64,000 bases of DNA from assembly GCA_027485915.1 (NCBI GenBank), contig JAIXQA010000018.1, forward strand, positions 1-64,000, written 5' to 3'. The DNA comes from Alphaproteobacteria bacterium. Its GTDB lineage: Bacteria; Pseudomonadota; Alphaproteobacteria; Caulobacterales; Aquidulcibacteraceae. The translations under genes and the position numbers were made by a program. Below the pieces are notes generated by a model. The model saw only the letters and a program-made list of their open reading frames with translations, did no database searches and had not been told where the DNA came from. Position 1 is the stretch's first letter. Each line of letters starts with the position of its first letter. This document shows, piece after piece, positions 1 to 64,000 of the stretch.

Positions 1-82
1 ATCCCCGCCGGAAAGCGGGGGCCTCGTGAGATTTTGCGGCAGGAGATCCCCGATTGGCTGACGCCATCGGGGATGACATTGC
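1..82. repeat. Intergenic hairpin repeat, copy 1
   Basis: Two hairpins in tandem: CCCCGC/GCGGGG at 3-20 and a perfect 9 bp stem ATCCCCGAT/ATCGGGGAT at 47-75. Bases 34-82 align without gaps to 251-299 (38 of 49 identical by hand). Read on the minus strand it has the form of a dispersed alphaproteobacterial intergenic repeat of GC-rich hairpins around a conserved GGATCTyyTGCCGCAA core. The left end may continue outside the window. Confidence 0.6.
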
Positions 83-104
83 TTGAGGATTTTTCCGTCT
101 AGAC

Positions 105-204
105 CCATTTTGGTGGAAACCCTGTTTCACCAAAATGGATGATCGAGGTCGCCAGAACAATTTCATTAGCGGTTTGGTGGACCAAAGGGATCACCAAAAC
201 CGCT
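105..204. repeat. Two tandem hairpins with a TTTGGTG/CACCAAA core
   Basis: The first hairpin has an 11 bp perfect stem, CCATTTTGGTG at 105-115 pairing with CACCAAAATGG at 128-138, extended inward by AAAC/GTTT. The second has AGCGGTTT at 168-175 pairing with AAACCGCT at 197-204, then GGTG/CACC after a one-base bulge. Both keep the same inner core while outer arms differ, as in a structured repeat family. They lie downstream of the amylase gene, so they could also protect or end its transcript. No T-run follows on either strand. Confidence 0.55.
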
Positions 205-242
205 TCCAGACAAAATAGCTCTTCAAAACCGCCGCCATCCCC

Positions 243-301
243 GCCGGACGTTGCGGCAAAAGATCCCGGCTCGGCTCACGCCGTCCGGCCTGACATCGCC
301 C
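243..301. repeat. Intergenic hairpin repeat, copy 2
   Basis: Diverged second copy of the repeat at 1-82. The 49 bases 251-299 align gap-free to 34-82 with about 11 differences. It is bounded by an 8 bp inverted pair GCCGGACG (243-250) and CGTCCGGC. The differences change the stem sequences while leaving the TTGCGGCA...AGATCCC core. It sits just beyond the amylase stop codon. The remainder of 1-322 has no convincing gene. Confidence 0.5.
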
Positions 302-322
302 GAAGCGTGTGAAACCCTGCCC

Positions 323-1981
323 CTATTGCACCCGCTTATAAGCGGTATACTCCTTAGCTGGGTCTTGCAGGACTGGCCGCAGAACCATCGCCGTGTTGGC
401 GGGGACTTCAACGCGGATGAGGCCGGCACGCATACGGGTCTGATAGCCGGTGAAGACGTCCTTTAGAGCCTCATTATTCATCAATTTTGAATCGCGCACC
501 GAGAGGAATTCCGAGACTGGCGCATCGGTTGGATTGACCAGCACCACCGCCAATTCACCTACTTTGTCGGTATAACGGGTAAAGGCCAGCAGCGTTTCAG
601 CGTCGAGGCGACGGAACTCACCAATACGTAGGGAACGCATTTCTCTGCGTAAGCGCGTCAATTGGCGCAGCCAAACAAATTCTGGGTGACTGTCATTGGC
701 TTTTGACCAATCCATCGGCGCGCGGTTCATGGGGTCATCTGCCCCTTCAAGGCCCACTTCAACGCCGTAATATAGGTTCGGCGAGCCCGGCAGCGTGAAT
801 TGAAGGACTTGTGCCATCCGGCGATTAGCCACATCTGGCAAGCGATTGACCAAGCGTGCCCGATCATGATTGTCCAGCACGATCCAAGACCGCAACAAGC
901 CTTCATAGTCGCTGTCTTCGACCATACGTTCCAGAATAGAGGCGGCTTGGCGACCTGAAACCTTGCCATCGACCAATTCATAAATCACTTCGCCCGCGGT
1001 GATGTTTAACATCCCATCCATCGGACCCAGCCATTGTTCTGGATAATTATAAATTTCACCCAGCATGAGTGAGCCGGGCTTTGCCCGATGGGCGGCCTTG
1101 GTGGCGTCGCCCAAGAATTTAAAGCCAATGTCATAGGCCACATCGAGCCGCCAGCCATCCACGCCATCGCGCAACCAACTCTGGATGACCGAATCTGAGT
1201 CGCCATAGAGACGGGCTTGAACGGCAGGGGTTTCCCATTTCACATCGGGCAGATTGGCAATATCCCACCAGCCGCGATAGCCCATTTTATACTCGGGGCC
1301 GATGAAATACCAATCCCGGTAAGGGCTTTTGGGGTTTTTCAAGGCATCTTGAAATTGCGGCGAATTGCGCCCCATGTGGTTCAATACACCATCAAGGACA
1401 AGGCGCATGCCCTTGTCATGTAGGCTAGCCGCGAGCTTCTTGACGTCTTCGCGTGTGCCATATTCTGGCGAGACCGTGAAATAATCATTGGCGTCATATT
1501 TGTGATTGGTGAAAGCGTCGTGGATCGGCCCCAAATAGAGGACGTCGACATCGAGGGCTTTAATATAGTCGAGTTTGCTGGCCAGACTGTCGAGATCGCC
1601 ACCCCAGAAATCAAGCTCGTGGGTCCAAAGCCCCTGTTCGGGCAAAAGTTTTCCGCGTTTGGGTAGGCTCGACCAAGGATGCAGGGTTCGAGGTGCCGCA
1701 TAGAGCGCGCGCTTGGCTTCTAGATCCCGCGAGGGCGCAAAACGGTCCACTATTACCTGATACACCACTGGCCCAATACGCCAATCGGCTTCACGTGCGG
1801 CGAGCTTGGGCGCGAGCGCAAGATCATGGGGATTTGCGAAGGAGATGGGTTCAGACACTTTCGGGCGTTCCTTTTGTTGTGCGGGGCGCGGTGATTGGGC
1901 AAATGCCAAGGTGCTGACAAACAAAGCGCTCGCCATGCAGGCACACGCGCGCAGGATTATTTTCCACCGATTCTTCAGCAT
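323..1981 (-). CDS. Secreted alpha-amylase family protein (GH13)
   Basis: Likely exported glycoside hydrolase acting on alpha-glucans. A signal peptide covers about residues 1-28 (basic start, hydrophobic core, AFA-QS cleavage). The four GH13 regions are present in order: DGVLNH near 195, GWRLDVAYD with the nucleophile Asp near 277, GEIYN with the acid/base Glu near 306, and LDNHD with the third acid near 369. The C-terminal residues fit the beta-sandwich domain C. At 552 aa it is full length. The nearby LYLGPIHDAFTNHKYDANDYF stretch is typical of cyclomaltodextrinase/neopullulanase-like enzymes, but exact specificity cannot be read. It stands alone on the minus strand, followed by hairpin repeats. 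Confidence 0.9.
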   Translation of the reverse strand: MLKNRWKIILRACACMASALFVSTLAFAQSPRPAQQKERPKVSEPISFANPHDLALAPKLAAREADWRIGPVVYQVIVDRFAPSRDLEAKRALYAAPRTLHPWSSLPKRGKLLPEQGLWTHELDFWGGDLDSLASKLDYIKALDVDVLYLGPIHDAFTNHKYDANDYFTVSPEYGTREDVKKLAASLHDKGMRLVLDGVLNHMGRNSPQFQDALKNPKSPYRDWYFIGPEYKMGYRGWWDIANLPDVKWETPAVQARLYGDSDSVIQSWLRDGVDGWRLDVAYDIGFKFLGDATKAAHRAKPGSLMLGEIYNYPEQWLGPMDGMLNITAGEVIYELVDGKVSGRQAASILERMVEDSDYEGLLRSWIVLDNHDRARLVNRLPDVANRRMAQVLQFTLPGSPNLYYGVEVGLEGADDPMNRAPMDWSKANDSHPEFVWLRQLTRLRREMRSLRIGEFRRLDAETLLAFTRYTDKVGELAVVLVNPTDAPVSEFLSVRDSKLMNNEALKDVFTGYQTRMRAGLIRVEVPANTAMVLRPVLQDPAKEYTAYKRVQ

Positions 1982-2041
1982 TTAGCACGCCACCCCAGGT
2001 GCCTGTTGTTTTACTACATACTGCCCTAGCGGTGGCGAAAT

Positions 2042-2072
2042 GCAAGGGTGCTAGATGCGGCTCGACCCTTGC
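2042..2072. other. Hairpin in the amylase upstream region
   Basis: Perfect 8 bp inverted repeat GCAAGGGT/ACCCTTGC (2042-2049 and 2065-2072) with a 15 nt loop. It lies in the divergent 241 bp gap between the amylase and the next gene. It could be an operator or leader structure; no regulator can be assigned. Confidence 0.35.
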
Positions 2073-2222
2073 CACAAATAGGCCTAGAGCAGAAGTTAGA
2101 TCAATTGCTGGATCCCAAACCGGACAAACTTAGCTATGAATTCAGATCGCTTGGTTCGGCAAAACGGGTAAAGAGGTCAAAGGACGCAAGAGGCTTAGGA
2201 TGACCCCAGAGGGACAGTCACG

Positions 2223-3269
2223 ATGAACCGGCGCTGGATGATTTTGGGCGGTACAGGCCTTGGTTTGGCGGCTGGCTTGGGCATTTGGACTTGGTTTTCC
2301 CGCCGGAAAGCGCCTGTGGATATGACGCCACAGCCAGCTCCGCCTACCCCGCCTGCGCCCGAACCGGCACCGACCCCAAGCAAGCCTGAAATCATCAAAG
2401 GCGGCCCAGCTAAATCCTCTATTCGCGAGGGTTTAGTCAAAGACCCGACCGTGCGTGAAAGCCCAGACGATGCAATTGCACGGGGAACAGGCCTAGAGTG
2501 GCGCAAGCAAAAATTGGCGGAAGTTGTCACGCCAGACAAATGGCTGGCCGTTCGCCCTTTGAGTGAGCCAGGTTTTGGCGCGCGGGCCGGCACCGGCGTC
2601 GACATTACAGACGCCGTGCTACGGGCTGTCGTGGGTGAGCGAGAGATAGCCCCCGGGCCTGTTGTCTTTGCCATTCGTGGGGCTGTTTCGGATCGGCCAA
2701 CCAATCCATTCGCATCCGGCCACCGCCTGACCGTCGTCCCGCCAGACCATTTGAATTTCTGCTGCACGATTGGGGTCTGGGACCCCGAAACGAAGCAATT
2801 ATCGACCTATGCAGCTTCAACCGTACCTAATCGCACCGCGATCATATCCTCAGCTTTAGGCGTGCAGGCGGCCAATATGCTGTTACCGGGCGTGTTTGAT
2901 TATGTGCCCGGCTCGCATTCCAATTATAAAAAATATGGCTTCCCCTTTTCGATCATCGGGGCCCTGCGCCAAAATGGGCCTGGCGGTGGCGCAGGTTCGT
3001 TGAAAGTACTCCGCGCCACAACCCCAACAGGCATGCAAGGGGCGAGTGTCTCCACGACCACGGACGATAATATTCATTGTGCGGAAACACCTTTGCTGGA
3101 GCCCTATGACCGCTTTTCCTCGGAGGGCTGTTTGGTGGTCGCCGGACGCTATACACCCCAAGAGGGCCACACAGGGCCCTGGGCGCGCTTTTTGAAAGAT
3201 GGGAAGTTTAAAGGCCGCAAGAAGGTCACGGTCATTCTGGCCAATAGCACGCAACTGCCAGTCGTATGA
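2223..3269 (+). CDS. Membrane-anchored protein with C-terminal SEGC motif, unknown function
   Basis: 348 aa. Residues 7-24 form one hydrophobic segment, then a Pro/Ala-rich linker (about 35-60), then a globular part outside the membrane by inference. Near the C-terminus a His (NIHC, about residue 284) is followed by FSSEGCLVVAG (about 299-309). Spacing of an His before S-x-G-C recalls the L,D-transpeptidase (YkuD) active site, so a cell-wall link is possible. The rest does not look like a standard YkuD domain and I cannot name a family. An 8-codon frame starting at 2200 ends on the ATGA at the start codon, which might couple translation. Next gene downstream is ileS. Confidence 0.7.
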   Translation: MNRRWMILGGTGLGLAAGLGIWTWFSRRKAPVDMTPQPAPPTPPAPEPAPTPSKPEIIKGGPAKSSIREGLVKDPTVRESPDDAIARGTGLEWRKQKLAEVVTPDKWLAVRPLSEPGFGARAGTGVDITDAVLRAVVGEREIAPGPVVFAIRGAVSDRPTNPFASGHRLTVVPPDHLNFCCTIGVWDPETKQLSTYAASTVPNRTAIISSALGVQAANMLLPGVFDYVPGSHSNYKKYGFPFSIIGALRQNGPGGGAGSLKVLRATTPTGMQGASVSTTTDDNIHCAETPLLEPYDRFSSEGCLVVAGRYTPQEGHTGPWARFLKDGKFKGRKKVTVILANSTQLPVV

Positions 3270-3315
3270 CAGGCTTGCCTTAACAAGGGCGCTTAACTGG
3301 GCTATGAGGCCCAAT

Positions 3316-3375
3316 ATGAGCATCGTCCACGCCCTTTTTGCCCTGTTTCGAATTATCAGCCCGGCACGCCGCTGA
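3316..3375 (+). CDS. Possible 19-residue leader peptide upstream of ileS
   Basis: ATG at 3316 is preceded by GAGG with 6 nt spacing. The 19-codon frame reads MSIVHALFALFRIISPARR and contains two adjacent Ile codons (ATT ATC). Its Shine-Dalgarno lies in the loop of a small TGGGC/GCCCA hairpin (3298-3313), and its last codons form the left arm of the 3360-3395 hairpin. This arrangement would suit attenuation of the isoleucyl-tRNA synthetase gene by Ile supply, but the frame is short and could be chance. Confidence 0.25.
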   Translation: MSIVHALFALFRIISPARR

Positions 3376-3395
3376 CTTCGATTCCGCGTGCCGGG
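3360..3395 (+). promoter_or_regulatory. Strong hairpin in the ileS leader
   Basis: Perfect 10 bp inverted repeat CCCGGCACGC (3360-3369) and GCGTGCCGGG (3386-3395) with a 16 nt loop. No T-run follows, so it is not a standard intrinsic terminator. Its left arm overlaps the end of the candidate leader peptide and it lies about 75 bp before the ileS start. Confidence 0.45.
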
Positions 3396-3471
3396 AAGAC
3401 ATCGCCACAAAATCAAGTCATGACACGCCTGCCGCAAGATCGCGCAGCGCGCCTAGCTAAAGACCGGACCG

Positions 3472-6360
3472 ATGACCACAGAACCACGCGACTATCGCCC
3501 CACCATCTTCCTGCCCGACACCCCCTTCCCCATGCGTGCAGGCCTGCCGCAAAAGGAGCCGCAATTTGTCGCAAAATGGCAGGCAGAAGACCTTTATGGC
3601 CGTCAGCGCAAAGCCAGCGCAGGGCGCACGCGCTTTGTCTATCATGACGGCCCTCCCTACGCGAACGGCAACTCGCATATCGGGCACTCGCTGAACAACA
3701 GCTTGAAAGACTTTGTCTGCCGATCCCGGCAGGTTCTGGGCTTTGACGCAGACTTTGTACCCGGCTGGGATTGCCATGGTCTGCCGATTGAGTGGAAAGT
3801 CGAAGAAGAGTTTCGCGCCAAGGGCCGCAAGAAGGACGAAGTGCCCGCTGCGGAGTTCCGTGCCGCCTGCCGCGTCTATGCGCAAAAATGGGTCGACATC
3901 CAAAGTGGTGAGCGCCAGCGTATGGGTCTGATGGCCAATTTCGCCAATCCTTATCTGACAATGGATTATGAGGCCGAGGCGACCATCGCGGAAGAATTTT
4001 TGAAAGTCGTCAAAACCGGCCTCGTGTTCCGTGGGTCCAAGCCTGTAATGTGGAGCCCGGTGGAGCGCACCTCGCTGGCTGAAGCCGAAGTTGAGTATCA
4101 AGAAAAGGTCAGCCCGACCATTTGGGTGAAGTTTCAGATCCTCTCAGGCCCGGCAACGGGTGCGAGCTTGATCATCTGGACCACCACTCCTTGGACCATT
4201 CCGGGCAATCGCGCCGTCAGCTATTCGCCCGACATTGCCTATGGCATCTATGAAGTCGAAGCCATGGAGGCCGATCTCGCCTTCGAACCTTGGGCAGCCC
4301 CGGGTGACCGCCTCGTTGTGGCCGATAAGCTGAAGGATGATGTCTTTGGCGCGGCCAAGATTGCGTCTGCCAAGCGCGTCGCAGACTTTGATCCGTCGAC
4401 GGCACTGTGCGCCCATCCCTTGCGTGGCAAGGGCTATGACTTTGATGTGCCCCTCCTCTCGGGCGACCATGTGACCGATGAAGCCGGTACAGGCTTTGTG
4501 CATACAGCGCCCAGCCACGGGACGGACGATTATCTGGTTTGGATGAAATCTGGCCTGCCCCAAGCCGATATCCCCTTCACCGTGGATGCCGATGGCCGCT
4601 ATACCAAGGAAGCGCCGGGCTTTGAGGGCTTGGCGGTTCTGGAGCTTGAAGGCAAAAAGGCCGGTAAAGAAGGCCCCGCCAATGGCGCGGTCATCGCAGC
4701 CTTAATCGAAGCGGGCGGCCTATTGGCGCGCGGCCGCCTCACCCACCAATATCCTCACTCATGGCGTTCTAAAGCGCCTTTGATCTATCGCAATACCCCG
4801 CAATGGTTCATCGCCATGGACAAGCCCGTCGCCCATCTGGGTGGCAAGACGTTGCGCGATGTGGCGATGGCCGAGATTGCCGCGACCGATTGGGGCAATG
4901 AAGCAGGCTCTAACCGCATCACCGCCATGGTCAGTGAACGGCCAGACTGGTTGATCAGCCGCCAGCGCGCCTGGGGCGTGCCTTTGGTCATGTTCGTCCA
5001 CAAAGAAACCGCGACCATTCTGCAGGATGACGCCGTTAATGCGCGGATCTTGGCCGCTATGCGCACCGGCGGGGCGGATGCTTGGTTCACCAATGAAGCC
5101 AGTTTCTTCTTGGGCGATGCCTATAATCCGGCCGAATATGAGAAGGTGGAGGACATTCTCGACGTTTGGTTTGACTCCGGCTGTACCCATGCCTTTGTCA
5201 CGCGCAAGCGCTATGGCGAAGATACCCAAGCCGACCTCTATCTCGAAGGCTCAGACCAGCACCGTGGCTGGTTCCAATCCTCGCTTCTCGAGAGCTGCTC
5301 GACCCGCGGCAAAGCGCCTTACAAAGCCGTCCGCACCCATGGCATGATTGTGGACGAGCAAGGCCGCAAAATGTCCAAGAGCTTAGGCAATGGGATTGAG
5401 CTGGAAGATGTGCTGCGCCAAAACGGCATGGAAATCCTGCGCCTATTATTTGCCGCGGCAGACTACACCAATGAGCTTGCCTTGGGCAAAACCATTCTGG
5501 ACCAAGCGAGTGAAACCTACCGCAAACTGCGCAATACGCTGCGCTATATGCTGGCAAGCTTGAAGGACTTTGGCCCCGACAAGGCTGTCGCTTATGCCGA
5601 CATGCCTGTGTTGGAAAAATGGCTGTTGGGACGCGCCTATGAGGTCGGCCAAGAAGTGCGCGCGGCTTGGTTGGATTATGACTTCAAGCGGGCTTTGTCT
5701 GCCGTGTCAGACTTTGCCAATCTCGATGTCTCAGCCCTTTATGTCGATGTGCGCAAGGATGCGCTATATTGCGACGAGTTAGACAGCCTACGCCGCCGCG
5801 CCAGCCAGACAGTTTTAGACTTATTGTTTGAGCGCATGCTGTTGTGGCTTGCCCCCATCCTGCCCTTCACTACCGAAGAAGCTTGGGGCACGCGTTTCCC
5901 CGACGCCGAGTCGATCCATATGCGTTCCCTGCAAGATGATCCAGCAGAATGGCAGGATACGGCTTTGGCCACCCGCATGGGCCATTTGCGCGACTTGCGT
6001 CGGGTCGTCACGGGTGCTTTGGAAGTTCAGCGTCGGGAAAAGACGATTGGCTCCTCGCTTGAGGCAGCCCCAGTCGTCTATGTCACCAATGACGCCATTC
6101 GTGGTGCCATCGGGCACGAGGATTTGGCCGAATTGTGCATCACCTCGGGGCTAGAGCTTCGCAATGGCGAGGGGCCTGCGGAAGCCTTCCGCCTCGAAGA
6201 TGTGGCGGGCGTGGCCGTCGTGTTCGAACGCGCCCCCGGCATCAAATGCGCCCGCAGCTGGAAGTTCTTTGACCCTACAACCGCTTTGCCAGGCTTCCCC
6301 GACATCACCCCCAGGGATGCGCGCGCCGTCATGGCGTGGGACAAGGCCAATCCTGCTTAA
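3472..6360 (+). CDS. ileS: Isoleucyl-tRNA synthetase
   Basis: Cytoplasmic class I synthetase that charges tRNA-Ile. The HIGH motif appears as SHIGHSL near residue 68, the KMSKS loop as GRKMSKSLGNG near residue 632, and WDCHGLPIEWKVE and DVWFDSGCTHAFV are typical IleS blocks. At 962 aa it has the usual length. The C-terminus keeps a CARSWK element but lacks the paired-cysteine zinc site of some IleS, consistent with alphaproteobacterial forms. Possible control by the leader region upstream. The next gene follows in the same direction after 28 bp. Confidence 0.97.
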   Translation: MTTEPRDYRPTIFLPDTPFPMRAGLPQKEPQFVAKWQAEDLYGRQRKASAGRTRFVYHDGPPYANGNSHIGHSLNNSLKDFVCRSRQVLGFDADFVPGWDCHGLPIEWKVEEEFRAKGRKKDEVPAAEFRAACRVYAQKWVDIQSGERQRMGLMANFANPYLTMDYEAEATIAEEFLKVVKTGLVFRGSKPVMWSPVERTSLAEAEVEYQEKVSPTIWVKFQILSGPATGASLIIWTTTPWTIPGNRAVSYSPDIAYGIYEVEAMEADLAFEPWAAPGDRLVVADKLKDDVFGAAKIASAKRVADFDPSTALCAHPLRGKGYDFDVPLLSGDHVTDEAGTGFVHTAPSHGTDDYLVWMKSGLPQADIPFTVDADGRYTKEAPGFEGLAVLELEGKKAGKEGPANGAVIAALIEAGGLLARGRLTHQYPHSWRSKAPLIYRNTPQWFIAMDKPVAHLGGKTLRDVAMAEIAATDWGNEAGSNRITAMVSERPDWLISRQRAWGVPLVMFVHKETATILQDDAVNARILAAMRTGGADAWFTNEASFFLGDAYNPAEYEKVEDILDVWFDSGCTHAFVTRKRYGEDTQADLYLEGSDQHRGWFQSSLLESCSTRGKAPYKAVRTHGMIVDEQGRKMSKSLGNGIELEDVLRQNGMEILRLLFAAADYTNELALGKTILDQASETYRKLRNTLRYMLASLKDFGPDKAVAYADMPVLEKWLLGRAYEVGQEVRAAWLDYDFKRALSAVSDFANLDVSALYVDVRKDALYCDELDSLRRRASQTVLDLLFERMLLWLAPILPFTTEEAWGTRFPDAESIHMRSLQDDPAEWQDTALATRMGHLRDLRRVVTGALEVQRREKTIGSSLEAAPVVYVTNDAIRGAIGHEDLAELCITSGLELRNGEGPAEAFRLEDVAGVAVVFERAPGIKCARSWKFFDPTTALPGFPDITPRDARAVMAWDKANPA

Positions 6361-6388
6361 GAGAAGCCGGTCAGAGTGAGGACAGGCC

Positions 6389-7339
6389 TTGCGCACCTGC
6401 GCGGGGCGTGGCACGCCCCTGCCTGTGTCGTCACCTAACAGCCCTTCCCGCCCCGGCCTACTTGATTGGAGCCTTTTGGCCACTTTGGTCATTTTGTGGG
6501 GCTCTGCCTATGCAGGCACCCATATTGGCGTGGAAGTTTTGCCGCCAGCGGTTCTGGTGGCCTGTAGGCTGTGCATTGGCGCATTTGTTTTAGGCCTTGG
6601 CTGTATCGGCATGCGGGCGCGCTTGCCCCGTTTAGACGACTACAAAACGTGGGGTGTGCTGACCCTCATTGGGGCGACCGGCACGCTTCTGCCCTTTTTG
6701 TTAATCTCTATTGCACAAAAGACGGTACCATCGGCTTTGGCGGCGATTTATATCGCTGCAGCCCCCCTGACCGTCGCCATTCTCTGCCATTTTCTGGTGC
6801 CGAGTGAACGCTTGAACGTGAAGCGCGCAATAGGGGTTGGTGTCGGCTTTTTAGGCGTATGCCTGTTGTTTGCCCCTGCTCTGTCAGACCATGGAATTGG
6901 CGCGACGCCGGTTGTCTCCCAACTTCTCTTGCTTGTCGCAGCCGTTCTTTATGGCTCCACCAGCGTCATGGTGCGCATGGTCAATCCGAACCTGCATCCG
7001 GTAGCCATGAGCTGTGGCTTTGTGCTGGTGGCCGCGCTCTTGTCTTTGCCCTTGGCGATCCAAGCTTGGCCCGCAGGCGGGGTGCATCTGGAAGTCCGCC
7101 ATATCTTGGCCATTTTAGGCCTTGGCGTGTTATCGACCGGTGTTGCCAACCTCGTCTATGTGCTGACGATCCGCCGCGTAGGCCCCGTCTTCATGTCCAA
7201 TGTCGGCAATCTCGCACCCTTTTGGTCGATCCTCGTGGGCGCACTGGCCTTTGGCGAGGCTTTGCCCGCAACGACCTTTGCCGCTTTAGCGATCTTGTTG
7301 TTCGGTGTGTGGTTGGTTCAGCGCCAGGGCGCGCGCTAA
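6389..7339 (+). CDS. EamA/DMT-family membrane transporter
   Basis: Drug/metabolite transporter superfamily protein of the inner membrane, with about ten hydrophobic segments arranged as two EamA repeats (first around residues 25-150, second around 165-312). WGSAYAGTHIGVEVLPP at the N-terminus is a typical EamA start and VLSTGVANLVYVLTIRRVG is typical of the second repeat. The start used is TTG at 6389 with GAGG upstream; a GTG at 6425 is an alternative. Substrate cannot be inferred. It converges with the DUF2256 gene, the two stop codons overlapping by 4 bp. Confidence 0.88.
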   Translation: MRTCAGRGTPLPVSSPNSPSRPGLLDWSLLATLVILWGSAYAGTHIGVEVLPPAVLVACRLCIGAFVLGLGCIGMRARLPRLDDYKTWGVLTLIGATGTLLPFLLISIAQKTVPSALAAIYIAAAPLTVAILCHFLVPSERLNVKRAIGVGVGFLGVCLLFAPALSDHGIGATPVVSQLLLLVAAVLYGSTSVMVRMVNPNLHPVAMSCGFVLVAALLSLPLAIQAWPAGGVHLEVRHILAILGLGVLSTGVANLVYVLTIRRVGPVFMSNVGNLAPFWSILVGALAFGEALPATTFAALAILLFGVWLVQRQGAR

Positions 7340-7494
7340 GCTTTAGCGCCTGCGCGACACTTATCGCTGCAATAAAGCACCTGATCCCAATCTCGCGCCC
7401 ATTTTTTGCGCCATGAAAAGGGTCTGCCGCAGGCCTTACACGGCTTATCGGGCAGATTGGCTTTGGCAACGACTTTGCCCTTAGTGTTTTTCAC
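7336..7494 (-). CDS. DUF2256 zinc-ribbon micro-protein
   Basis: 52 aa, starting at GTG 7494. It reads LPDKPCKACGRPFSWRKKW then ARDWDQVLYCSDKC, with CxxC at residues 19/22 and CxxxC at 42/46, the hallmark of the DUF2256 family (small likely zinc-binding proteins of unknown role). It overlaps the end of the DUF393 gene by 14 bp, so it is probably translationally coupled to it, and its stop overlaps that of the convergent EamA gene by 4 bp. It is short enough to be missed by gene callers. Confidence 0.85.
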   Translation of the reverse strand: MKNTKGKVVAKANLPDKPCKACGRPFSWRKKWARDWDQVLYCSDKCRAGAKA

Positions 7495-7879
7495 GGGCCA
7501 CCATCAAGGTTTGCAGGCGCGGGCGCACTTTCAAGAACTGGCCATAGAGCCAATCTAGAAACGGCAGACTGATCGGCACTTGCGCCAGATAGCCCAAGGG
7601 CTGAAACGGGGTGACTTGTTTCCACATAGCTGCAAAGGCTTTCGCGCCCGAAATCAACGGCCCGCCCGCCTCTTGCGCATGGAAGCGGGCCAGCATGTCG
7701 GCCCGGTCAATCGGACAAGTACCGTCTCCGGCAAGGTCCACAAAGACGACCCGACCTGCCCTTTGGTCAAGACGTTGGTACAATGCAATTTCAGCGCGAC
7801 ACAGCGGGCAGCCGCCGTCAAACCAAACGGTCACACGTGGCTGCCCTATGCTTTCGCGGCGCACTTGGCTCATGTGCAT
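7481..7879 (-). CDS. DUF393 (DCC family) thiol-disulfide-like protein
   Basis: 132 aa protein of the DCC family, thought to be thioredoxin-like. The diagnostic DGGCPLC sits at residues 21-27 at the end of the first beta strand; LDQRAGRVVFVDLAGDG and a C-terminal LGYLAQVPISLPFLDWLYG follow as in the family. No redox partner is known. It forms an overlapping pair with DUF2256, an association seen in other proteobacteria. An alternative ATG lies two codons downstream (7873). Confidence 0.87.
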   Translation of the reverse strand: MHMSQVRRESIGQPRVTVWFDGGCPLCRAEIALYQRLDQRAGRVVFVDLAGDGTCPIDRADMLARFHAQEAGGPLISGAKAFAAMWKQVTPFQPLGYLAQVPISLPFLDWLYGQFLKVRPRLQTLMVAREKH

Positions 7880-7996
7880 TTGGCCTTTGACCGATAACAG
7901 TTGCCACCCCGATACGATGTTGACGCGCTGTCAGCTTTTCGCCAAGCTGTTGCAACTAGGTGTATTTGGTACCCCCAATAACAGAGGTCTATCCCG

Positions 7997-8677
7997 GTGC
8001 AGGTGCTGAGAGCCATGAAATCCACTTCTGTTTCCACTGAGAAGGATAGGGCGGAAAGCCTCGAAGGCAACCAAGCTGGTAAGCGTGAACAAACCAAGCT
8101 GGCCAATCGGGCTGCAATCTTGGAAGCGGGTCGGCAGATTTTTGCTGAATTGGGCTATGAAGGCACCACCGTGCGCGACATCATTCGCCGCACCGAGCTC
8201 GCCTCCGGCACTTTTTACAATTATTTCAAGTCCAAGGAAGAAGTTTTCCACGCACTGCATGATGATGGTGTAGCGCGCTTCAAGCCGCTCCTGCGGGCGG
8301 CGCGGGAAAGCGCGGGCCAAGATTTTCAAGCCTTTATGATCACAGCCTTTGAGGCTTACTTCAATTTTCTTATGAACGATCAATCGGTTGATCGCGAAAT
8401 TGCAGCCATGCCAGAATGGACCCGCGTCCGCTTTGACACGCCCGAAAGCTTGGCTTTGTTTGACGAATTGAAGGGCGACATCATCGCCTTCGCCGCTGAG
8501 TTTAAACTAAACCATGTCGACCCCGAACTTCTAACCGCGTCCTGTGTCGGTATCGCCCAAGAAATTGGCGACCGCCTGTTGCGTGGCAGGATCAAGGATA
8601 TTGATGCCGCAGCCCGGTTTGCAGCCTATTTTGTGCTGGGCGGATCACAACGCGTACAGAGCGAGATGCAAGTATGA
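7997..8677 (+). CDS. TetR/AcrR-family transcriptional regulator
   Basis: 226 aa DNA-binding repressor. An N-terminal TetR domain (about residues 38-85) contains AILEAGRQIFAELGYEGTTV followed by the recognition helix region TELASGTFYNYFKSKEEVF. The C-terminal helical domain should bind an unknown ligand. GTG at 7997 has AGAGG upstream; ATG at 8015 (MKSTSVS) is an alternative. It overlaps the downstream esterase gene by 4 bp (ATGA), so it leads a three-gene operon and probably regulates that operon. Confidence 0.9.
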   Translation: MQVLRAMKSTSVSTEKDRAESLEGNQAGKREQTKLANRAAILEAGRQIFAELGYEGTTVRDIIRRTELASGTFYNYFKSKEEVFHALHDDGVARFKPLLRAARESAGQDFQAFMITAFEAYFNFLMNDQSVDREIAAMPEWTRVRFDTPESLALFDELKGDIIAFAAEFKLNHVDPELLTASCVGIAQEIGDRLLRGRIKDIDAAARFAAYFVLGGSQRVQSEMQV

Positions 8678-9711
8678 GCCTTCAAAAAACCATTCTAAAT
8701 TTGCTTCTGAAACTGCCCGACCCAATCCTTGTATCGATGGCAGGCGGCAAGCCCGTCGTGCGCGATGGCAGGACTCTGGATGCCCGCTTTCAATTCATTG
8801 CCCACAGCATAACCAAGCGCGGCGCGCCACCAGAACTGACCACAGAATTTGCCCGGCAGGGCACTGAGATTTTGACCCAATTGTTTGGCGGACCACTGGA
8901 ACCCGGGGTGAGCTGCCAAGACCGTGAGCTTGAGCTCGATGGCCGCACGATTAAGGCCCGCAGCTATCGCCCGTCCAACCAAAACCCACTCGCCCCCTTG
9001 TTTGTCTTTTATCATTTTGGCGGTGGCGTGGTTGGCAGTCTTGAGACGTGCCATGCGTTTTGTTCGATCCTTGCCAAGACGATTGGCTGCCCCGTGCTCT
9101 CGGTCGACTATCGTCTTGCGCCAGAACACAAATGGCCAGCAGGCTTGGATGACGCCATCGATTCCTATTTGTGGGCGCGCAACCATGCTCAAGAATTTGG
9201 GGCACCTGCGGGTGTAGCGGCCGTTGGCGGCGATTCCATGGGCGGCAATTTCAGTGCGATCCTTGCCCAAGAAATGCAAAGACGTGCGCTGCCACAGCCC
9301 TTCTTGCAACTCCTGATCTATCCCGCCACCACAATTCTCGAGACCGGCGGGTCAATGCAGTCCTGCGCAGATGCCTATCCGCTGACAGCTGACATTATGG
9401 CGTGGTTTATGGCCAATTATTTGCCCAATCCAAATTTGGGCGAGGCGCTTCGTGTCTCCCCCGCCCTCGCCCCAAGTCTTGTTGGCCTTGCCCCGGCGAT
9501 TGTGATTACGGCGGGTCACGATCCGTTGCGCGACCAAGGCCAAGCCTATGCCGAGGCGCTGGAAGCCGCAGAAGTTAAAGTGCATTTTCAATGCTATGAC
9601 AGCCTCGCCCATGGCTTTACCGCTTATACGGGGGCGGTACCTGCGGCGGATCGTGCCTGCCGGGAAATTGCGGCCGTTGCGGCGCGTGCCTATCGCGCCA
9701 TGGGTGGCTGA
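8674..9711 (+). CDS. Alpha/beta hydrolase (HSL-type esterase/lipase)
   Basis: 345 aa, probably a cytoplasmic carboxylesterase. The serine nucleophile lies in GDSMGG (about 186-191), the acid in GHDPLRDQG (about 282) and the His in AHGF (about 312). CPVLSVDYRLAPEHKWPAGLDD is characteristic of the hormone-sensitive-lipase group. The oxyanion motif reads YHFGGGVVGS (about 113-122), HFGGG instead of the usual HGGG. Middle gene of the TetR-esterase-quinone reductase operon, with overlapping starts and stops on both sides. Confidence 0.9.
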   Translation: MSLQKTILNLLLKLPDPILVSMAGGKPVVRDGRTLDARFQFIAHSITKRGAPPELTTEFARQGTEILTQLFGGPLEPGVSCQDRELELDGRTIKARSYRPSNQNPLAPLFVFYHFGGGVVGSLETCHAFCSILAKTIGCPVLSVDYRLAPEHKWPAGLDDAIDSYLWARNHAQEFGAPAGVAAVGGDSMGGNFSAILAQEMQRRALPQPFLQLLIYPATTILETGGSMQSCADAYPLTADIMAWFMANYLPNPNLGEALRVSPALAPSLVGLAPAIVITAGHDPLRDQGQAYAEALEAAEVKVHFQCYDSLAHGFTAYTGAVPAADRACREIAAVAARAYRAMGG

Positions 9712-10685
9712 TGCGCGCGTTTGTGTGCCATGCCATTAGCGATGATCTATCAGGTACGGGCTTGGCAGACATCGCCGTGCCAGAGCCAGGTGCTGGCGAA
9801 GTCTTGATCAAACTGAGGGCCGCAAGCGTCAATTTCCCCGATATCTTGATGTGCCAAGGCAGATATCAATTCAAACCAGAGCCCCCCTTCGTGCCCGGTC
9901 TGGATTGTGCCGGCGAGATCGTCGCCCTTGGGGCCGGCGTAACTGATTGGGCCGTCGGCGATGACGTCGTTGGTGGAGCCCGGCTGGGTGGCTTTGCTGA
10001 ATTTGCAATATTGTCGGCTGCTGCAATCCAGAAAAAACCACCCAATCTGAATTGGGACGAAGCGGCAGCCTATCAAGCAGCTTATCTAACCGCTTATGTC
10101 GCTTTGGTTCGCCGCGCCAACTTACAAGCAGGCGAGACACTTCTGGTGCATGGCGCGGCCGGGGGTGTCGGGCTAGCGGCGGTTCAATTGGGCCTGCATT
10201 TGGGCGCGCAAGTCATCGCGACCTCTGCGTCTGCCACCAAATTAGCAACCCTCAAAGCATTAGGCGTTGAACACACTTTGCTGGTCCAAGATGGCTTTCG
10301 AGAAGCTGTGAAAGCAATTTCGGGCGGAGGTGGTGCCGATGTGGTGTTTGATCCCGTCGGCGGCGATGTTTTTGATGAAAGTGTCCGCTGTATGGCCTTT
10401 GATGGCCGCCTGTTGGTCATTGGCTTCACGAGTGGGCGCATACCGACAGTCTCGGTCAATATGCCCTTGATTAAGGGCTTTTCCGTCATGGGTGTTCGCG
10501 CTGGTGAATATGGTCGCCAGTTTCCAGAACGCGGGCGGGAAAATGCAAAGGCTATCTATGATCTGGTGGCCAGTGGCAGCTTGAAGCCCTATGTCGGGGC
10601 ACACTTTAGCTTAAATGATGTACGCGCAGCGTTTGATTTGATGCTGGCGCGCCAATTGGTTGGCAAAGCAGTGATCGTGCCTTGA
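9711..10685 (+). CDS. NADPH:quinone oxidoreductase-like zinc-free dehydrogenase (MDR family)
   Basis: 324 aa medium-chain reductase. The N-terminal GroES-like part has AASVNFPDILMCQGRYQ and PFVPGLDCAGEIVALG; the Rossmann fold shows VHGAAGGVGLAAVQLG (about 146-161) for NADPH binding. Zinc-ligand residues of alcohol dehydrogenases are absent, which fits quinone oxidoreductases. GGGGADVVFDPVGGDVFDES is a family block. The ATG overlaps the esterase stop (TGATG). Together with the esterase and TetR it likely serves breakdown of a small ester or enone compound. Confidence 0.9.
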   Translation: MRAFVCHAISDDLSGTGLADIAVPEPGAGEVLIKLRAASVNFPDILMCQGRYQFKPEPPFVPGLDCAGEIVALGAGVTDWAVGDDVVGGARLGGFAEFAILSAAAIQKKPPNLNWDEAAAYQAAYLTAYVALVRRANLQAGETLLVHGAAGGVGLAAVQLGLHLGAQVIATSASATKLATLKALGVEHTLLVQDGFREAVKAISGGGGADVVFDPVGGDVFDESVRCMAFDGRLLVIGFTSGRIPTVSVNMPLIKGFSVMGVRAGEYGRQFPERGRENAKAIYDLVASGSLKPYVGAHFSLNDVRAAFDLMLARQLVGKAVIVP

Positions 10686-10699
10686 GGCTGATCCAACCC

Positions 10700-11587
10700 T
10701 TAGCCAACACCGACTTTTGCGACGACCTCTTCCAGACCGCTCACAACTTGGTCGCGCATGCGGGTCTGAAGATTGGGCGTTTTGAACAGCACATCAATCG
10801 CGTTCAAATGCGTTTGAATGACATCGGGTCGTACGGTCTCAGGGCCGCTCGAGCGGGTCAAATAGGTGCGCAGCAATTGCGCAACGCGCGAGACATGAAA
10901 ATCTTGGATCTCGTCTGCGATGGAGTGAACTTCGCCAACGGCACGCAGCAATTGCACCATGACATCGGTGCGGCCATCACGCAAAGCATTAAGAAGCAAG
11001 CCAATTCTTGCTACAGCTAGGTTCATGATCGAGCGCATCGACTCAATCATTTCTTCTTCGGACTCGATCTCCAACGGATCGTCAAAGCGGCGATATGGAC
11101 CTTTAAAGCTTGGTTCGGCCCGACGGCGACGACATGGGCCAGAATAGCCGGGATCATCAATAAAGTTACGCGGGCGCTCAATCACTTCGCGCAAGCGGTC
11201 ACAAACCGATTTCACCGAAACAGGCTTTAGGATGAATTCATCCACGCCTGAATTGCGCGCAAACTCAATCTGGCTCTTGCGATTATTGGCCGTCACCAGA
11301 ATGATGGGTGTAACTTTAAGCGTGTTGTCTTCGGACGCGCGTACTCGGCGCGTGAGCTCGATACCGTCGATATTGGGCATCATCCAATCGGTGATGAGGA
11401 CGTCTGGGCGAACTGAATCAAAAGCGTCCAGCCCATCTTCGCCATCCACCGCAACCGACACGCTGCGCACCCCTAAATTGCGCAAAATCTCGGTCAATAG
11501 AACGCGAAAGAATGGCTGATCGTCGACCACTAGGATCGACAACAAGGACAAATCTAGCCGTTGTGGTGTCCTCTGTTTGACAGGCAC
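10700..11587 (-). CDS. CheY-like response regulator with C-terminal helical domain
   Basis: 295 aa. The receiver domain (about residues 15-136) is intact: acidic pair D22/D23, phospho-acceptor D67 in LITDWMMP, T99 and K121 in LKPVS. After it comes FIDDPGYSGPCRRRR (142-156), a tail seen in many alphaproteobacterial stand-alone receivers. The remaining 140 residues look helical without a DNA-binding or enzymatic motif. Start is GTG 11587 with GAGGA upstream. No histidine kinase is nearby, so its partner is unknown. Convergent with the quinone reductase. Confidence 0.87.
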   Translation of the reverse strand: MPVKQRTPQRLDLSLLSILVVDDQPFFRVLLTEILRNLGVRSVSVAVDGEDGLDAFDSVRPDVLITDWMMPNIDGIELTRRVRASEDNTLKVTPIILVTANNRKSQIEFARNSGVDEFILKPVSVKSVCDRLREVIERPRNFIDDPGYSGPCRRRRAEPSFKGPYRRFDDPLEIESEEEMIESMRSIMNLAVARIGLLLNALRDGRTDVMVQLLRAVGEVHSIADEIQDFHVSRVAQLLRTYLTRSSGPETVRPDVIQTHLNAIDVLFKTPNLQTRMRDQVVSGLEEVVAKVGVG

Positions 11588-11689
11588 GCGTCACATTCCT
11601 CAAAATCAGCCGCAAACTTAGCCAGTTCGGGGTTAAGATCGCCTTACCAGTGGCTACATGTTTCCCGAAAGTTACTGCGAGAAACACAC

Positions 11690-12682
11690 CTATGGTCGAT
11701 CCGCTGATTTGCTCATATCCGCAACCGCATCGCGTTTGACCCGAGCAATCGCATCCAACACCGCCTGTCCATAAATAGGGCCAAGGATGGTTGTGTGGTT
11801 CGCCGCCTCGATATTGATGGACGAACCGCGTTTTGATAGGCGCGCCGCGCGCGCTTGGGCTTCCTTCCACGCATCGCGCCCCGGCGACACGGGCCCCGCC
11901 GAGATAGTGGCAACTGGGATAGCCTCCAGAAAGGGATCTGCTGCTATGGCGGCTTGGGCACCATCAATCGTCGCAGAGATTTCTGCCGCAGACGCCCGCA
12001 TGTGAGATGGCGCGCCAAACATGCGGCGCTTTTCCTTCAATGGGATGCCGCTTAAGCCGATACGATTGGCGTAAAAGGGGGCTAAGGGCTTCACGAGACC
12101 AAATTGGGCGAAGCCAGCCCCAATGCGGGCAAGCCTCTGATACCGCTGGATCCACACTTGGGCTTCTGGGATGGAAATCGCGCTGGGATCGGCTGCATCA
12201 ATCAAGACTAGGCCAACTACGTCTTGCGGATTTTGACTGATGTAAGCGCGCGTCAACAAACCTGCCATGGAGTGGCCAACCAAAACATAGGGGCCCTTCT
12301 CGCCAGCGGCGGTCAATAAGGCCTTTAGCTCGCCCGCCATAGTACCGGGGTCACGCGGTGCTTTTGACGGCTCTGACCAGCCCATGCCAGCCCGATCATA
12401 AGAACAAGTCCGGCTGGTTTTGGCCACCTGCGGCTGAAGATAGCCCCAATCGGCTGCGGCCGAATAAGCCCCTGATTCGAAGATGATTGTCGGCTCTCCG
12501 GGCCGGGCCTCTCCTTCGCAAACCAATCTTTGCTTGCGGCCATCGACCTCAATGAACACACCGCGTGGCGGGTTTTTCCAGCCCCCAGCTGCCATGGCTA
12601 ACCCCGTTCCTGTCCACGCCAAAATGCACGCCAATGAGACGAGGCCGATCCAGCGCAGAATTGTCAAAGCTAATTTTCTCAC
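11690..12682 (-). CDS. Alpha/beta hydrolase, membrane-anchored
   Basis: About 330 aa from GTG 12682. An N-terminal hydrophobic segment (about residues 5-30) suggests an anchor or signal peptide. The fold motifs are present: nucleophile in VGHSMAG (about 132-138) and catalytic His in EAANHTTILG near the C-terminus. TCSYDRAGMGWSE is typical of this hydrolase group. A longer frame starts at 12751 but would overlap the upstream DUF1499 gene by 62 bp; the GTG, 7 bp after that gene's stop, is preferred. Substrate unknown; co-transcribed with DUF1499. Confidence 0.82.
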   Translation of the reverse strand: MRKLALTILRWIGLVSLACILAWTGTGLAMAAGGWKNPPRGVFIEVDGRKQRLVCEGEARPGEPTIIFESGAYSAAADWGYLQPQVAKTSRTCSYDRAGMGWSEPSKAPRDPGTMAGELKALLTAAGEKGPYVLVGHSMAGLLTRAYISQNPQDVVGLVLIDAADPSAISIPEAQVWIQRYQRLARIGAGFAQFGLVKPLAPFYANRIGLSGIPLKEKRRMFGAPSHMRASAAEISATIDGAQAAIAADPFLEAIPVATISAGPVSPGRDAWKEAQARAARLSKRGSSINIEAANHTTILGPIYGQAVLDAIARVKRDAVADMSKSADRP

Positions 12683-12689
12683 CGCTCGC

Positions 12690-13100
12690 TTAGCCCGCCG
12701 CTGGCAGTTTTTGCGCCAAAAGCGACAGCCATAGACGAACGCGCTTTTCATTCACGCCCATGTCGCGAATCCCATATTTGGAGCGAGAAAACACGCAAAT
12801 GGAAGCTTTGCCTTCCCCCAAATCAACCGGCAAAGCTGTAATCCAATCTGGAAAGCCAACCACGGAAGTGCGCTGAACCGCTTCAATCTGGCCTTCTTCT
12901 TCGCGGATGTCGGACACGCGCGATTGGCTACGCGCGATCTCTAACCAAGCCTCGCGCACTTGGCTGACGCTGGCTTGAAACACGCCAGACACCAAGTCGG
13001 GTGCCTGTTCAGCCTGATAGCCTCCAGGCAAAGCCAAGCATTGGTTGGGCTTCCAGATTTTCTTAAAGCGGGCAAAGTCGAGCGGAAAGTCTTTGATCAT
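12690..13100 (-). CDS. DUF1499 domain protein
   Basis: 136 aa from ATG 13100, chosen because AAGGA lies 8 nt upstream; a TTG at 13121 is the longer alternative. The conserved run VREAWLEIARSQSRV, then the C-terminal region SICVFSRSKYGIRDMGVNEKRV matches DUF1499, a family of unknown function often found as a lipid-binding-like extracytoplasmic module. No signal peptide is evident here. Followed by the hydrolase gene 7 bp downstream, and preceded by the DUF2855 gene in the same direction. Confidence 0.8.
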   Translation of the reverse strand: MIKDFPLDFARFKKIWKPNQCLALPGGYQAEQAPDLVSGVFQASVSQVREAWLEIARSQSRVSDIREEEGQIEAVQRTSVVGFPDWITALPVDLGEGKASICVFSRSKYGIRDMGVNEKRVRLWLSLLAQKLPAAG

Positions 13101-13145
13101 CGGGGCGTCCTTAAACGGCAAAGCTCAAACAGCAGGTTGTGATTG

Positions 13146-14222
13146 TTACAGGACAATGACAAGGCCTTCTTTGGCCGAAACCTCATTATCTAACAGTCGC
13201 TTCCATGCCGATTGAGCAGCCTCAAAGCCTTCTGCTTCGACGACGTCCAGCCACGCCCGCGACTCATGGGCAAACCGGTCGAAGGCCGCATCGACCGCCC
13301 GGTTAAACTCTGCCCCACCCCAAGCCGCACTCAAACGCGCCATATGAGCAGGGGCAAAGAAGAATTGTGGTTTCGGACCGGGCAATGCGGCAGGCGCAGC
13401 AGACCGTTCAGCATCCCAATGCGCCCCACCGACAATGATGGACTGCTTCAGGAGGTCGCCCAATTTATGGTGCACGCCCGATGTCACCGCAGGATCACCA
13501 GCAAAATCCACATAAACGGAGGCTTCCAGCGGCAAGTCGGCTAATTGGTCATAGGTCACGACAAGGTCGTAATAGCCGGTAGCTTCCACAAAGGCCTTAG
13601 ACCGAGCCGAAGTTAGGCCAATCAGCTTCACGCCGCCGCGCCGTTTCAGGCAGGCATTCATCGACAAGGCCGTCTTACTCGACGCACTCGAGGAGATCAC
13701 ATAGGCGCTGTCCCAATGGCGCTCGTCGGCGATCCAATCGTCGAGCAAAAAGCCTGTCATAAATAGAGGCTTCAAAAGCGCGACACGGCCCTCAGTTTCA
13801 GCGTCCTGAGGTTGAACCACGGTGTAGTGATTATAAGCGGCAGCCATTTCCTGACGATGGGCCGCTCCGTCGCGGAAGCCCGAAGCGCTGACTTTGACGG
13901 GCTGAACCTTTAGCGTGTTGGCAATTGGGAAATAGCCATAAACACGGGTGCCCACCACAACCCCTAGAGCTTTAGATGCAATCACCTCTGCAAAACCCCA
14001 AACCGGCACGCGGCCGAGGCTGGCGCTGCTAGCCGGGAAAAAATTCCAATACTTCATCCCATCGCCAAACATAGCGTAAGTCACATTATTGGCTGTCAGG
14101 GAGAAACGCGAAATGGACAACAAGGCTTCGCCTTCCGCCAGATCATCCAGTGTTTGGGCGGTGAGCTGCATATCGCGGAACGATTGACGCCCCATTTCCA
14201 GCACGAATTGATTGACGCTCAT
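13146..14222 (-). CDS. DUF2855 family protein
   Basis: 358 aa. The pattern [26 protein letters not shown] near the N-terminus and [11 protein letters not shown]...[12 protein letters not shown] in the middle identify DUF2855, distant relatives of medium-chain dehydrogenases without a clear enzymatic assignment. The Ser-rich turn [10 protein letters not shown] stands where the nucleotide-binding glycine loop would be. Minus strand, first of a possible three-gene run with DUF1499 and the hydrolase. Divergent from metX with about 100 bp between. Confidence 0.85.
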
Positions 14223-14326
14223 GGCCGTATCTCCCTAAAACTCTTCTCAGTCCACCTTGCACTGACTGGATCAAAAGTGCGAGGCCCCTCGACCATTCCT
14301 TAAAGTCCGTCTATCGGCTTGTCATC

Positions 14327-15442
14327 ATGACTTCCGCTTTGCAAATTCTTCGCTTGGACATTGGCTTGCCGTTAGACAGCGGCGCTGTTCTGTCGCCATT
14401 GGAAATCGGCTATGAGACCTGGGGTGAGTTGAACGCGGCTAAGTCCAATGCTGTGCTCATTTGTCATGCTTTGACAGGCGATCAATTTGTTGCCGGTCCT
14501 AACCCCGTGACGGGCCAACCGGCTTGGTGGGCGAATTTGGTTGGGCCGGGCCAAATCATCGATACAGACCGCTATTTTGTTGTCTGCTCGAACGTTCTAG
14601 GCGGCTGTATGGGTACATCGGGTCCTGCTTCCATCGGACCTGACGGTCAGCCCTACGGTCTGTCCTTCCCCGTCATCACGATTGCCGACATGGTGCGCGC
14701 ACAGGCCGCCTTGGTCGATCATTTGGGGATCGAGCGCTTATTTGCGGTGATTGGCGGCTCGATGGGTGGCATGCAGGTGCTGGAATGGATTGCCAGTCGG
14801 CCAGAGCGGGTGGGCGCGGCCATGCCAATTGCTTCAGCGGCGCGTCACTCAGCCCAGAACATTGCCTTCCACGAAGTAGGCCGCCAAGCCGTGATGGCAG
14901 ACCCTGACTGGCAAGGCGGGGCTTATCAGGCCAAGGGCACCAGGCCCGTAAAGGGTCTTTCGGTGGCGCGCATGGCCGCGCACATCACCTATTTGTCTGA
15001 CGCTGCTCTCCACCGTAAATTCGGCCGCAGGTTGCAAGACCGCAATGAAGTCGCGTTTGGCTTTGACGCAGATTTCCAAATTGAGAGCTATTTGCGCTAT
15101 CAGGGCAGCCGCTTTGTCGACCGGTTTGACGCCAATTCCTATCTCTATATCACCCGCGCCATGGACTATTTCGACTTGGCAGCAGGCTTTAATGGACGCT
15201 TGAGCGATGCCTTTACCGCCTTCAAAGGTCGGGCCTGTGTCGTGTCCTTCTCATCGGATTGGCACTATCCCCCGGCTGACAGTCGACACATCACGCGCGC
15301 GATGATCGGAGCGGGCGTGGAAGTTTCCGCCTTTGAAGTGGAAACTGACAAGGGCCATGATGCTTTCCTGCTGGATGAGCCTCAATTCCATGAAGCGATG
15401 GCGGGCTTTTTGGCTGCTAGCGCCGCAGATCAGGGCTTGTAA
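14327..15442 (+). CDS. metX: Homoserine O-acetyltransferase
   Basis: 371 aa alpha/beta-hydrolase-fold enzyme that acylates homoserine in methionine synthesis. The nucleophile elbow [12 protein letters not shown] is at about 142-153; [23 protein letters not shown] and [10 protein letters not shown] are family blocks, and the His lies in [10 protein letters not shown] near 345. First gene of a metX-metW-ccmA-ccmB string: the stop overlaps the metW start as TAATG. The usual alphaproteobacterial partner MetW follows directly. No SAM-II or SAM/SAH riboswitch was recognised in the 104 bp upstream. Confidence 0.95.
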
Positions 15443-16074
15443 TGAAGAACGCCGCCTCAACCCGCGCCGATCACGAGATCATCATCAATGCCGTACCACA
15501 GGGCGCACGCGTGCTTGATGTTGGCTGTAGCGATGGGGTATTGCTGCATCGCTTGAAGCAAGAGCGCAATGCCATTGTGCGCGGTATGGAGTTAAGCCAA
15601 GCCGGCGTGAATGCCTGTGTGGCCAAAGGCCTATCGGTGGTGCAAGGCGACGCAGACCTTGATCTTGCGCTTTATCCCGATGATTCCTTTGACATTGTTG
15701 TGCTCTCACGCACCATTCAAGCAACCCGCAAACCTGAAATGGTGTTGAAGCAAATGCACCGTATCGGGGCCAAGGCCGTCGTGTCACTGCCCAATTTCGG
15801 CTTTTGGCAAGTGAGGCTGTCGCTCCTTTTCAATGGCCGCATGCCTGTGACGCAGGGGCTGCCCGATTCCTGGCACGAGACCGAGAATTTGCATCTCTGC
15901 ACGCTTTTGGATTTCGACGACTTAGCCAAACAATCGGGCTTTGAACTGGAATCCGTCACCCGGATTGCAGCCGGAAAAGCCAGTGCGCCGTCTATCGGCA
16001 CTTCCAGCTTGCTCAATTGGTTATCTGAAGAAGCCGTGTTTGTTTTAAAGCGCGCTGGGATGGCGTCTCGGTGA
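15442..16074 (+). CDS. metW: Methionine biosynthesis protein MetW
   Basis: 210 aa SAM-methyltransferase-like protein that partners MetX. The SAM loop is VLDVGCSDGVLL (about 20-31); GMELSQAGVNACVAKGLSVVQGDAD and FDIVVLSRTIQATRKPEMVL are typical of MetW, as is WHETENLHLCTLLDFDDL. Overlaps metX by one base and ccmA by four (GTGA), which argues for a single transcript. Confidence 0.95.
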   Translation: MKNAASTRADHEIIINAVPQGARVLDVGCSDGVLLHRLKQERNAIVRGMELSQAGVNACVAKGLSVVQGDADLDLALYPDDSFDIVVLSRTIQATRKPEMVLKQMHRIGAKAVVSLPNFGFWQVRLSLLFNGRMPVTQGLPDSWHETENLHLCTLLDFDDLAKQSGFELESVTRIAAGKASAPSIGTSSLLNWLSEEAVFVLKRAGMASR

Positions 16075-16727
16075 CGGGCGCGCGCCCACACCAACATGAT
16101 GTGCGGCTGCAGATCGCGGGCCTTGACTTGCAGCGCGGCTTTCGCCGCTTGGTGACAGGTTTTGATCTGACCTGCGCGCCGGGCGATATCATCGCCCTGC
16201 AAGGCCCAAACGGCAGCGGCAAAACCACACTTTTGCGCGCGATCGCAGGCTTTCACACCGCTGCCGCGGGCCGCATCACCCTGTCGCGCACCCAAGGCGC
16301 ACAGATTGAAGAGGCTGGAGAAGTTCTGTCTTTCTTAGGTCATCAAGATCCGATCAAGGCGGGCGAAAAGCTGATCGACCAGCTTTGCTTTTGGGCCGAT
16401 CTGTGCGGTGCCAATCGAGAGCGCGTTAGAGATACCTTGGCCCGCGTCGGCCTTACCAAACAAGCCGATTTGCAAGGTGGGGTCTTATCTGCTGGCCAAC
16501 GCAAACGCGCCGCGCTTGCCCGCTTGTTGTTAGAAGATCGCGCCATTTGGCTGTTGGACGAGCCTGCTTCACCCTTGGATCAAGAAGGCCGCGCCTTATT
16601 GGGCACCTTGCTCGATCAGCATGCCAAGCAAGGCGGGATCATATTGGCAGCAGTGCACGACCCCCTACCCGGTGTCAGTGCCCGCGTGCTCAATCTCGGC
16701 ACCGTCGAGAGCGGGGTGGCCGCATGA
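16071..16727 (+). CDS. ccmA: Heme exporter ATP-binding protein CcmA
   Basis: 218 aa ABC ATPase of the CcmAB complex used in cytochrome c maturation system I. Walker A GPNGSGKTT is near residue 45, the signature LSAGQRKR near 140 and Walker B IWLLDEP near 160, followed by a D-loop SPLD. Start is GTG 16071 overlapping the metW stop. ccmB follows with a 4 bp overlap. The other ccm genes seen here, ccmC-ccmD-ccmG, are 22 kb away. Confidence 0.94.
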   Translation: MTGARPHQHDVRLQIAGLDLQRGFRRLVTGFDLTCAPGDIIALQGPNGSGKTTLLRAIAGFHTAAAGRITLSRTQGAQIEEAGEVLSFLGHQDPIKAGEKLIDQLCFWADLCGANRERVRDTLARVGLTKQADLQGGVLSAGQRKRAALARLLLEDRAIWLLDEPASPLDQEGRALLGTLLDQHAKQGGIILAAVHDPLPGVSARVLNLGTVESGVAA

Positions 16728-17401
16728 GTTTGGCGCGCGCCTGTCTGGCTATACTCACCCGCGAAGTTCGCCTTGGCTGGGGCGCAGGCGGCGGTGCCCT
16801 CTTATCGGCCAGCTTCTTTGCGGGCTCTGTCATGGTGGCCCCCTTCGCCTTGGGCCCGGCGCCTGACACTTTGGGCAAGATAGGCCCGGGCTATTTGTGG
16901 TTGGCCCTGACCTTGGCCAGTCTGGTTAGTCTTGAGCGATTGTTTCAAGCCGATTTAGAAGACGGGACGCTCGACCAGATGCTACTCAGCCCAGTGCCCC
17001 CTAGTTTGCAGGTATTGTGCAAGATTTTGGGCCAATGGTTGGCGACGGCTGTGCCCTTGTTGGTCATTAGCCCGATTGCTGCCCTTCTGGTGCGGGTCGA
17101 GCCTGCGGTGATTTTGCCACTGTGTCTACAATTGGCGGTGGGCAGTCTAGGCCTCTTCCTGATCGGTGCGATTGGCGCAGCTTTGGGGGCCAGCGTCCGA
17201 CGCGGGGGCCTCTTGGTCGCCCTCGTCGTCCTACCCCTCTATGCACCCAGTGTGATTTTCGGCGCGAGTGCGGCAGCCGCCCTTGCCACCGGCGGGGATT
17301 TTCTAAGCCAGCCGTTTCTGTTTTTGTGCGCTTTGGTGCTGGCAGCTTTGGCCTTTGCGCCAGTCGCCGCGGCGGCGGCGGTTCGTTTGCACGTTGATTG
17401 A
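16724..17401 (+). CDS. ccmB: Heme exporter permease CcmB
   Basis: 225 aa inner-membrane protein with about six hydrophobic segments, partner of CcmA in releasing holo-CcmE. Family features include LTREVRLGWGAGGGALLSASFF at the start, LERLFQADLEDGTLDQMLLSP and LVVLPLYAPSVIFGA. ATG 16724 overlaps the ccmA stop (ATGA). Much longer frames upstream run through ccmA and are not supported. It ends the metX operon, followed by an inverted repeat pair. Confidence 0.94.
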   Translation: MSLARACLAILTREVRLGWGAGGGALLSASFFAGSVMVAPFALGPAPDTLGKIGPGYLWLALTLASLVSLERLFQADLEDGTLDQMLLSPVPPSLQVLCKILGQWLATAVPLLVISPIAALLVRVEPAVILPLCLQLAVGSLGLFLIGAIGAALGASVRRGGLLVALVVLPLYAPSVIFGASAAAALATGGDFLSQPFLFLCALVLAALAFAPVAAAAAVRLHVD

Positions 17402-17416
17402 TGGGTGTGTCAGGAA

Positions 17417-17565
17417 CTCCCCTCTCCTCTTGGGAGAAGGGTCGGGGGTGAGGGTTTACGGGCCAAAAACTCATTGTGTTTAGTGATTTAGGGTCGGCTG
17501 TCAGCACTAAATTATTGTTAGCTAAAGCCCTCACCCCAACCCCTCTCCCAGAGGGAGAGGGGCTC
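17417..17565. repeat. Inverted pair of CCCTCACCCC intergenic repeats
   Basis: Two copies of a GC-rich hairpin element in opposite orientation: 17417-17454 and 17528-17565. Each contains its own short stem (CTCCC...GGGAG type) and the CCCTCACCCC end. They lie between the convergent ccmB and TlpA genes. This element is common in proteobacterial intergenic DNA. A pair folded together could end transcription from both sides. Confidence 0.75.
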
Positions 17566-17570
17566 TCCCC

Positions 17571-18197
17571 CTACTGCGCCATCGCCGCCTGTATCAGCGC
17601 CCGTGCTTCGGGGCTGTTCCAATCAGCTTCGCCTGCGAGGCGGGCGAGTTCTTTGCCTTCCCGGTCATAGAGGATGGAGGTTGGGAAGCCGCGTGCCTTG
17701 AGAGGATAGACAATAGCCATTTTGGGATCGTGATAGAAGGTCAGGCTGCCTTGGCTCAGTTCGGCCAATTCTTTCTTGGCCGCTTCAGCTTCATTGGCCT
17801 TATCGACGCTGATGGCGACGACCTTAAAGTCCTTGTCGCCCATGCCTTGCTGCAGGGCTGCCAAAGTCGGCATTTCGGTGACGCAGGGCGCACACCATGT
17901 CGCCCACAAATTGACCAAGACGACCTTGCCATGAAAGGCGCTGAGTTGGGTGGGCGCACCGTCTGGGCCTGCAAAGCTGTTGGGCGGCTGGGGTATAGGG
18001 TCTTTGGTGATCTCAAGCCCCTTCAACGGGCCAGCAGCAAATGCAGCAAAATCCTTCCCACTTGGGGAGATTGGCACCACCCGATAAACTCCGTAAAGGA
18101 TAATCCCAATCAACAAAGCTCCAAGCAGCGCCCATTGCGCCCGTTTGGGTTTTTCCGTCGTCATAGGTCCATCGCGCACAGGTTGCTCTTCACTCAT
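17571..18197 (-). CDS. TlpA-family membrane-anchored thiol-disulfide protein
   Basis: 208 aa from ATG 18197, chosen because TGAGGA lies 5 nt upstream. A hydrophobic segment at about 20-38 anchors it; the thioredoxin-like domain faces the periplasm with WCAPC near residues 99-103 in LVNLWATWCAPCVTEMP and a cis-Pro in ARGFPTSILYD. This is a reductase-type TlpA/ResA-like protein, possibly supplying reductant for cytochrome c or copper-site assembly, a view helped by ccmAB next door. Its start codon overlaps that of argH on the other strand. Confidence 0.9.
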   Translation of the reverse strand: MSEEQPVRDGPMTTEKPKRAQWALLGALLIGIILYGVYRVVPISPSGKDFAAFAAGPLKGLEITKDPIPQPPNSFAGPDGAPTQLSAFHGKVVLVNLWATWCAPCVTEMPTLAALQQGMGDKDFKVVAISVDKANEAEAAKKELAELSQGSLTFYHDPKMAIVYPLKARGFPTSILYDREGKELARLAGEADWNSPEARALIQAAMAQ

Positions 18198-19626
18198 GTC
18201 GTCCTCAGATTCTTCTAATCCGCCCGCTTCCGCCAAAGGCCAGCAAATGTGGGGCGGTCGCTTTGCAGCCAGTCCCGATGAAACCATGAAGGCGATCAAC
18301 GCCTCCATCGATATTGATCAACGTATGTGGCGTGAGGACATCGCCGGGTCAAAGGCCCATGCTGCAATGTTGACCACCACGGGCATCCTTACGCAGGAAG
18401 ATGGCCAAGCGATACAAGCGGGCTTGGACGAAATTGGCGATGAGATTACGGCAGGCAAGTTCCCTTTCTCCATCGATCTGGAAGACATCCACCTCAATAT
18501 CGAAGCACGCTTGACGGAGCGGATTGGCGATGCCGGTAAGCGGCTCCATACTGGTCGGTCGCGCAATGACCAAGTGGCGACCGACTTTCGCCTGTGGGTG
18601 CGTCGGGCCCTGGGTGAGGCTGATGAGGCGCTCTTGGGCCTTATGCGCGTTTTGGTGCTTCAAGCCGAAGCCCATGCCGATTGGATTATGCCGGGCTTTA
18701 CCCATCTGCAGACTGCCCAACCTGTCACCCTTGGCCACCATCTTCTGGCCTATGTCGAGATGTATCAACGCGACCGCGCGCGACTGGCCAGTGCGCTCAG
18801 CCATGGCAATGAATCGCCCTTAGGCTCTGCCGCTCTGGCGGGGACACCCTATCCGATTGATCGCGATCAGACGGCTGAGGCGCTTGGTTTTGACCGGCCG
18901 ATGGCCAATTCGCTTGACGGGGTGGCGAGCCGGGATTTTGCGATGGAAGCGCTCAATGCACTTTCGATCAGTGCGGTGCATTTATCGCGCTTGGCCGAGG
19001 AGATTGTCTTGTGGACCTCGTCGCATTTCCGGTTCGCGCGCTTGTCTGACTCTTGGTCGACTGGGTCTTCGATCATGCCGCAGAAGCGTAACCCCGATGC
19101 GGCAGAACTCGTGCGCGCTAAGGCTGCGCGCATTGCCTCTAACGCCCAATGCCTGATGATGATCGTCAAAGCCTTGCCGCTCACCTATGCCAAGGATTTG
19201 CAGGATGATAAGGCCATGACCTTTGAATCCTTTGATGCTTTTATGTTGAGTGTCGGCTCTATGGCGGGCATGATGCAAAGCGTGACCTTTAATCGCGATG
19301 CGATGCGGCAGGCCGCCACCTATGGCTATTCCACCGCGACCGACTTGGCCGATTGGCTGGTGCGCGTCCTCAACATGCCCTTCCGCGAGGCTCATCATGT
19401 CACAGGGGCTGTGGTGAAAGCCGCTGAAGCCGCAGGCATTGCCGAACTGTGCGAAGTGCCGCTGGCGACCTTCCAGACAATCGAGCCGCGCATTGATGCT
19501 TCCGTGATCGCCCTCTTGTCGGTGGAAGCTTCGGTTGCGGCGCGGGATTCTTACGGGGGCACGGCACCCAAGCGGGTGTTGGAGCAGGTAAAGCGCCTGC
19601 GCCAAGCGCTTCAATTGGATGCGTGA
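18196..19626 (+). CDS. argH: Argininosuccinate lyase
   Basis: 476 aa enzyme of arginine synthesis that splits argininosuccinate into arginine and fumarate. The fumarase/aspartase signature GSSIMPQKRNP lies near 290; HTGRSRNDQVATDFRLW and MPGFTHLQTAQPVTLGHH are catalytic blocks. Start ATG 18196 gives the usual short tail before MWGGRF; there is no good Shine-Dalgarno, and upstream DNA is the coding strand of the divergent TlpA gene. Heads an argH-lptM-lysA-yciB cluster. Confidence 0.95.
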   Translation: MSSSDSSNPPASAKGQQMWGGRFAASPDETMKAINASIDIDQRMWREDIAGSKAHAAMLTTTGILTQEDGQAIQAGLDEIGDEITAGKFPFSIDLEDIHLNIEARLTERIGDAGKRLHTGRSRNDQVATDFRLWVRRALGEADEALLGLMRVLVLQAEAHADWIMPGFTHLQTAQPVTLGHHLLAYVEMYQRDRARLASALSHGNESPLGSAALAGTPYPIDRDQTAEALGFDRPMANSLDGVASRDFAMEALNALSISAVHLSRLAEEIVLWTSSHFRFARLSDSWSTGSSIMPQKRNPDAAELVRAKAARIASNAQCLMMIVKALPLTYAKDLQDDKAMTFESFDAFMLSVGSMAGMMQSVTFNRDAMRQAATYGYSTATDLADWLVRVLNMPFREAHHVTGAVVKAAEAAGIAELCEVPLATFQTIEPRIDASVIALLSVEASVAARDSYGGTAPKRVLEQVKRLRQALQLDA

Positions 19627-19694
19627 TCGGCTTTGATTGCTGGGCCGTTTCACTCTATAGTTCTCGCTCTTCCCCAATTTTGTTTGCAAAGATA

Positions 19695-19916
19695 ATGCCC
19701 ATGAAAATCCGCTTTGCTCTAGCTTGTGCCGCGCTCAGCCTGACGAGTGCTTGTGGAATTAGCGGCCCGCTGGAGACTGCGCCACCCATGTGGGGCAAAG
19801 ACCGAGCTGCCTATGAAGCTGAGCAAGCGAAGAAAGCGGCAGAAGAAAAGGCGAAAAAGGCGGCCGAAGAGGCTGAAAAGGCCGAGACCACATCCCCCAC
19901 CCCCTCGCCACAATAG
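19695..19916 (+). CDS. lptM: Small LptM-like lipoprotein
   Basis: 73 aa from ATG 19695 (or 71 aa from ATG 19701). Signal sequence with lipobox LTSAC, then GISGPLETAPP, the short conserved N-terminus of LptM/YifL lipoproteins, which in Escherichia coli help mature the LptDE lipopolysaccharide translocon. The remainder is a charged Lys/Glu/Ala helix and a Pro/Ser/Thr tail. Its place between argH and lysA is the conserved alphaproteobacterial position. Confidence 0.8.
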   Translation: MPMKIRFALACAALSLTSACGISGPLETAPPMWGKDRAAYEAEQAKKAAEEKAKKAAEEAEKAETTSPTPSPQ

Positions 19917-19923
19917 GCCTGCC

Positions 19924-21198
19924 ATGCGCTTTTTTGATTATCGCGATGGCGCGCTTTACGCCGAGGACGTACCTCTGGCAGATATTGCTGAAGCTGTTGG
20001 TACCCCAGTTTACATTTATTCCCGCGCGACTTTAGAGCACCATTATCGTGTCTTCAAAGCCGCGATGGGCGATTTGCCCGTCCATATCTGCTATGCGGTG
20101 AAAGCAAACACCAATCGTGCGGTGATCGCGACTTTGGCAGCCTTGGGTGCTGGAGCCGACACAGTCTCGGAAGGCGAAATTCGCCGCGCGCTCAATGCCG
20201 GGGTACCACCTGACGGCATTGTGTTTGCTGGCGTCGGCAAGACCGACCAAGAGCTGGCATATGCCATTTCCGTAGGCGTGCGGCAGATCAATATTGAGAG
20301 CGCCAGTGAACTCGATCGGATCGCAACCTTAGCCCAGAGCTTAGGCAAGGTTCAGCAAGTCTGCATCCGTGTGAACCCCGATGTCGGCGCAGGTGGGCAT
20401 GCCAAAATCACCACCGGCAAGGCCGACAACAAATTTGGCGTCAGCTTTGATTTGGCCGAAGAGCTATATGCCCATGCCAATAGCCTCGCAGGGGTCGAGC
20501 CTGTGGGGCTGTCGGTTCACATTGGCAGCCAGATCATTGATTTTGCCCCGATGGAAAAGGCCTATCAGAAGCTCGCCGATTGCGTCTTGCGGTTGCGGGC
20601 GAGCGGCCTGAAAGTCACCCGCCTTGATCTGGGTGGTGGGCTGGCGGCCACCTATGATGAGACCGTCAAGGGGCCAGACCTTGCTGCCTATGGCGTGATG
20701 GTACAGCGCGTCGTGGGGCATTTGGACGTGGAGCTGGAGTTTGAGCCCGGTCGCATGATCGCCGCCAATGCAGGCGTGCTTGTCTCCCGCGCCATCGTCA
20801 CGAAAGACAATGGCGGCAAGACCTTTTTGGTCGTAGATGCGGCCATGAATGATCTGATCCGCCCTGCCCTCTATGAAGCCTATCACCAGATGCTGCCGGT
20901 TAAAAAAGCCGATGATCACGACAATCTGGCCCCGCTTGATGTCGTTGGCCCCGTCTGTGAGACGGGCGATACCTTTGCTGAGCAGCGCCCGATGCCAGCC
21001 ATTGCGGCGGGTGAGTTGTTAGCCTTTATGAGTACCGGCGCGTATGGCTTTGCCATGGCTTCAACCTATAATTCGAGACCATTAGCGGCCGAAGTCATGG
21101 TCAGTGGCGATCAATGGCAAGTGGTGCGGCCACGGCAGACTTATGAAGAAATGTTCGGGATGGAAACGCTGCCCGATTGGCTAGGAAGTAAGACATGA
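19924..21198 (+). CDS. lysA: Diaminopimelate decarboxylase
   Basis: 424 aa PLP enzyme for the last step of lysine synthesis. The PLP lysine is in CYAVKANTN near residue 60; HIGSQI (about 200), LDLGGGL, EPGR and GPVCETGD with the active-site Cys near 345 follow in order. Start ATG 19924 gives the standard FDYRDGALYAEDVPL beginning; a frame reading into the lipoprotein gene is an artefact. Overlaps yciB by 4 bp (ATGA). Confidence 0.95.
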   Translation: MRFFDYRDGALYAEDVPLADIAEAVGTPVYIYSRATLEHHYRVFKAAMGDLPVHICYAVKANTNRAVIATLAALGAGADTVSEGEIRRALNAGVPPDGIVFAGVGKTDQELAYAISVGVRQINIESASELDRIATLAQSLGKVQQVCIRVNPDVGAGGHAKITTGKADNKFGVSFDLAEELYAHANSLAGVEPVGLSVHIGSQIIDFAPMEKAYQKLADCVLRLRASGLKVTRLDLGGGLAATYDETVKGPDLAAYGVMVQRVVGHLDVELEFEPGRMIAANAGVLVSRAIVTKDNGGKTFLVVDAAMNDLIRPALYEAYHQMLPVKKADDHDNLAPLDVVGPVCETGDTFAEQRPMPAIAAGELLAFMSTGAYGFAMASTYNSRPLAAEVMVSGDQWQVVRPRQTYEEMFGMETLPDWLGSKT

Positions 21199-21869
21199 GC
21201 ACGCAAGAACCGGCACCGGCGTCGCCTCCGGCACCAAAGGGTGGCGCTAGCTGGGTACGTTTGGTCAGTGATTTAGGCCCCGCTGTCGTTTTCTTCATGA
21301 CCTATCAGCACGCAGAAAAGCATGGCGTGCCGGAATTTGCGCGCGCGATCAGTGGCGATCAGGCCGTGTTGTTTGCTACCCTATTGTTTATTCCAGCGGC
21401 CATTGCGGGCTTTGCCTTTTCCTATTGGAAAGAACGCACCGTCAGCCCGATGGGCCTATTTACCTTTGTCATGATCGGGGTTTTCTCGGGTTTAGCACTG
21501 TGGCTCAAGAATGACATTTTCATCAAGATGCGCCCGACATTGGTCTATAGCCTGATTGGCCTCATTCTGCTGGGGTCGGTCTTGTTTAAGCGCAATGTTT
21601 TGAAGGCCTTGTTTTCAGGGGCCCTACATATGCCAGAACCCGTTTGGCACGGCCTCGCCCTGCGTGCGGGCCTCATGTACGTCGCCCTTGCCATCATCAA
21701 TGAAGCGGTATGGCGCACCCAGCCTTTGGCGACTTGGGTAACCTATAATACGTGGGGCGATATGGCGATCAACATGATTTTCTGGATTGTGAACTTTGCC
21801 CTTTTGGCCAAATATTTCACCGATGCGGACGGCAAGCCGCTGCTCGAAGAGCCCAAAGATAAAGTCTAA
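21195..21869 (+). CDS. yciB: Septation protein A homologue (YciB/IspZ)
   Basis: 224 aa inner-membrane protein with about five to six hydrophobic segments. LVSDLGPAVVFFMTYQ near the start, SYWKERTVSPMGLFT in the middle and LAIINEAVWRTQPLATWVTYN near residue 165-190 identify YciB, involved in cell envelope synthesis and division. A short Pro/Ala-rich extension precedes the first segment. Start overlaps the lysA stop. Confidence 0.93.
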   Translation: MSTQEPAPASPPAPKGGASWVRLVSDLGPAVVFFMTYQHAEKHGVPEFARAISGDQAVLFATLLFIPAAIAGFAFSYWKERTVSPMGLFTFVMIGVFSGLALWLKNDIFIKMRPTLVYSLIGLILLGSVLFKRNVLKALFSGALHMPEPVWHGLALRAGLMYVALAIINEAVWRTQPLATWVTYNTWGDMAINMIFWIVNFALLAKYFTDADGKPLLEEPKDKV

Positions 21870-21946
21870 AAATCTGGTAACAATTCTGCGTCTTGACCTC
21901 AGGCAGAAATGGTTATTTGTGATACCCACAAGATAAAGGGGATCCT

Positions 21947-24088
21947 ATGAACCGCCGTAACCTTTTGGCCGCCATTTCGACCACAGCTTTGGGATTTTTG
22001 ACGTTGAACACATCCGCCCTTGCCCAATCTGCCGCTGATGCGGTGAGCGATGATCCCTTTTTGTGGCTGGAGGAAGTTGAAGGCGAAAAGGCGCTGGCGT
22101 GGGTACGCGGGCAGAACACACGCTCTCTGCCCAAGCTCACGGAAGACCCCCGCTACGCGAAGCTTGAAGAAGATGCCCTCAATATCATTCGCGCCAAAGA
22201 CCGCTTGACCTTTGGCTCATATGCTGGCGGCTATGTCAGTAATTTCTGGCAGGACACCAATCATGTGCGCGGCATTTGGCGGCGGGCGGACTTTACTGCT
22301 TGGCGCTTGGGCAGCCCAGTGTGGGAAACCGTGCTAGACATTGATCAGTTGGCTAAAGATGAAGGCAAGAACTGGGTCTACCAAGGCAGTAACCCACTCG
22401 ACCCACATGACATCTGGAATACCCGCCTGCTCCTCGACCTATCCAATGGCGGCAAGGATGCTGATACCAAACGTGAATGGGACGCGAAAACTCGGTCCTT
22501 CGTAGAGGGTGGTTTCCAACTGCCTGAGGCGAAATCGGGTGCCGTTTGGGTCGATAAGGATACCTTGCTTGTCTCTACAGACTGGGGCCCGGGCACCATG
22601 ACCGAAAGCGGCTATGCCTATATCGTGAAACGTCTAAAGCGCGGTCAGAAGCTGGAAGATGCCGTTGAAGTCTATCGCGGCACGGAAAAGGACGTTGCGG
22701 TCGGTGCTTTCCGCGTCGATGACGGCACCCGCTATCATCACTTCATCAACCGCGCGCCCACCTTCTTCACGACAGAGACCTATTATCTTGAAGCCGATGG
22801 TAAAGTTGCCAAGCTGGATCTGCCCAGCAAGCACAGTCTCCAAGGCCTCCGCGCGGGAATGGTCTATGTGACCCTGCAAGAGGATTGGACGCCGCGTGGT
22901 GCCAAAAAGGCGATTGCTGCAGGCTCGTTAGTTACAGCGCCTTTGGCCGCCTTGAAGGCCAAGACCGGTGCGATCCCAACCACGACCATCTATGCGCCCG
23001 GCCCCCGCGAAGCCTTGCAAGATGTGTCTATGGCGAAAACCGGCCTCTATCTCACGCTTTCAACAAATGTGAAGAGTGCGGTACGCTATTATACCCAAAA
23101 TGGGAAAGGCGCTTGGTCGTTCAAGCCGGTCGCCTTGCCCGTCAATGGTGTGGCTTCGGTTGTGGATGCAGGCATTCGCCAAGAAGAAGCCTTCTTCTCT
23201 TACAATGACTTCATTACGCCACCGTCGATCCTATTTGCGGCCAAGCCGAGCGACAAACCTGTGACGGTTCAAGCCCAAGCGGCACGCTTTGATGCGTCAA
23301 ATTTAGAAGTAAATCAGTATGAAGCGACCTCTAAAGACGGAACCAAAATCCCGTACTTCGTGATCGCGAAAAAGGGTTTGGTCTTGGATGGTAGCAATCC
23401 TACCTTGCTCTATGGCTATGGCGGCTTTGAAGTGTCGCTCTTGCCCAATTATTCGGCGATGAATGGCAAATTATGGAATGAGCGTGGCGGGGTTTATGTG
23501 CTGGCCAATATTCGCGGTGGCGGGGAGTTTGGCCCTGCGTGGCATACCGCAGGCTTGAAGGGCAAACGCCAAGTAATCTATGATGACTTCATTGGCGTTG
23601 CTGAAGACCTAATTGCGCGTAAAATCACATCTCCGCGCCGGTTGGGCATTCAAGGCGGTTCGAATGGCGGCCTCCTTATGGGCGTGATGATGACCCAACG
23701 GCCCGAACTGTTCCAAGCGGTCGTCTGCCAGGTGCCGCTCCTCGACATGCTGCGCTATCACAAGCTTTTAGCTGGGGCGTCTTGGGTGGACGAATATGGT
23801 GACCCTGATGTACCGGCCGAGCGGCCTTGGTTGGAAAAATTCAGCCCATATCAGAATTTGGTAAAGCGCAGCCCTTTCCCAGAGGCCTTTTTCCTAACAT
23901 CAACCAAGGACGACCGCGTCCATCCAGGTCATGCGCGTAAATATGCTGCTAAGATGGAAAGTCTGGGCATGCCCTTCCTTTATTACGAAAATATCGATGG
24001 CGGACACTCGGCAGCGGCAAACTTGGTAGAGAGCGCCAAGCAGCGGGCTCTGGTGGCTACCTACCTTATGCAGAAATTGGTCGATTAG
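21947..24088 (+). CDS. Secreted prolyl oligopeptidase (S9A)
   Basis: 713 aa serine peptidase, likely periplasmic: residues 1-27 are a signal peptide ending ALA-QS. DPFLWLEEVEGEKALAWVRGQN is the typical N-terminal beta-propeller lead-in. The catalytic domain contains GGSNGG (Ser near 572), KDDRVHPGHA (Asp near 655) and GGHS (His near 686). RGGGEFGPAWH and LYGYGGF are family blocks. A GGGGA Shine-Dalgarno lies before ATG 21947. Single gene, possibly followed by the lipoprotein below. Confidence 0.93.
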   Translation: MNRRNLLAAISTTALGFLTLNTSALAQSAADAVSDDPFLWLEEVEGEKALAWVRGQNTRSLPKLTEDPRYAKLEEDALNIIRAKDRLTFGSYAGGYVSNFWQDTNHVRGIWRRADFTAWRLGSPVWETVLDIDQLAKDEGKNWVYQGSNPLDPHDIWNTRLLLDLSNGGKDADTKREWDAKTRSFVEGGFQLPEAKSGAVWVDKDTLLVSTDWGPGTMTESGYAYIVKRLKRGQKLEDAVEVYRGTEKDVAVGAFRVDDGTRYHHFINRAPTFFTTETYYLEADGKVAKLDLPSKHSLQGLRAGMVYVTLQEDWTPRGAKKAIAAGSLVTAPLAALKAKTGAIPTTTIYAPGPREALQDVSMAKTGLYLTLSTNVKSAVRYYTQNGKGAWSFKPVALPVNGVASVVDAGIRQEEAFFSYNDFITPPSILFAAKPSDKPVTVQAQAARFDASNLEVNQYEATSKDGTKIPYFVIAKKGLVLDGSNPTLLYGYGGFEVSLLPNYSAMNGKLWNERGGVYVLANIRGGGEFGPAWHTAGLKGKRQVIYDDFIGVAEDLIARKITSPRRLGIQGGSNGGLLMGVMMTQRPELFQAVVCQVPLLDMLRYHKLLAGASWVDEYGDPDVPAERPWLEKFSPYQNLVKRSPFPEAFFLTSTKDDRVHPGHARKYAAKMESLGMPFLYYENIDGGHSAAANLVESAKQRALVATYLMQKLVD

Positions 24089-24096
24089 GTCCGAAA

Positions 24097-24117
24097 GCTT
24101 GGCCCGAGTGGCCAAGC
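24097..24117 (+). other. Hairpin after the prolyl oligopeptidase gene
   Basis: Perfect 8 bp stem GCTTGGCC/GGCCAAGC with a 5 nt loop, starting 9 bp after the stop codon. No T-run follows, so it may be a transcript-end stabiliser rather than a complete terminator. Confidence 0.4.
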
Positions 24118-24164
24118 GACCTATTCGACCGAGAAGAGGGACGCAACGTAGCAGGAGACAGGCG

Positions 24165-24614
24165 ATGAAGCCTTTACAGATCATGCTGGCGTGCGGGCTA
24201 CTAGCCTTCACCGCAGCTTGCGAGACCATCCCGTTTGAAGAGCGGGCAAAAGCCTATGAAGACCAGATGGTACAACGTTTTGTCGGCAAATCAGCCGATG
24301 AATTGGTGCTGGCTTTTGGACCGCCGCAATCATCCTATAAGCTGACCGATGGCCGCGATGTGTTGCAGTATGAACAAAAGCGCACCAGCACCCAAGGCGG
24401 CGAAAGCTATACCAGTTTTCGGGAAGTGACGCGCTTTAGAACCGAGACCGATGCCGCAGGCAATGTGCGCACCGTTCAATATACCGAATCCGTGCCCGTT
24501 TTGAATTCTTCACCTGTTTACACGGTTAATCAAAACTGCATTCGCCGATTTGTGGTAGCGAGTGATAAAACGGTGGAAAGCTTTCGCTGGGAAGGCAATG
24601 CCTGCTTCCGTTAG
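24165..24614 (+). CDS. Putative lipoprotein, unknown function
   Basis: 149 aa from ATG 24165, preceded by AGGAG. The signal sequence ends in lipobox FTAAC. After it, QRFVGKSADELVLAFGPPQSSYKLTDGRDVLQYE resembles the start of SmpA/BamE-like small lipoprotein domains (helical turn then GPP and strands), but the similarity is too loose to name it. Two Cys near the C-terminus may pair. Convergent with the TetR gene, overlapping by 4 bp. Confidence 0.75.
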   Translation: MKPLQIMLACGLLAFTAACETIPFEERAKAYEDQMVQRFVGKSADELVLAFGPPQSSYKLTDGRDVLQYEQKRTSTQGGESYTSFREVTRFRTETDAAGNVRTVQYTESVPVLNSSPVYTVNQNCIRRFVVASDKTVESFRWEGNACFR

Positions 24615-25186
24615 GCGGGAGTCTGAACCGGTAACCCTGCGCCAATCAGGCGGGCAAATTGGGTAATTAGGGCGGCCAAATCCTCATAGCTGGTCGCCTG
24701 CCCCTTTAAACCTTGAAGTGCTGCCGTTATGGCACGTGCTTGGATGGCTTGGACGCTTGGCGCAACCAGATTGGTCAAGCGGGCCTCTACCAAGGCCTTC
24801 ATCCGACTGTCGATGGCTGCAACGACATCTCCCACCAAGGCAGAGTTGGTGGCCATCAACTCTGCCCCATGGGGTGAGGTATGGATTGCTTGCCAACTCA
24901 GCCCATGCAAAGCAAGGCCAGCGGCCGCTAGTCCTTCGTGAAATGGCAGGGACGCTGGCCACGCGGCTTCAGCGGCATCGCAACTGGCTTGCCCGAGCGC
25001 GACAGCCAAAGCCGCAAAGATAGCCGCCTTATTCTCATAGGACTGATAGAGCGCGGGCCGCGAAATGCCCGCTTCGCCCGCGACATCCTCCATTGAGGCA
25101 CGCTTGAAGCCATAGCGCGCAAAGACAGCCAGTGCCGCATGAAGAATCTTGTCGCGGCGAGGATCGCCATCCAAACATATTGACAT
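24611..25186 (-). CDS. TetR/AcrR-family regulator
   Basis: 191 aa. The N-terminal domain reads RRDKILHAALAVFARYGFKRASM then AGEAGISRPALYQSYENKAAIF, a standard TetR helix-turn-helix at residues 10-55. The C-terminal domain is of the kind seen in AefR-like repressors. Its promoter and likely operators are visible: the -10 box ends 6 nt before the ATG, so the mRNA would be nearly leaderless. Divergent from an NAD-dependent reductase gene, its probable target. Confidence 0.9.
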   Translation of the reverse strand: MSICLDGDPRRDKILHAALAVFARYGFKRASMEDVAGEAGISRPALYQSYENKAAIFAALAVALGQASCDAAEAAWPASLPFHEGLAAAGLALHGLSWQAIHTSPHGAELMATNSALVGDVVAAIDSRMKALVEARLTNLVAPSVQAIQARAITAALQGLKGQATSYEDLAALITQFARLIGAGLPVQTPA

Positions 25187-25222
25187 TTGATGATAATATT
25201 GTCAGATCGTCATAATGTCAAT
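25179..25222. promoter_or_regulatory. Promoter and likely TetR operator
   Basis: On the minus strand a near-consensus sigma-70 promoter: TTGACA (25221-25216), 17 bp spacer, TATTAT (25198-25193), pointing at the tetR ATG at 25186. Superimposed is a perfect 9 bp inverted repeat ATTGACATT (25179-25187) and AATGTCAAT (25214-25222), and a third TGTCA half-site at 25200-25204. A repressor bound here would cover both tetR and reductase promoters. A weaker plus-strand promoter TTGATG-18-CATAAT (25187-25216) is possible. Confidence 0.7.
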
Positions 25223-25244
25223 TTGTACAATGAAGGAATAGAAG

Positions 25245-26279
25245 ATGGCGAGCAAGGGCTTGGTGCTGGTTACGGGCGGATCGGGCTATATTGGCGGCTT
25301 TATCATCGCCCAGCTTTTGGAAGCGGGCTATCAAGTTCGCACGACCATACGCAATCTTGGCCGAGAGCCACAGGTGCGTGAGGCCCTGAAGAAACTCACC
25401 CCCAATCTGGATCAACTGACTTTCTTTGCGGCAGATTTGACGCGTGATGATGGCTGGGCTGAAGCGGTTGAAGGGGTGGATTATGTCCAACATGTCGCCT
25501 CCCCCTTCCCGGCGGTGATGCCAAAGGACGAGAATGAATTGATTGGACCCGCCCGTGAAGGGGCCTTACGCGCGCTGCGGTTTGCCCGCGATGCGGGGGT
25601 AAAACGGGTCGTGCTGACCTCCTCGATGGCTGCGATAGCCTATGGCCACGAGCCGCCACGCACAACGCCCTATTCCGAAGTGGATTGGACCGATGAAACC
25701 AGCCCCGACACCGGTGCCTATATCCGGTCCAAGACCATTGCAGAGCGCGCTGCATGGGACTTTATGAAGACCGAGGGCGGCACAATGGAGCTTTCCACGG
25801 TCAATCCGGGGGCCGTCTTAGGACCAATTCTTGGACCTGACTTCTCCACCTCAATCCTCTTGGTGCAAAAACTATTGAATGGCGACTTCCCTGCTTGCCC
25901 ACGTTTAGGCTTCTCTTTGGTCGATGTGCGCGACGTAGCAGACCTGCATATCCGCGCCATGACCCATGAAAAGGCAGCTGGCGAACGCTTTATGGCGGCG
26001 TGCGATTGGTATTGGGTAGAAGATGTCGCACGTGTATTGCGCGAGGATTTGGGCACTCAAGCGCGCAAAGCACCTGTTGGTCGTCTTCCCAGTTGGCTGG
26101 TGCGCATCATCGCCAGATTCGACCCTGTGATCAGAGGTGTTGCCTTTGAACTCGACAAGATGCGGATGGCCGACCATAGCAAAGCCAAAACCCTTCTGGG
26201 CTGGCAGCCACGCGACGTCCGAACCTCCATCACCGACACCGCCCGCAGCCTAATCCGGGAAGGGATTGTGCGGGTCTAA
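25245..26279 (+). CDS. NAD(P)-dependent reductase, extended SDR (dihydroflavonol-reductase-like)
   Basis: 344 aa short-chain dehydrogenase of the extended type, reducing an aldehyde or ketone. Rossmann loop TGGSGYIGG at 10-18; VLTSSMAAIAYG carries the catalytic Ser region, and YIRSK (about 158-162) the Tyr-Lys pair. NPGAVLGPILG is a substrate-pocket block of the DFR/cinnamoyl-reductase group. GAAGGAA lies before ATG 25245. Divergent from and likely controlled by the TetR gene. Converges on the SRPBCC gene with a 4 bp overlap. Confidence 0.9.
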   Translation: MASKGLVLVTGGSGYIGGFIIAQLLEAGYQVRTTIRNLGREPQVREALKKLTPNLDQLTFFAADLTRDDGWAEAVEGVDYVQHVASPFPAVMPKDENELIGPAREGALRALRFARDAGVKRVVLTSSMAAIAYGHEPPRTTPYSEVDWTDETSPDTGAYIRSKTIAERAAWDFMKTEGGTMELSTVNPGAVLGPILGPDFSTSILLVQKLLNGDFPACPRLGFSLVDVRDVADLHIRAMTHEKAAGERFMAACDWYWVEDVARVLREDLGTQARKAPVGRLPSWLVRIIARFDPVIRGVAFELDKMRMADHSKAKTLLGWQPRDVRTSITDTARSLIREGIVRV

Positions 26280-26740
26280 AGGCGCTGCGCAAGGGCATCT
26301 AATTGATCGGCGGCGGCATTCCAGCCGGCTTCAAAGCCCATGGCTTCGTGCTGGACCTTGGTTTCTTCGCTCCAGTGGCGCGCCCCCCATTCCATGAGGG
26401 TGCCGCCATCTGGGGCATCCTCCAGAACCACATAGCCGGTCATAAAGGGGGCATTGTTGCCAGGTATCCAGTCGCCGATATAGGCGTCGGTAAAGGTTTG
26501 CTTATAGCCCTCAACCACTTCCAGATATTGGCCGTGCATGGGATTTTCTTCTCCCGCTGGACCATTCATGACAATATAGCTGCTCCCTCCGGGGCGCACG
26601 TCGATCTCGGCCACCGATACATACCACGGCTTGGGGCAATACCATTGTTGCAGCAGGGTAGCTTCGGACCAACAACGCCAAACCTTCATGCGCGAAGCTT
26701 TTAAGTGCCGGGTGATCTTCAAGGTACGGGCGTCCGTCAT
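26276..26740 (-). CDS. SRPBCC (AHSA1-like) domain protein
   Basis: 154 aa small helix-grip protein. The start TLKITRHLKASRMKVWRCWSEATLLQQWYCP is typical of the AHSA1/START-like superfamily (activator of Hsp90 homologues), which bind hydrophobic ligands. DVRPGGSSYIVMNGPAGEENPMHGQYLEV and the C-terminal GFEAGWNAAADQLDAL helix agree. Ligand unknown. One base separates it from the DUF4287 gene upstream, so they form an operon. Confidence 0.87.
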   Translation of the reverse strand: MTDARTLKITRHLKASRMKVWRCWSEATLLQQWYCPKPWYVSVAEIDVRPGGSSYIVMNGPAGEENPMHGQYLEVVEGYKQTFTDAYIGDWIPGNNAPFMTGYVVLEDAPDGGTLMEWGARHWSEETKVQHEAMGFEAGWNAAADQLDALAQRL

Positions 26741-26971
26741 TTAGGCATCTCCTTCTTTCTTGACGCCCTTGAGAAGCGCAAAAACCGCCATGGAATGACC
26801 ATGACCCAAATCATAATGCTCTTTGAGCCAAGCGACCACCGCACCCGCTTTGGTGCTGGGCGAAAGGTTCCCAGCTTCAGTCCAGCCTTGCTCTTCGGCC
26901 AGGCGGCGAAGGTCTGTCGGGGTAAGGCCCGTCTTTTTGTGGATCGTGTCCAGATAGGCTTGAAAAGACAT
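26741..26971 (-). CDS. DUF4287 domain protein
   Basis: 76 aa from ATG 26971. MSFQAYLDTIHKKTGLTP then DLRRLAEEQGW, and the ending AVVAWLKEHYDLGHGHSMAVFALLKG match DUF4287, small helical proteins of unknown role often linked with SRPBCC or DUF5655 genes. The longer frame from 27001 would begin right against the upstream stop and has no better start signal. Confidence 0.85.
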   Translation of the reverse strand: MSFQAYLDTIHKKTGLTPTDLRRLAEEQGWTEAGNLSPSTKAGAVVAWLKEHYDLGHGHSMAVFALLKGVKKEGDA

Positions 26972-27001
26972 GTGGCACGCACCTGCAGGCAAAATTGGCA
27001 C

Positions 27002-27667
27002 TTAGGTCGGCTTCACAGTTCCCAAAAAGCCAATGAAAAGCAGCAAAGCATAGGTTAGCCAGACCCACAAGCGGGCGCGATCCATGGCACGACGCAGCGG
27101 GATTTCTGTCGCATCACTCGAGCCCTTTTCAATTACCGCGAGCAAGAGTGGGCCAACAGGTCGGCCCGCGACATCAATCATAATGGCTGCTGCAAAAATG
27201 ACTGCAAAAACCAAAGCCTTCTGACTGAGCCAGCTTTCGATCAATGGCCCCCAGCCCAGAAGCGAGGTTATGCCAATGCTGGTGTAGAAAGCTGTAATCG
27301 CGAGCTTCAACCAAAATTCAATCTGCTTCAGTCGGGGCACAATCGGCCTTCCAGTCAGAAAATGGATCGCCCAAGTCAGACCCATCCAGACTACGCCCAC
27401 CAGCCAAGCGAGCCATAAGCCCCAATCGGGTACATCCCAATAGCCCGCCACATCCACCAGCGTGATAGACAAGGGAACCATAATGACCCAAGCCGTGCGC
27501 GGTCCCATATCAACCACGCCCAATAGCCTCAAAAGCTCAAGCCGCGTTGCCAATGGCTTTGTCCGATTGCGAAAGGCCGAGCCCAAGATCGCAACACCGA
27601 GATCGCCACCTAGCCAGAAGACAAAAGCCAAGACATGGACATAAACTAGGACGTCATAGAGGCCCAT
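27002..27667 (-). CDS. Integral membrane protein, unknown function
   Basis: 221 aa with about six hydrophobic segments. The start YDVLVYVHVLAFVFWLGGDLGV places a His and a GGD turn in the first segment, as in CopD/DUF2269-like membrane proteins; the match is suggestive only. A strong AGGAG precedes ATG 27667. It lies in a minus-strand run with DUF4287 and SRPBCC downstream, so it may share their transcript. Confidence 0.75.
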   Translation of the reverse strand: MGLYDVLVYVHVLAFVFWLGGDLGVAILGSAFRNRTKPLATRLELLRLLGVVDMGPRTAWVIMVPLSITLVDVAGYWDVPDWGLWLAWLVGVVWMGLTWAIHFLTGRPIVPRLKQIEFWLKLAITAFYTSIGITSLLGWGPLIESWLSQKALVFAVIFAAAIMIDVAGRPVGPLLLAVIEKGSSDATEIPLRRAMDRARLWVWLTYALLLFIGFLGTVKPT

Positions 27668-27703
27668 GAAGTCTCCTGAAAGCGGGCAAGCAAAGAAAGA
27701 GAC

Positions 27704-28150
27704 TTACTTCACACGCCGCTCTTTGATGCAAGTGCGCTTAACCAGCTTATCATCCTCAAACCAGTGCCACGTGCGTCCGCGATCATTGCCGTCATCGGAT
27801 AATTGGATCATCTCATAGAGATAGGTGCCTGGGCTGTCTTTGCGGGTCCATGTCAGCACCACGGTCTTGTCATCAATTTCCCAAGCCCGGCCAAAAATAC
27901 GCTCTGTATCCCACCAAATCTGTTTATCCTTATAAGTTGCGGGGAAATGGATTTCCTCCCGCCGGCCATCGGGCCACGTATAGGTATTGATCTGATAATA
28001 AGGATAGGTCGCGTCATCTTGGAATTTGCATTGCAGGTGCGAAGCGTGACGATCTAACTCGACATTATTGGCATCGACATGGATATATTCGCCGACCCAT
28101 TCGCCTTCGTGACGGGCCAGAAGCGGCATGCCGGTTCGAATAGTATCCAT
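27704..28150 (-). CDS. Small soluble protein, DUF3598-like (uncertain)
   Basis: 148 aa without signal or membrane segment. Aromatic-rich beta-strand-like stretches (TYPYYQINTYTWPDGRREE, QIWWDTERIFGRAWEIDD, RTWHWFEDDKL) suggest a lipocalin-like barrel, as proposed for DUF3598-type proteins. The first residues GMPLLARHEGEWVGEY look like a fold start. No function can be assigned. Upstream of, and in the same direction as, the membrane protein gene. Confidence 0.65.
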   Translation of the reverse strand: MDTIRTGMPLLARHEGEWVGEYIHVDANNVELDRHASHLQCKFQDDATYPYYQINTYTWPDGRREEIHFPATYKDKQIWWDTERIFGRAWEIDDKTVVLTWTRKDSPGTYLYEMIQLSDDGNDRGRTWHWFEDDKLVKRTCIKERRVK

Positions 28151-28236
28151 AATGCAGAATCCCTTTTTAAGCAGACCAAAGACGTCTAAGCTGCGCCAGT
28201 AAATGATATATCCTATACTTCTGACAAGGCCTTCCC

Positions 28237-29016
28237 GTGGAAAACCTCATCCTTCTGCAGCGCCACGATAATCACGCCGCCACTTTGTGGATCAACCGAC
28301 CTGATAAGCGCAATGCACTTTCGGTGGCCATGTGGGCGGCGATCCCTGCGTGTGTGGCCGAAGCTGTCGCTGATCCAGAGATCAAGCTCCTCTTTGTTCG
28401 GGGTGCAGGCGGCGTGTTTGCAGCGGGTGCTGATATCTCCGAAATGCCAGAAGTTTATGCGACGGCCGAAGCAGCGCTTTTAAATGATGAAAAAATTCAA
28501 GGATCTATGAAGGCGCTGGAAGATTGCCCAAAGCCCGTGATTGCTTTGATCGAAGGGCCCTGCGTCGGCGGCGGTTGTGGTATTGCCTTAGCGTGCGACC
28601 TGCGGATTGGTGTAGAAGGTAGCCGCTATGGCGTGACGCCAGCCAAACTCGGCCTTGTTTACGGCGCTGGCGATACGCGACGTCTCATTCAAGCTGTTGG
28701 CCTCTCTAAGGCAAAGGACATTTTATTCACAGGCCGCCTGCTCGATAGCGCAGAGGCCTTATCTTCTGGCTTGATCGACCGCTTGGTGACAGCGGCCGAA
28801 TTGGAGACCGTCGCGGCGGATTATGCCGCCAGAATCAGCGCGGCTTCGGTCTATTCAATCCGGGCGCAGAAGCAGATTTTGGCGATGTTGCGCGGCGGCT
28901 GTGACGATGCAGAGGCCAGCCGCGCATTGTTTGGCGCAAGCTTTACAGGCGAAGATTTCAAGGAAGGCTTTGCTGCCTTTATGGAAAAACGGCCTGCGCA
29001 ATTTCCTGTGCGCTGA
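28237..29016 (+). CDS. Enoyl-CoA hydratase/isomerase family protein
   Basis: 259 aa crotonase-fold enzyme of fatty acid or CoA-ester metabolism. NRPDKRNALS opens the family; VRGAGGVFAAGADISEM carries the first oxyanion-hole element, and EGPCVGGGCGIALACDLRIG the second. The usual catalytic Glu position before GLVYG is not obvious (PAKLGLVYGAGDT), so dehydration activity is uncertain and isomerase or hydrolase roles are possible. Start GTG 28237. Two genes of unrelated kinds follow in the same direction. Confidence 0.9.
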   Translation: MENLILLQRHDNHAATLWINRPDKRNALSVAMWAAIPACVAEAVADPEIKLLFVRGAGGVFAAGADISEMPEVYATAEAALLNDEKIQGSMKALEDCPKPVIALIEGPCVGGGCGIALACDLRIGVEGSRYGVTPAKLGLVYGAGDTRRLIQAVGLSKAKDILFTGRLLDSAEALSSGLIDRLVTAAELETVAADYAARISAASVYSIRAQKQILAMLRGGCDDAEASRALFGASFTGEDFKEGFAAFMEKRPAQFPVR

Positions 29017-29082
29017 TCCTTTCTGCGCTAATTCCAATGTGGTGAACTTGGGGCCCATGGCCCACAAAAAAAGGACTTAGGC

Positions 29083-30069
29083 GTGGCCAGTTTTGCCATC
29101 ATCGGTGCGGGGATCAGTGGATTAGCGTGCGCGAACGCGCTGGCTGCCGCGGGCCATCAGGTCGCCTTGTTTGACAAGGGCCGTGGTCCAGGTGGCCGTA
29201 TGTCGACCCGCCGGGTTGATACCCCCTTGGGCCAAGCTTTTTTCGACCATGGCGCGCAATTCTTCACAGAGCGGGACCCTGACTTTCAAAAGACAATTGC
29301 GCGACTGGAGGCACAGGGCGCGGTCGGCCTTTGGCGCGGCAAGTTTGTGCGCTTTGGCGAAGCAGGCGAACCAGACGCCTTGGGAGACGAGCCCCGCTAT
29401 GTCGGCACGCCAGGGATGAATGGCATTGTGCGTGGCCTTGCCGCAGGTTTGAATCCTTCTTGGGGTAAGCGGGTCAGCACCCTGTCTGGCCGAAAAGGCG
29501 CGTGGCACCTGCAAGTTGAAGCAGGCGAGATTTTGGGCCCGTATGACCAAATCGTCTGTGCCGTACCGGCCGAACAGGTCAGCGATCTTTTGGCTGCCCA
29601 TACGCCAGCGATCGGGGAACAAGCCGAAGCCATACGCTCCCTGCCCTGCTGGGCAGGCCTTTTTGCCTTTGAGGAACCTCTCGCGCTAGCGTGGGACATG
29701 GCGCGCTTTGAGGCCCATCCGGTGCTAGATGTTATCTCTTCAAGTATGAATAAGCCCGGACGGACGGGGCCCGTGACCTATGTTGTACATGGCCGCGCCG
29801 AGTGGTCGACCGCGCATTTGGAAGAAAGTGCCGATGAGATTGCCGACGCACTTTTGAAGGCCTTGGCACAAATTTGTGGGCCTTTGCCGCAGCCTCTGGT
29901 CCAATCAGCCCACCGCTGGCGCTATGCTCGGGTCGAAACCCACCATGGCCCGGGGTATGTTTATGATGAGGATCAAGGCATTGGTGCGTGTGGTGATTGG
30001 TTATCTGGGCCACGGGTGGAATCGGCTTGGCTGTCTGGCCACCACTTGGGTCAAGCCCTGTCAGCTTAG
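29083..30069 (+). CDS. FAD-dependent amine-oxidase-fold protein (renalase-like)
   Basis: 328 aa flavoprotein. The dinucleotide loop IIGAGISGLACANALAAAG is at 6-24, followed by the GG-doublet KGRGPGGRMSTRR (about 33-45) and FDHGAQFFT, which mark the renalase/NAD(P)-binding-Rossmann group of amine oxidases. The C-terminal GACGDWLSGPRVESAWLSG closes the FAD site. Start is GTG 29083. Such proteins oxidise isomeric NAD(P)H forms in bacteria, but specificity here is not certain. Confidence 0.88.
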   Translation: MASFAIIGAGISGLACANALAAAGHQVALFDKGRGPGGRMSTRRVDTPLGQAFFDHGAQFFTERDPDFQKTIARLEAQGAVGLWRGKFVRFGEAGEPDALGDEPRYVGTPGMNGIVRGLAAGLNPSWGKRVSTLSGRKGAWHLQVEAGEILGPYDQIVCAVPAEQVSDLLAAHTPAIGEQAEAIRSLPCWAGLFAFEEPLALAWDMARFEAHPVLDVISSSMNKPGRTGPVTYVVHGRAEWSTAHLEESADEIADALLKALAQICGPLPQPLVQSAHRWRYARVETHHGPGYVYDEDQGIGACGDWLSGPRVESAWLSGHHLGQALSA

Positions 30070-30145
30070 CTGACAAAACCAAAAGACCGCACTACAACCT
30101 TTCTAACAGCGTTTCTCTCCCTCCGATTGTCCAAAGGAAGCCTAG

Positions 30146-30898
30146 ATGTTCTTGTCTTTAGCTACATGGCCCGAAATTGATCAGCGGTTGAAAGCAGGAA
30201 AGCGTGGGATCATTATTCCGATTGGCAGCCATGAGCAGCATGGCCCAACAGGTTTGATTGGCACCGACGCCTTATGCCCCGATATCATCGCGCGGGAGGC
30301 CGAAAAGCAGGCGGATATTCTTCTCGCCCCACCTTTCTCGATCGGCATGGCCCAACACCATATGGGCTTTCCGGGCTCGATGACCTTGCGGCCCTCCACC
30401 ATGATTGCAACCATTGTCGACTGGACGGCAAGCCTGACACGCGCGGGCTTTGACCGCCTTTACTGGGTCAATGGCCATGGCGGCAATGTTGCGACCATCC
30501 AAGCGGCCTTTGCTGAAACCTATGCGACTTATTCGCTGCGCGGTGAGGAAGCGCCTTTTGCCCACATGTTGAAGAATTGGTGGGAATTGCCCGGGATAGA
30601 GCGGCTTTGCCTCGACATGTATCCGGTTGGCCATGGCTCGCACGGGACGGCGTCAGAGGTGGCCGTCACCTATTGGGCCTATCCGGAGCGTGCAGACCTC
30701 GCGAAGCTGGTATTGGAGCCGAAAATTGCACCAAATGGCCCGATACGGGATGCCGCAGACTATCGCCGCCGCTTTGCCGACGGCCGCATTGGTTCTGACC
30801 CAACCCAGTCAACGCCAGAGCAAGGTGGCAAGATTGTCGAAGCCGCAGCCAAGGCCCTGATTGCCGACGCCACCAATTTCTTTGCTGAGACTGCCTGA
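30146..30898 (+). CDS. Creatininase-family amidohydrolase
   Basis: 250 aa metal-dependent hydrolase. Metal ligands of the family are in place: Glu and His in GSHEQHG (27-33), Asp in GTDAL (about 40), His in NGHGGN (109-114) and Glu in HGSHGTASE (163-171). Family members act on creatinine, formamides of flavin/riboflavin intermediates or mycofactocin, so the substrate is open. AAAGGAAG precedes the start. Its stop overlaps the next gene (TGATG). Confidence 0.9.
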   Translation: MFLSLATWPEIDQRLKAGKRGIIIPIGSHEQHGPTGLIGTDALCPDIIAREAEKQADILLAPPFSIGMAQHHMGFPGSMTLRPSTMIATIVDWTASLTRAGFDRLYWVNGHGGNVATIQAAFAETYATYSLRGEEAPFAHMLKNWWELPGIERLCLDMYPVGHGSHGTASEVAVTYWAYPERADLAKLVLEPKIAPNGPIRDAADYRRRFADGRIGSDPTQSTPEQGGKIVEAAAKALIADATNFFAETA

Positions 30899-32163
30899 TG
30901 GCCCAAGCTCCCCATTGTTTCGATGTCTTGATTTCTGGCGGTGGCTTGGTTGGCCTGACCCTGGCCTTGGCCCTCGACCAAGGCGGCCTAAAAGTCGCGG
31001 TCATCGACCGCCTGCCCGCACCGGACCTGTTAGAGGAAACCTTTGACGGGCGCGCCACGGCGATGGGATTTGCGACCTATCGTATGATGCAGAGCTTGGG
31101 CGTGGCCCGCCATATTGGCGAAGTCCAGCCAATTGAGCAGATTTTAGTCTCGGACGGACGGGTTGGCAGCCCGTCGCGGAAGGGTGGCCCCGCCTCCCTC
31201 ACTTTGCATTTTGACCATCGTGAGACCGGTCGTGGCGATGAGCCCTTAGGCTGGATGATTGAAAACCGACGGATCCGCTTAGCGCTGGATAAAGAGGCCG
31301 CCACAAGACCCAGCATCATGCGCTTTGCTCCTGACGAGATTGAAGATTTGCAAATCGGGACGGGCCAAGTCATGGCGCGCTTGAAGTCAGGCAAAGTCTT
31401 GTCGGCACCGGTCATTGTTGGTGCCGAGGGTCGCGGGTCTTTTGTCCGCAAAAAGGCTGGCATTCGCACCTATGGCTGGTCCTATGATCAAACGGGAATA
31501 GTGACCACAGTCGCAATGGAGCACAGCCATGACGGCGTCGCGCACGAATATTTCTTGCCGACGGGACCATTCGCCATCCTGCCATTGATGCATAATCGCG
31601 CGAATATCGTCTGGTCTGAGAAGACAAGTCGCGCCAAAGCGCTTCTGGCCTTGGGCCGCGCAGATTTAGAGCGAGAATTGGCGCGCCGCTTTGGCGATTT
31701 TCTTGGCACCGTCAAGCTTGATGCCCCTGTTTGGTCTTATCCCTTGTCGATGGAGCTTGCGGCGACATGGGCAAAGCCACGCGTCGCATTGGCAGGTGAT
31801 GCCGCGCATGGCATCCATCCAATTGCGGGCCAAGGCCTAAATCTCGGCCTGAAAGATGTCGCCGCTCTGGCCGAAGTTTTGGTCGAAGCCCGAGGACTGG
31901 GCCAAGATTTGGGCGATCTGGCGGTGCTGGAGCGCTATGCCCAATGGCGGCGGACCGATACTATGACTCTGGCCATCTCCTGCGATGCCTTCGTCAGGCT
32001 GTTTTCGAATGACATTGCACCTGTTCGCGCCTTACGCACCCTGGGCCTTGGGATTGTCGACGCAATCGGCCCAGCACGTCGATTCTTTGCCAGCCACGCT
32101 GGCGGCGCAGTTGGCGACTTGCCGAGACTGCTGCGCGGTGAAAGCTTGAGGGCCAATGCATGA
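30898..32163 (+). CDS. UbiH/UbiF/COQ6-family FAD monooxygenase
   Basis: 421 aa aromatic hydroxylase likely in ubiquinone synthesis. FAD motif SGGGLVGLTLALALDQGG at 13-30, middle motif EGRGSFVRKKAGI (about 177), and GDAAHGIHPIAGQGLNLGLKDV (about 300-321), which is diagnostic of the UbiH family. The exact ring position hydroxylated cannot be told. Overlaps both neighbours (creatininase and VOC gene), so the three form an operon. Confidence 0.92.
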   Translation: MAQAPHCFDVLISGGGLVGLTLALALDQGGLKVAVIDRLPAPDLLEETFDGRATAMGFATYRMMQSLGVARHIGEVQPIEQILVSDGRVGSPSRKGGPASLTLHFDHRETGRGDEPLGWMIENRRIRLALDKEAATRPSIMRFAPDEIEDLQIGTGQVMARLKSGKVLSAPVIVGAEGRGSFVRKKAGIRTYGWSYDQTGIVTTVAMEHSHDGVAHEYFLPTGPFAILPLMHNRANIVWSEKTSRAKALLALGRADLERELARRFGDFLGTVKLDAPVWSYPLSMELAATWAKPRVALAGDAAHGIHPIAGQGLNLGLKDVAALAEVLVEARGLGQDLGDLAVLERYAQWRRTDTMTLAISCDAFVRLFSNDIAPVRALRTLGLGIVDAIGPARRFFASHAGGAVGDLPRLLRGESLRANA

Positions 32164-32522
32164 CCGATCTTGCCACACCCAATTTGCCGGCGATCGACAT
32201 GATGGCAACGTCGGCCTTTTATCAAAAGCTTGGCTTTATTGAAGATTACGTCTCGCCTGGTTGGATGATTCTATCGCGTGGCAGCCTACAGCTGGAATTT
32301 TTTCCCTATCCAGACTTGGACCCCACGACGTCGTCATTCGGCAGTTGTTTGCGCGTCGATGACTTGCAGGGCCTGTATCAGGCTTGCGTCGAGTCCGGAA
32401 TTCCACAGGCCCCATTTGGCATGCCGCGCGTGCATCCCCCGCAAAAGGAAGCCTCTGGCTTAACGATCGCCTATCTTATCGACCCCAATGGGTCGCTGAT
32501 CCGCATGATCCAAAATGACTGA
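32160..32522 (+). CDS. VOC-family protein (bleomycin-resistance/glyoxalase fold)
   Basis: 120 aa. LPAIDMMATSAFYQKLGF starts a vicinal-oxygen-chelate module, followed by LQLEFFPYPDLDP and TIAYLIDPNGSLIRMIQ. The sequence resembles Ble-type drug-binding proteins, but metal-ligand positions are not clear and such paralogues are common without a resistance role. ATG 32160 overlaps the monooxygenase stop. Confidence 0.85.
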   Translation: MTDLATPNLPAIDMMATSAFYQKLGFIEDYVSPGWMILSRGSLQLEFFPYPDLDPTTSSFGSCLRVDDLQGLYQACVESGIPQAPFGMPRVHPPQKEASGLTIAYLIDPNGSLIRMIQND

Positions 32523-32525
32523 CGC

Positions 32526-33422
32526 TTAGAGCTGCTCCAGCACGGCTTGGGCAAAGAGATTGGCACCATGCTTGCCGCCTTGACGGTCGAGCGCCAGATA
32601 GAGCCAAGGCTCAATCAACTCTAACTCCATCAACAGCCAATTGCCGTCCGACCCGCGCACGAGGTCAACACGGGCATAGGTTAGCGGCGTACCATCGGCC
32701 TTTGCGAGCACCGCTTCGGCTGCTTCCAGCGCACCTTTGGGTGCATCAATCCCAGTCTCGACCGCGCCATGCTGACCCTGTGTGCGATAATCGCCTGCCT
32801 TAGGCCGCTTGATGAGGGCATGGGAAAACCGCCCTCCGAAGTAGAGCAGCGACAATTCGCCTTCTTCGGTCACAGCAGGCAGAAAGGGCTGAATCAAGGC
32901 GGCTGCCGGAGGCAATAGTTCCGCATTGGGTACGGGCTCCCCGCGCTTCAAACGGGCTTGCCGCCACGCGCCAGCACCAATGCGCGGCTTGATAATGATT
33001 TCCTCGGTCTGAAGTTGATCAAAGCTCGCCAGAATCACGTCGGAACTGCAGGCATCTATTGCCAAGGTCGGCGGTACCGGTGCACCGCGACGCTCAAGCT
33101 CTGCCAAATAGCCTTTGTCCATATTGGCGCGAATGACCGCACCATCATTCAGCAAACGCGCGTCGGAAGCCTCAATCTCAATGATACGCTGTAGGAAAGT
33201 GTCTGTTGCTTGCGGATAATTCCACGCCAAAAGCGGCAGAACAGCTGAAAAGCGGGACCAGTCCGTACCGTCATCTTGCCAAAACACAGGCTCAATCGTC
33301 ACTCCCGACGGCGCAAAGGCCTCCTGTAGAAGCACCAGCTGTTTGTGCGCATAGTCGGGTTCGGCCCGATCCGGGCGGCTGGGATAATAATCATGGGTGA
33401 CGAGGAGTGCGATTGGTTTCAT
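32526..33422 (-). CDS. ATP-grasp domain protein (DcsG/RimK-like)
   Basis: 298 aa from ATG 33422. The order fits an ATP-grasp ligase: an N-terminal pre-grasp region (HDYYPSRPDRAEPDYAHKQ), LLNDGAVIRANMDKGYLAELERRGAPVPPTL, EIIIKPRIGAGAWRQ for the ATP lysine, EGELSLLYFGGRFSHALIKRPKAGDYRTQGQHGA, and a metal site in WLLMELELIEPWLYL. It resembles orphan ATP-grasp enzymes related to DcsG or glutathione synthase. Its acid and amine substrates are unknown; no biosynthetic partner lies beside it. Confidence 0.85.
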   Translation of the reverse strand: MKPIALLVTHDYYPSRPDRAEPDYAHKQLVLLQEAFAPSGVTIEPVFWQDDGTDWSRFSAVLPLLAWNYPQATDTFLQRIIEIEASDARLLNDGAVIRANMDKGYLAELERRGAPVPPTLAIDACSSDVILASFDQLQTEEIIIKPRIGAGAWRQARLKRGEPVPNAELLPPAAALIQPFLPAVTEEGELSLLYFGGRFSHALIKRPKAGDYRTQGQHGAVETGIDAPKGALEAAEAVLAKADGTPLTYARVDLVRGSDGNWLLMELELIEPWLYLALDRQGGKHGANLFAQAVLEQL

Positions 33423-33502
33423 GTCCAAGCCGCTAGCCGCATCGCGCGCAAACGTCTAGAGCAAGCCCGCACTAAATTGCTTGCGGCAAGGAGCCCAAAA
33501 AG

Positions 33503-34495
33503 ATGACGACCCGATTTGATGTTTGCGGTGTAGGTAATGCGATTGTTGACGTGATTGCACCTGCAACGGACGAATTCCTAGCAGAACATCAGATTGCCAA
33601 AGGCGCGATGACCCTCATCTTTGACGAGCCAGCTGTTGAGCGCCTCTATTCGACCATGGCGCCGGGTCAGGAAAGCTCAGGTGGCTCGGCGGCCAACACC
33701 TTAGCCGGCATTGCCTCGCTGGGTGGCCAGGGGGCCTATATTGGTAAGGTTGCTGATGACATCTTGGGCAAAGTGTTCCGCCATGACATGAATGCCGGCG
33801 GGGTCGCCTATGATACACCACCCCATTCTAACGGTCCTTCAACAGCACGCTGCTTGATCAATGTAACGCCAGATGGTCAGCGCTCCATGAGCACCTTCCT
33901 TGGCTGTTCGCCCCTATTGACAGCTGAAGACTTAGACCCTGCGAAGCTAGCCTCAGCCCAAATCGTCTTTCTTGAAGGATATTTGTTTGACGCCGAAGAA
34001 GCCAAAGCGGCCTTTGTAAAGGCCTCTGAAATCGCTCATACAGCAGGCAATAAGGTGGCACTGACCTTGTCAGATCTATTCTGCGTCGACCGTCACAAGG
34101 CTGCTTTCCGGCATTTGGTTGCCAATCACATCGATATTTTGTTTGCCAACGAGGCCGAAATCATCGCGCTTTATGATGCGCCGGACTTTGATAGCGCCTT
34201 GGACAAAGCCCGAAAGGATTGCCATCTGGTAGCGCTAACCCGCTCGGAAAAAGGGTCGGTTCTAGCTCGTGGCGATGAAGTCGTAACCGTCGCGGCGGAT
34301 CAAGTCGCCCAAGTAGTCGACACCACCGGAGCCGGTGACCTATATGCGGCGGGCGTGCTTTTTGGCTTGGCCAGCGGTCGCGAACTTGAGGTATGCGGAA
34401 AACTAGGCTCTCTGGCTGCGGGCGAAGTCATTTCTCATTATGGCGCGCGCCCACTTGCTAGTCTTGCAGAACTCGCCGCAGCTCGCGGTCTCTAA
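33503..34495 (+). CDS. PfkB-family sugar/nucleoside kinase, likely adenosine kinase
   Basis: 330 aa. PfkB signatures are clear: SSGGSAANTLAGIASLGG (about 57-74) and DTTGAGDLYAAGVLFG (about 273-288) with the catalytic Asp. The N-terminal GVGNAIVDVIAPATD and LGCSPLLTAEDL are typical of alphaproteobacterial adenosine kinases annotated as such, used in purine salvage. GCAAGGAG lies upstream of ATG 33503. Confidence 0.9.
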   Translation: MTTRFDVCGVGNAIVDVIAPATDEFLAEHQIAKGAMTLIFDEPAVERLYSTMAPGQESSGGSAANTLAGIASLGGQGAYIGKVADDILGKVFRHDMNAGGVAYDTPPHSNGPSTARCLINVTPDGQRSMSTFLGCSPLLTAEDLDPAKLASAQIVFLEGYLFDAEEAKAAFVKASEIAHTAGNKVALTLSDLFCVDRHKAAFRHLVANHIDILFANEAEIIALYDAPDFDSALDKARKDCHLVALTRSEKGSVLARGDEVVTVAADQVAQVVDTTGAGDLYAAGVLFGLASGRELEVCGKLGSLAAGEVISHYGARPLASLAELAAARGL

Positions 34496-34533
34496 AAGGT
34501 TCAGTTTGGCGCAAGAATTGCTCCTCTAAGGCC

Positions 34534-34887
34534 ATGATCAAACACGCGGCCTACCTTGGAACACTGATCGCATTGGGCTTTGCCTCGACCGGCCACGCCC
34601 AGACTGTCTCCACTTATCGCGCTGACGGCGTCACCGCGCCGCAGGTGAAGGCAGAGGCGCGTAAAGAGCGGCAGCGAAAGGTACGCATCACTCGATCCGC
34701 CGATGCTTTGCCAGCCAAGGGCGGCTTTTTCGAGACGGTTGAACCAGCTAGCGGTGGTGTTCGCCAAGCGCCAGCCTCGACGGAGGCTGGGGCGCTGCCC
34801 ATAGCTGTCTTACTCGATGCGGAGGTCCAGCCGCGCCAGCGGCCAAAGGCGCGTAAGTCGCGCCCTGCGAAGCCTACGCGCAACTAA
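34534..34887 (+). CDS. Small secreted basic protein, unknown function
   Basis: 117 aa. Residues 1-22 are a signal peptide (GFASTGHA-QT). The mature part is short, rich in Lys/Arg/Ala/Pro, with a basic tail RPKARKSRPAKPTRN, and no known domain. It may be periplasmic and disordered. Located 38 bp after the adenosine kinase gene in the same direction. Confidence 0.65.
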   Translation: MIKHAAYLGTLIALGFASTGHAQTVSTYRADGVTAPQVKAEARKERQRKVRITRSADALPAKGGFFETVEPASGGVRQAPASTEAGALPIAVLLDAEVQPRQRPKARKSRPAKPTRN

Positions 34888-34984
34888 CCCGTCGCGAGCG
34901 CAACCCACTTACGTGCGGCCTGCCCTTCCCCTGCCCGTTTCTCGGAGCTAGAAAGCCCCAGCAACTCAGGGACTTTTCGCCAGC

Positions 34985-35725
34985 ATGCTGAAACTTGACG
35001 GCCTCACAAAGACCTATGCAGGCCAAAGGGCGGCGAGCGCGATCAGCTTTGAAGTTCTGCCCGGCGAAGTGGTTGGTTTCATTGGCCCCAATGGCGCTGG
35101 AAAAACCACGACGATGAGGATGATTGCGGGCACCTTGGAGCCCGATCAAGGCCGTGTTGAGGTGATGGGCCATGATGTATGGTCGAACCGAAAGGCCGCC
35201 CAAGCCATCATGGGCTATTTGCCCGAACATGCGCCTTTATACGACGATATGACCCCGCGCACCTATTTGGACTTTCTTTTGTCCGCGCGGCGGGTGGCAC
35301 ACAAACAGCGGCAGGAACTGATCTTAAAGGCCGCCGAGCAAACCCAGATTCACGATGTGCTGGAGCGCGGGATTGAAGGCCTGTCGAAAGGCTATCGGCG
35401 GCGGGTAGCCTTGGCCGGTGCGCTCGCTCACGACCCGCCTGTCCTGATCCTAGATGAGCCAAGCGATGGCCTTGACCCCAATCAAAAGCGGGTGACGCGG
35501 GCATTGATCCGGGACTTGTCTCCCGGTCGGATCATTCTGATCTCGACCCATCAATTGGACGAAATCGCCACGCTCTGCAATCGCCTGATTTTGATTGCGG
35601 AGGGTCAGGTACGCGCAGATCAAAGCCCAAGAGAGTTTGCCGCCCAAGACCCCGAAGGCCGCTTAGATGAAGTCTTTCATCGCTTGACTTCCATGCCAGC
35701 CCAATCCGGGGATGGCCCCTCATGA
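34985..35725 (+). CDS. ABC transporter ATP-binding protein, GldA-like
   Basis: 246 aa ATPase. Walker A GPNGAGKTT (about 34-42), Q-loop region MGYLPEHAPLYDDMTPRTYLDFL, signature GLSKGYRRRV (about 132-141), Walker B VLILDEPSDGLDP (about 153-165) and the H-loop STHQLDE. The PEHAPLYDDMT block and genomic order match GldA of the Gld gliding/secretion ABC systems. Overlaps the permease gene by 4 bp in a four-gene operon. Confidence 0.9.
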   Translation: MLKLDGLTKTYAGQRAASAISFEVLPGEVVGFIGPNGAGKTTTMRMIAGTLEPDQGRVEVMGHDVWSNRKAAQAIMGYLPEHAPLYDDMTPRTYLDFLLSARRVAHKQRQELILKAAEQTQIHDVLERGIEGLSKGYRRRVALAGALAHDPPVLILDEPSDGLDPNQKRVTRALIRDLSPGRIILISTHQLDEIATLCNRLILIAEGQVRADQSPREFAAQDPEGRLDEVFHRLTSMPAQSGDGPS

Positions 35726-36474
35726 CTGCGTTTTGGAGTGGCTTTTGCGCGTTATACCTGCGCGAGTTGCGTCAGGATGCGGGCAATCCATTAGCCTACA
35801 TCTTTGTTGCAAGCTTTGTCTCAGCCTCCATTCTATTGGCGTTTCAAGTCGGTGGCTTGTTTGAATCCGGGCGTGCCGAACTGATCGCCTTTTTTCAATT
35901 TCATCCATGGCTATTTGTCATCTTGATGCCAGCGCTCAGCATGCGGGCGTGGAGTGATGAGGCGCGCACGGGGACCTTGGAAACCTTGTTGGCCCTGCCC
36001 GTGCCAACTTCGGCGTTGGTTGTGGCAAAATTCATGGCCGCTTGGACCTTGGCTTGTCTCATGCTGATTTTGACCACACCGCTTTGGCTGGGGCTTAGCC
36101 TGCTTGGCCCGGTCGATCACGGTGCAACTTTGACCGCCTATGTGGGCTCATGCCTGTTGTCCGGGGCCTATTTGGCAATCGGCATGGCAGCGTCAGCGGC
36201 GAGCCGCAGTCAGGTCTTGAGCTTTGTCCTAGCCTTGGGCGTAAGCTTCCTTGCAACTGCGGCAGGTTTGCCTTTGGTGAGCAGCACTTTGGCAGCCTTT
36301 TTGCCCTTACCTCTGACAGAGACACTTACCTCCCTCTCGATGCTGGATGCTTTTGCTGGCTTTGAACGGGGCGTTATTGAAGCCCGCGGCTTAAGTTATT
36401 TTCTCGCCGTCATGGCGTTGGGTTTATGTTTGACAGGCCTTTGGGTCGACAACAAACGCGGGGGCCAAGCATGA
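35722..36474 (+). CDS. ABC permease, GldF-like (ABC-2 type)
   Basis: 250 aa with six hydrophobic segments. It has the ABC-2 plan: N-terminal LRELRQDAGNPLAYIFVASF, then MRAWSDEARTGTLETLLALPV, a hallmark loop of GldF/NosY-type permeases. Partner of the GldA-like ATPase; both cotranscribed with GldG-like and DUF4340 proteins. ATG 35722 overlaps the ATPase stop and its own stop overlaps the next start. Confidence 0.9.
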   Translation: MTAFWSGFCALYLRELRQDAGNPLAYIFVASFVSASILLAFQVGGLFESGRAELIAFFQFHPWLFVILMPALSMRAWSDEARTGTLETLLALPVPTSALVVAKFMAAWTLACLMLILTTPLWLGLSLLGPVDHGATLTAYVGSCLLSGAYLAIGMAASAASRSQVLSFVLALGVSFLATAAGLPLVSSTLAAFLPLPLTETLTSLSMLDAFAGFERGVIEARGLSYFLAVMALGLCLTGLWVDNKRGGQA

Positions 36475-38300
36475 GCCGGCCTCTCTTCACCCGCCTTGCC
36501 GCAATTCTGCTGTTGATCTTATTCGTGTGTAGCCAAGTGATTAGCCAAAACTGGCTGGCCAATTTGCGTCTGGATACGACGGAGGACCAGACCTACACGC
36601 TTTCACCGGGCACGAAGTCTGTGCTGGCTGATCTCCGACAACCCATAGAACTGCGCCTTTATCTCTCCCGCGAGGCTTTGACCGAAGACCCAGTCATGCG
36701 TGGCTTTACTCAGCGTGTTTCTGACTTACTCTCGGTCTATGCGCGCGATTCTAACGGCCATATCCGATTGAGGATTTTGGACACCAAACCGTTTTCGGCC
36801 CGTGAAGAGGAAGCAATAAACGCCGGTCTAACGCCAATTCCTGGGCCTCGTCCAGATGATGCCGCAGCCTTTTTGGGCGTGGTGCTAAAAAGCCCCTATG
36901 GCCGCAACGTCGTGATACCGCTGCTAGATCCCGCTGACGCAGCCAGTCTTGAGTTTCAAATGACCCGTGCGGTGGTCAAACTGAAGGGGTCAAGGCCAAC
37001 GCGTGTTGCGCTGTTGACCAGCCTGCCGTGGCTATTCGCCTCTGGCCCCGAGCACGGTGGCTTACGTCCAGTGGCGCAAATTGCAGCGCTCTTGATGCAG
37101 GAGACAGACTTTTCGTTCTTACGCTCAGACTTTCAGACAATCCCGACCGGCACAGATGTACTGATTATTGCCCAGCCTGAGCCCCTGACCGAAGCGCAGC
37201 AATTTGTGTTGGACCAATATGTCTTGAGCGGAGGCAAACTTTTGCTGATGCTAGACCCCGCTTCAACCATCGCCCGCGATGGGGGTGGGGGCCAGCAACA
37301 GGGGACGCAGGCATTGGGACGTTTGGTGCAAGCGTGGGGATTTAGCGTGCAAGGTGATGTCATTGCCGATCGCGCGCGCGCTCTTCCGGTGCAAACGGGT
37401 CTGTCAGGGCGCGCGGCGATTGCCCCACAGCCCCTGATTTTCCAAGTCCCGGTCAGCGGCCTCAGTCAGGATCAAGCTGTTACGCGCAGCCTCAGCCAAG
37501 GCGTGCATTTGGCAACGCCGGGCGAGGTCGTGTCACTTGGTCAGACAGGGACCAGCTTCACGCCACTCCTTACTTCTTCGCCCGACACCATGCGGCTTGA
37601 AGCCAAGCGCGCTCTATCTGGCATAAGCCCTCAAGATATTGAGCTAGATTGGCAAAGCTCCGGCCAGCGCCAAGTCTTGGCGGCTAAAGTAGAGGGCAAA
37701 TGGACTACCGCCTTTCCAAACGGGGATCCCAGAAGTTCGGATACAGCTGCAATCAAGGCGGCCGTTAATCTTGGCCAAATTCTGGTCTTTGGCGACGTCG
37801 ATTTGTTAGCAGATAGCCTTTATGTTGATGACACCGGCGCTGTGGCCGACAATGCGCGCTTGATCCTCAATAGTGTGGATTATCTTGCTGGCAATACACA
37901 GCTAATAGAGCTACGCTCCCGCACGCCACGTCCGCGCAATTTGGTGGAGGTGGAAGAGCTGCGGCAATCGGCACAATCTCGCGTGCTTGAAGAAGAGCAG
38001 GCCTTGGAAAGCCGTCTCCTGCTGGCTGAAACCCGCTTGAAAGAAATCGAGGCCAAGGAAGCAGCCAAAGGCCTTGTCACTTCCGATGTCGCCGATCATG
38101 AATTCGCCCAAGTACACGAGGAAGTGCAAGAGGCCCGCACCCGGCTGAGGGAGGTCCAAGAGGGCGTGCGAAGCGGTGTGGCGCGCGTGAAGACCCGCCT
38201 GATGGTTATCCCCGGCATTGTGGTTCCCGCGCTGATCGTGCTGATTGGGCTGTTTATACAGTTTCGTAGGCGTCGCCAGCAGAAGCGGTTCGCGCCATGA
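36471..38300 (+). CDS. GldG-family auxiliary protein of an ABC system
   Basis: 609 aa from ATG 36471. One N-terminal segment (about 8-26), then NLRLDTTEDQTYTLSPGTKSVLADL, the signature of the GldG/ABC-type auxiliary family, a large periplasmic region with a GATase1-like fold (DVLIIAQPEPLTEAQQFVLDQYVLSGGKLLLMLDP), a charged coiled coil at about 505-570, and a C-terminal membrane segment (about 577-596) with a basic end. Thus both ends sit in the membrane. Overlaps its neighbours by 4 bp each. Confidence 0.9.
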   Translation: MSRPLFTRLAAILLLILFVCSQVISQNWLANLRLDTTEDQTYTLSPGTKSVLADLRQPIELRLYLSREALTEDPVMRGFTQRVSDLLSVYARDSNGHIRLRILDTKPFSAREEEAINAGLTPIPGPRPDDAAAFLGVVLKSPYGRNVVIPLLDPADAASLEFQMTRAVVKLKGSRPTRVALLTSLPWLFASGPEHGGLRPVAQIAALLMQETDFSFLRSDFQTIPTGTDVLIIAQPEPLTEAQQFVLDQYVLSGGKLLLMLDPASTIARDGGGGQQQGTQALGRLVQAWGFSVQGDVIADRARALPVQTGLSGRAAIAPQPLIFQVPVSGLSQDQAVTRSLSQGVHLATPGEVVSLGQTGTSFTPLLTSSPDTMRLEAKRALSGISPQDIELDWQSSGQRQVLAAKVEGKWTTAFPNGDPRSSDTAAIKAAVNLGQILVFGDVDLLADSLYVDDTGAVADNARLILNSVDYLAGNTQLIELRSRTPRPRNLVEVEELRQSAQSRVLEEEQALESRLLLAETRLKEIEAKEAAKGLVTSDVADHEFAQVHEEVQEARTRLREVQEGVRSGVARVKTRLMVIPGIVVPALIVLIGLFIQFRRRRQQKRFAP

Positions 38301-39304
38301 CCAAGCGGCAGCTGACCACTGGCGACATGAAACGACGTGATATCCTGATCCGCTTGGGCGGGGCCTGTGTGGCGGGTCTCGGTCTCAGCATATTCGCCTT
38401 GGCACGCCAGCCCGGTGACCGGTTGAGGCAGCCCAGATCGGGTAAGGTTTTCCCGAACCTTTCCAGAGAGGTGTCTAAAGCCAGCTGGATCAGAATCCTT
38501 GGACCAACCAGCCAATTTGAACTAGCGAAACGATCCGGGTCTTGGGTGATGCCTTTAGCGGACTCCTACAAAGTTGCTGACGAGCCGCTACGCCGCCTCA
38601 TCAAAGCACTAACAGACCTGCGCTATGTCCGTGTCCTGCCCTTGCCGGCCGAACAAGATTTGGCCGCTAGCGAAATTGATCCCCGCAAAGGTGGCGACGG
38701 AATTTGGTTGAGTGTGGAGACCGACGACCGAAGCCCCCTCGCCACGCTAATTCTGGCAAAGCGGGGCGAACAGACATTGGCGCAGATTGCGGGTGATCGC
38801 GCACGCTTCGAAGTCAATTCAGTCGATTGGCCAAGCTTAACTAATCCGCGTGACTGGCTGGCCCTACCCAGATTTGAGTTCGCACCCGAACGGATCGCGA
38901 CAATAAGCCTGACCCGTCCGGGCCAAAGCCCACTCGATATTGTCCGCCGTCCCGACGGTGGATTTGCGCCTGTTGGTGGGAAAGCCAACTCCATCATTAC
39001 CGACGTCGCCCTTTTGCTTGGACACCTAGACTTCCGAGACGCTCGACGGGCACAGCGGCTGATTGGAACCGTGACTTTTAGCCATGAGACAACCCTAAAA
39101 TCAGGCCTGGTGATCGCGCTCGATGGCTATGAAGCTGAAAGTCGGTTCTGGGTGAAGATCCGCATCGATACGCGACGGGCCGCAAGTCCAGACGAAGGCG
39201 ACCGGTTGGCTTCCCAAACCGAGACTTGGGCCTTTGAAGTTCCGGCCAAATTCTGGACCTTGTTGACAACCCCAACCCCGATGCTGTTGCAGGCGGGCCC
39301 CTGA
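38297..39304 (+). CDS. DUF4340 protein of the Gld-like ABC operon
   Basis: 335 aa. A single N-terminal hydrophobic segment (about 17-36) precedes a beta-rich extracytoplasmic part with repeats of a DUF4340-type module: WIRILGPTSQFELAKRSGSWVM, KVADEPLRRLIKALTDLRYVRVL and a second similar half after PERIATISLTRPG. DUF4340 genes regularly follow gldG homologues. The substrate of the system is unknown. Ends the operon; ccmC begins 81 bp later. Confidence 0.87.
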   Translation: MTKRQLTTGDMKRRDILIRLGGACVAGLGLSIFALARQPGDRLRQPRSGKVFPNLSREVSKASWIRILGPTSQFELAKRSGSWVMPLADSYKVADEPLRRLIKALTDLRYVRVLPLPAEQDLAASEIDPRKGGDGIWLSVETDDRSPLATLILAKRGEQTLAQIAGDRARFEVNSVDWPSLTNPRDWLALPRFEFAPERIATISLTRPGQSPLDIVRRPDGGFAPVGGKANSIITDVALLLGHLDFRDARRAQRLIGTVTFSHETTLKSGLVIALDGYEAESRFWVKIRIDTRRAASPDEGDRLASQTETWAFEVPAKFWTLLTTPTPMLLQAGP

Positions 39305-39385
39305 CCCCGTGCTAGCAGCTTTGTGCTGCGTCTGATCAAGGCCAAACGCTGGACCTGATGGCATCTGCGTTCTAACTGAGGACTC

Positions 39386-40105
39386 ATGATTTCTGGCTTC
39401 GCAAACCCACAGCGCTTTCTTGGTCTCAGCAATTGGCTGCTGCCGCTTGCGGTCGTATTGGCTGTGATTGTTACCGCTATTGGCGTGGTTTGGTCGATGC
39501 TTTATGCGCCAGCCGACTATCAGCAAGGCGAGACCGCGCGCATCATGTATATTCATGTACCATCCGCTTGGATTGCCGTTGGTGCCTATACTGGTATGGC
39601 GATTGGTAGCGTTTCTTTCTTAGTGTGGGGCCATGCGCTGGGCGACATTGCCGCGAAAGTGATGGCGCCCATTGGGGCAGCCTTTACCGCGCTATGCCTG
39701 GCTACTGGGTCGATCTGGGGCCGCCCAACTTGGGGCACATGGTGGGAGTGGGATGGTCGTCTTACCTCCGTTCTTGTGCTCTTTTTCCTCTATTTGGGCT
39801 ATATGGCGCTGCGCAGTGCCTTGGATGAAACCAGTAAGGCCTCCAAAGCGGCTGCCATCCTTTGTTTGGTTGGCACGATCAATATTCCGATCATCCGCTT
39901 CTCGGTCGAATGGTGGAACACTCTGCACCAGAAAGCCTCCATTATTCGCGAGGGTGGCCCAAGCCTTGACCCAACCCTCCTATACCCATTGCTTGTCATG
40001 GGCGTGGCATATCTTTTGATTTTTGCTGCCCTGACTTTGGCGGGCATGCGCGCAGAGATTTGGAAGCGCTCTGCTGACGCGATCGAGGCGAGGTTGCAGT
40101 CATGA
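39386..40105 (+). CDS. ccmC: Heme exporter protein CcmC
   Basis: 239 aa inner-membrane protein that loads heme onto CcmE. The tryptophan-rich WGTWWEWDGRLTS block (about 116-128) is diagnostic; conserved His are in YIHVPSAW (about 53-60) and EWWNTLHQ (about 173-180). Six membrane segments, expected length. Overlaps ccmD by 4 bp. Confidence 0.95.
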   Translation: MISGFANPQRFLGLSNWLLPLAVVLAVIVTAIGVVWSMLYAPADYQQGETARIMYIHVPSAWIAVGAYTGMAIGSVSFLVWGHALGDIAAKVMAPIGAAFTALCLATGSIWGRPTWGTWWEWDGRLTSVLVLFFLYLGYMALRSALDETSKASKAAAILCLVGTINIPIIRFSVEWWNTLHQKASIIREGGPSLDPTLLYPLLVMGVAYLLIFAALTLAGMRAEIWKRSADAIEARLQS

Positions 40106-40293
40106 CACCGCAGTTTGCTTCGCTGTCTGAGTTCTTGGCCATGGGTGGCTATGCTGGCTTTGTGTTTGGCGCTTGGGGCCTCAGCGTCGCTGTGATTGCA
40201 GGGCTAATCCTGAGGGCTATTGTGACAGGCCGAAACCAAAAAACCCGCTTAGAAGCTTTGCGTCAGGAAAAGGATGCGGGCACAAGTCCATGA
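40102..40293 (+). CDS. ccmD: Heme exporter protein CcmD
   Basis: 63 aa with one membrane segment. FLAMGGYAGFVFGAWGLSV followed by a basic tail is typical of CcmD, which holds CcmABC and CcmE together. Overlaps both ccmC and ccmG by 4 bp. Confidence 0.9.
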   Translation: MTPQFASLSEFLAMGGYAGFVFGAWGLSVAVIAGLILRAIVTGRNQKTRLEALRQEKDAGTSP

Positions 40294-40835
40294 GCACACC
40301 GCCTCAATCCAATCGCTTGATGGCCTTTCTGCCACTAGCCCTGTTCTTGGGCCTAGCCGGACTGTTTATTTGGGCCATATTTGGCCAACGGGTAGACCGC
40401 CATACTAGCGCCCTAATCGGTAAGCCCGTACCGCCGATCGTCTTGCCAGCTATGGACGGCAAGACGCTAGATCTTGCCAGCTACAAGGGGCGCGCCGTCA
40501 TCGTAAATGTGTTCGCGTCCTGGTGCGCGCCTTGCCGGGTTGAGCACCCGATCCTGTTGCAAATGGCCAAGGATAAGCGCTTCGTTGTAATTGGGCTCGC
40601 TTACCGCGATGATCCAAGCAAAACCCAAGCTTACCTGGATGAACTCGGTGATCCCTATGCGCAAACTGGTATTGACCGGCAAGGGTCAGCCGGGGTGCAA
40701 TTGGGCCTTGGCGGAGTACCAGAAACCTATGTCATCAGCGCCGAGGGAATTGTCTTGGCACGACATCAAGGCGAAATCACACCGAAGGTGGCCGGGGAAT
40801 TGGCACAACTCGCGGCGCGTAATTCAAGCCCCTGA
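40290..40835 (+). CDS. ccmG: Cytochrome c maturation thioredoxin CcmG/DsbE
   Basis: 181 aa from ATG 40290. N-terminal anchor (about 10-31), then a periplasmic thioredoxin domain: PVPPIVLPAMDGKTLDL, active site FASWCAPCRVEHP (Cys near 80/83), and the GLGGVPETYVI cis-Pro block characteristic of DsbE. It reduces apocytochrome c haem-binding cysteines. A longer frame beginning inside ccmD is not supported. ccmE, ccmF and ccmH are not in the window. Confidence 0.94.
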   Translation: MSTPPQSNRLMAFLPLALFLGLAGLFIWAIFGQRVDRHTSALIGKPVPPIVLPAMDGKTLDLASYKGRAVIVNVFASWCAPCRVEHPILLQMAKDKRFVVIGLAYRDDPSKTQAYLDELGDPYAQTGIDRQGSAGVQLGLGGVPETYVISAEGIVLARHQGEITPKVAGELAQLAARNSSP

Positions 40836-40911
40836 CCCCCGTTTGGATGGCAGGCGGCCTCGCGAAACTTATTTGTAAATCATTAACGCAACGCAGATTA
40901 GCCCTCTACTC

Positions 40912-41184
40912 ATGAAAGTTGATCCGCCCCTTTTTCCGCCCACCCTTGGTCAGCCTTCCAATGCCGCGCGCCCTTCTGCGGAGGCCAGCGAGGCCCGTAA
41001 GGCCTTTGCCGCCCTCTTAAGTGCTGCCAATCAGCGCTCTACCCTACCCCGCGATCTTGCAACCACTAACAGCGCAGAGCGCCCGGTTTCCGTCAGCAAT
41101 TCAACACCTTCTAATCGGGCGGAAGAAACTTCGGCAACTAGTAGCCTCGCACGACCGGGGCGCGTAATCGATATCCGCGTTTAG
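40912..41184 (+). CDS. Small Ser/Ala-rich protein near the flagellins, unknown function
   Basis: 90 aa, no signal or membrane segment. Low-complexity composition, with an EARKAFAALLSAANQ helix at about 26-40 and a C-terminus RPGRVIDIRV. Short proteins ending in an LDIRV-like motif occur near flagellar genes in alphaproteobacteria, so a motility link is possible, but not demonstrated. No clear Shine-Dalgarno upstream. Confidence 0.55.
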   Translation: MKVDPPLFPPTLGQPSNAARPSAEASEARKAFAALLSAANQRSTLPRDLATTNSAERPVSVSNSTPSNRAEETSATSSLARPGRVIDIRV

Positions 41185-41693
41185 AGATATACGACCACGT
41201 TTGCCAGCAACTTGGCCGAATTGGATATTGCCCAAATTTAAATAAAATTTTTTCGATTTTTCGGACTCTTTATTGGTAACCCAATGGTAATGTCATCATA
41301 GGTTATTCCGACCAAACACCTGAATGGTGTCCACTGATGATGAAAGATCATTCAATGATTGAAGAACTCATGCTTCGGACGGCTTAACGCCAACGACTGC
41401 AGCAGTTTCGACGCTGCAGATACGCCACCAGGTTGCGTCACAGACGTGAGGGATTGCCATCCTGCCCCTTTAACGTGTGCTAGACCTAGCCATGTCAGCC
41501 CCGGCTGACCAAACCATCTCTTTGTATGCGTGCCTTCGAGAGTTTCACCATGCTGACCCATGTCGGCGTGCATGGGGGCGGCTATGCGCACCCATGGACT
41601 AAGCGAAGTTTCCTAAGAGCCGGGCCAGGGTGCCTAGGTTCAATCAAAGCATGACTAAAAGTCAGTCCAATTGCTAAATGCAAGGAGATCACA
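41185..41693 (+). promoter_or_regulatory. Long leader/regulatory region of flagellin 1
   Basis: 509 bp without a convincing gene. It holds an AT-rich stretch (about 41232-41275), a GGTAACCCAATGGTAATG element (41275-41292) related to the palindromes before the second flagellin, a hairpin CTGCAGC/GCTGCAG (41397-41419), and another GTCAGCC-CC-GGCTGAC (41494-41509). A GCAAGGAG Shine-Dalgarno stands before ATG 41694. Weak GG-N10-GC sites for sigma-54 exist at 41574-41587 and 41637-41650. A minus-strand frame at 41352-41591 has no recognisable features. Confidence 0.45.
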
Positions 41694-42518
41694 ATGATCA
41701 GTATTAACACGAATACTGGTTCGATGGCGGCGATCCAAAACCTAAATCGAACCAGCTCAGAGCTGCAGCAAACACAATCGGCAATCTCTACAGGCAAAAA
41801 AGTCGCCAATGTTCGCGACAATGGTGCCGTCTGGGTGATCGCAAACAAGATGTCAAATGATGTGCAATCCTATACCCGAGTTCGGGAGTCCAACGATCGT
41901 GCCCGCGCCATTCTCGATACCGGGATTGCCGCAGGCGAGAGCATTATGGAATTGCTCAATGAGATGAAGTCCAAAGCTTTGGCGGCCACCCAGACAGGGC
42001 TCTCGACGGGGTCACAAGCCGCGCTGGCAGCTGACTTCGCACAATTGCGCGATCAAATCACAACGGTCGTCGCCAATGCAAGCTTTGATGGAACCAATAT
42101 CGTCCGCGCGACGCCCGATAGTGCCATTTCCCTCGGCGATGCAGATGGGGGCAATAGCCTCACAATCGCTGGGGCAAACCTGAACTTGGGCGGGACGATC
42201 GTGTCAGTTGCAACGACTTCCGCGCTTGATACGGCGGCAAATGCCGCAACGGCCCTTACGGCTGTGAACAATTCAATCACGGCGCTTGGGTCACAATTGG
42301 CAACTTGGGGTGCAGGTGCGAAGCGCCTCGAGGTCCATCGTAACTTTGTCGGCAAGCTCCAAGACTCGCTAACGAGCGGTATTGGTTCATTGGTCGATGC
42401 CGACATGGCGAAGGAGAGCGCCAAATTGCAAGCGCTGCAGGTAAAGCAGCAATTAGGTCTCCAAGCGCTTTCGATTGCCAACTCAAGCGCCCAATCGGCC
42501 TTGAGTTTGTTTCGATAA
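41694..42518 (+). CDS. Flagellin 1 (Caulobacter FljK/FljL type)
   Basis: 274 aa filament subunit with only the D0/D1 helical ends and a small middle, as in Caulobacter flagellins. ISINTNTGSMAAIQNL at the start and LALSANSSAQSALSLFR-type end (IANSSAQSALSLFR) are the conserved termini; there is no signal peptide since it is exported by the flagellar type III system. Strongly similar along its length to the next gene. Followed by an intrinsic terminator. Confidence 0.95.
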   Translation: MISINTNTGSMAAIQNLNRTSSELQQTQSAISTGKKVANVRDNGAVWVIANKMSNDVQSYTRVRESNDRARAILDTGIAAGESIMELLNEMKSKALAATQTGLSTGSQAALAADFAQLRDQITTVVANASFDGTNIVRATPDSAISLGDADGGNSLTIAGANLNLGGTIVSVATTSALDTAANAATALTAVNNSITALGSQLATWGAGAKRLEVHRNFVGKLQDSLTSGIGSLVDADMAKESAKLQALQVKQQLGLQALSIANSSAQSALSLFR

Positions 42519-42540
42519 ATAGACTTAAAAATCAATAATT

Positions 42541-42577
42541 AAAAGGCTCGGCGGGGATAATCCCTCCGAGCCTTTTT
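42541..42577 (+). terminator. Intrinsic terminator after flagellin 1
   Basis: Stem GGCTCGG (42545-42551) with CCGAGCC (42566-42572) and five T after, preceded by AAAA, 22 bp past the stop codon. Confidence 0.88.
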
Positions 42578-42625
42578 CTTCTAATGGGCGAATTTCAGAC
42601 AAAAATATGGGGATCTCTGCATTTT

Positions 42626-42703
42626 ATTACCATGGGTAACTAATGATTCATAACCCATGGGTAATATCGATTCTGTCAAAATGACAAGGTGCCAAAAGGC
42701 ACC
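42626..42703 (+). promoter_or_regulatory. Palindromic elements and hairpin before flagellin 2
   Basis: TTACC-ATG-GGTAA (42627-42639) and ACCCATGGGT (42653-42662, a perfect 10 bp palindrome) lie 26 bp apart, centre to centre about 25, in the DNA between the flagellin 1 terminator and flagellin 2. A 6 bp hairpin GGTGCC-AAAA-GGCACC follows at 42688-42703. The first pair look like operator half-turns for a dimeric regulator. The hairpin is 28 bp from the start codon and may act on the mRNA. Confidence 0.5.
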
Positions 42704-42731
42704 GCATATGCAAAAAGCAAGGGGATCAAAA

Positions 42732-43556
42732 ATGATCAGCGTCAATACCAATGCTGGAGCCATGGCGGCTATCCAAAATCTGGCAAGCACTAATCGTGAC
42801 TTAATGGCGACGCAAAACGCCATCTCAACTGGAAAGAAAGTTGCTAATGCAACGGATAATGGTGCTATCTGGACCATTGCCAACAAAATGACGTCCGACG
42901 TAGGTGCCTATGGTCGGGTTCGTGAATCAAACGAGCGAGCAGGCGCAATTCTCGACACCGCAATTGCTGCTGGCGAAAGCATCGTGGAATTGCTCAATGA
43001 AATGAAGGGCAAGGCCTTGGCGGCAACTCAGCCGGGCCTTTCGGCCGCCTCACAAGCTGCTCTTAATGCTGACTTCATTCAGCTGCGCGACCAAATAACC
43101 AATGTGATTGCTAACGCGTCTTTTGACGGAACCAATATGATTGGTGCGACGCCGGCATCTGCGATCTCGCTAGGGGACTCGTCTGGAGGCAATAGCATCA
43201 CTGTCGCCGGTGCTAATTTGAGTTTGGGCGGCACCTTTGTCACCGTCACAGCGACCTCTGACCTGACCTCAACGGGAAACGCCGGAACTGCCCTAGGCCT
43301 CGTCAATGACTCGATTACCAATTTGGGCACGCAGCTCGCGACTTGGGGGGCAGGTGCGAAACGTTTTGAAGTTCACCGCACCTTTATTGGCAAATTATCC
43401 GACGCATTGACTAGGGGGATCGGGGCCATCACTGATGCCGACTTGAGCAAAGAAAGCGCAAAGCTGCAGGCCCTGCAGACAAAGCAACAATTGGGCATTC
43501 AAGCGCTCTCGATTGCCAATAGCTCCAGTCAGTCCGCGCTTTCACTCTTCCGCTAG
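42732..43556 (+). CDS. Flagellin 2 (Caulobacter FljK/FljL type)
   Basis: 274 aa, same length and plan as flagellin 1: ISVNTNAGAMAAIQNLASTN at the start and IANSSSQSALSLFR at the end. Most differences fall in the middle (about 140-200). Start ATG 42732 is set by the paralogue and by AAGGGGA upstream; the frame open from 42657 runs over the palindromes. The two genes are separated by a terminator and their own control DNA, so they can be expressed independently. Confidence 0.95.
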   Translation: MISVNTNAGAMAAIQNLASTNRDLMATQNAISTGKKVANATDNGAIWTIANKMTSDVGAYGRVRESNERAGAILDTAIAAGESIVELLNEMKGKALAATQPGLSAASQAALNADFIQLRDQITNVIANASFDGTNMIGATPASAISLGDSSGGNSITVAGANLSLGGTFVTVTATSDLTSTGNAGTALGLVNDSITNLGTQLATWGAGAKRFEVHRTFIGKLSDALTRGIGAITDADLSKESAKLQALQTKQQLGIQALSIANSSSQSALSLFR

Positions 43557-43589
43557 AGAAGAGCCCGAAGAAAAGCCCATTCACAAACT

Positions 43590-43624
43590 TGGCCCGGACG
43601 CTTGCGCCCGGGCCATTTTTTTAT
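43590..43624 (+). terminator. Intrinsic terminator after flagellin 2
   Basis: Stem TGGCCCGG (43590-43597) with CCGGGCCA (43608-43615), loop of 10 nt, followed by seven T. Located 34 bp past the stop. It also lies just past the 3' end of the convergent acyl-CoA dehydrogenase gene. Confidence 0.88.
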
Positions 43625-43641
43625 TGGTCCTTGACCAGACT

Positions 43642-44937
43642 TTAGCGAATGCCCGGCACGTGCAAGGCAGCTTCGGCTTCCGCTTTTGCCTTCATGGCAC
43701 CGCCTGCATGGCGACCGAGCTCAAGGCGTGCAATCGTGCGATTATGCACCTCATCTGGACCATCCGCTAAGCGCAAGGTACGCTGATGCGCATAGGCAGA
43801 CGCCAAGCCAAAGTCTTGGCTGACACCGCCGCCGCCATGGGCCTGAATCGCATCGTCTATAATCTGGAGGGCCATGTTTGGCGCTTGAACTTTAATCATC
43901 GCGATTTCAGCACGGGCAACCTTATTGCCAACTGTATCCATCATATAAGCCGCCTTGAGGCACAATAGACGGGTCATTTCGATGTCGATCCGGGCACGCG
44001 CGATCCGCTGCTCCCAGATTGAATGCTCGGCAACCGTCTTGCCAAAAGCAACGCGTGTTGTGAGGCGTTGACACATTTTTTCAAGCGCCATTTCGGCCAC
44101 GCCAATGGTGCGCATGCAATGGTGGATGCGGCCTGGGCCAAGCCGCCCTTGGGCGATCTCAAAGCCTGCACCTTCGCGCAAGATCAAGTTTTCGGCTGGC
44201 ACACGCACATTTTCCATCTTCACTTCAAAGTGGCCATGCGGCGCATCATCATAACCAAACACATGCAGTGGGCGGACCAAGGTCACACCTTTGGCGTCCA
44301 ACGGCATCAAGATTTGGCTCTGTTGCGTATAGGATTTGGCGCTCGGATCGGTCTTGCCCATCACGATGGCCACTTTGCAGCGTGGATCACCCACGCCAGA
44401 ACTCCACCACTTGGTGCCATTGATCACATATTCATCGCCCTCGCGCACGATGGAGGTTTGGATGTTGGTGGCGTCAGAGGAAGCCACGGCTGGTTCAGTC
44501 ATCAAGAAAGCCGAGCGGATTTCCCCGTTCATCAATGGCCGCAGCCACTTTTCCTTTTGCGCCAATGTGCCGTAGCGCATCAGCACTTCCATATTGCCGG
44601 TGTCAGGCGCTGAGCAATTAAACACTTCGGACGCAAAACCAACGCGGCCCAAAATCTCAGCAATGGCCGAATAGGTTACGTTTGACAGACCTGGGCCCTC
44701 AAATTCAAACGTGTCGTCGACATGGGCTGCGCCATGGCTTGGCGGCATGAACATGTTCCAAAGGCCAGCAGCTTTTGCTTTGACTTTGAGATCTTCAACA
44801 ATGGGGATCACTTTCCAACGCTCACCCTCAGCATCCTGTTGCTGATAAATCGGAATGGCGGGAATGATATGTTCCTCCATAAAGGCTTCAACTCGGCCAA
44901 TCCAATGTTTGGTTACGTCTGAATGTTCGAAAATCAT
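43642..44937 (-). CDS. Acyl-CoA dehydrogenase
   Basis: 431 aa flavoprotein of beta-oxidation, from ATG 44937 with CAGGGAG upstream (a frame 12 codons longer exists). [22 protein letters not shown] (about 157-178) and the C-terminal [37 protein letters not shown] carry the FAD-binding and dimer features of a longer-chain or branched-chain subfamily (as in mammalian ACAD10/11-like). The start [24 protein letters not shown] fits that group. Acyl chain specificity is not readable. Confidence 0.92.
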
Positions 44938-45055
44938 GTCGTGCTCCCTGTTTCGTGTTCTTCTACCTTCCACCTAACCTAGCCGCGTGCTGACGGGGTG
45001 GCAATCGAAAGCATGAGGCTTGAAGCGGATAAAACTGCGGCATAAACAGCAGGCC

Positions 45056-45631
45056 ATGAAACTGACGGCTGTTACCACTCACCTACACGATGTCGCGCTG
45101 GCCCCTTTGGTTAACGCCGACCGCGAGGCGCTGCGCAGCGCCGCTTCCGACCCCGCTTTGTTCCGTTATTGGCCGCGCGATATGGCGACCAACAAATGGG
45201 ATCGGAATTTTAATTGGATGCTAGAAGAGCAAGCGGCTGATCGGTGGATCTTCCACACAGTCCGCGGGCTTGATGGGCGGGTTCTGGGCCAAACTTGCTA
45301 TTTGGCGATCCGACCAGAGCATAAGGGCGTGGAAATTGGGGGTACTTGGTATGTGGCTGACGCGCATGGCACACAGGTCAATCCTGCCTGTAAATTTGCA
45401 CTATTGGACAACGCTTTTGCCTGTGGTGCAGAACGGGTGGAACTCAAAACGGACGCCCGCAATAGCCGATCACGCGCTGCGATCCTAAAGCTTGGTGCGT
45501 CCTTTGAAGGAATCTTCCGTCGCCACCTGCTCTTGCCGGACGGTCATTGGCGAGACACTGCGTGGTTCTCAATCCTGCGGGAAGAATGGCCAAGGGTCAA
45601 AGCCGGGCTCGAGGCGCGCCTGGCACGATGA
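45056..45631 (+). CDS. GNAT-family N-acetyltransferase
   Basis: 191 aa from ATG 45056. Resembles RimJ/RimL-type acetyltransferases: LVNADREALRSAASDPALFRYWP, GGTWYVADAHGTQVNPACKFALLDNAF and AERVELKTDARNSRSRAAILKLGASFEGIFRRH are the acetyl-CoA and substrate blocks of the Acetyltransf_3 group. Target unknown. Convergent with the CCA-adding enzyme gene. Confidence 0.88.
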   Translation: MKLTAVTTHLHDVALAPLVNADREALRSAASDPALFRYWPRDMATNKWDRNFNWMLEEQAADRWIFHTVRGLDGRVLGQTCYLAIRPEHKGVEIGGTWYVADAHGTQVNPACKFALLDNAFACGAERVELKTDARNSRSRAAILKLGASFEGIFRRHLLLPDGHWRDTAWFSILREEWPRVKAGLEARLAR

Positions 45632-45634
45632 ACC

Positions 45635-46882
45635 TCACCCGAGGGCTTGCACCAAAGCTTTCAAGCGCTCGACCAAGCCCATTTCGTCTTCGGTAAAGTC
45701 ATTTTCGACCCACCAATGTTCAAGCTCCCGCAAGATTTGTCCGATAGCAGGCCCGGGCCTCGCGCCGGCTGCCAACACCTGCTCGCCCGTGATGGGAAAG
45801 CGCGGGGCGACAAAGCCGCTTGATAACGCAATCATCGCGCGCCATTGGCTGGTGCGTCGTGGTTCAGGGTCGTGTGCCCATGCCAAGCGAACGCGATCAA
45901 GATAGAGCGGCGCTCCCATCCAATAAAGGGCTCGGCGGACTTCCCGGGCCGACAAATAAGATTGGATCTTCGTCTGATCACCGGCCCACGCCAATAACCG
46001 ATCTCCCTCGGCACTCGACAATTTGAGGCGGCTAACCAAACCTGCTGCGCGGGTTGGATCGCGGGGCAAAAGCGCCATGAGACGCTGTAAAGGCTCAGGC
46101 TCCAAAAACAGGCTATTTTCAATATCGACCAAATACTCAAGCACGTTTAGGTCTGTGGCTTCGGGCAGAATTGCCGCCAAAACGCCTGTCTCGGCCATGG
46201 CGGCCAACACCAAGCGTGGGTCTGGTGCTGCTAACAAACGCTTCAACTCCATCCACACCCGTTCAACCGATAGCTTCGCCATACCGGCTCGATGGGTGGC
46301 ACAGGCTGCCAAGGCGACAGGGTCTAGTGGGCCTTTGCCGTAAAATGCGTGAAAGCGGAAGAAGCGCAATATGCGTAAATAGTCTTCGGTAACGCGAGTT
46401 TCTGCTTCCCCAACAAAGCGGACGCGGCCAGCTTTAGCATCGTCAATGCCTGTGCCGATTGGATCAAAGACACGGCCTTGCGCGTCGCAATAGAGCGCAT
46501 TCATCGTCAGATCACGCCGCTGGGCATCGGCCAACCAATCTTCGGTAAAGGCCACTTCGGCATGGCGGCCATCGGTGGCGACATCGGTGCGCAAGCTCGT
46601 AACCTCGACAGGCTTGCCAGCGGGAATAGCGGTGACGGTACCATGGGCCAAACCCGTCGGCACCACTTTGATCCCGGCTGCTTTCAGGGCTGCCATGACA
46701 GCTTCGGGCTCTAGCTGGGTCGCAATATCAATGTCATGCGCCAGTTTGCCCAGAACTGCATCGCGAACGCACCCGCCAACCAAGCGCGCGCAGTCCGACT
46801 TTGACGCATTAAGGGCGCCAAGCACAGCTTGTGCATCAGGATGTCGCACCAAAGGATGGGAGGCGAGGCTAATCTCAGTCAT
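45635..46882 (-). CDS. cca: CCA tRNA nucleotidyltransferase
   Basis: 415 aa class II nucleotidyltransferase that adds or repairs tRNA 3' CCA ends. The catalytic head VGGCVRDAVLGKLAHDIDIAT (about 36-56) has the GGxVRD loop and DxD metal site; REDIR-like and RFVGEAETRVTEDYLRILRFFRFHAFYG mark the alphaproteobacterial CCA/poly-A polymerase group. Single gene on the minus strand. Confidence 0.92.
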   Translation of the reverse strand: MTEISLASHPLVRHPDAQAVLGALNASKSDCARLVGGCVRDAVLGKLAHDIDIATQLEPEAVMAALKAAGIKVVPTGLAHGTVTAIPAGKPVEVTSLRTDVATDGRHAEVAFTEDWLADAQRRDLTMNALYCDAQGRVFDPIGTGIDDAKAGRVRFVGEAETRVTEDYLRILRFFRFHAFYGKGPLDPVALAACATHRAGMAKLSVERVWMELKRLLAAPDPRLVLAAMAETGVLAAILPEATDLNVLEYLVDIENSLFLEPEPLQRLMALLPRDPTRAAGLVSRLKLSSAEGDRLLAWAGDQTKIQSYLSAREVRRALYWMGAPLYLDRVRLAWAHDPEPRRTSQWRAMIALSSGFVAPRFPITGEQVLAAGARPGPAIGQILRELEHWWVENDFTEDEMGLVERLKALVQALG

Positions 46883-46946
46883 GCTGCGCAGATAGGGCTG
46901 AAAATGACACCTGTCATCCCAGCGACTGCAGGCTGCGGGTTAGTTG

Positions 46947-47330
46947 TCACTCAAAGTCACCGGTTTGCTGCCACAATTCGATTTTCGTCCCGTCGGGATC
47001 GACCAACCAAGCAAACTTGCCATAGGGCTCTTCTTGGACATCCCCCTGCATCTGACCACCTGCAGCCAAAATCCTGACAATAAGGGCATCCAAGTCATCG
47101 ACGCGGAAGTTCAGCATCACATCCCGTGTTGATGGCGCAAAATAAGTCGTGTCCGCCTTAAACGGGCTCCAAATCTGGTAACCTTCCTGGCCCGCAAGCG
47201 AAAAATTAACGCCATAATCGTCGAGCGCAAAGCCCAGCACATCGCGGTACCAAGCCTTCAAGCGGTCCGGGTCGTGGCTTTTGATAAAAACCCCGCCCAA
47301 ACCTAAAACACGTCCGCGATCTGTCATCAT
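46947..47330 (-). CDS. VOC-family protein (glyoxalase fold)
   Basis: 127 aa. LGLGGVFIKSHDPDRLKAWYRDVLGF and FAWLVDPDGTKIELWQQ are the two ends of a vicinal-oxygen-chelate module, with a His near 19 and a Glu near 119 as metal-ligand candidates. Substrate unknown. Start ATG 47330 or 47327, with AGGAG upstream. Six bases downstream of the acyl-CoA ligase stop, so co-transcribed with it. Confidence 0.88.
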   Translation of the reverse strand: MMTDRGRVLGLGGVFIKSHDPDRLKAWYRDVLGFALDDYGVNFSLAGQEGYQIWSPFKADTTYFAPSTRDVMLNFRVDDLDALIVRILAAGGQMQGDVQEEPYGKFAWLVDPDGTKIELWQQTGDFE

Positions 47331-47336
47331 CCGCTC

Positions 47337-49052
47337 CTATTCAAACAGAGCTTTAAGCTCCCGTTTCAGGATTTTGCCATTGGCATTGCGCAATAAGGGC
47401 TCATTCATAATGCGCACATGGGCTGGAACCTTGAAGCTGGCGAGTGACGCGCCGACCCAACGCTTGAGTTCTTCTGCCGTCAGCGTCGAACTCGGTGGCA
47501 CCGTTACCACGGCACCCACTTCTTCACCTAAAACCTTATGCGGCACGCCAATAATCGCTGCATCGGAAATGTCGGGGTGCTTGTAGAGAATGTCCTCAAT
47601 CTCAGAGCAATAGACGTTCTCGCCGCCGCGAATGATCATATCCTTGGCGCGGTCGACAATGAAGATGAAGCCTTCCTCGTCCATTCTGACCAGATCGCCG
47701 GACTTAAACCAGCCACCACCAAAGGCTGCTTCAGTTGCGTCAGGCTTATTCCAGTAGCCCACAATGACGTTAGGGCCACGGATCCACAGCTCACCTACTT
47801 CTCCGACAGCTACATCTTCGCCATTGGCATCAACCACTCGCACATCATTGATTGGGTGGGCTGGGCCGCAGGATAAGGGCCGTAACTCATAGTCTTCCGA
47901 CCCGATATTGGTGACGGCGGCAGAAGTCTCAGTCAGTCCATAACCTTGGCCGGGCGATACTTTCGGGAAGGTCTCGACAATTTTGCGGACCAATTCTGCC
48001 GATGAGGGTGCCCCGCCGTACGAAACGCTTTCCACCGTCGAGGTATCAAACTCTTTCAATTGCGGATGCTCAATCACTTGCCAAGCAATCGCTGGCACGC
48101 CGCCAAAGCTGTTGATCTTTTCTTTTTCGATCAACTCGATGCCCTTGAGTGCATCCCAGCGATGCATCATGACGATCTTCACGCCTTGCGCCACCGAAGG
48201 AACCAAAACGGCATGACAGCCCGTGACGTGGAAAAAGGGAATCGCCAGCAGGGTCGCCTTCTTCGGCAGGGTTGGATCTGGCGCAGGTGGTGTCTCGCCC
48301 CGTCGTAAAAATTGGCGGGCAGTGTTGACCATCATATTCATCAAATTGGTGATGACGTTGCGGTGCGTGCCATAAGCGCCTTTTGGCGCACCAGTGGTGC
48401 CGGAGGTGTAAAACAGGGTGCAGAGGTCTTCCGGGTCGAGGGCGACATCAGGTGGCGCAGTTTCTGGCAAGCTTGCCCACGAAACAGTTTCACCAATTAA
48501 ATCTTCTAAAGCGATGGCACCAGCTGGCTTATCATCGCCACCACGCGTCACAATCAAAGCCTTTAAGTTCGGGATATTCGGCAGTTTTTCAGCGATCCGG
48601 TCCGCGCGTTCTACATCGACAATGGCCAAAACCGAGCCTGAATCGCGCAAGCCATATTCCAGCTCATCTGCCGTCCACCACGCATTCAGCGGACAGATCA
48701 TCGCCCCAATAATGACGCTCGCCCAAAATACGACCGGCCATTCAGGTAAATTGCGCATCACAAGGGCAACCCGGTCGCCCTTTTGGACGCCGTAGGTATC
48801 CTTCAGAATATGGGCAAGCTTGGCAGCCGCATTGGCGTGGGCACGATAGGTAATCCGCTCATGGCCATAAATCAGAAACTCAAGTTCACCATGCGAGCGA
48901 CCAATCTCAAAAATATCGCGCAGATTTTGGGGCCCGACTTTATAAACGCGAAGGTCTTGACCACGTATGGTCTTGGTCTCGATTTCGAGCGGCCCGCCGG
49001 GGCCTGTTAGAATGGCATGAGCTTGTGCAACCGACATGGCTGGAAATGGCAT
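47337..49052 (-). CDS. Class I adenylate-forming enzyme (acyl-CoA ligase)
   Basis: 571 aa enzyme that activates a carboxylic acid to its CoA ester. P-loop FYTSGTTGAPKGAYG (about 211-225), GYGLTETSA (about 369-377), the hinge region SGDLVRMDEEGFIFIVDRAKDMIIRGGENV (about 449-478) with the GGENVY block, and the catalytic Lys in NGKILKREL at the C-terminus are intact. Typical of fatty or aryl acid ligases. GGGAGAGGAAA lies before ATG 49052. With the dehydrogenase and hydratases around, it suggests CoA-ester catabolism. Confidence 0.93.
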   Translation of the reverse strand: MPFPAMSVAQAHAILTGPGGPLEIETKTIRGQDLRVYKVGPQNLRDIFEIGRSHGELEFLIYGHERITYRAHANAAAKLAHILKDTYGVQKGDRVALVMRNLPEWPVVFWASVIIGAMICPLNAWWTADELEYGLRDSGSVLAIVDVERADRIAEKLPNIPNLKALIVTRGGDDKPAGAIALEDLIGETVSWASLPETAPPDVALDPEDLCTLFYTSGTTGAPKGAYGTHRNVITNLMNMMVNTARQFLRRGETPPAPDPTLPKKATLLAIPFFHVTGCHAVLVPSVAQGVKIVMMHRWDALKGIELIEKEKINSFGGVPAIAWQVIEHPQLKEFDTSTVESVSYGGAPSSAELVRKIVETFPKVSPGQGYGLTETSAAVTNIGSEDYELRPLSCGPAHPINDVRVVDANGEDVAVGEVGELWIRGPNVIVGYWNKPDATEAAFGGGWFKSGDLVRMDEEGFIFIVDRAKDMIIRGGENVYCSEIEDILYKHPDISDAAIIGVPHKVLGEEVGAVVTVPPSSTLTAEELKRWVGASLASFKVPAHVRIMNEPLLRNANGKILKRELKALFE

Positions 49053-49294
49053 TTATGTTTCCTCTCCCTGAAGGGATTATGTGCCGCCTCTGTGGGCGTT
49101 TGATGCAGGTATTCAACGACAGAAGCGGCAACGCAAGGGAAAATCATGCGACTTGCCGGATGATTGCAGCCAAATATTCCTTGAGTTGTCTTAGCCACAG
49201 CAAACTTAAGTGCATGCTGATGACAATTGCACCACGCCTCCCCACATAGATCGAAAGATAGAGCCGTTTGGCTTGGCCTTTAGAGGAGCATGAT

Positions 49295-49828
49295 ATGCGA
49301 CAAGATCGCCCAAATATTCGCCGGATTGGGCTCGCTCTGGCGGTTAGCCTGCCCCTGTTTGCCGCTGGCTGCGGCGCTAAGGACGATCAAGTTGGCGGCT
49401 TCACCAATGACTTGACCGGCAATGAGATCAAAGTGACCGCTTTGCGCGATCCTCAATTGCCGCAAGTCACCTGCTATTTCGGCTCGTTCGACCGCAGCTT
49501 GCTGGACCGACTGGGCAAGGGCAATTGGTTTGAGAACCCTTCCAACACCGCCATTGATTGTCATCAAACAAGCCCAATCGATGCAAGCACTTTGGCGACT
49601 TTGCCGAAGAATGCTGAAGTCTTCTCCAAAGGCTCTAGCCTGTTCTTTAAAAGCATTGCGCTGCGCAGGATTGTCGATGTGCCTAATCAGTCGATTATTT
49701 ACGTGTCTTACAGCCGTGAACTGGTCGCAGCCTCGGCCAAATTGGGTATGAGCGTGGTCCCAGTTACATTTACCGCACCTGCCGCGCCCCCGCCGGCACC
49801 GGTGCCCGCCACAAAAGCAAAGCCCTAA
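49295..49828 (+). CDS. creA: CreA family protein
   Basis: 177 aa from ATG 49295 with AGAGGAG upstream. A signal sequence ends with a lipobox-like FAAGC, so it may be a lipoprotein; periplasmic CreA is otherwise secreted. [29 protein letters not shown] and the motif [11 protein letters not shown] are CreA hallmarks. The C-terminus is a Pro/Ala tail. CreA function is unknown. Uniform with neighbours in strand to uvrC, 50 bp away. Confidence 0.88.
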
Positions 49829-49878
49829 AGCCAAGGGGCCTTGCCTTCTGGCGCTGTCGCGTGCACCTCAGTCAGACC

Positions 49879-51852
49879 ATGTCTAAGGCCGATTCAACCC
49901 CCCTGCCCGATCTAGCTGACCTGCCGGGTGAAGCCACCCCGGTAAAGGGTGTGCTGCAGGGGGTTGAGGTCATTCGCGATCATTTGCGGCGCTTGCCCGG
50001 CAAGCCCGGTGTCTATCGGATGATCGGCGTGGATGGCGAAGTCCTTTATGTCGGCAAAGCCAAAAACCTGAAAAATCGGGTGACTTCCTATGCCCGTGGT
50101 CTTGGCCATTCCAATCGTATCGCGCGCATGATCGACCTAACGCGCGCCATGGAATTTGTGGTGACCGCGACCGAGACAGAGGCACTTCTCCTCGAAGCCA
50201 ATCTGATCAAGCGCCTAAGGCCCCGCTTCAACATCCTGATGCGAGATGATAAGTCCTTTCCATACATTTCCATCCGTCGCGATCATGCCGCGCCACAGAT
50301 TGCCAAGCATCGCGGCGCGCGCGCCAAAAACGTGGATTATTTCGGCCCTTTTGCGAGCGCTTGGGCCGTCAACGCAAGTCTAACCACCTTGCAGAAAGCC
50401 TTCCTGCTGCGGTCCTGCACCGATAGCGTTTATAACGGGCGCTCACGTCCCTGCATGCTGCATCAGATCAAGCGCTGCTCTGCGCCTTGCGTTGGGCTCA
50501 TCACCGAAGCCGATTATGGAGAATTGGTCGATGAAGCGACGGCCTTTTTGCGCGGCAAGTCGGTCGATCTGCAAAAGCGCCTCGCCAATGATATGCATGA
50601 AGCCGCTGAAGCATTAGACTTTGAACGCGCAGCCCGTTTGCGCGACCGGATTAAGGCACTGGCGAGCATTCGTGCCGTTCAAGGCATCAATCCGCAAAGC
50701 TTCCAAGAAGCTGATGTGTTTGGGGTGGCCCTCAATGGCGGGATGAGTTGTATTCAAGTCTTCTTCTTCCGGGCTGGCCAAAACTGGGGCAATCGCGCCT
50801 ATTTCCCAAAGCACGAGAAAGATACTTCCGAGGCCGAAATCCTTGATGCCTTTATGGCGCAATTTTATGACGATAAACCCGCACCCAGCCTGATCCTCAC
50901 CAGCCATCCCCTGCCTGAGGAAGCCTTGCTGGCAGAGGCCTTGAGCCTACGGATGGATATGAAAGTTGAGATCCGCTGCCCCCAACGAGGCGAAAAGCGC
51001 GACACGGTCGCCCATGCAACGTCTAATGCGCGGGAAGCCCTCACGCGTAAAATGGCCGAGAGCAGCACCCAGACAAAATTGCTGGATGGGGTTGCTGATG
51101 TGTTTGGCTTAGCCGCCACCCCGCAGCGGATTGAAGTCTATGACAATTCGCACATCCAAGGCAGCCACGCAGTGGGCGCGATGATCGTGGCTGGGCCTGA
51201 TGGATTTGAGAAGAACCAGTATCGCAAGTGGACCATCAAGGATGCCAAAGGCGGCGATGATTTTGCCATGATGCGCGAAGTCTTCACCCGTCGCTTCGCC
51301 CGCCTGATCCAGCCAGAGCCCGAAGATATGCCGCCCAGTGTCGACATGGAAGGCAATCTGATCGATGAGAGCGGACGTAAAAACCGCCAGCAAGATACAG
51401 CTTGGCCCGACATTGTGTTGATCGATGGCGGCGAGCAGCAATTGGCAGTCGTGGTGGAAGTAGCCAAGGAATTAGGCCTCGAAGAGGACATTACCTTGAT
51501 CTCCATTGCCAAAGGTGTGGACCGTGATGCCGGACGGGAATTCTTTCACGTTCCGGGCCGGGCACCCTTCCGCTTGGAACCCAAGGACCCAGTCCTTTAT
51601 TATCTACAGCGCTTGCGCGATGAGGCTCACCGCTTTGCGATAGGGGCGCACCGCCAGAAACGTTCTATCGCAATTTCAAAAAACCCGTTGGACGAGATCG
51701 CGGGCGTTGGCCCAATGCGGAAGAAGGCCATTCTGGCGCGTTTTGGCTCCGCACGCGGGGTTGCGCGCGCTAGTCTCACAGAATTGATGGAAGTGCCCGG
51801 CGTCAATGAAGAGCTGGCAGCTCGAATCCAAGCTTATTTTCAAAGGACCTAA
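49879..51852 (+). CDS. uvrC: Excinuclease ABC subunit C
   Basis: 657 aa from ATG 49879; a GTG at 49861 is possible. The GIY-YIG nuclease domain is at about 36-115 ([27 protein letters not shown]), a UVR motif near 220-245, the second nuclease domain with [10 protein letters not shown] near 515, and a C-terminal helix-hairpin-helix pair ([23 protein letters not shown]). Nucleotide excision repair. pgsA follows 2 bp downstream, a conserved alphaproteobacterial pairing. Confidence 0.96.
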
Positions 51853-51854
51853 GG

Positions 51855-52466
51855 ATGAAGTGGCTCCCCAATGCGGTCTCGATCAGCAGATTGGCACTCG
51901 CGCCTCTGATCGGCTATTTGATCTGGGCTGGCCTCGCCAAAGGCGTAGCCAATCGCGAGCTTGAATGGGCTTTTGGACTTTTTGTCTTCTCGGCTTTGAC
52001 CGATTGGTTGGACGGATTTTTAGCTCGCAAACTCGATGCCAAAAGCGAACTCGGCGGCAAGCTCGACCTTTGGGGCGATAAGATTTTGGTGGGCATTACC
52101 CTGTTTGCGTTATGGGTAGGCGGGATCACGCCGACAATTCAACATACGGACGTGCTTGTTGGGACTTTTGGAATTGCCGTCTATGTCGCTTTCGGCCTTT
52201 TCTTCTTGCTGGCCATACCAGTCCGCGACAGTTTGGTTACACGGTTAAGGGCTCAAGCCAGCCTGAAAGGCATTTCCCTGTCGCCGACCTTTGCGGCGAA
52301 ATCAAAGACCGCGGTCATCATGGGTGGGATGGGCGTACTGCTCGCCGGGCTTGCCACCGGCATTTCTCAACTCGGACTGACAGGCTTTGCGATTTTGGTA
52401 TTGGGCGCTTTAATGTCGATTTGGACAGGCCTTGCCTATTTCAAAGCTGCCAACGAGGCCGCTTGA
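51855..52466 (+). CDS. pgsA: CDP-diacylglycerol-glycerol-3-phosphate phosphatidyltransferase
   Basis: 203 aa inner-membrane enzyme making phosphatidylglycerol phosphate. The CDP-alcohol phosphotransferase motif D-G-x2-A-R-x8-G-x3-D-x3-D is complete in DWLDGFLARKLDAKSELGGKLDLWGDK (about 54-80), here reading DG..AR........G...D...D. Several hydrophobic segments follow. Usually in this lineage moaD/moaE come next; here the neighbour is a PAS gene instead. Confidence 0.95.
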   Translation: MKWLPNAVSISRLALAPLIGYLIWAGLAKGVANRELEWAFGLFVFSALTDWLDGFLARKLDAKSELGGKLDLWGDKILVGITLFALWVGGITPTIQHTDVLVGTFGIAVYVAFGLFFLLAIPVRDSLVTRLRAQASLKGISLSPTFAAKSKTAVIMGGMGVLLAGLATGISQLGLTGFAILVLGALMSIWTGLAYFKAANEAA

Positions 52467-52474
52467 AAGCTGAC

Positions 52475-52939
52475 TTAGGCAGTCAACATGCGCTGAAGCG
52501 CCCAGTTTGGTGCACGGGCACCAGATAGCGCGATATCGAGGCCAATCACGGCTTCCACTTCCTCATCCTGCCCTAAAGGCAAGCGCATCCAGAACCGCAC
52601 CGAGTGGCCATGCACACCGACTTCTGCTGGGGCAACGCCGCAAGAGGGCTTTCTCTCGCGGACGACCCGCTGAATCGTCTCTACCGAACCTGGCAGGTCA
52701 GGCTGGACCAAACACAAGCGCGGATCGTCGCCAAACACATCGCGAAGTGCACTGCCTGCCACGCGCACGCGTGGGCCTTCGAGGGCCTTGGTTTCAATGA
52801 GGGAAATGAAGGGCAAAAGCGGCCCAAAAGCGCGGGGTTGAAAACTCTCACGCGTCGGCATCGGCGAGCAGCCAGCTGCGCTGTTCCAGACGTCGAACAA
52901 ACGACGCTGTTCTTCCAGCAGCAATTGAGCTCGGAACAT
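52475..52939 (-). CDS. PAS-domain protein (PAS_5, PF07310 type)
   Basis: 154 aa from ATG 52939, GGGGG upstream (GTG 52945 is also possible). LFDVWNSAAGCSPMPTRESFQPRAFGPLLPFISLIE then RVRVAGSALRDVFGDD are the conserved blocks of the PAS_5 family, common in Caulobacterales and Rhizobiales and lacking an attached output domain. Ligand unknown. Divergent region follows toward mucR. Confidence 0.88.
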   Translation of the reverse strand: MFRAQLLLEEQRRLFDVWNSAAGCSPMPTRESFQPRAFGPLLPFISLIETKALEGPRVRVAGSALRDVFGDDPRLCLVQPDLPGSVETIQRVVRERKPSCGVAPAEVGVHGHSVRFWMRLPLGQDEEVEAVIGLDIALSGARAPNWALQRMLTA

Positions 52940-53080
52940 TGACACCGATATTAACCCCCTGTTGAGATTAGTATCAGTGATTTGCACCGAATCGCGCAAG
53001 AGTCTTTATGTATAGCAAGAGAATATTTTCATCTTTTCACTGCGAATACTTGTTTCGGCAGCGAAACGATCTCTTAATAG

Positions 53081-53485
53081 TTAACGGCGACCGCGACCTA
53101 GGCCGATTTTCTTGGCCAATTCTGAGCGAGCGGCAGCATAATTTGGCGCAACCATCGGATAATCTGCAGGCAGCCCCCATTTGGCGCGATACTCATCTGG
53201 GGACATATCATATGAGGAACGCAAGTGCCGCTTAAGCGATTTGAACTTCTTGCCGTCCTCTAAGCACACGATGTGGTCTGGGAAGACCGACTTTTTAGTT
53301 GGCACCGCGGGAACCAATTCCTTGGACTCGAGAACTGGTGCCCCTTCATGGGTATTTTTCAACGACGCATAGACCGTCGTGATCAGACCAGGCAATTCCG
53401 ATGAGGGAAGCTCATTGCCAGCCACGTAAGCTGCAACGATTTCAACCGTCATCTCAATCAAGCTGGCATCTGTTTTTTCCGACAT
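53081..53485 (-). CDS. mucR: MucR/Ros-family transcriptional regulator
   Basis: 134 aa regulator of envelope, motility and cell-cycle genes in alphaproteobacteria. The N-terminal helix TVEIVAAYVAGNELPSSELP drives oligomerisation, and the zinc-finger-like part reads CLEDGKKFKSLKRHLRS (about 74-90) with SYDMSPDEYRAKWGLPADYPMVAPNYA. The finger has a single Cys before the DGK, as in MucR of this group, rather than the CxxC of Ros. Preceded by a long AT-rich region where it may bind its own promoter. Confidence 0.95.
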   Translation of the reverse strand: MSEKTDASLIEMTVEIVAAYVAGNELPSSELPGLITTVYASLKNTHEGAPVLESKELVPAVPTKKSVFPDHIVCLEDGKKFKSLKRHLRSSYDMSPDEYRAKWGLPADYPMVAPNYAAARSELAKKIGLGRGRR

Positions 53486-53945
53486 TACTTAGTTCCCCAG
53501 AGATTAGAGACGATCGCCTCTAAAGACTTACCTTAAATAATCTCAAGCCAGGATAGTTAGCGCAGAGAGGAGGCGCGCCACCCCATCATGACTTAAGGCA
53601 TTTTGTTTTCTGTTTGAGGTGAGAAAACCTCTACACCTGAGTTCTTTCATCTTACCGATGTAAATGCAAGCACTCAAACCATGGAAAATGCGTCGATACC
53701 CACGGTAGTTCTAGATTGACTTAATTGATAAAACCAAAATTTGTTTGCGATCATGAAAAATGATATTCAAACTTTCCCAATTGAATGCTCTATACTCAAA
53801 GTACTATTTGGTTACGGCTAACAAAGTGTTATTACAATTCCGTCATATTGAGAAATCCCCCACGGGTGGAAAAACTCGATTTCTAAGTTTATTTAGAAAA
53901 ATGGTAGACTTTCCATACCGACGGGTACCGACAACTAAGGTAACC
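53486..53945. promoter_or_regulatory. AT-rich region upstream of mucR
   Basis: 460 bp gap between mucR (start at 53485) and the end of the DUF2336 gene, markedly AT-rich at about 53690-53930 (about two thirds A+T in one 60 bp line). Near mucR is an inverted repeat TTAGAG-ACGATCGC-CTCTAA at 53505-53524, and a small GAGGT/ACCTC stem near 53616. MucR proteins bind AT-rich DNA, so self-control is plausible. A 69-codon plus-strand frame (53760-53969) has no gene-like features. Confidence 0.45.
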
Positions 53946-55169
53946 TTAAGGGGTATTGCCAAAAACTAGGTTTGAAGAACGTGCAGCGACCGAATATAGT
54001 AATTCCTCGTCGCCTTCTTCGAGTTTAGCCGCGAGTGTCGGCGACATTGCAGATGTCAGCGCCCAGTTCCAATAACGCAGGACCGTTTGTGCTTTATTGG
54101 TGGAAATTGTGTCATAAACGAGCACGGACCGGCCCCAAGGATCGGTTAAATCCTGGTCATCGGCCATCGGTCGGCGCAAACCTTTCCATAATTGCCGGAA
54201 ATGCTTTCGCTTAAGGCCTGTCGCCTTACAGAGAACGGCGATTGATTCGCCGCCGCCGTCGGACAAAATCTGCGCGCCGCACATTGGCTTGATGCCCGCC
54301 AAGAAGGAGACTTCCACAAACAGCTCTCGCGACGGCAACTGGTGGTCGAGGGCTTCGATTGCGCCTTCTAAGCTGCCGTAAGGGCTGCGCGCTGCCGCGT
54401 CGCGGTTGCGTTGGCGACGCTCAATGAATTGCAGGGTCTTTCGAACCAAGGGATCGCGCCAGCCATCGCCTGCGGCACGGGCAAAGATGTCTTGCGCGGC
54501 ATCGAGAAGAGTCAAGCGTTCAACCGCAAAGCGCTGCAAAATACGGCGGCGATCGTCTGCATCCGCCCACCAGAACATCGTCAGACCCTGAGACGGCTTC
54601 AATTCTGGGCGTTTGACCAACAAAGGCACGAGGCTGAGCTCCTGCTTGGACAGAGCGGTAGCCTGCTCGATAGCTGGATGCGCAAACGTACTGCCTTCAT
54701 TGCGCAAAAGTGCCTGAATGACTTCGACTTCGCCCATATTGACCAAAATATCGGTAACCGCCTCGGAGACAACTTTGCGCTTTGCAATCATGACCCGGTG
54801 CGTGGTTGTCGCGGTCGGCGAGAGGGCCGTCGCGATCAGATCGGAGTCGTTAAAGCCGTCGCACACTTCCAAGAGCGGGATCGCAACTTGCAACGCGTCT
54901 TTTGCCAAAAAGCGCAATAAGATTGCCGGTGTGTCTACCAGCAAGGCCATACGCTCTGCACACCTTATGCGCGTTCCAAGATCGCTTTCACGCAAAACTT
55001 CAATCAGCAAATCGGCAGCGATGTGGCGTTCTTGTGGGGTAATCCGAGAACCAGGCAGACCCACAACGTCTTGCAGACGCCGCGTCAGCATGGCGCGCGT
55101 CCTTGTTTGCCCCCCTTCTTCGATGTCGAAGCTGTCTATATCGAACTCCGATAGGGTTCCGTCGGCCAT
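53946..55169 (-). CDS. DUF2336 protein
   Basis: 407 aa from ATG 55169 (GTGAGGA upstream). HEAT-like helical repeats: LTRRLQDVVGLPGSRITPQERHIAADLLIEVLRE, RCAERMALLVDTPAILLRFLAKDALQVAIPLLE and others, with SDLIATALSPTATTTHRVMIAKRKVVSEAVTDILVNMGE diagnostic for DUF2336. Family members are found widely in alphaproteobacteria; their biochemical role is unknown. No operon partner; next gene downstream is mucR, far away. Confidence 0.9.
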   Translation of the reverse strand: MADGTLSEFDIDSFDIEEGGQTRTRAMLTRRLQDVVGLPGSRITPQERHIAADLLIEVLRESDLGTRIRCAERMALLVDTPAILLRFLAKDALQVAIPLLEVCDGFNDSDLIATALSPTATTTHRVMIAKRKVVSEAVTDILVNMGEVEVIQALLRNEGSTFAHPAIEQATALSKQELSLVPLLVKRPELKPSQGLTMFWWADADDRRRILQRFAVERLTLLDAAQDIFARAAGDGWRDPLVRKTLQFIERRQRNRDAAARSPYGSLEGAIEALDHQLPSRELFVEVSFLAGIKPMCGAQILSDGGGESIAVLCKATGLKRKHFRQLWKGLRRPMADDQDLTDPWGRSVLVYDTISTNKAQTVLRYWNWALTSAMSPTLAAKLEEGDEELLYSVAARSSNLVFGNTP

Positions 55170-55250
55170 TTTGTCCTCACAATGCCCCGCAAAGTGGCCG
55201 AGGAACATTAAAATCCAGTTTACACCTTGTGTTCAAAGTAATGCCAAGAC

Positions 55251-56141
55251 TCACTGAAATGGAACGTCGTCCCACCAAGGAAAAAAGTCAGGCATATCGG
55301 TTGAAACCTTGTTTGCATAAGCGGGTGGCCGCTTTTCAAGAAAACTCATGACTCCTTCGCGCGCATCTATGGTTTGCCCGCGCGAATAAACCCCACGGCT
55401 ATCGATCTTATGAGCCTGCATCGGGTGATCTGCCCCGAGCATCCGCCACAGCATTTGTCGGGTCAGCGCGACAGATACCGGCGCCGTATTGTCAACAATC
55501 TCGCGCGCAATCGCATGGGCTGCTGGCAAAAGATCTTCAGGCGCGTGCAAAGACTTCACAAGCCCTGCTGCAAGGGCTTCTTCTGCGCCAAACACGCGAC
55601 CCGACATACACCAGTCTAGCGCCTGAGAAATGCCGACAAGGCGCGGCAAGAACCAGCTGGAACAGGCCTCGGGAACAATGCCGCGGCGGGCAAAGACAAA
55701 GCCAAACCGGGCCGTCGTTGAGGCAATCCGAATATCCATAGGCAATTGCATGGTGGCCCCAATACCAACGCCAGCCCCATTGATAGCACCGATAACGGGC
55801 TTAAGGCTCTCAAACATACGGAGAGTCATTCGGCCACCGCTGTCACGGATCCGCTCAAGATCGGCGAGCCCGGCTTTATCGGGTCGGTCTGAGCGATTAT
55901 CATAATCAAAGGTCTTGGCCCCTGCAGACAAGTCAGCGCCCGCACAAAACGCACGCCCCGCCCCGGTGACAATCACCGCGCCGACATCATCATTGGCGTC
56001 GGTCAAATCAAAGGCAGCAACCATGTCCAGCATCATCTGCCCAGTAAAGGCATTCATCTTGTCCGGACGATTGAGGGTGATCACAGCGACTTTATCTGCA
56101 ATCTCGAGCGTAATGGTCTCAAAGCTGGTGGCGGCTGACAT
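55251..56141 (-). CDS. Enoyl-CoA hydratase/isomerase family protein
   Basis: 296 aa from ATG 56141, chosen for GTCAGGGAG upstream. Crotonase fold: TLNRPDKMNAF, GAGRAFCAGADLS (first oxyanion element), INGAGVGIGATMQLPMDIRIAS (second), and GIVPEACSSWFLPRLVG with the catalytic-type Glu (RRGIVPE). The C-terminal part SFLEKRPPAYANKVS and a Trp/Pro-rich tail are as in hydratases of this group. Second such enzyme in the window. Confidence 0.92.
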   Translation of the reverse strand: MSAATSFETITLEIADKVAVITLNRPDKMNAFTGQMMLDMVAAFDLTDANDDVGAVIVTGAGRAFCAGADLSAGAKTFDYDNRSDRPDKAGLADLERIRDSGGRMTLRMFESLKPVIGAINGAGVGIGATMQLPMDIRIASTTARFGFVFARRGIVPEACSSWFLPRLVGISQALDWCMSGRVFGAEEALAAGLVKSLHAPEDLLPAAHAIAREIVDNTAPVSVALTRQMLWRMLGADHPMQAHKIDSRGVYSRGQTIDAREGVMSFLEKRPPAYANKVSTDMPDFFPWWDDVPFQ

Positions 56142-56246
56142 GTGGCACTCCCTGACGGGTCGCCTTCTCATGGGGGCGACGCATCCAAGCAGAATGGCCT
56201 AGTTTACAGCGCTTGTGCAAGGCCCATCTCTAGGCCTCCACAGCCC

Positions 56247-56546
56247 TTACTTTAGATCCGACCGCTTGCGGCCTGGATCGGCACGATCATCGTAGCCGTG
56301 GCGCGAGGAGTAGAAACTCAACCACATGAGGCCAAAGCCTAACGCCAGCGACAAAACCGTGCCCAAACCCATCGCGATCCAGCCATGCATGGAAATCACA
56401 GGGAACCGGCCAATCAAGAAGAGCGACACAAAGCCAGCTAGACTGGCGATTAGCAGCAATACAAGAAACACAATGATCAGCCACGCCCCGCCCGACAAGC
56501 GTTCGACGCGTGCCTTAGGTACTTCAGGGGGCAGACTTCCGGTCAA
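56247..56546 (-). CDS. Small two-segment membrane protein
   Basis: 99 aa from TTG 56546, four bases after the ydbL stop; a longer frame from 56597 would overlap ydbL. Two hydrophobic segments (GAWLIIVFLVLLLIASLAGFVSLFLIG and AMGLGTVLSLALGFGLMWLSF), polar C-terminal tail. No domain recognised. Position just after YdbL suggests the same transcript, but no family link is known. Confidence 0.6.
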   Translation of the reverse strand: MTGSLPPEVPKARVERLSGGAWLIIVFLVLLLIASLAGFVSLFLIGRFPVISMHGWIAMGLGTVLSLALGFGLMWLSFYSSRHGYDDRADPGRKRSDLK

Positions 56547-56550
56547 GGTG

Positions 56551-56982
56551 TTAGTTTGCCTTTGTCGCTGGCGCACAGCGAATGACGACAACGTCATTCT
56601 CTGTTTGCATGACTTGCGAGTCTGGCGTTTTCATACACCAGGTCTTGGTGGTGTCTTGGAAATATTCGCCATTCGGGGTCTTGGTGATTTGACGCAAGGC
56701 CGACAGCAAAGCGACGCGATCTTCGGTTTCGCCGTTCGCTTTCGCCGCGTCATTAAATACGCCGCGGCGACGAATATTAATCTCATTGATCCGCCGCTGT
56801 AGATCAGCTTGGGCAGCCGTTGGCGGGCGCACAAAACCTAAATAGCCGTCAGCCTGCTCGCCAATAACGCCCTGCGCCATCGCCTTATCGACCGGGCCAT
56901 TATTGTCGATGGCCACGGCAGAAGTCGCGATGAGCGCGCCTGCTACCAATATGGCGGTGAAAATCGTGCGTTTCATGTCCAT
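56551..56982 (-). CDS. ydbL: YdbL family periplasmic protein (DUF1318)
   Basis: 143 aa from ATG 56982 (ATG 56976 or GTG 56985 are close alternatives; AGGAG upstream). Signal peptide to about residue 24, then DKAMAQGVIGEQADGYLGFVRP and LQRRINEINIRRRGVFNDAA, the typical DUF1318/YdbL core. In Escherichia coli YdbL modulates the YdbH-YnbE bridge. It is the neighbour of YnbE; the partner YdbH gene lies on the other strand beyond an M23 peptidase. Confidence 0.88.
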   Translation of the reverse strand: MDMKRTIFTAILVAGALIATSAVAIDNNGPVDKAMAQGVIGEQADGYLGFVRPPTAAQADLQRRINEINIRRRGVFNDAAKANGETEDRVALLSALRQITKTPNGEYFQDTTKTWCMKTPDSQVMQTENDVVVIRCAPATKAN

Positions 56983-57030
56983 CACTCTCCTAAAGCGCGA
57001 CCTGTCTTGTGGTGCGCCTGTGTCAGGGGC

Positions 57031-57228
57031 TTAGAATATGCCAGGATTGGCCTGTGCTGCCTTGTCGAGCTCACGCTCCAATTTAACCCGCACAGTCTGT
57101 TCAATCTTCATATTGATATTCAGATTGATCTCGATCGGCTTGTCAGGCACCTGCAGGCGAACTGTTGGCGTGCAACCGGCAATGCCAACCAACCCAACGG
57201 CGCTTATCGCAAGAAGACTGTGACGCAT
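57031..57228 (-). CDS. ynbE: YnbE-like outer membrane lipoprotein
   Basis: 65 aa. The signal sequence ends with lipobox GIAGC; then TPTVRLQVPDKPIEINLNINMKIEQTVRVKLERELD, the YnbE core, a beta strand thought to stack onto YdbH in a bridge across the periplasm. AAGGATGG precedes the ATG. It runs just before ydbL in one operon and is read after a terminator of the M23 gene. Confidence 0.88.
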   Translation of the reverse strand: MRHSLLAISAVGLVGIAGCTPTVRLQVPDKPIEINLNINMKIEQTVRVKLERELDKAAQANPGIF

Positions 57229-57342
57229 GGGGCCATCCTTATCAGCACGGGCCTATCCCGTAAGACAGTCATAGCATGACAATCCAGATGTGAACCCCCC
57301 ATGAACTTCACGATGCACAGCGGTTCATGTTTCAGGACAACA

Positions 57343-57370
57343 AGAAAACGCCCCAGAATTAACCGGGGCG
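57343..57370 (-). terminator. Intrinsic terminator of the M23 peptidase gene
   Basis: On the minus strand: CGCCCC (57370-57365), 10 nt loop, GGGGCG (57354-57349) followed by TTTT (57348-57345). Located 28 bp past the stop codon; it separates the M23 and ynbE transcripts. Confidence 0.8.
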
Positions 57371-57397
57371 CGCTTGAAGTGCTCAACACGGAGACTT

Positions 57398-58705
57398 TTA
57401 GTTTGTAATGCGGGTCGTGCCGGCGCCTGATTGTGCAATCGAGGTCGAACCAATCGCTTCGCGGCGCATGGAATCGATGCGGGCACGGAAGGCATTAAAG
57501 CGAGCCAATTGGTCAGCCTGCAAAGCTTGGCCTGTTGGGACCCCTACGCCAAGCGGATTGATTGCCTGGCCATTGCGACGAACTTCATAATGCAGATGTG
57601 GGCCAGTCGAGCGACCCGTATTGCCCACAAAAGCGATGACATCGCCTTGCTTCACGCGGTCGCCGGGACGCAAGCCAGGCGCAAAGCGGGAGATATGGCC
57701 GTAGCGTGTCGACCACGTACCGTCATGCTGGATATCCACGACATTACCATAGCCACCCATTGCACTTACGCGAGTTACAACACCGTCCCCAGCCGCTAGA
57801 ATAGGCGTACCGATTGGCGCACCGAAGTCCACGCCTTCGTGCATTTTGGTATAGCCCAATACAGGGTGGACGCGTCCGCCGAATCCAGATGTTAGACGGG
57901 CACCGTTGATGGGCGTCCGCATCAGGAATTTGCGGGCAGAACGACCAGCAGCATCGTACCAATCAGACGAGCCCGAACCTGGAGGCTGGAATCGGTATAA
58001 TTGTATGGTACGACCGCCGGCGGTCGTCATGCGCGCGAAAACAGGTTCGCCTTCGCGCACAACTTGGCCACGCAAGTCGGACACACGATCGTACATCAAT
58101 TCAAACTCTGTACCTGGGCCTACTTCGCGCTCGAAGTCGACGTCGTAAGCAAAAGCTTGCGCAATTGAATCGGCGGCCCGATCTGGTGCGCCCAATTCGC
58201 GCACTGCATTCACCAAGCCGTTTTGACCGATAACGCCAGCGATACGCAGGGTCTTACGCTGCATATTGGTGGTCATCTCACGGGCACGGAACACATTGTC
58301 GATGCCGCGCGTTACCGTAACAGAACGCTCAGCTCCGCTGGCCAAATTGAACCCGGCCAAACGATTACCACCAGCACCGGGCTGCATGAAGACGGTTACT
58401 TTGTCATCGCGGCGAACATCGCGCGGATCAAGGCTGCGGGCTAAAGAACGAACCGCGCTCGCCACATCGTCGCGCATGGCACCAGCCCGGATCAAAGCTT
58501 GTTCGAGGGTTTCACCAGCCCGGATCGAAATCGTTTGGCGATCTGATTGACCAGTCCCAGCGGCAAACGCCATATGCTCGAGATTGGCACTTTGGGCGAA
58601 TGCGGTGTGGATGTTTCCTGCAGAGGCCATAAAGCCGATCGCACATCCCAAGCTAAGCTTGACTGCGAGATTGAAGGCAGCGCGACGTTTGGTCGTGTGT
58701 CTCAA
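57398..58705 (-). CDS. M23 (LytM-like) peptidoglycan endopeptidase
   Basis: 435 aa cell wall hydrolase or LytM-type activator. Signal/anchor region at about 12-37. The C-terminal M23 domain keeps zinc ligands: GRVHPVLGYTKMHEGVDFGAP (about 276-296, His and Asp) and GPHLHYEV (about 366-373, HxH). The N-terminal third has a peptidoglycan/LysM-like opening (ISIRAGETLEQALIRAG). The domain is intact, so it may be catalytic, unlike EnvC-type activators. Its own terminator follows. Divergent from ydbH. Confidence 0.93.
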   Translation of the reverse strand: MRHTTKRRAAFNLAVKLSLGCAIGFMASAGNIHTAFAQSANLEHMAFAAGTGQSDRQTISIRAGETLEQALIRAGAMRDDVASAVRSLARSLDPRDVRRDDKVTVFMQPGAGGNRLAGFNLASGAERSVTVTRGIDNVFRAREMTTNMQRKTLRIAGVIGQNGLVNAVRELGAPDRAADSIAQAFAYDVDFEREVGPGTEFELMYDRVSDLRGQVVREGEPVFARMTTAGGRTIQLYRFQPPGSGSSDWYDAAGRSARKFLMRTPINGARLTSGFGGRVHPVLGYTKMHEGVDFGAPIGTPILAAGDGVVTRVSAMGGYGNVVDIQHDGTWSTRYGHISRFAPGLRPGDRVKQGDVIAFVGNTGRSTGPHLHYEVRRNGQAINPLGVGVPTGQALQADQLARFNAFRARIDSMRREAIGSTSIAQSGAGTTRITN

Positions 58706-58987
58706 AAGCTAACCCCTTTAGCCGTTACGAGTACGAATCGTACCCTTCACAGATTAAGTTCGGGTGTGATCCCCGCCCCATTTAACCATATTTTTGCAGT
58801 TTTTTTTCTTATTGTGTTGCCTGAAATACACAAGTTTCAGCATAGAGCAACCCCTCGGCTCAGTCGGGGTCAAATTTTCCACCTGCATTTGCCTCTTTTT
58901 GGTCACTTTTGATCGCAGTTTGGTACAGGTTTGAGCGTCTATGATAAGGGGGTCGAGAAACCGGCCAGAGCAAGGTATAGAGCTTGT
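58706..58987. promoter_or_regulatory. Divergent control region between M23 and ydbH
   Basis: 282 bp. Near the M23 start lies a 13 bp palindrome GTACGA-A-TCGTAC (58731-58743). Further on there is an AT-rich run with eight T (58799-58808 area) and a CCCC/GGGG stem (58851-58868). Bidirectional promoter region by position; no consensus promoter can be called. Confidence 0.4.
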
Positions 58988-61900
58988 ATGAATGACCGAG
59001 TCCCGCCTCACGATGACCTCGAATCTGAGACCGAGACTTCAGGTGTTAACAATGTTAACCATTTGAGTCGCAAAACTTATCTGCGCCGAACTTCGCGTCT
59101 TTGGGGCCTCGGACTCTTCGGACTCGCCTCTGCAGCGAGTCTCGGCTGGATTTGGCGAACAGATCTGGCAGAATCAGGGGTTCAATCACTTCTTCGTGAG
59201 CGCGGAATCGAAGGTGGAATCTCTTTCACAAAATTATCAGTGAATCAGGCCACCATTAAGGATCTGCGTTTAGGTCCAGCTGACAATCCAACCCTTCTTT
59301 TACCAACAGCCACTTTGCGCTGGCATGTGGATATTGGCAGTGGGCGCTTGGTGATCGAGCGTCTTGAAGCCGACGGGGCCAAGCTTCACATCGGCGTCAC
59401 CAAATCGGGCGAGCCAGACTTTGGTGCCCTCAAGCCCTTTTTGATCCCGTCAGACAAGCCTAGCCAAGTGCAGCTAGCCGATGTGGTCCTGCGCGATGCC
59501 TTACTGAGCTTCGACAGCGCCGTCGGAAGAGGTTCGGCTCGCATTCAAGCGACTGGAGGTGACCTTGTAGGTTGGCGCGCACAAGTGCTCCTGACACCGC
59601 CGAAGGAATTATCAGTCCAACAGTCCGTCAGACCGTTGGCATTGGGTCTTGCGCTGATGCCCGCACGAAGCGGCGAAGATGGTCCATCCAGCCCAACACA
59701 GATTGGCTTAGCGCTTATGCCTGATGGGCAGAGCTATCGCTGGGGCGACATGCAGCTTGACCGACTATCTGGCGAGGCTCAGGGCCTTGTGGTGCTAGAC
59801 GGGAAAGGCGGTACGCGGGTCGAGACCCGCACGATCGCACTGAGCGCGCAGAAAGCTCGCCTTGGCAGCCTGTCGGCACTGGGCGTCAATTTACAAGGCG
59901 GCACTGGGCAATGGCAGCATCAAGCGAGTGGCAGCCGTCCTTGGTCCGAAACTGGTTTTGGCTCTTTAATTGGTCGACTAGAAGCGAAAACTGTCACAGC
60001 GCCGCAAGGCAACCTCCAAACTGTTGGCGTGGACTTTTCAACGGCACGCACCCAGACCGGCCTAACCCGCTTCGATGTGAAGGGGAGCGGCACGAAACTG
60101 CTCACAGCGTCATCCATAGGGTGGCAGGCCAATAAAGCGGAGATTACAGGCTTTACGCAAGCCGTGCTGAAGGACTTACGCCACGCACCCGAGGCAAATT
60201 GGGAAGGGCAAACCCAAGTGGCCTGGGCAAATCTAGTCCAACCCAAGGCCCAATCGGCCGATCCCGTTTCTGGCAAAGTTGGTATCGCTTTTTTCTATGG
60301 ACCAAAGCAAGCTGAGTTGCGCTTGGCTGAGCCATCCGACATTTCGCTCAGTTCCGGCCCCAAATTGCGCTTTACTCCGGATGGGAAGCGACCGCCCTTT
60401 GTGCGCTTTGATTTGTCAACGGCACAACCGACCGTTTTGGAGGCTTTTGGAGCCGGTGATCTGACCGTCCAAGCCCCCAATGCTGGCAGAGGTCAGGGGC
60501 GCTTAGAGGATTTTAGTTGGACACCAAAAGGCTGGTCACTGTCAGCGCGAAACCTCGCCCTCAAAAATGTTCCTATTTCAGGAAATTTTTCTGGCTTCTT
60601 GGTTTCGGGCCAAGTGGGCGACATCTCCTTAGCGGCAAAAAGCGGTGAAGTTCCTGTCGGTTCGGGCCGGGGTACAGTAGAAGTGGCTGCTAAGCCCGGT
60701 GCAGCAGGTCTTGGGCTCGGCGCAGGCCGAGCGCGCCTAACCGGTCAAATTCGCGGCAATGGTCAAACCCTGCTGATTTCGCTTGCAGGGCCTGTTGAGG
60801 GATTTGGGAAGAATGGTGCTGGTGCGCGTCAAGGCCGCTTAAGTTTGGACGCCAAGGCAATGCGCAGCCAATCGGTCTGGACTGTCGATATGGATGGCCA
60901 AATGGCTGCCGACGGGTTCCGCTCCACGGACCTAAATGTGCTTAACTTGGCAGGACGGCTAAAGGGCCGGGCACGTCTGGGAAGATTGGCTGCAATTACC
61001 CAGAAGGCTCCGGCCAGCGGCCAATTTGCCTTAAGCCAATTGGGCACTTGGGACGCAAATCTAACATTGGCTGGCTCCGTTAGCCGCCTATCCGCCCAAA
61101 GCCTTGGTATACGCGCCGGCAACTTCACAATGCCCATTCTCGCACGGGGAACGGGTCAGACGATGGAAGCAAGCGGTACCTTGGTCATGGAGGCAGAAAC
61201 CGTTGCCTATGACGACAGCCATGTTGACATGCTGCGCGCCGACGCACCGATCCGCTTCCGCTCGGCTCAAGGTCTAACCCCAGCTTGGCAGGCCGCAACC
61301 ACTTTGAATGCGACAGCCTCCTCGTTCACCTCTGGCGAAAGCCATATTCAAGGGTTGCGGGTGACAGGCCCTCTGCAAGCGATTCCGAACGATGACGGGC
61401 GCGGCATATTAATCCGGGGTGACACTTGTTTGGCGGCCTCGGCTGAACAGGGTCGCTTTCCAGGAGATGCCAGCGTTGGGCCGGTCAAGACCAGCTTTTG
61501 CCCAGATCGCTTGGGGCGCTTTGCCAATCTGTCAGTTTCAGACACCCTCATCTTTGCCGATGCCCGTTTCGAGCCGTTGGAATTGCGACTGGGGGCGCTA
61601 GAGGAGGGCCGATCACTGCGGTTGGGTGCGGTGCGTGGCGATTTTAGGCCTTCTGGGACTGGTGGCTGGCTTTTGGATCTGACCTCCAAAGAACTCGGTT
61701 ATAGTTTCAAGTTGCCCGACGGTGGCTATGCTGAACTTAATGCGCAAGATTCTTCCCTGCGCCTCACCCCTGACATCGGCGGTATGACTTTACGCGGACA
61801 ACTGGCGGGCTTGCGGGCTAAAGGTCTGCCGGTTGAGATTTCCGGCACCGCGACCACAGACTTACAGGCGCGCCGTACGGGCCTTGTGGGCAGCGTTGCA

Positions 61901-63202
61901 TTTGAAAACCTCTTGGTGCGCGATGTTCCGACCTTTTTCCCAGCACCGGATGAAAAGGGGGAAAAAGTGCCACGCCCACCAAGGTTTGGTATGCTGTCCC
62001 TGACCGGAGAGGGCACGATTAACGGCAGTCAAATCGATATCCAAAGCGACATCAGCCTCGCGGAATCAGGCGCGTTTTTAGCGCGCGCGATCTTGAACCA
62101 TAATGCAGAGACAGGCCTTGGTCGCCTCGACGCCCTCGCAGAGACGATCGCGTTTGGTCAAATGCCAAAGGATTCCTCTGGCGCTGTTAGAGAATCGAGC
62201 CGTCCCCTGGATGCTGACGACCTAGTGCCAGCGCTTCAAGGGGTGATTTTGGACGTGGTCGGTGACGTTTCGGGCTCAGCTTCGATGGCGTGGGGTCCCA
62301 ATCAGGCAACGGTGTCAGATGCCAAACTGTCGACAGCCAATCTCGACTTCCTCACGATGCTTGGGCCCGTCACCAATCTGACCGGTGATTTTTCGCTTGA
62401 TGACTTGTTAAAGGTGCGCTCGGCGGGCGAGCAAGGCTTTACGGTTGCTCAATTTGATCCAGGCCTGCCCATTGAAGACGTCAATGTCGTTTTCGCCTTA
62501 CCCGGCGACAATACGCTTGAATTGAAAGATGCGAGTTGGCCCTTTGCCGACGGTAAATTGTCCGTTCGTCCGGCCAGTTGGACCTTCCGAGACGGAGACC
62601 AATCCTTTGCTGTTGATGTCGAAGATGTCGATCTCGCAAAGTTCTTGGGCCTGACTAAAATTCCGAACCTGCAGATTGATGGAAAAGTCTCGGGCGTTTT
62701 CCCAGTCGAAGTTCGCAATGGCAGCGTTGAGATTGTTGGCGGGAGACTTCAGGCGCGCGATGGCGGTGGCAAAATCCGCTATACCGGCCCAGTGCCAAGC
62801 TCCGACCCCAACGCCCCGCCAAAAAAGGTGCCGTGGTACAAACGATGGTTTGCCCCAAAGCCGCCCACAAAAGCCGAGATTGCTGCCCAAGCCCTAAACG
62901 GGATTGAGTACGAGATTGATGTGATCACAGTAGATGGCCGGATCACTGGGGATTTGACCCTCGGCGTGGTCTTGATTGGGGCAAATCCGCAGATCTTGTC
63001 GGGCGTACCCATCAAATTGAATGTGAAGGCCACCCTGCCCGTCGGCCAATTGACCGATATGGCCAACCGCTTCCTCGAAACAGCGACCAGCGCAGATATG
63101 TTGAAAGAGTTGGACAAGCTTGACCGCTCGCAAAATGGCAAGGGCTTTATTCCCACAGAAGAAGAAGACAAGGCCGCCCAAGCCCGAAAGTCCCAGCGCT
63201 AG
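58988..63202 (+). CDS. ydbH: YdbH-family AsmA-like inter-membrane lipid transport protein
   Basis: 1404 aa from ATG 58988 (a TTG at 58931 is upstream). One N-terminal inner-membrane segment (about 38-56), then a very long beta-rich groove region made of repeated strands, ending in the DctA-YdbH domain: VRNGSVEIVGGRLQARDGGGKIRYTG, LNGIEYEIDVITVDGRITGDLTLGVVLIG and ILSGVPIKLNVKATLPV. Such proteins bridge the periplasm to carry phospholipid, with outer membrane partner YnbE. Large for the family (Escherichia coli YdbH is about 880 aa), so the groove is longer. Confidence 0.9.
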   Translation: MNDRVPPHDDLESETETSGVNNVNHLSRKTYLRRTSRLWGLGLFGLASAASLGWIWRTDLAESGVQSLLRERGIEGGISFTKLSVNQATIKDLRLGPADNPTLLLPTATLRWHVDIGSGRLVIERLEADGAKLHIGVTKSGEPDFGALKPFLIPSDKPSQVQLADVVLRDALLSFDSAVGRGSARIQATGGDLVGWRAQVLLTPPKELSVQQSVRPLALGLALMPARSGEDGPSSPTQIGLALMPDGQSYRWGDMQLDRLSGEAQGLVVLDGKGGTRVETRTIALSAQKARLGSLSALGVNLQGGTGQWQHQASGSRPWSETGFGSLIGRLEAKTVTAPQGNLQTVGVDFSTARTQTGLTRFDVKGSGTKLLTASSIGWQANKAEITGFTQAVLKDLRHAPEANWEGQTQVAWANLVQPKAQSADPVSGKVGIAFFYGPKQAELRLAEPSDISLSSGPKLRFTPDGKRPPFVRFDLSTAQPTVLEAFGAGDLTVQAPNAGRGQGRLEDFSWTPKGWSLSARNLALKNVPISGNFSGFLVSGQVGDISLAAKSGEVPVGSGRGTVEVAAKPGAAGLGLGAGRARLTGQIRGNGQTLLISLAGPVEGFGKNGAGARQGRLSLDAKAMRSQSVWTVDMDGQMAADGFRSTDLNVLNLAGRLKGRARLGRLAAITQKAPASGQFALSQLGTWDANLTLAGSVSRLSAQSLGIRAGNFTMPILARGTGQTMEASGTLVMEAETVAYDDSHVDMLRADAPIRFRSAQGLTPAWQAATTLNATASSFTSGESHIQGLRVTGPLQAIPNDDGRGILIRGDTCLAASAEQGRFPGDASVGPVKTSFCPDRLGRFANLSVSDTLIFADARFEPLELRLGALEEGRSLRLGAVRGDFRPSGTGGWLLDLTSKELGYSFKLPDGGYAELNAQDSSLRLTPDIGGMTLRGQLAGLRAKGLPVEISGTATTDLQARRTGLVGSVAFENLLVRDVPTFFPAPDEKGEKVPRPPRFGMLSLTGEGTINGSQIDIQSDISLAESGAFLARAILNHNAETGLGRLDALAETIAFGQMPKDSSGAVRESSRPLDADDLVPALQGVILDVVGDVSGSASMAWGPNQATVSDAKLSTANLDFLTMLGPVTNLTGDFSLDDLLKVRSAGEQGFTVAQFDPGLPIEDVNVVFALPGDNTLELKDASWPFADGKLSVRPASWTFRDGDQSFAVDVEDVDLAKFLGLTKIPNLQIDGKVSGVFPVEVRNGSVEIVGGRLQARDGGGKIRYTGPVPSSDPNAPPKKVPWYKRWFAPKPPTKAEIAAQALNGIEYEIDVITVDGRITGDLTLGVVLIGANPQILSGVPIKLNVKATLPVGQLTDMANRFLETATSADMLKELDKLDRSQNGKGFIPTEEEDKAAQARKSQR

Positions 63203-63298
63203 CTTTCAAACAAAGTCCGCGCGCGTTTCAGGCTTGACCTTCCCCAAGCGCTTGGCCAAGACTTTCGCCAAGCAAAAGCAAATAGGGGAGCAGCGCCA

Positions 63299-64000
63299 AT
63301 GGCCTTACCAACAGCACTTCAGGGGCGCTTGCGCCTGCCTATCGTGGCAGCACCCATGTTTTTAGTATCTGGGCCAGAATTGGTGACGGCCTGCTGCAAG
63401 TCTGGCATCTTGGGAACCTTCCCTGCCCTTAATCAGCGCACCAGCGAAGGGTATGCCGAGTGGCTTGATCTCATCCAAGCCGCCTTAACGCCACAAGATG
63501 CGCCATTTGGCGTGAATTTGATCGTGCACAAAACCAATCCGCGCTTAGCAGCGGACGTTAAGATTTCGAGTGACAAAAAAATCCCGCTCGCGATCACATC
63601 ACTCGGCGCGGTCAAGGACGTAGTGCAAGCCATTCATGAAGGTGGCGGCCTCGTGTTTCACGACGTCACCAATATGAAGCATGCCGAGAAGGCGATGGAG
63701 GCAGGTGTTGACGGCTTGATTCCGGTTTGTGCCGGGGCCGGTGGTCATGCAGGCACCTTATCGCCTTTCGCGCTTGTCACAGAATTGCGCGCAGCCTTCC
63801 CTGAAACTTGCCTTGCCCTTTCGGGAGTCATGTCGACCGGTCGCCATGTGGCGACTGCCCGCATGTTAGGCGCCGATCTGGCTTATATGGGCACGCGCTT
63901 TATCGCGACCGATGAAAGCCGCGGGCAAGATGATTATAAGCAGATGATTGAAGACAGCGAGGCTGCCGATATCGTCTATACGCCGAAGATCAGCGGCATC
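63299..64000 (+). CDS. Nitronate monooxygenase (partial, runs off the window)
   Basis: At least 234 residues from ATG 63299, GGGGAG upstream, no stop before 64000. FMN-dependent oxidase of the 2-nitropropane dioxygenase family: LRLPIVAAPMFLVSGPELVTACCKSG at the start, VFHDVTNMKHAEKAMEAGVDGLI and GAGGHAGTLSPFALV (His of the nitronate site), LALSGVMSTGRHVATARMLGADLAYMGTRFIAT. 3' end is missing because of the window edge. Downstream of ydbH by 96 bp. Confidence 0.92.
   Translation, partial: MALPTALQGRLRLPIVAAPMFLVSGPELVTACCKSGILGTFPALNQRTSEGYAEWLDLIQAALTPQDAPFGVNLIVHKTNPRLAADVKISSDKKIPLAITSLGAVKDVVQAIHEGGGLVFHDVTNMKHAEKAMEAGVDGLIPVCAGAGGHAGTLSPFALVTELRAAFPETCLALSGVMSTGRHVATARMLGADLAYMGTRFIATDESRGQDDYKQMIEDSEAADIVYTPKISGI

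Follow-up and report, generated by a model that had tools for sequence, protein, structure and literature searches.

Rearranged genes of a probable YdbH-YnbE-YdbL phospholipid bridge, with an M23 endopeptidase divergent from ydbH

The last 8 kb of the window, the 64,000-nucleotide stretch of DNA that we analysed, hold a system that is already known, in a gene order that is new. We consider it likely that the locus encodes the YdbH-YnbE-YdbL phospholipid bridge from genes rearranged by an inversion, with a separate promoter for ynbE and with an M23 endopeptidase, whose role here we infer, alongside ydbH. Neither this M23 pairing nor an operator at ynbE is described in the titles and abstract openings of the papers listed by our literature searches on YdbH. 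The subject bears on the delivery of phospholipids to the outer membrane and on the matching of that flow to the growth of the wall. The locus also provides two testable handles in tractable bacteria: an order-wide association between the genes of a bridge protein and of an enzyme that cuts the wall, and a separate conserved repeat at the gene of the cap.

The ydbH homologue, predicted to encode the inner-membrane arm of the bridge, is on the plus strand (58988-63202, 1404 aa; PF11739, E = 2.5e-49, 169.4 bits for a cut-off of 26.3). Divergent from it, the minus strand carries, in the order of transcription, a MepM/ShyA-like M23 endopeptidase gene (57398-58705, 435 aa, TTG start; Peptidase_M23 PF01551, E = 1.8e-35), ynbE (57031-57228, 65 aa; PF13617, E = 1.3e-12, 47.7 bits for a cut-off of 25.8), ydbL (DUF1318; 56551-56985, 144 aa; PF07027, E = 9e-20, 71.4 bits for a cut-off of 27), and the gene of a small membrane protein of 116 aa, TM116 (56247-56597). 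All three bridge proteins score above the Pfam cut-offs. The YnbE homologue, a predicted outer-membrane lipoprotein that would form the cap, has a lipobox-like IAGC (read by eye from the sequence), and the hydropathy of the YdbL homologue reveals a hydrophobic N-terminus resembling a signal peptide. The Pfam matches and coordinates confirm the first-pass annotation, which had placed ynbE, ydbL, and M23 on the minus strand and a 1404-aa YdbH on the plus strand. They also agree with its view that an operon of the Escherichia coli type is split here, as the bridge genes are on opposite strands in all 9 genomes of the genus; the locus thus departs from a single same-strand operon in its arrangement, not in its protein families. 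The ATG start of ydbH is kept in all 9 aligned genus sequences. A second ydbH or ynbE that might be the true partner was looked for and not found: PF11739, PF13617, and PF07027 each have a single match in this genome, which is 99.96% complete.

Just 3' of the M23 gene there is a terminator-like hairpin with a T tail (57371-57348, minus strand). The hairpin scan alone proves little, with 5 terminator-like sites in the region and 3.0 in shuffled sequences; a comparable hairpin is nevertheless found in 8 of the 9 genus sequences (window included), in line with the earlier suggestion that M23 has its own terminator. A scan for sigma-70 promoters resulted in 2 sites for 1.7 expected in shuffles, nothing above chance, and for this reason none of our promoter assignments uses it. 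The putative divergent promoter region of M23 and ydbH (58706-58987) has a mean column identity of 73% in the alignment of 9 genus sequences. It includes a T-tract followed by TGTGTTGC-nTGAAATACACAAGTTTCA; related T-tracts with a AAATACAC-like element are present in two sister genera, g6 (L043) and one locus of g13 (L039). On the other side of M23, the minus strand carries a direct repeat upstream of ynbE, analysed below, and between this repeat and ynbE a short palindrome, GTCATGCTATGAC (57268-57280), of which GTCATGCTAT is invariant in 9 aligned genus sequences. This layout suggests three transcription units: the divergent region would drive both ydbH and M23, and ynbE-ydbL-TM116 would have a promoter region to itself.

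We compared the gene order with that of relatives at two scales. The window's own genome and 60 relatives (61 in all) from its order, which we take to be Caulobacterales, were searched for YnbE (matches in 51) and YdbH (matches in 54), and M23, YdbH, YnbE, YdbL, and TM116 were mapped on the retrieved regions with purpose-built profiles. The order loci leave out the YdbH matches of G041, G049, and G052, which look linked by their coordinates, and that of G048, a weak match inside a TamB frame. The sample of the class has 143 genomes, 48 of them with a YdbH match, and provided 40 loci outside the order, each at most 20 kb long; the matches of five of the 45 non-order genomes (G086, G146, G167, G174, G189) are not among them. 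An M23 gene is divergent from ydbH at a distance of at most 2.5 kb in 44 of the 50 order loci (window included) and is present in none of the 40 stretches retrieved from the rest of the class. The ynbE/ydbL genes are directly downstream of ydbH in 30 of the 50 order loci and in 31 of the 40 others; in the remaining 9 of the 40, they were not detected adjoining YdbH. Hence, the divergent M23 is a trait of the order, because it is frequent there and absent from the loci sampled elsewhere, and the contiguous ydbH-ynbE-ydbL operon is a wider trait. Linked operons have a short ydbH-ynbE gap (median of 27.5 bases, from raw ORF starts). The ancestral state in the order would therefore be an M23 gene divergent from a ydbH-ynbE-ydbL(-TM116) operon. 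The first-pass annotation had seen M23 as lying between the halves of a broken operon, and this did not hold: M23 is the old divergent neighbour of ydbH, and it is ynbE-ydbL that switched sides. A recent insertion of M23 into the operon was considered and rejected, as M23 is already beside ydbH in linked relatives. The objection that the M23 neighbour might lack conservation in relatives also fails.

All 9 genomes of the window's genus (g1) share the window's gene order. In three other genera, ynbE-ydbL are on a separate contig and M23 is still with ydbH: the sister genera g13 (5 genomes) and g6 (1), and g24 (3), which belongs to another family. The trees of YdbH and M23 both group g1, g4, g6, and g13 in one clade (supports of 100 and 100/100). 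Therefore, the junction of ydbH and ynbE was probably broken at least twice, the event in g24 being independent. The shortest route that we see to the window's order is one inversion of the M23/ydbH pair: inverting this pair in M23(-) ydbH(+) ynbE(+) ydbL(+) TM116(+) gives TM116(-) ydbL(-) ynbE(-) M23(-) ydbH(+). It would have taken place once in the genus, one breakpoint being behind M23 and the other at the ydbH/ynbE junction. This history is probable rather than certain because the genes flanking the locus in the genus differ from those of linked relatives, and a history in two steps is conceivable because the sister genera have ynbE far away.

The neighbouring genes help to locate the break. 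Several families of the order have a gene for a ChpT-like histidine phosphotransferase behind ydbL(-TM116) (L026, L029, L030, L037, L137, L138, L140). This gene remains next to ynbE-ydbL in all 5 g13 genomes and in 2 of the 3 of g24; all 3 g24 genomes keep a ClpA-like gene near the M23/ydbH pair. Both neighbours are placed as in linked relatives (each family name was drawn from one member). Since one neighbour stayed with ynbE-ydbL and the other with M23/ydbH, the break lies between ydbH and ynbE. In the window's genome, the ChpT-like gene is on a different contig. TM116, unnamed in the first-pass annotation and recognised from hydropathy, an alignment of 15 sequences, and its position in linked operons, has no Pfam family above the cut-off. 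Its gene begins 47 bases before ydbL ends, and its consensus is HGWIAxGLGTVLS...SFYSARxGYDD. In families f1, f2, and f3 of the order, it takes the fourth place in the ynbE-ydbL operon. M23/YdbH pairs closest to families f2 and f3 occur on contigs titled Hyphomonas, Henriciella, and Brevundimonas. Two isolated cases were also recorded: a contig of a metagenome bin titled Bordetella sp. (L061), probably misbinned, has M23, YdbH, YnbE, YdbL, and TM116 closest to f3, and a further YdbH/YnbE pair is located on a separate contig of G022 (G022:C9:188966-192607).

The M23 protein has the catalytic domain of its family, as indicated by the family match, the active-site positions, and the relatives of solved structure (6muk, 3slu, and ShyA 6u2a). 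Positions H289, D293, H337, H370, and H372, which presumably have the catalytic and zinc-binding roles known in M23, are invariant in 14 aligned sequences. The best named matches are well below the NCBIfam equivalog cut-offs (ShyC, 166.6 for 700 bits; ShyA, 150.3 for 700; MepM, 146.6 for 341). What this enzyme does beside ydbH can be read in several ways. It could be a dedicated partner of the bridge that cuts the wall locally to let the YdbH rod through. The intact active site, the divergent pairing in 44 of 50 order loci, and the persistence of the pair in g1, g13, g6, and g24 after ynbE had left are in keeping with this. We nevertheless judge it improbable: no M23 neighbour is found in the 40 YdbH loci retrieved from other orders, the E. 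coli locus, as PMC8593681 names it, has no M23, five order loci lost the enzyme (G012, G023, G054, G056, G060), and a divergent gene pair may have no more in common than its promoter region. We favour the co-expression of M23 and ydbH for balanced envelope growth over such dedicated hole-making. M23 would most likely be expressed alongside ydbH, pacing the expansion of the wall with the supply of lipids to the outer membrane. There is an independent precedent for the coupling of lipid flow to wall cutting in Pseudomonas aeruginosa, where the overproduction of YdbH, TamB, or YhdP is reported to make a protease complex that breaks down wall endopeptidases less active and to raise the level of PA1048, one of its substrates (PMC12569750).

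Co-expression has a serious rival, to which we give a substantial though minor share of the probability: the M23/ydbH pair may be synteny inherited within one order, devoid of functional link, and the split a neutral reshuffling. The gene order indeed decays at both junctions, with M23 missing in the five loci above (G009, which would be the 45th locus with the pair, has an M23 fragment at a contig end) and 20 of the 50 loci without ynbE/ydbL behind ydbH (two of these, G009 and G011, being uncertain from contig ends). Against this rival, the pair is found in all five sampled families, even if the YdbH proteins of other genera are only 17-27% identical to the window's.

A direct repeat, TTCA-N7-TTCA, caught our attention ahead of ynbE in split loci, and we then scanned up to 340 bases upstream of ynbE for it and compared spacings of 0 to 20. 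The window has an exact copy (57291-57305, minus strand). Exact copies are present in 15 of 18 split order loci (the 18 include G009 [L017], uncertain from contig ends), in 17 of 31 other order loci (the 31 include L033, where ydbH was not found and the upstream sequence is missing), and in 2 of 31 loci outside the order. These counts are not independent because the loci are related, but 31 sites are spread over 12 genera. The spacing is specific: 32 of the 49 order loci have the repeat at spacing 7, and none of the other spacings compared (0 to 20) occurs in more than 4. Apart from L033, 13 more of the 31 other order loci are without an exact copy (14 in all). The repeat was not found at the ynbE of L014, from the window's genus; in L036 and L037, it is present with a single mismatch. 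The genus-weighted consensus is approximately TTCAGnnCcsGTTCAG. A matrix derived from these same ynbE sites, applied to 60 order loci with a minimal score of 16, matched 28 loci at ynbE and gave 5 matches elsewhere (L033, L046, L047, L131, L138). Two of the latter, L046:12679 and L047:8561, are in g24 genomes, each next to where a gene of cluster c60 (around 230-244 aa), located downstream of ydbH in both, begins. In 13 TamA/YhdP loci, the matrix had two matches, one inside tamB (L202) and one just upstream of tamA (L203:4306); the genome of the latter, G037, has no exact copy at its ynbE. The control of both M23/ydbH and ynbE by one repeat is not supported, as only 1 of 43 M23/ydbH regions (L011) has an exact copy. 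With one mismatch allowed, there are 17 matches for 8.9 in shuffles, over 42 of the 43 regions, a weak excess at scattered positions that we do not take as a sign of a single regulator for the three units.

A period of 11 bases suits regulators of the OmpR family. Read on the other strand, the repeat is TGAA-N7-TGAA and fits the TGA-N8-TGA motif given for CenR, which regulates the envelope of Rhodobacter sphaeroides and is essential there (PMC9275681), a motif that is loose; the regulon of CenR in Caulobacter is described as unknown (PMC11389396). The repeat is a candidate operator of the OmpR family (CenR type), and such an envelope regulator would probably bind it. Because linked operons carry the repeat too, the separate control of ynbE-ydbL is probably older than the split of the genes. 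It may have made this split tolerable: a promoter region carrying a TTCAG-N6-TTCAG-like repeat would already have served ynbE-ydbL alone. As the outer-membrane half has this putative and probably older control site to itself, the two halves of the bridge could be regulated separately. Our results thus retain one part of the first-pass claim that expression was uncoupled, since ynbE-ydbL looks like its own transcription unit, and qualify the other, since the control site is not special to this genome and occurs in relatives with an intact operon. One could go further and view the cap as a regulated valve, with ynbE-ydbL dosed by an OmpR-family regulator through its own operator and ydbH tied divergently to the wall-opening M23. 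This proposal is tentative, and we would put it at about one chance in four. If it were true, the split would expose a two-module logic (rod and wall opener; cap and helper) that is hidden in linked operons.

The length of YdbH raises the question of the width of the periplasm. YdbH has 1230-1450 aa in the clade of g1, g4, g6, and g13 (16 rows) for 941-1205 in 33 other order loci (excluding L018, where it apparently occupies two frames), and a median of about 890 aa in the 40 loci outside the order. The structure of the window's YdbH was predicted with AlphaFold2 for residues 205-1404. The model is rich in strands (mean pLDDT of 82, pTM of 0.54), with 47 strands of at least 8 residues and 733 strand residues; the full model of a linked relative with 1143 residues has 49 such strands and 682 strand residues (mean pLDDT of 85.7). 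The window's protein thus has somewhat more predicted strand than a relative of normal length and, with its 204 unmodelled N-terminal residues, probably several more strands in all. Fold searches gave a heterogeneous set of weak matches (ApoB100 and LptD on top with Foldseek; porin-like barrels and ApoB100 with VIA-align), and we excluded them from the evidence on lipid transport. Other bridges are long too. The open frames of TamB have 1571-1588 residues in five g13/g6 genomes for a median of 1404 in 39 others (leaving out the incomplete frames of G011, G030, and G034), and those of YhdP have 1422-1459 in nine g1 genomes for 1161-1230 (median of 1176) in 7 others (leaving out the split matches of G010). 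All membrane-spanning bridges may therefore have been lengthened together in a clade with a wider periplasm. We find this possible but rather unlikely: one clade amounts to a single case, TamB frames as long as 1593 and 1528 also occur outside it, and the YdbH model gains only modestly in strand. The first-pass reading of the large YdbH as a sign of a wider periplasm or an extended groove is accordingly weakly supported, favoured by the strand-rich model and the long TamB and YhdP and weakened by the modest excess of strand and the equally long TamB elsewhere.

The distribution of these other bridges is itself uneven. TamB had no match in any of the 9 genus genomes and matched in all five g13 genomes. 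TamA had only a BamA-like match in the genus, at 76-80 bits, for 805-829 in five genomes with TamA, whose scores are high by construction because these five proteins are rows of the profile. Neither was found in G009, G010, G016, and G039. The missing TamB, AsmA, and TamA matches suggested that YdbH might be the only bridge of the genus, which we rejected: a YhdP-like protein of about 1451 aa is found in 9 of 9 genus genomes at E <= 0.001, in 8 of them above the cut-off. YhdP was not found in the four g13/g6 genomes tested. G039 and G047, from one genus of family f4, have no YdbH or TamB match and have YhdP/AsmA-type matches. Each of the 21 genomes tested for YhdP matched at least one of the three bridges (G047 only by a YhdP match below the cut-off), in line with the essential role that the three are reported to share in E. 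coli (PMC8593681, PMC10900882). These patchwork losses, with TamA/TamB not found in one genus and YhdP not found in four genomes of sister genera, provide natural combinations of three redundant bridges.

How does this locus compare with known systems? By its best matches, the M23 enzyme is of the same type as MepM, ShyA, and ShyC, far under their equivalog cut-offs, and it differs in being divergent from ydbH; to our knowledge, no connection between these enzymes and YdbH has been reported. TamB and YhdP belong to the same superfamily as YdbH and have the same proposed role according to PMC8593681; in the window's genus, TamA and TamB were not found and a YhdP-like protein is present. In E. 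coli, the locus is named ydbH-ynbE-ydbL (PMC8593681) and YdbH is reported to interact with YnbE (PMC12977461). The window encodes the same three families, with the same proposed inner-membrane rod and outer-membrane lipoprotein, and the assembly would most likely be as in E. coli, with YdbH in the inner membrane, YnbE as the outer-membrane cap, and YdbL as a helper. It differs in that the genes are spread over both strands, probably as three transcription units, and in the repeat at ynbE, the M23 neighbour, and TM116. The YdbH of E. coli has 879 aa, and that of the window is around 1.6 times as long.
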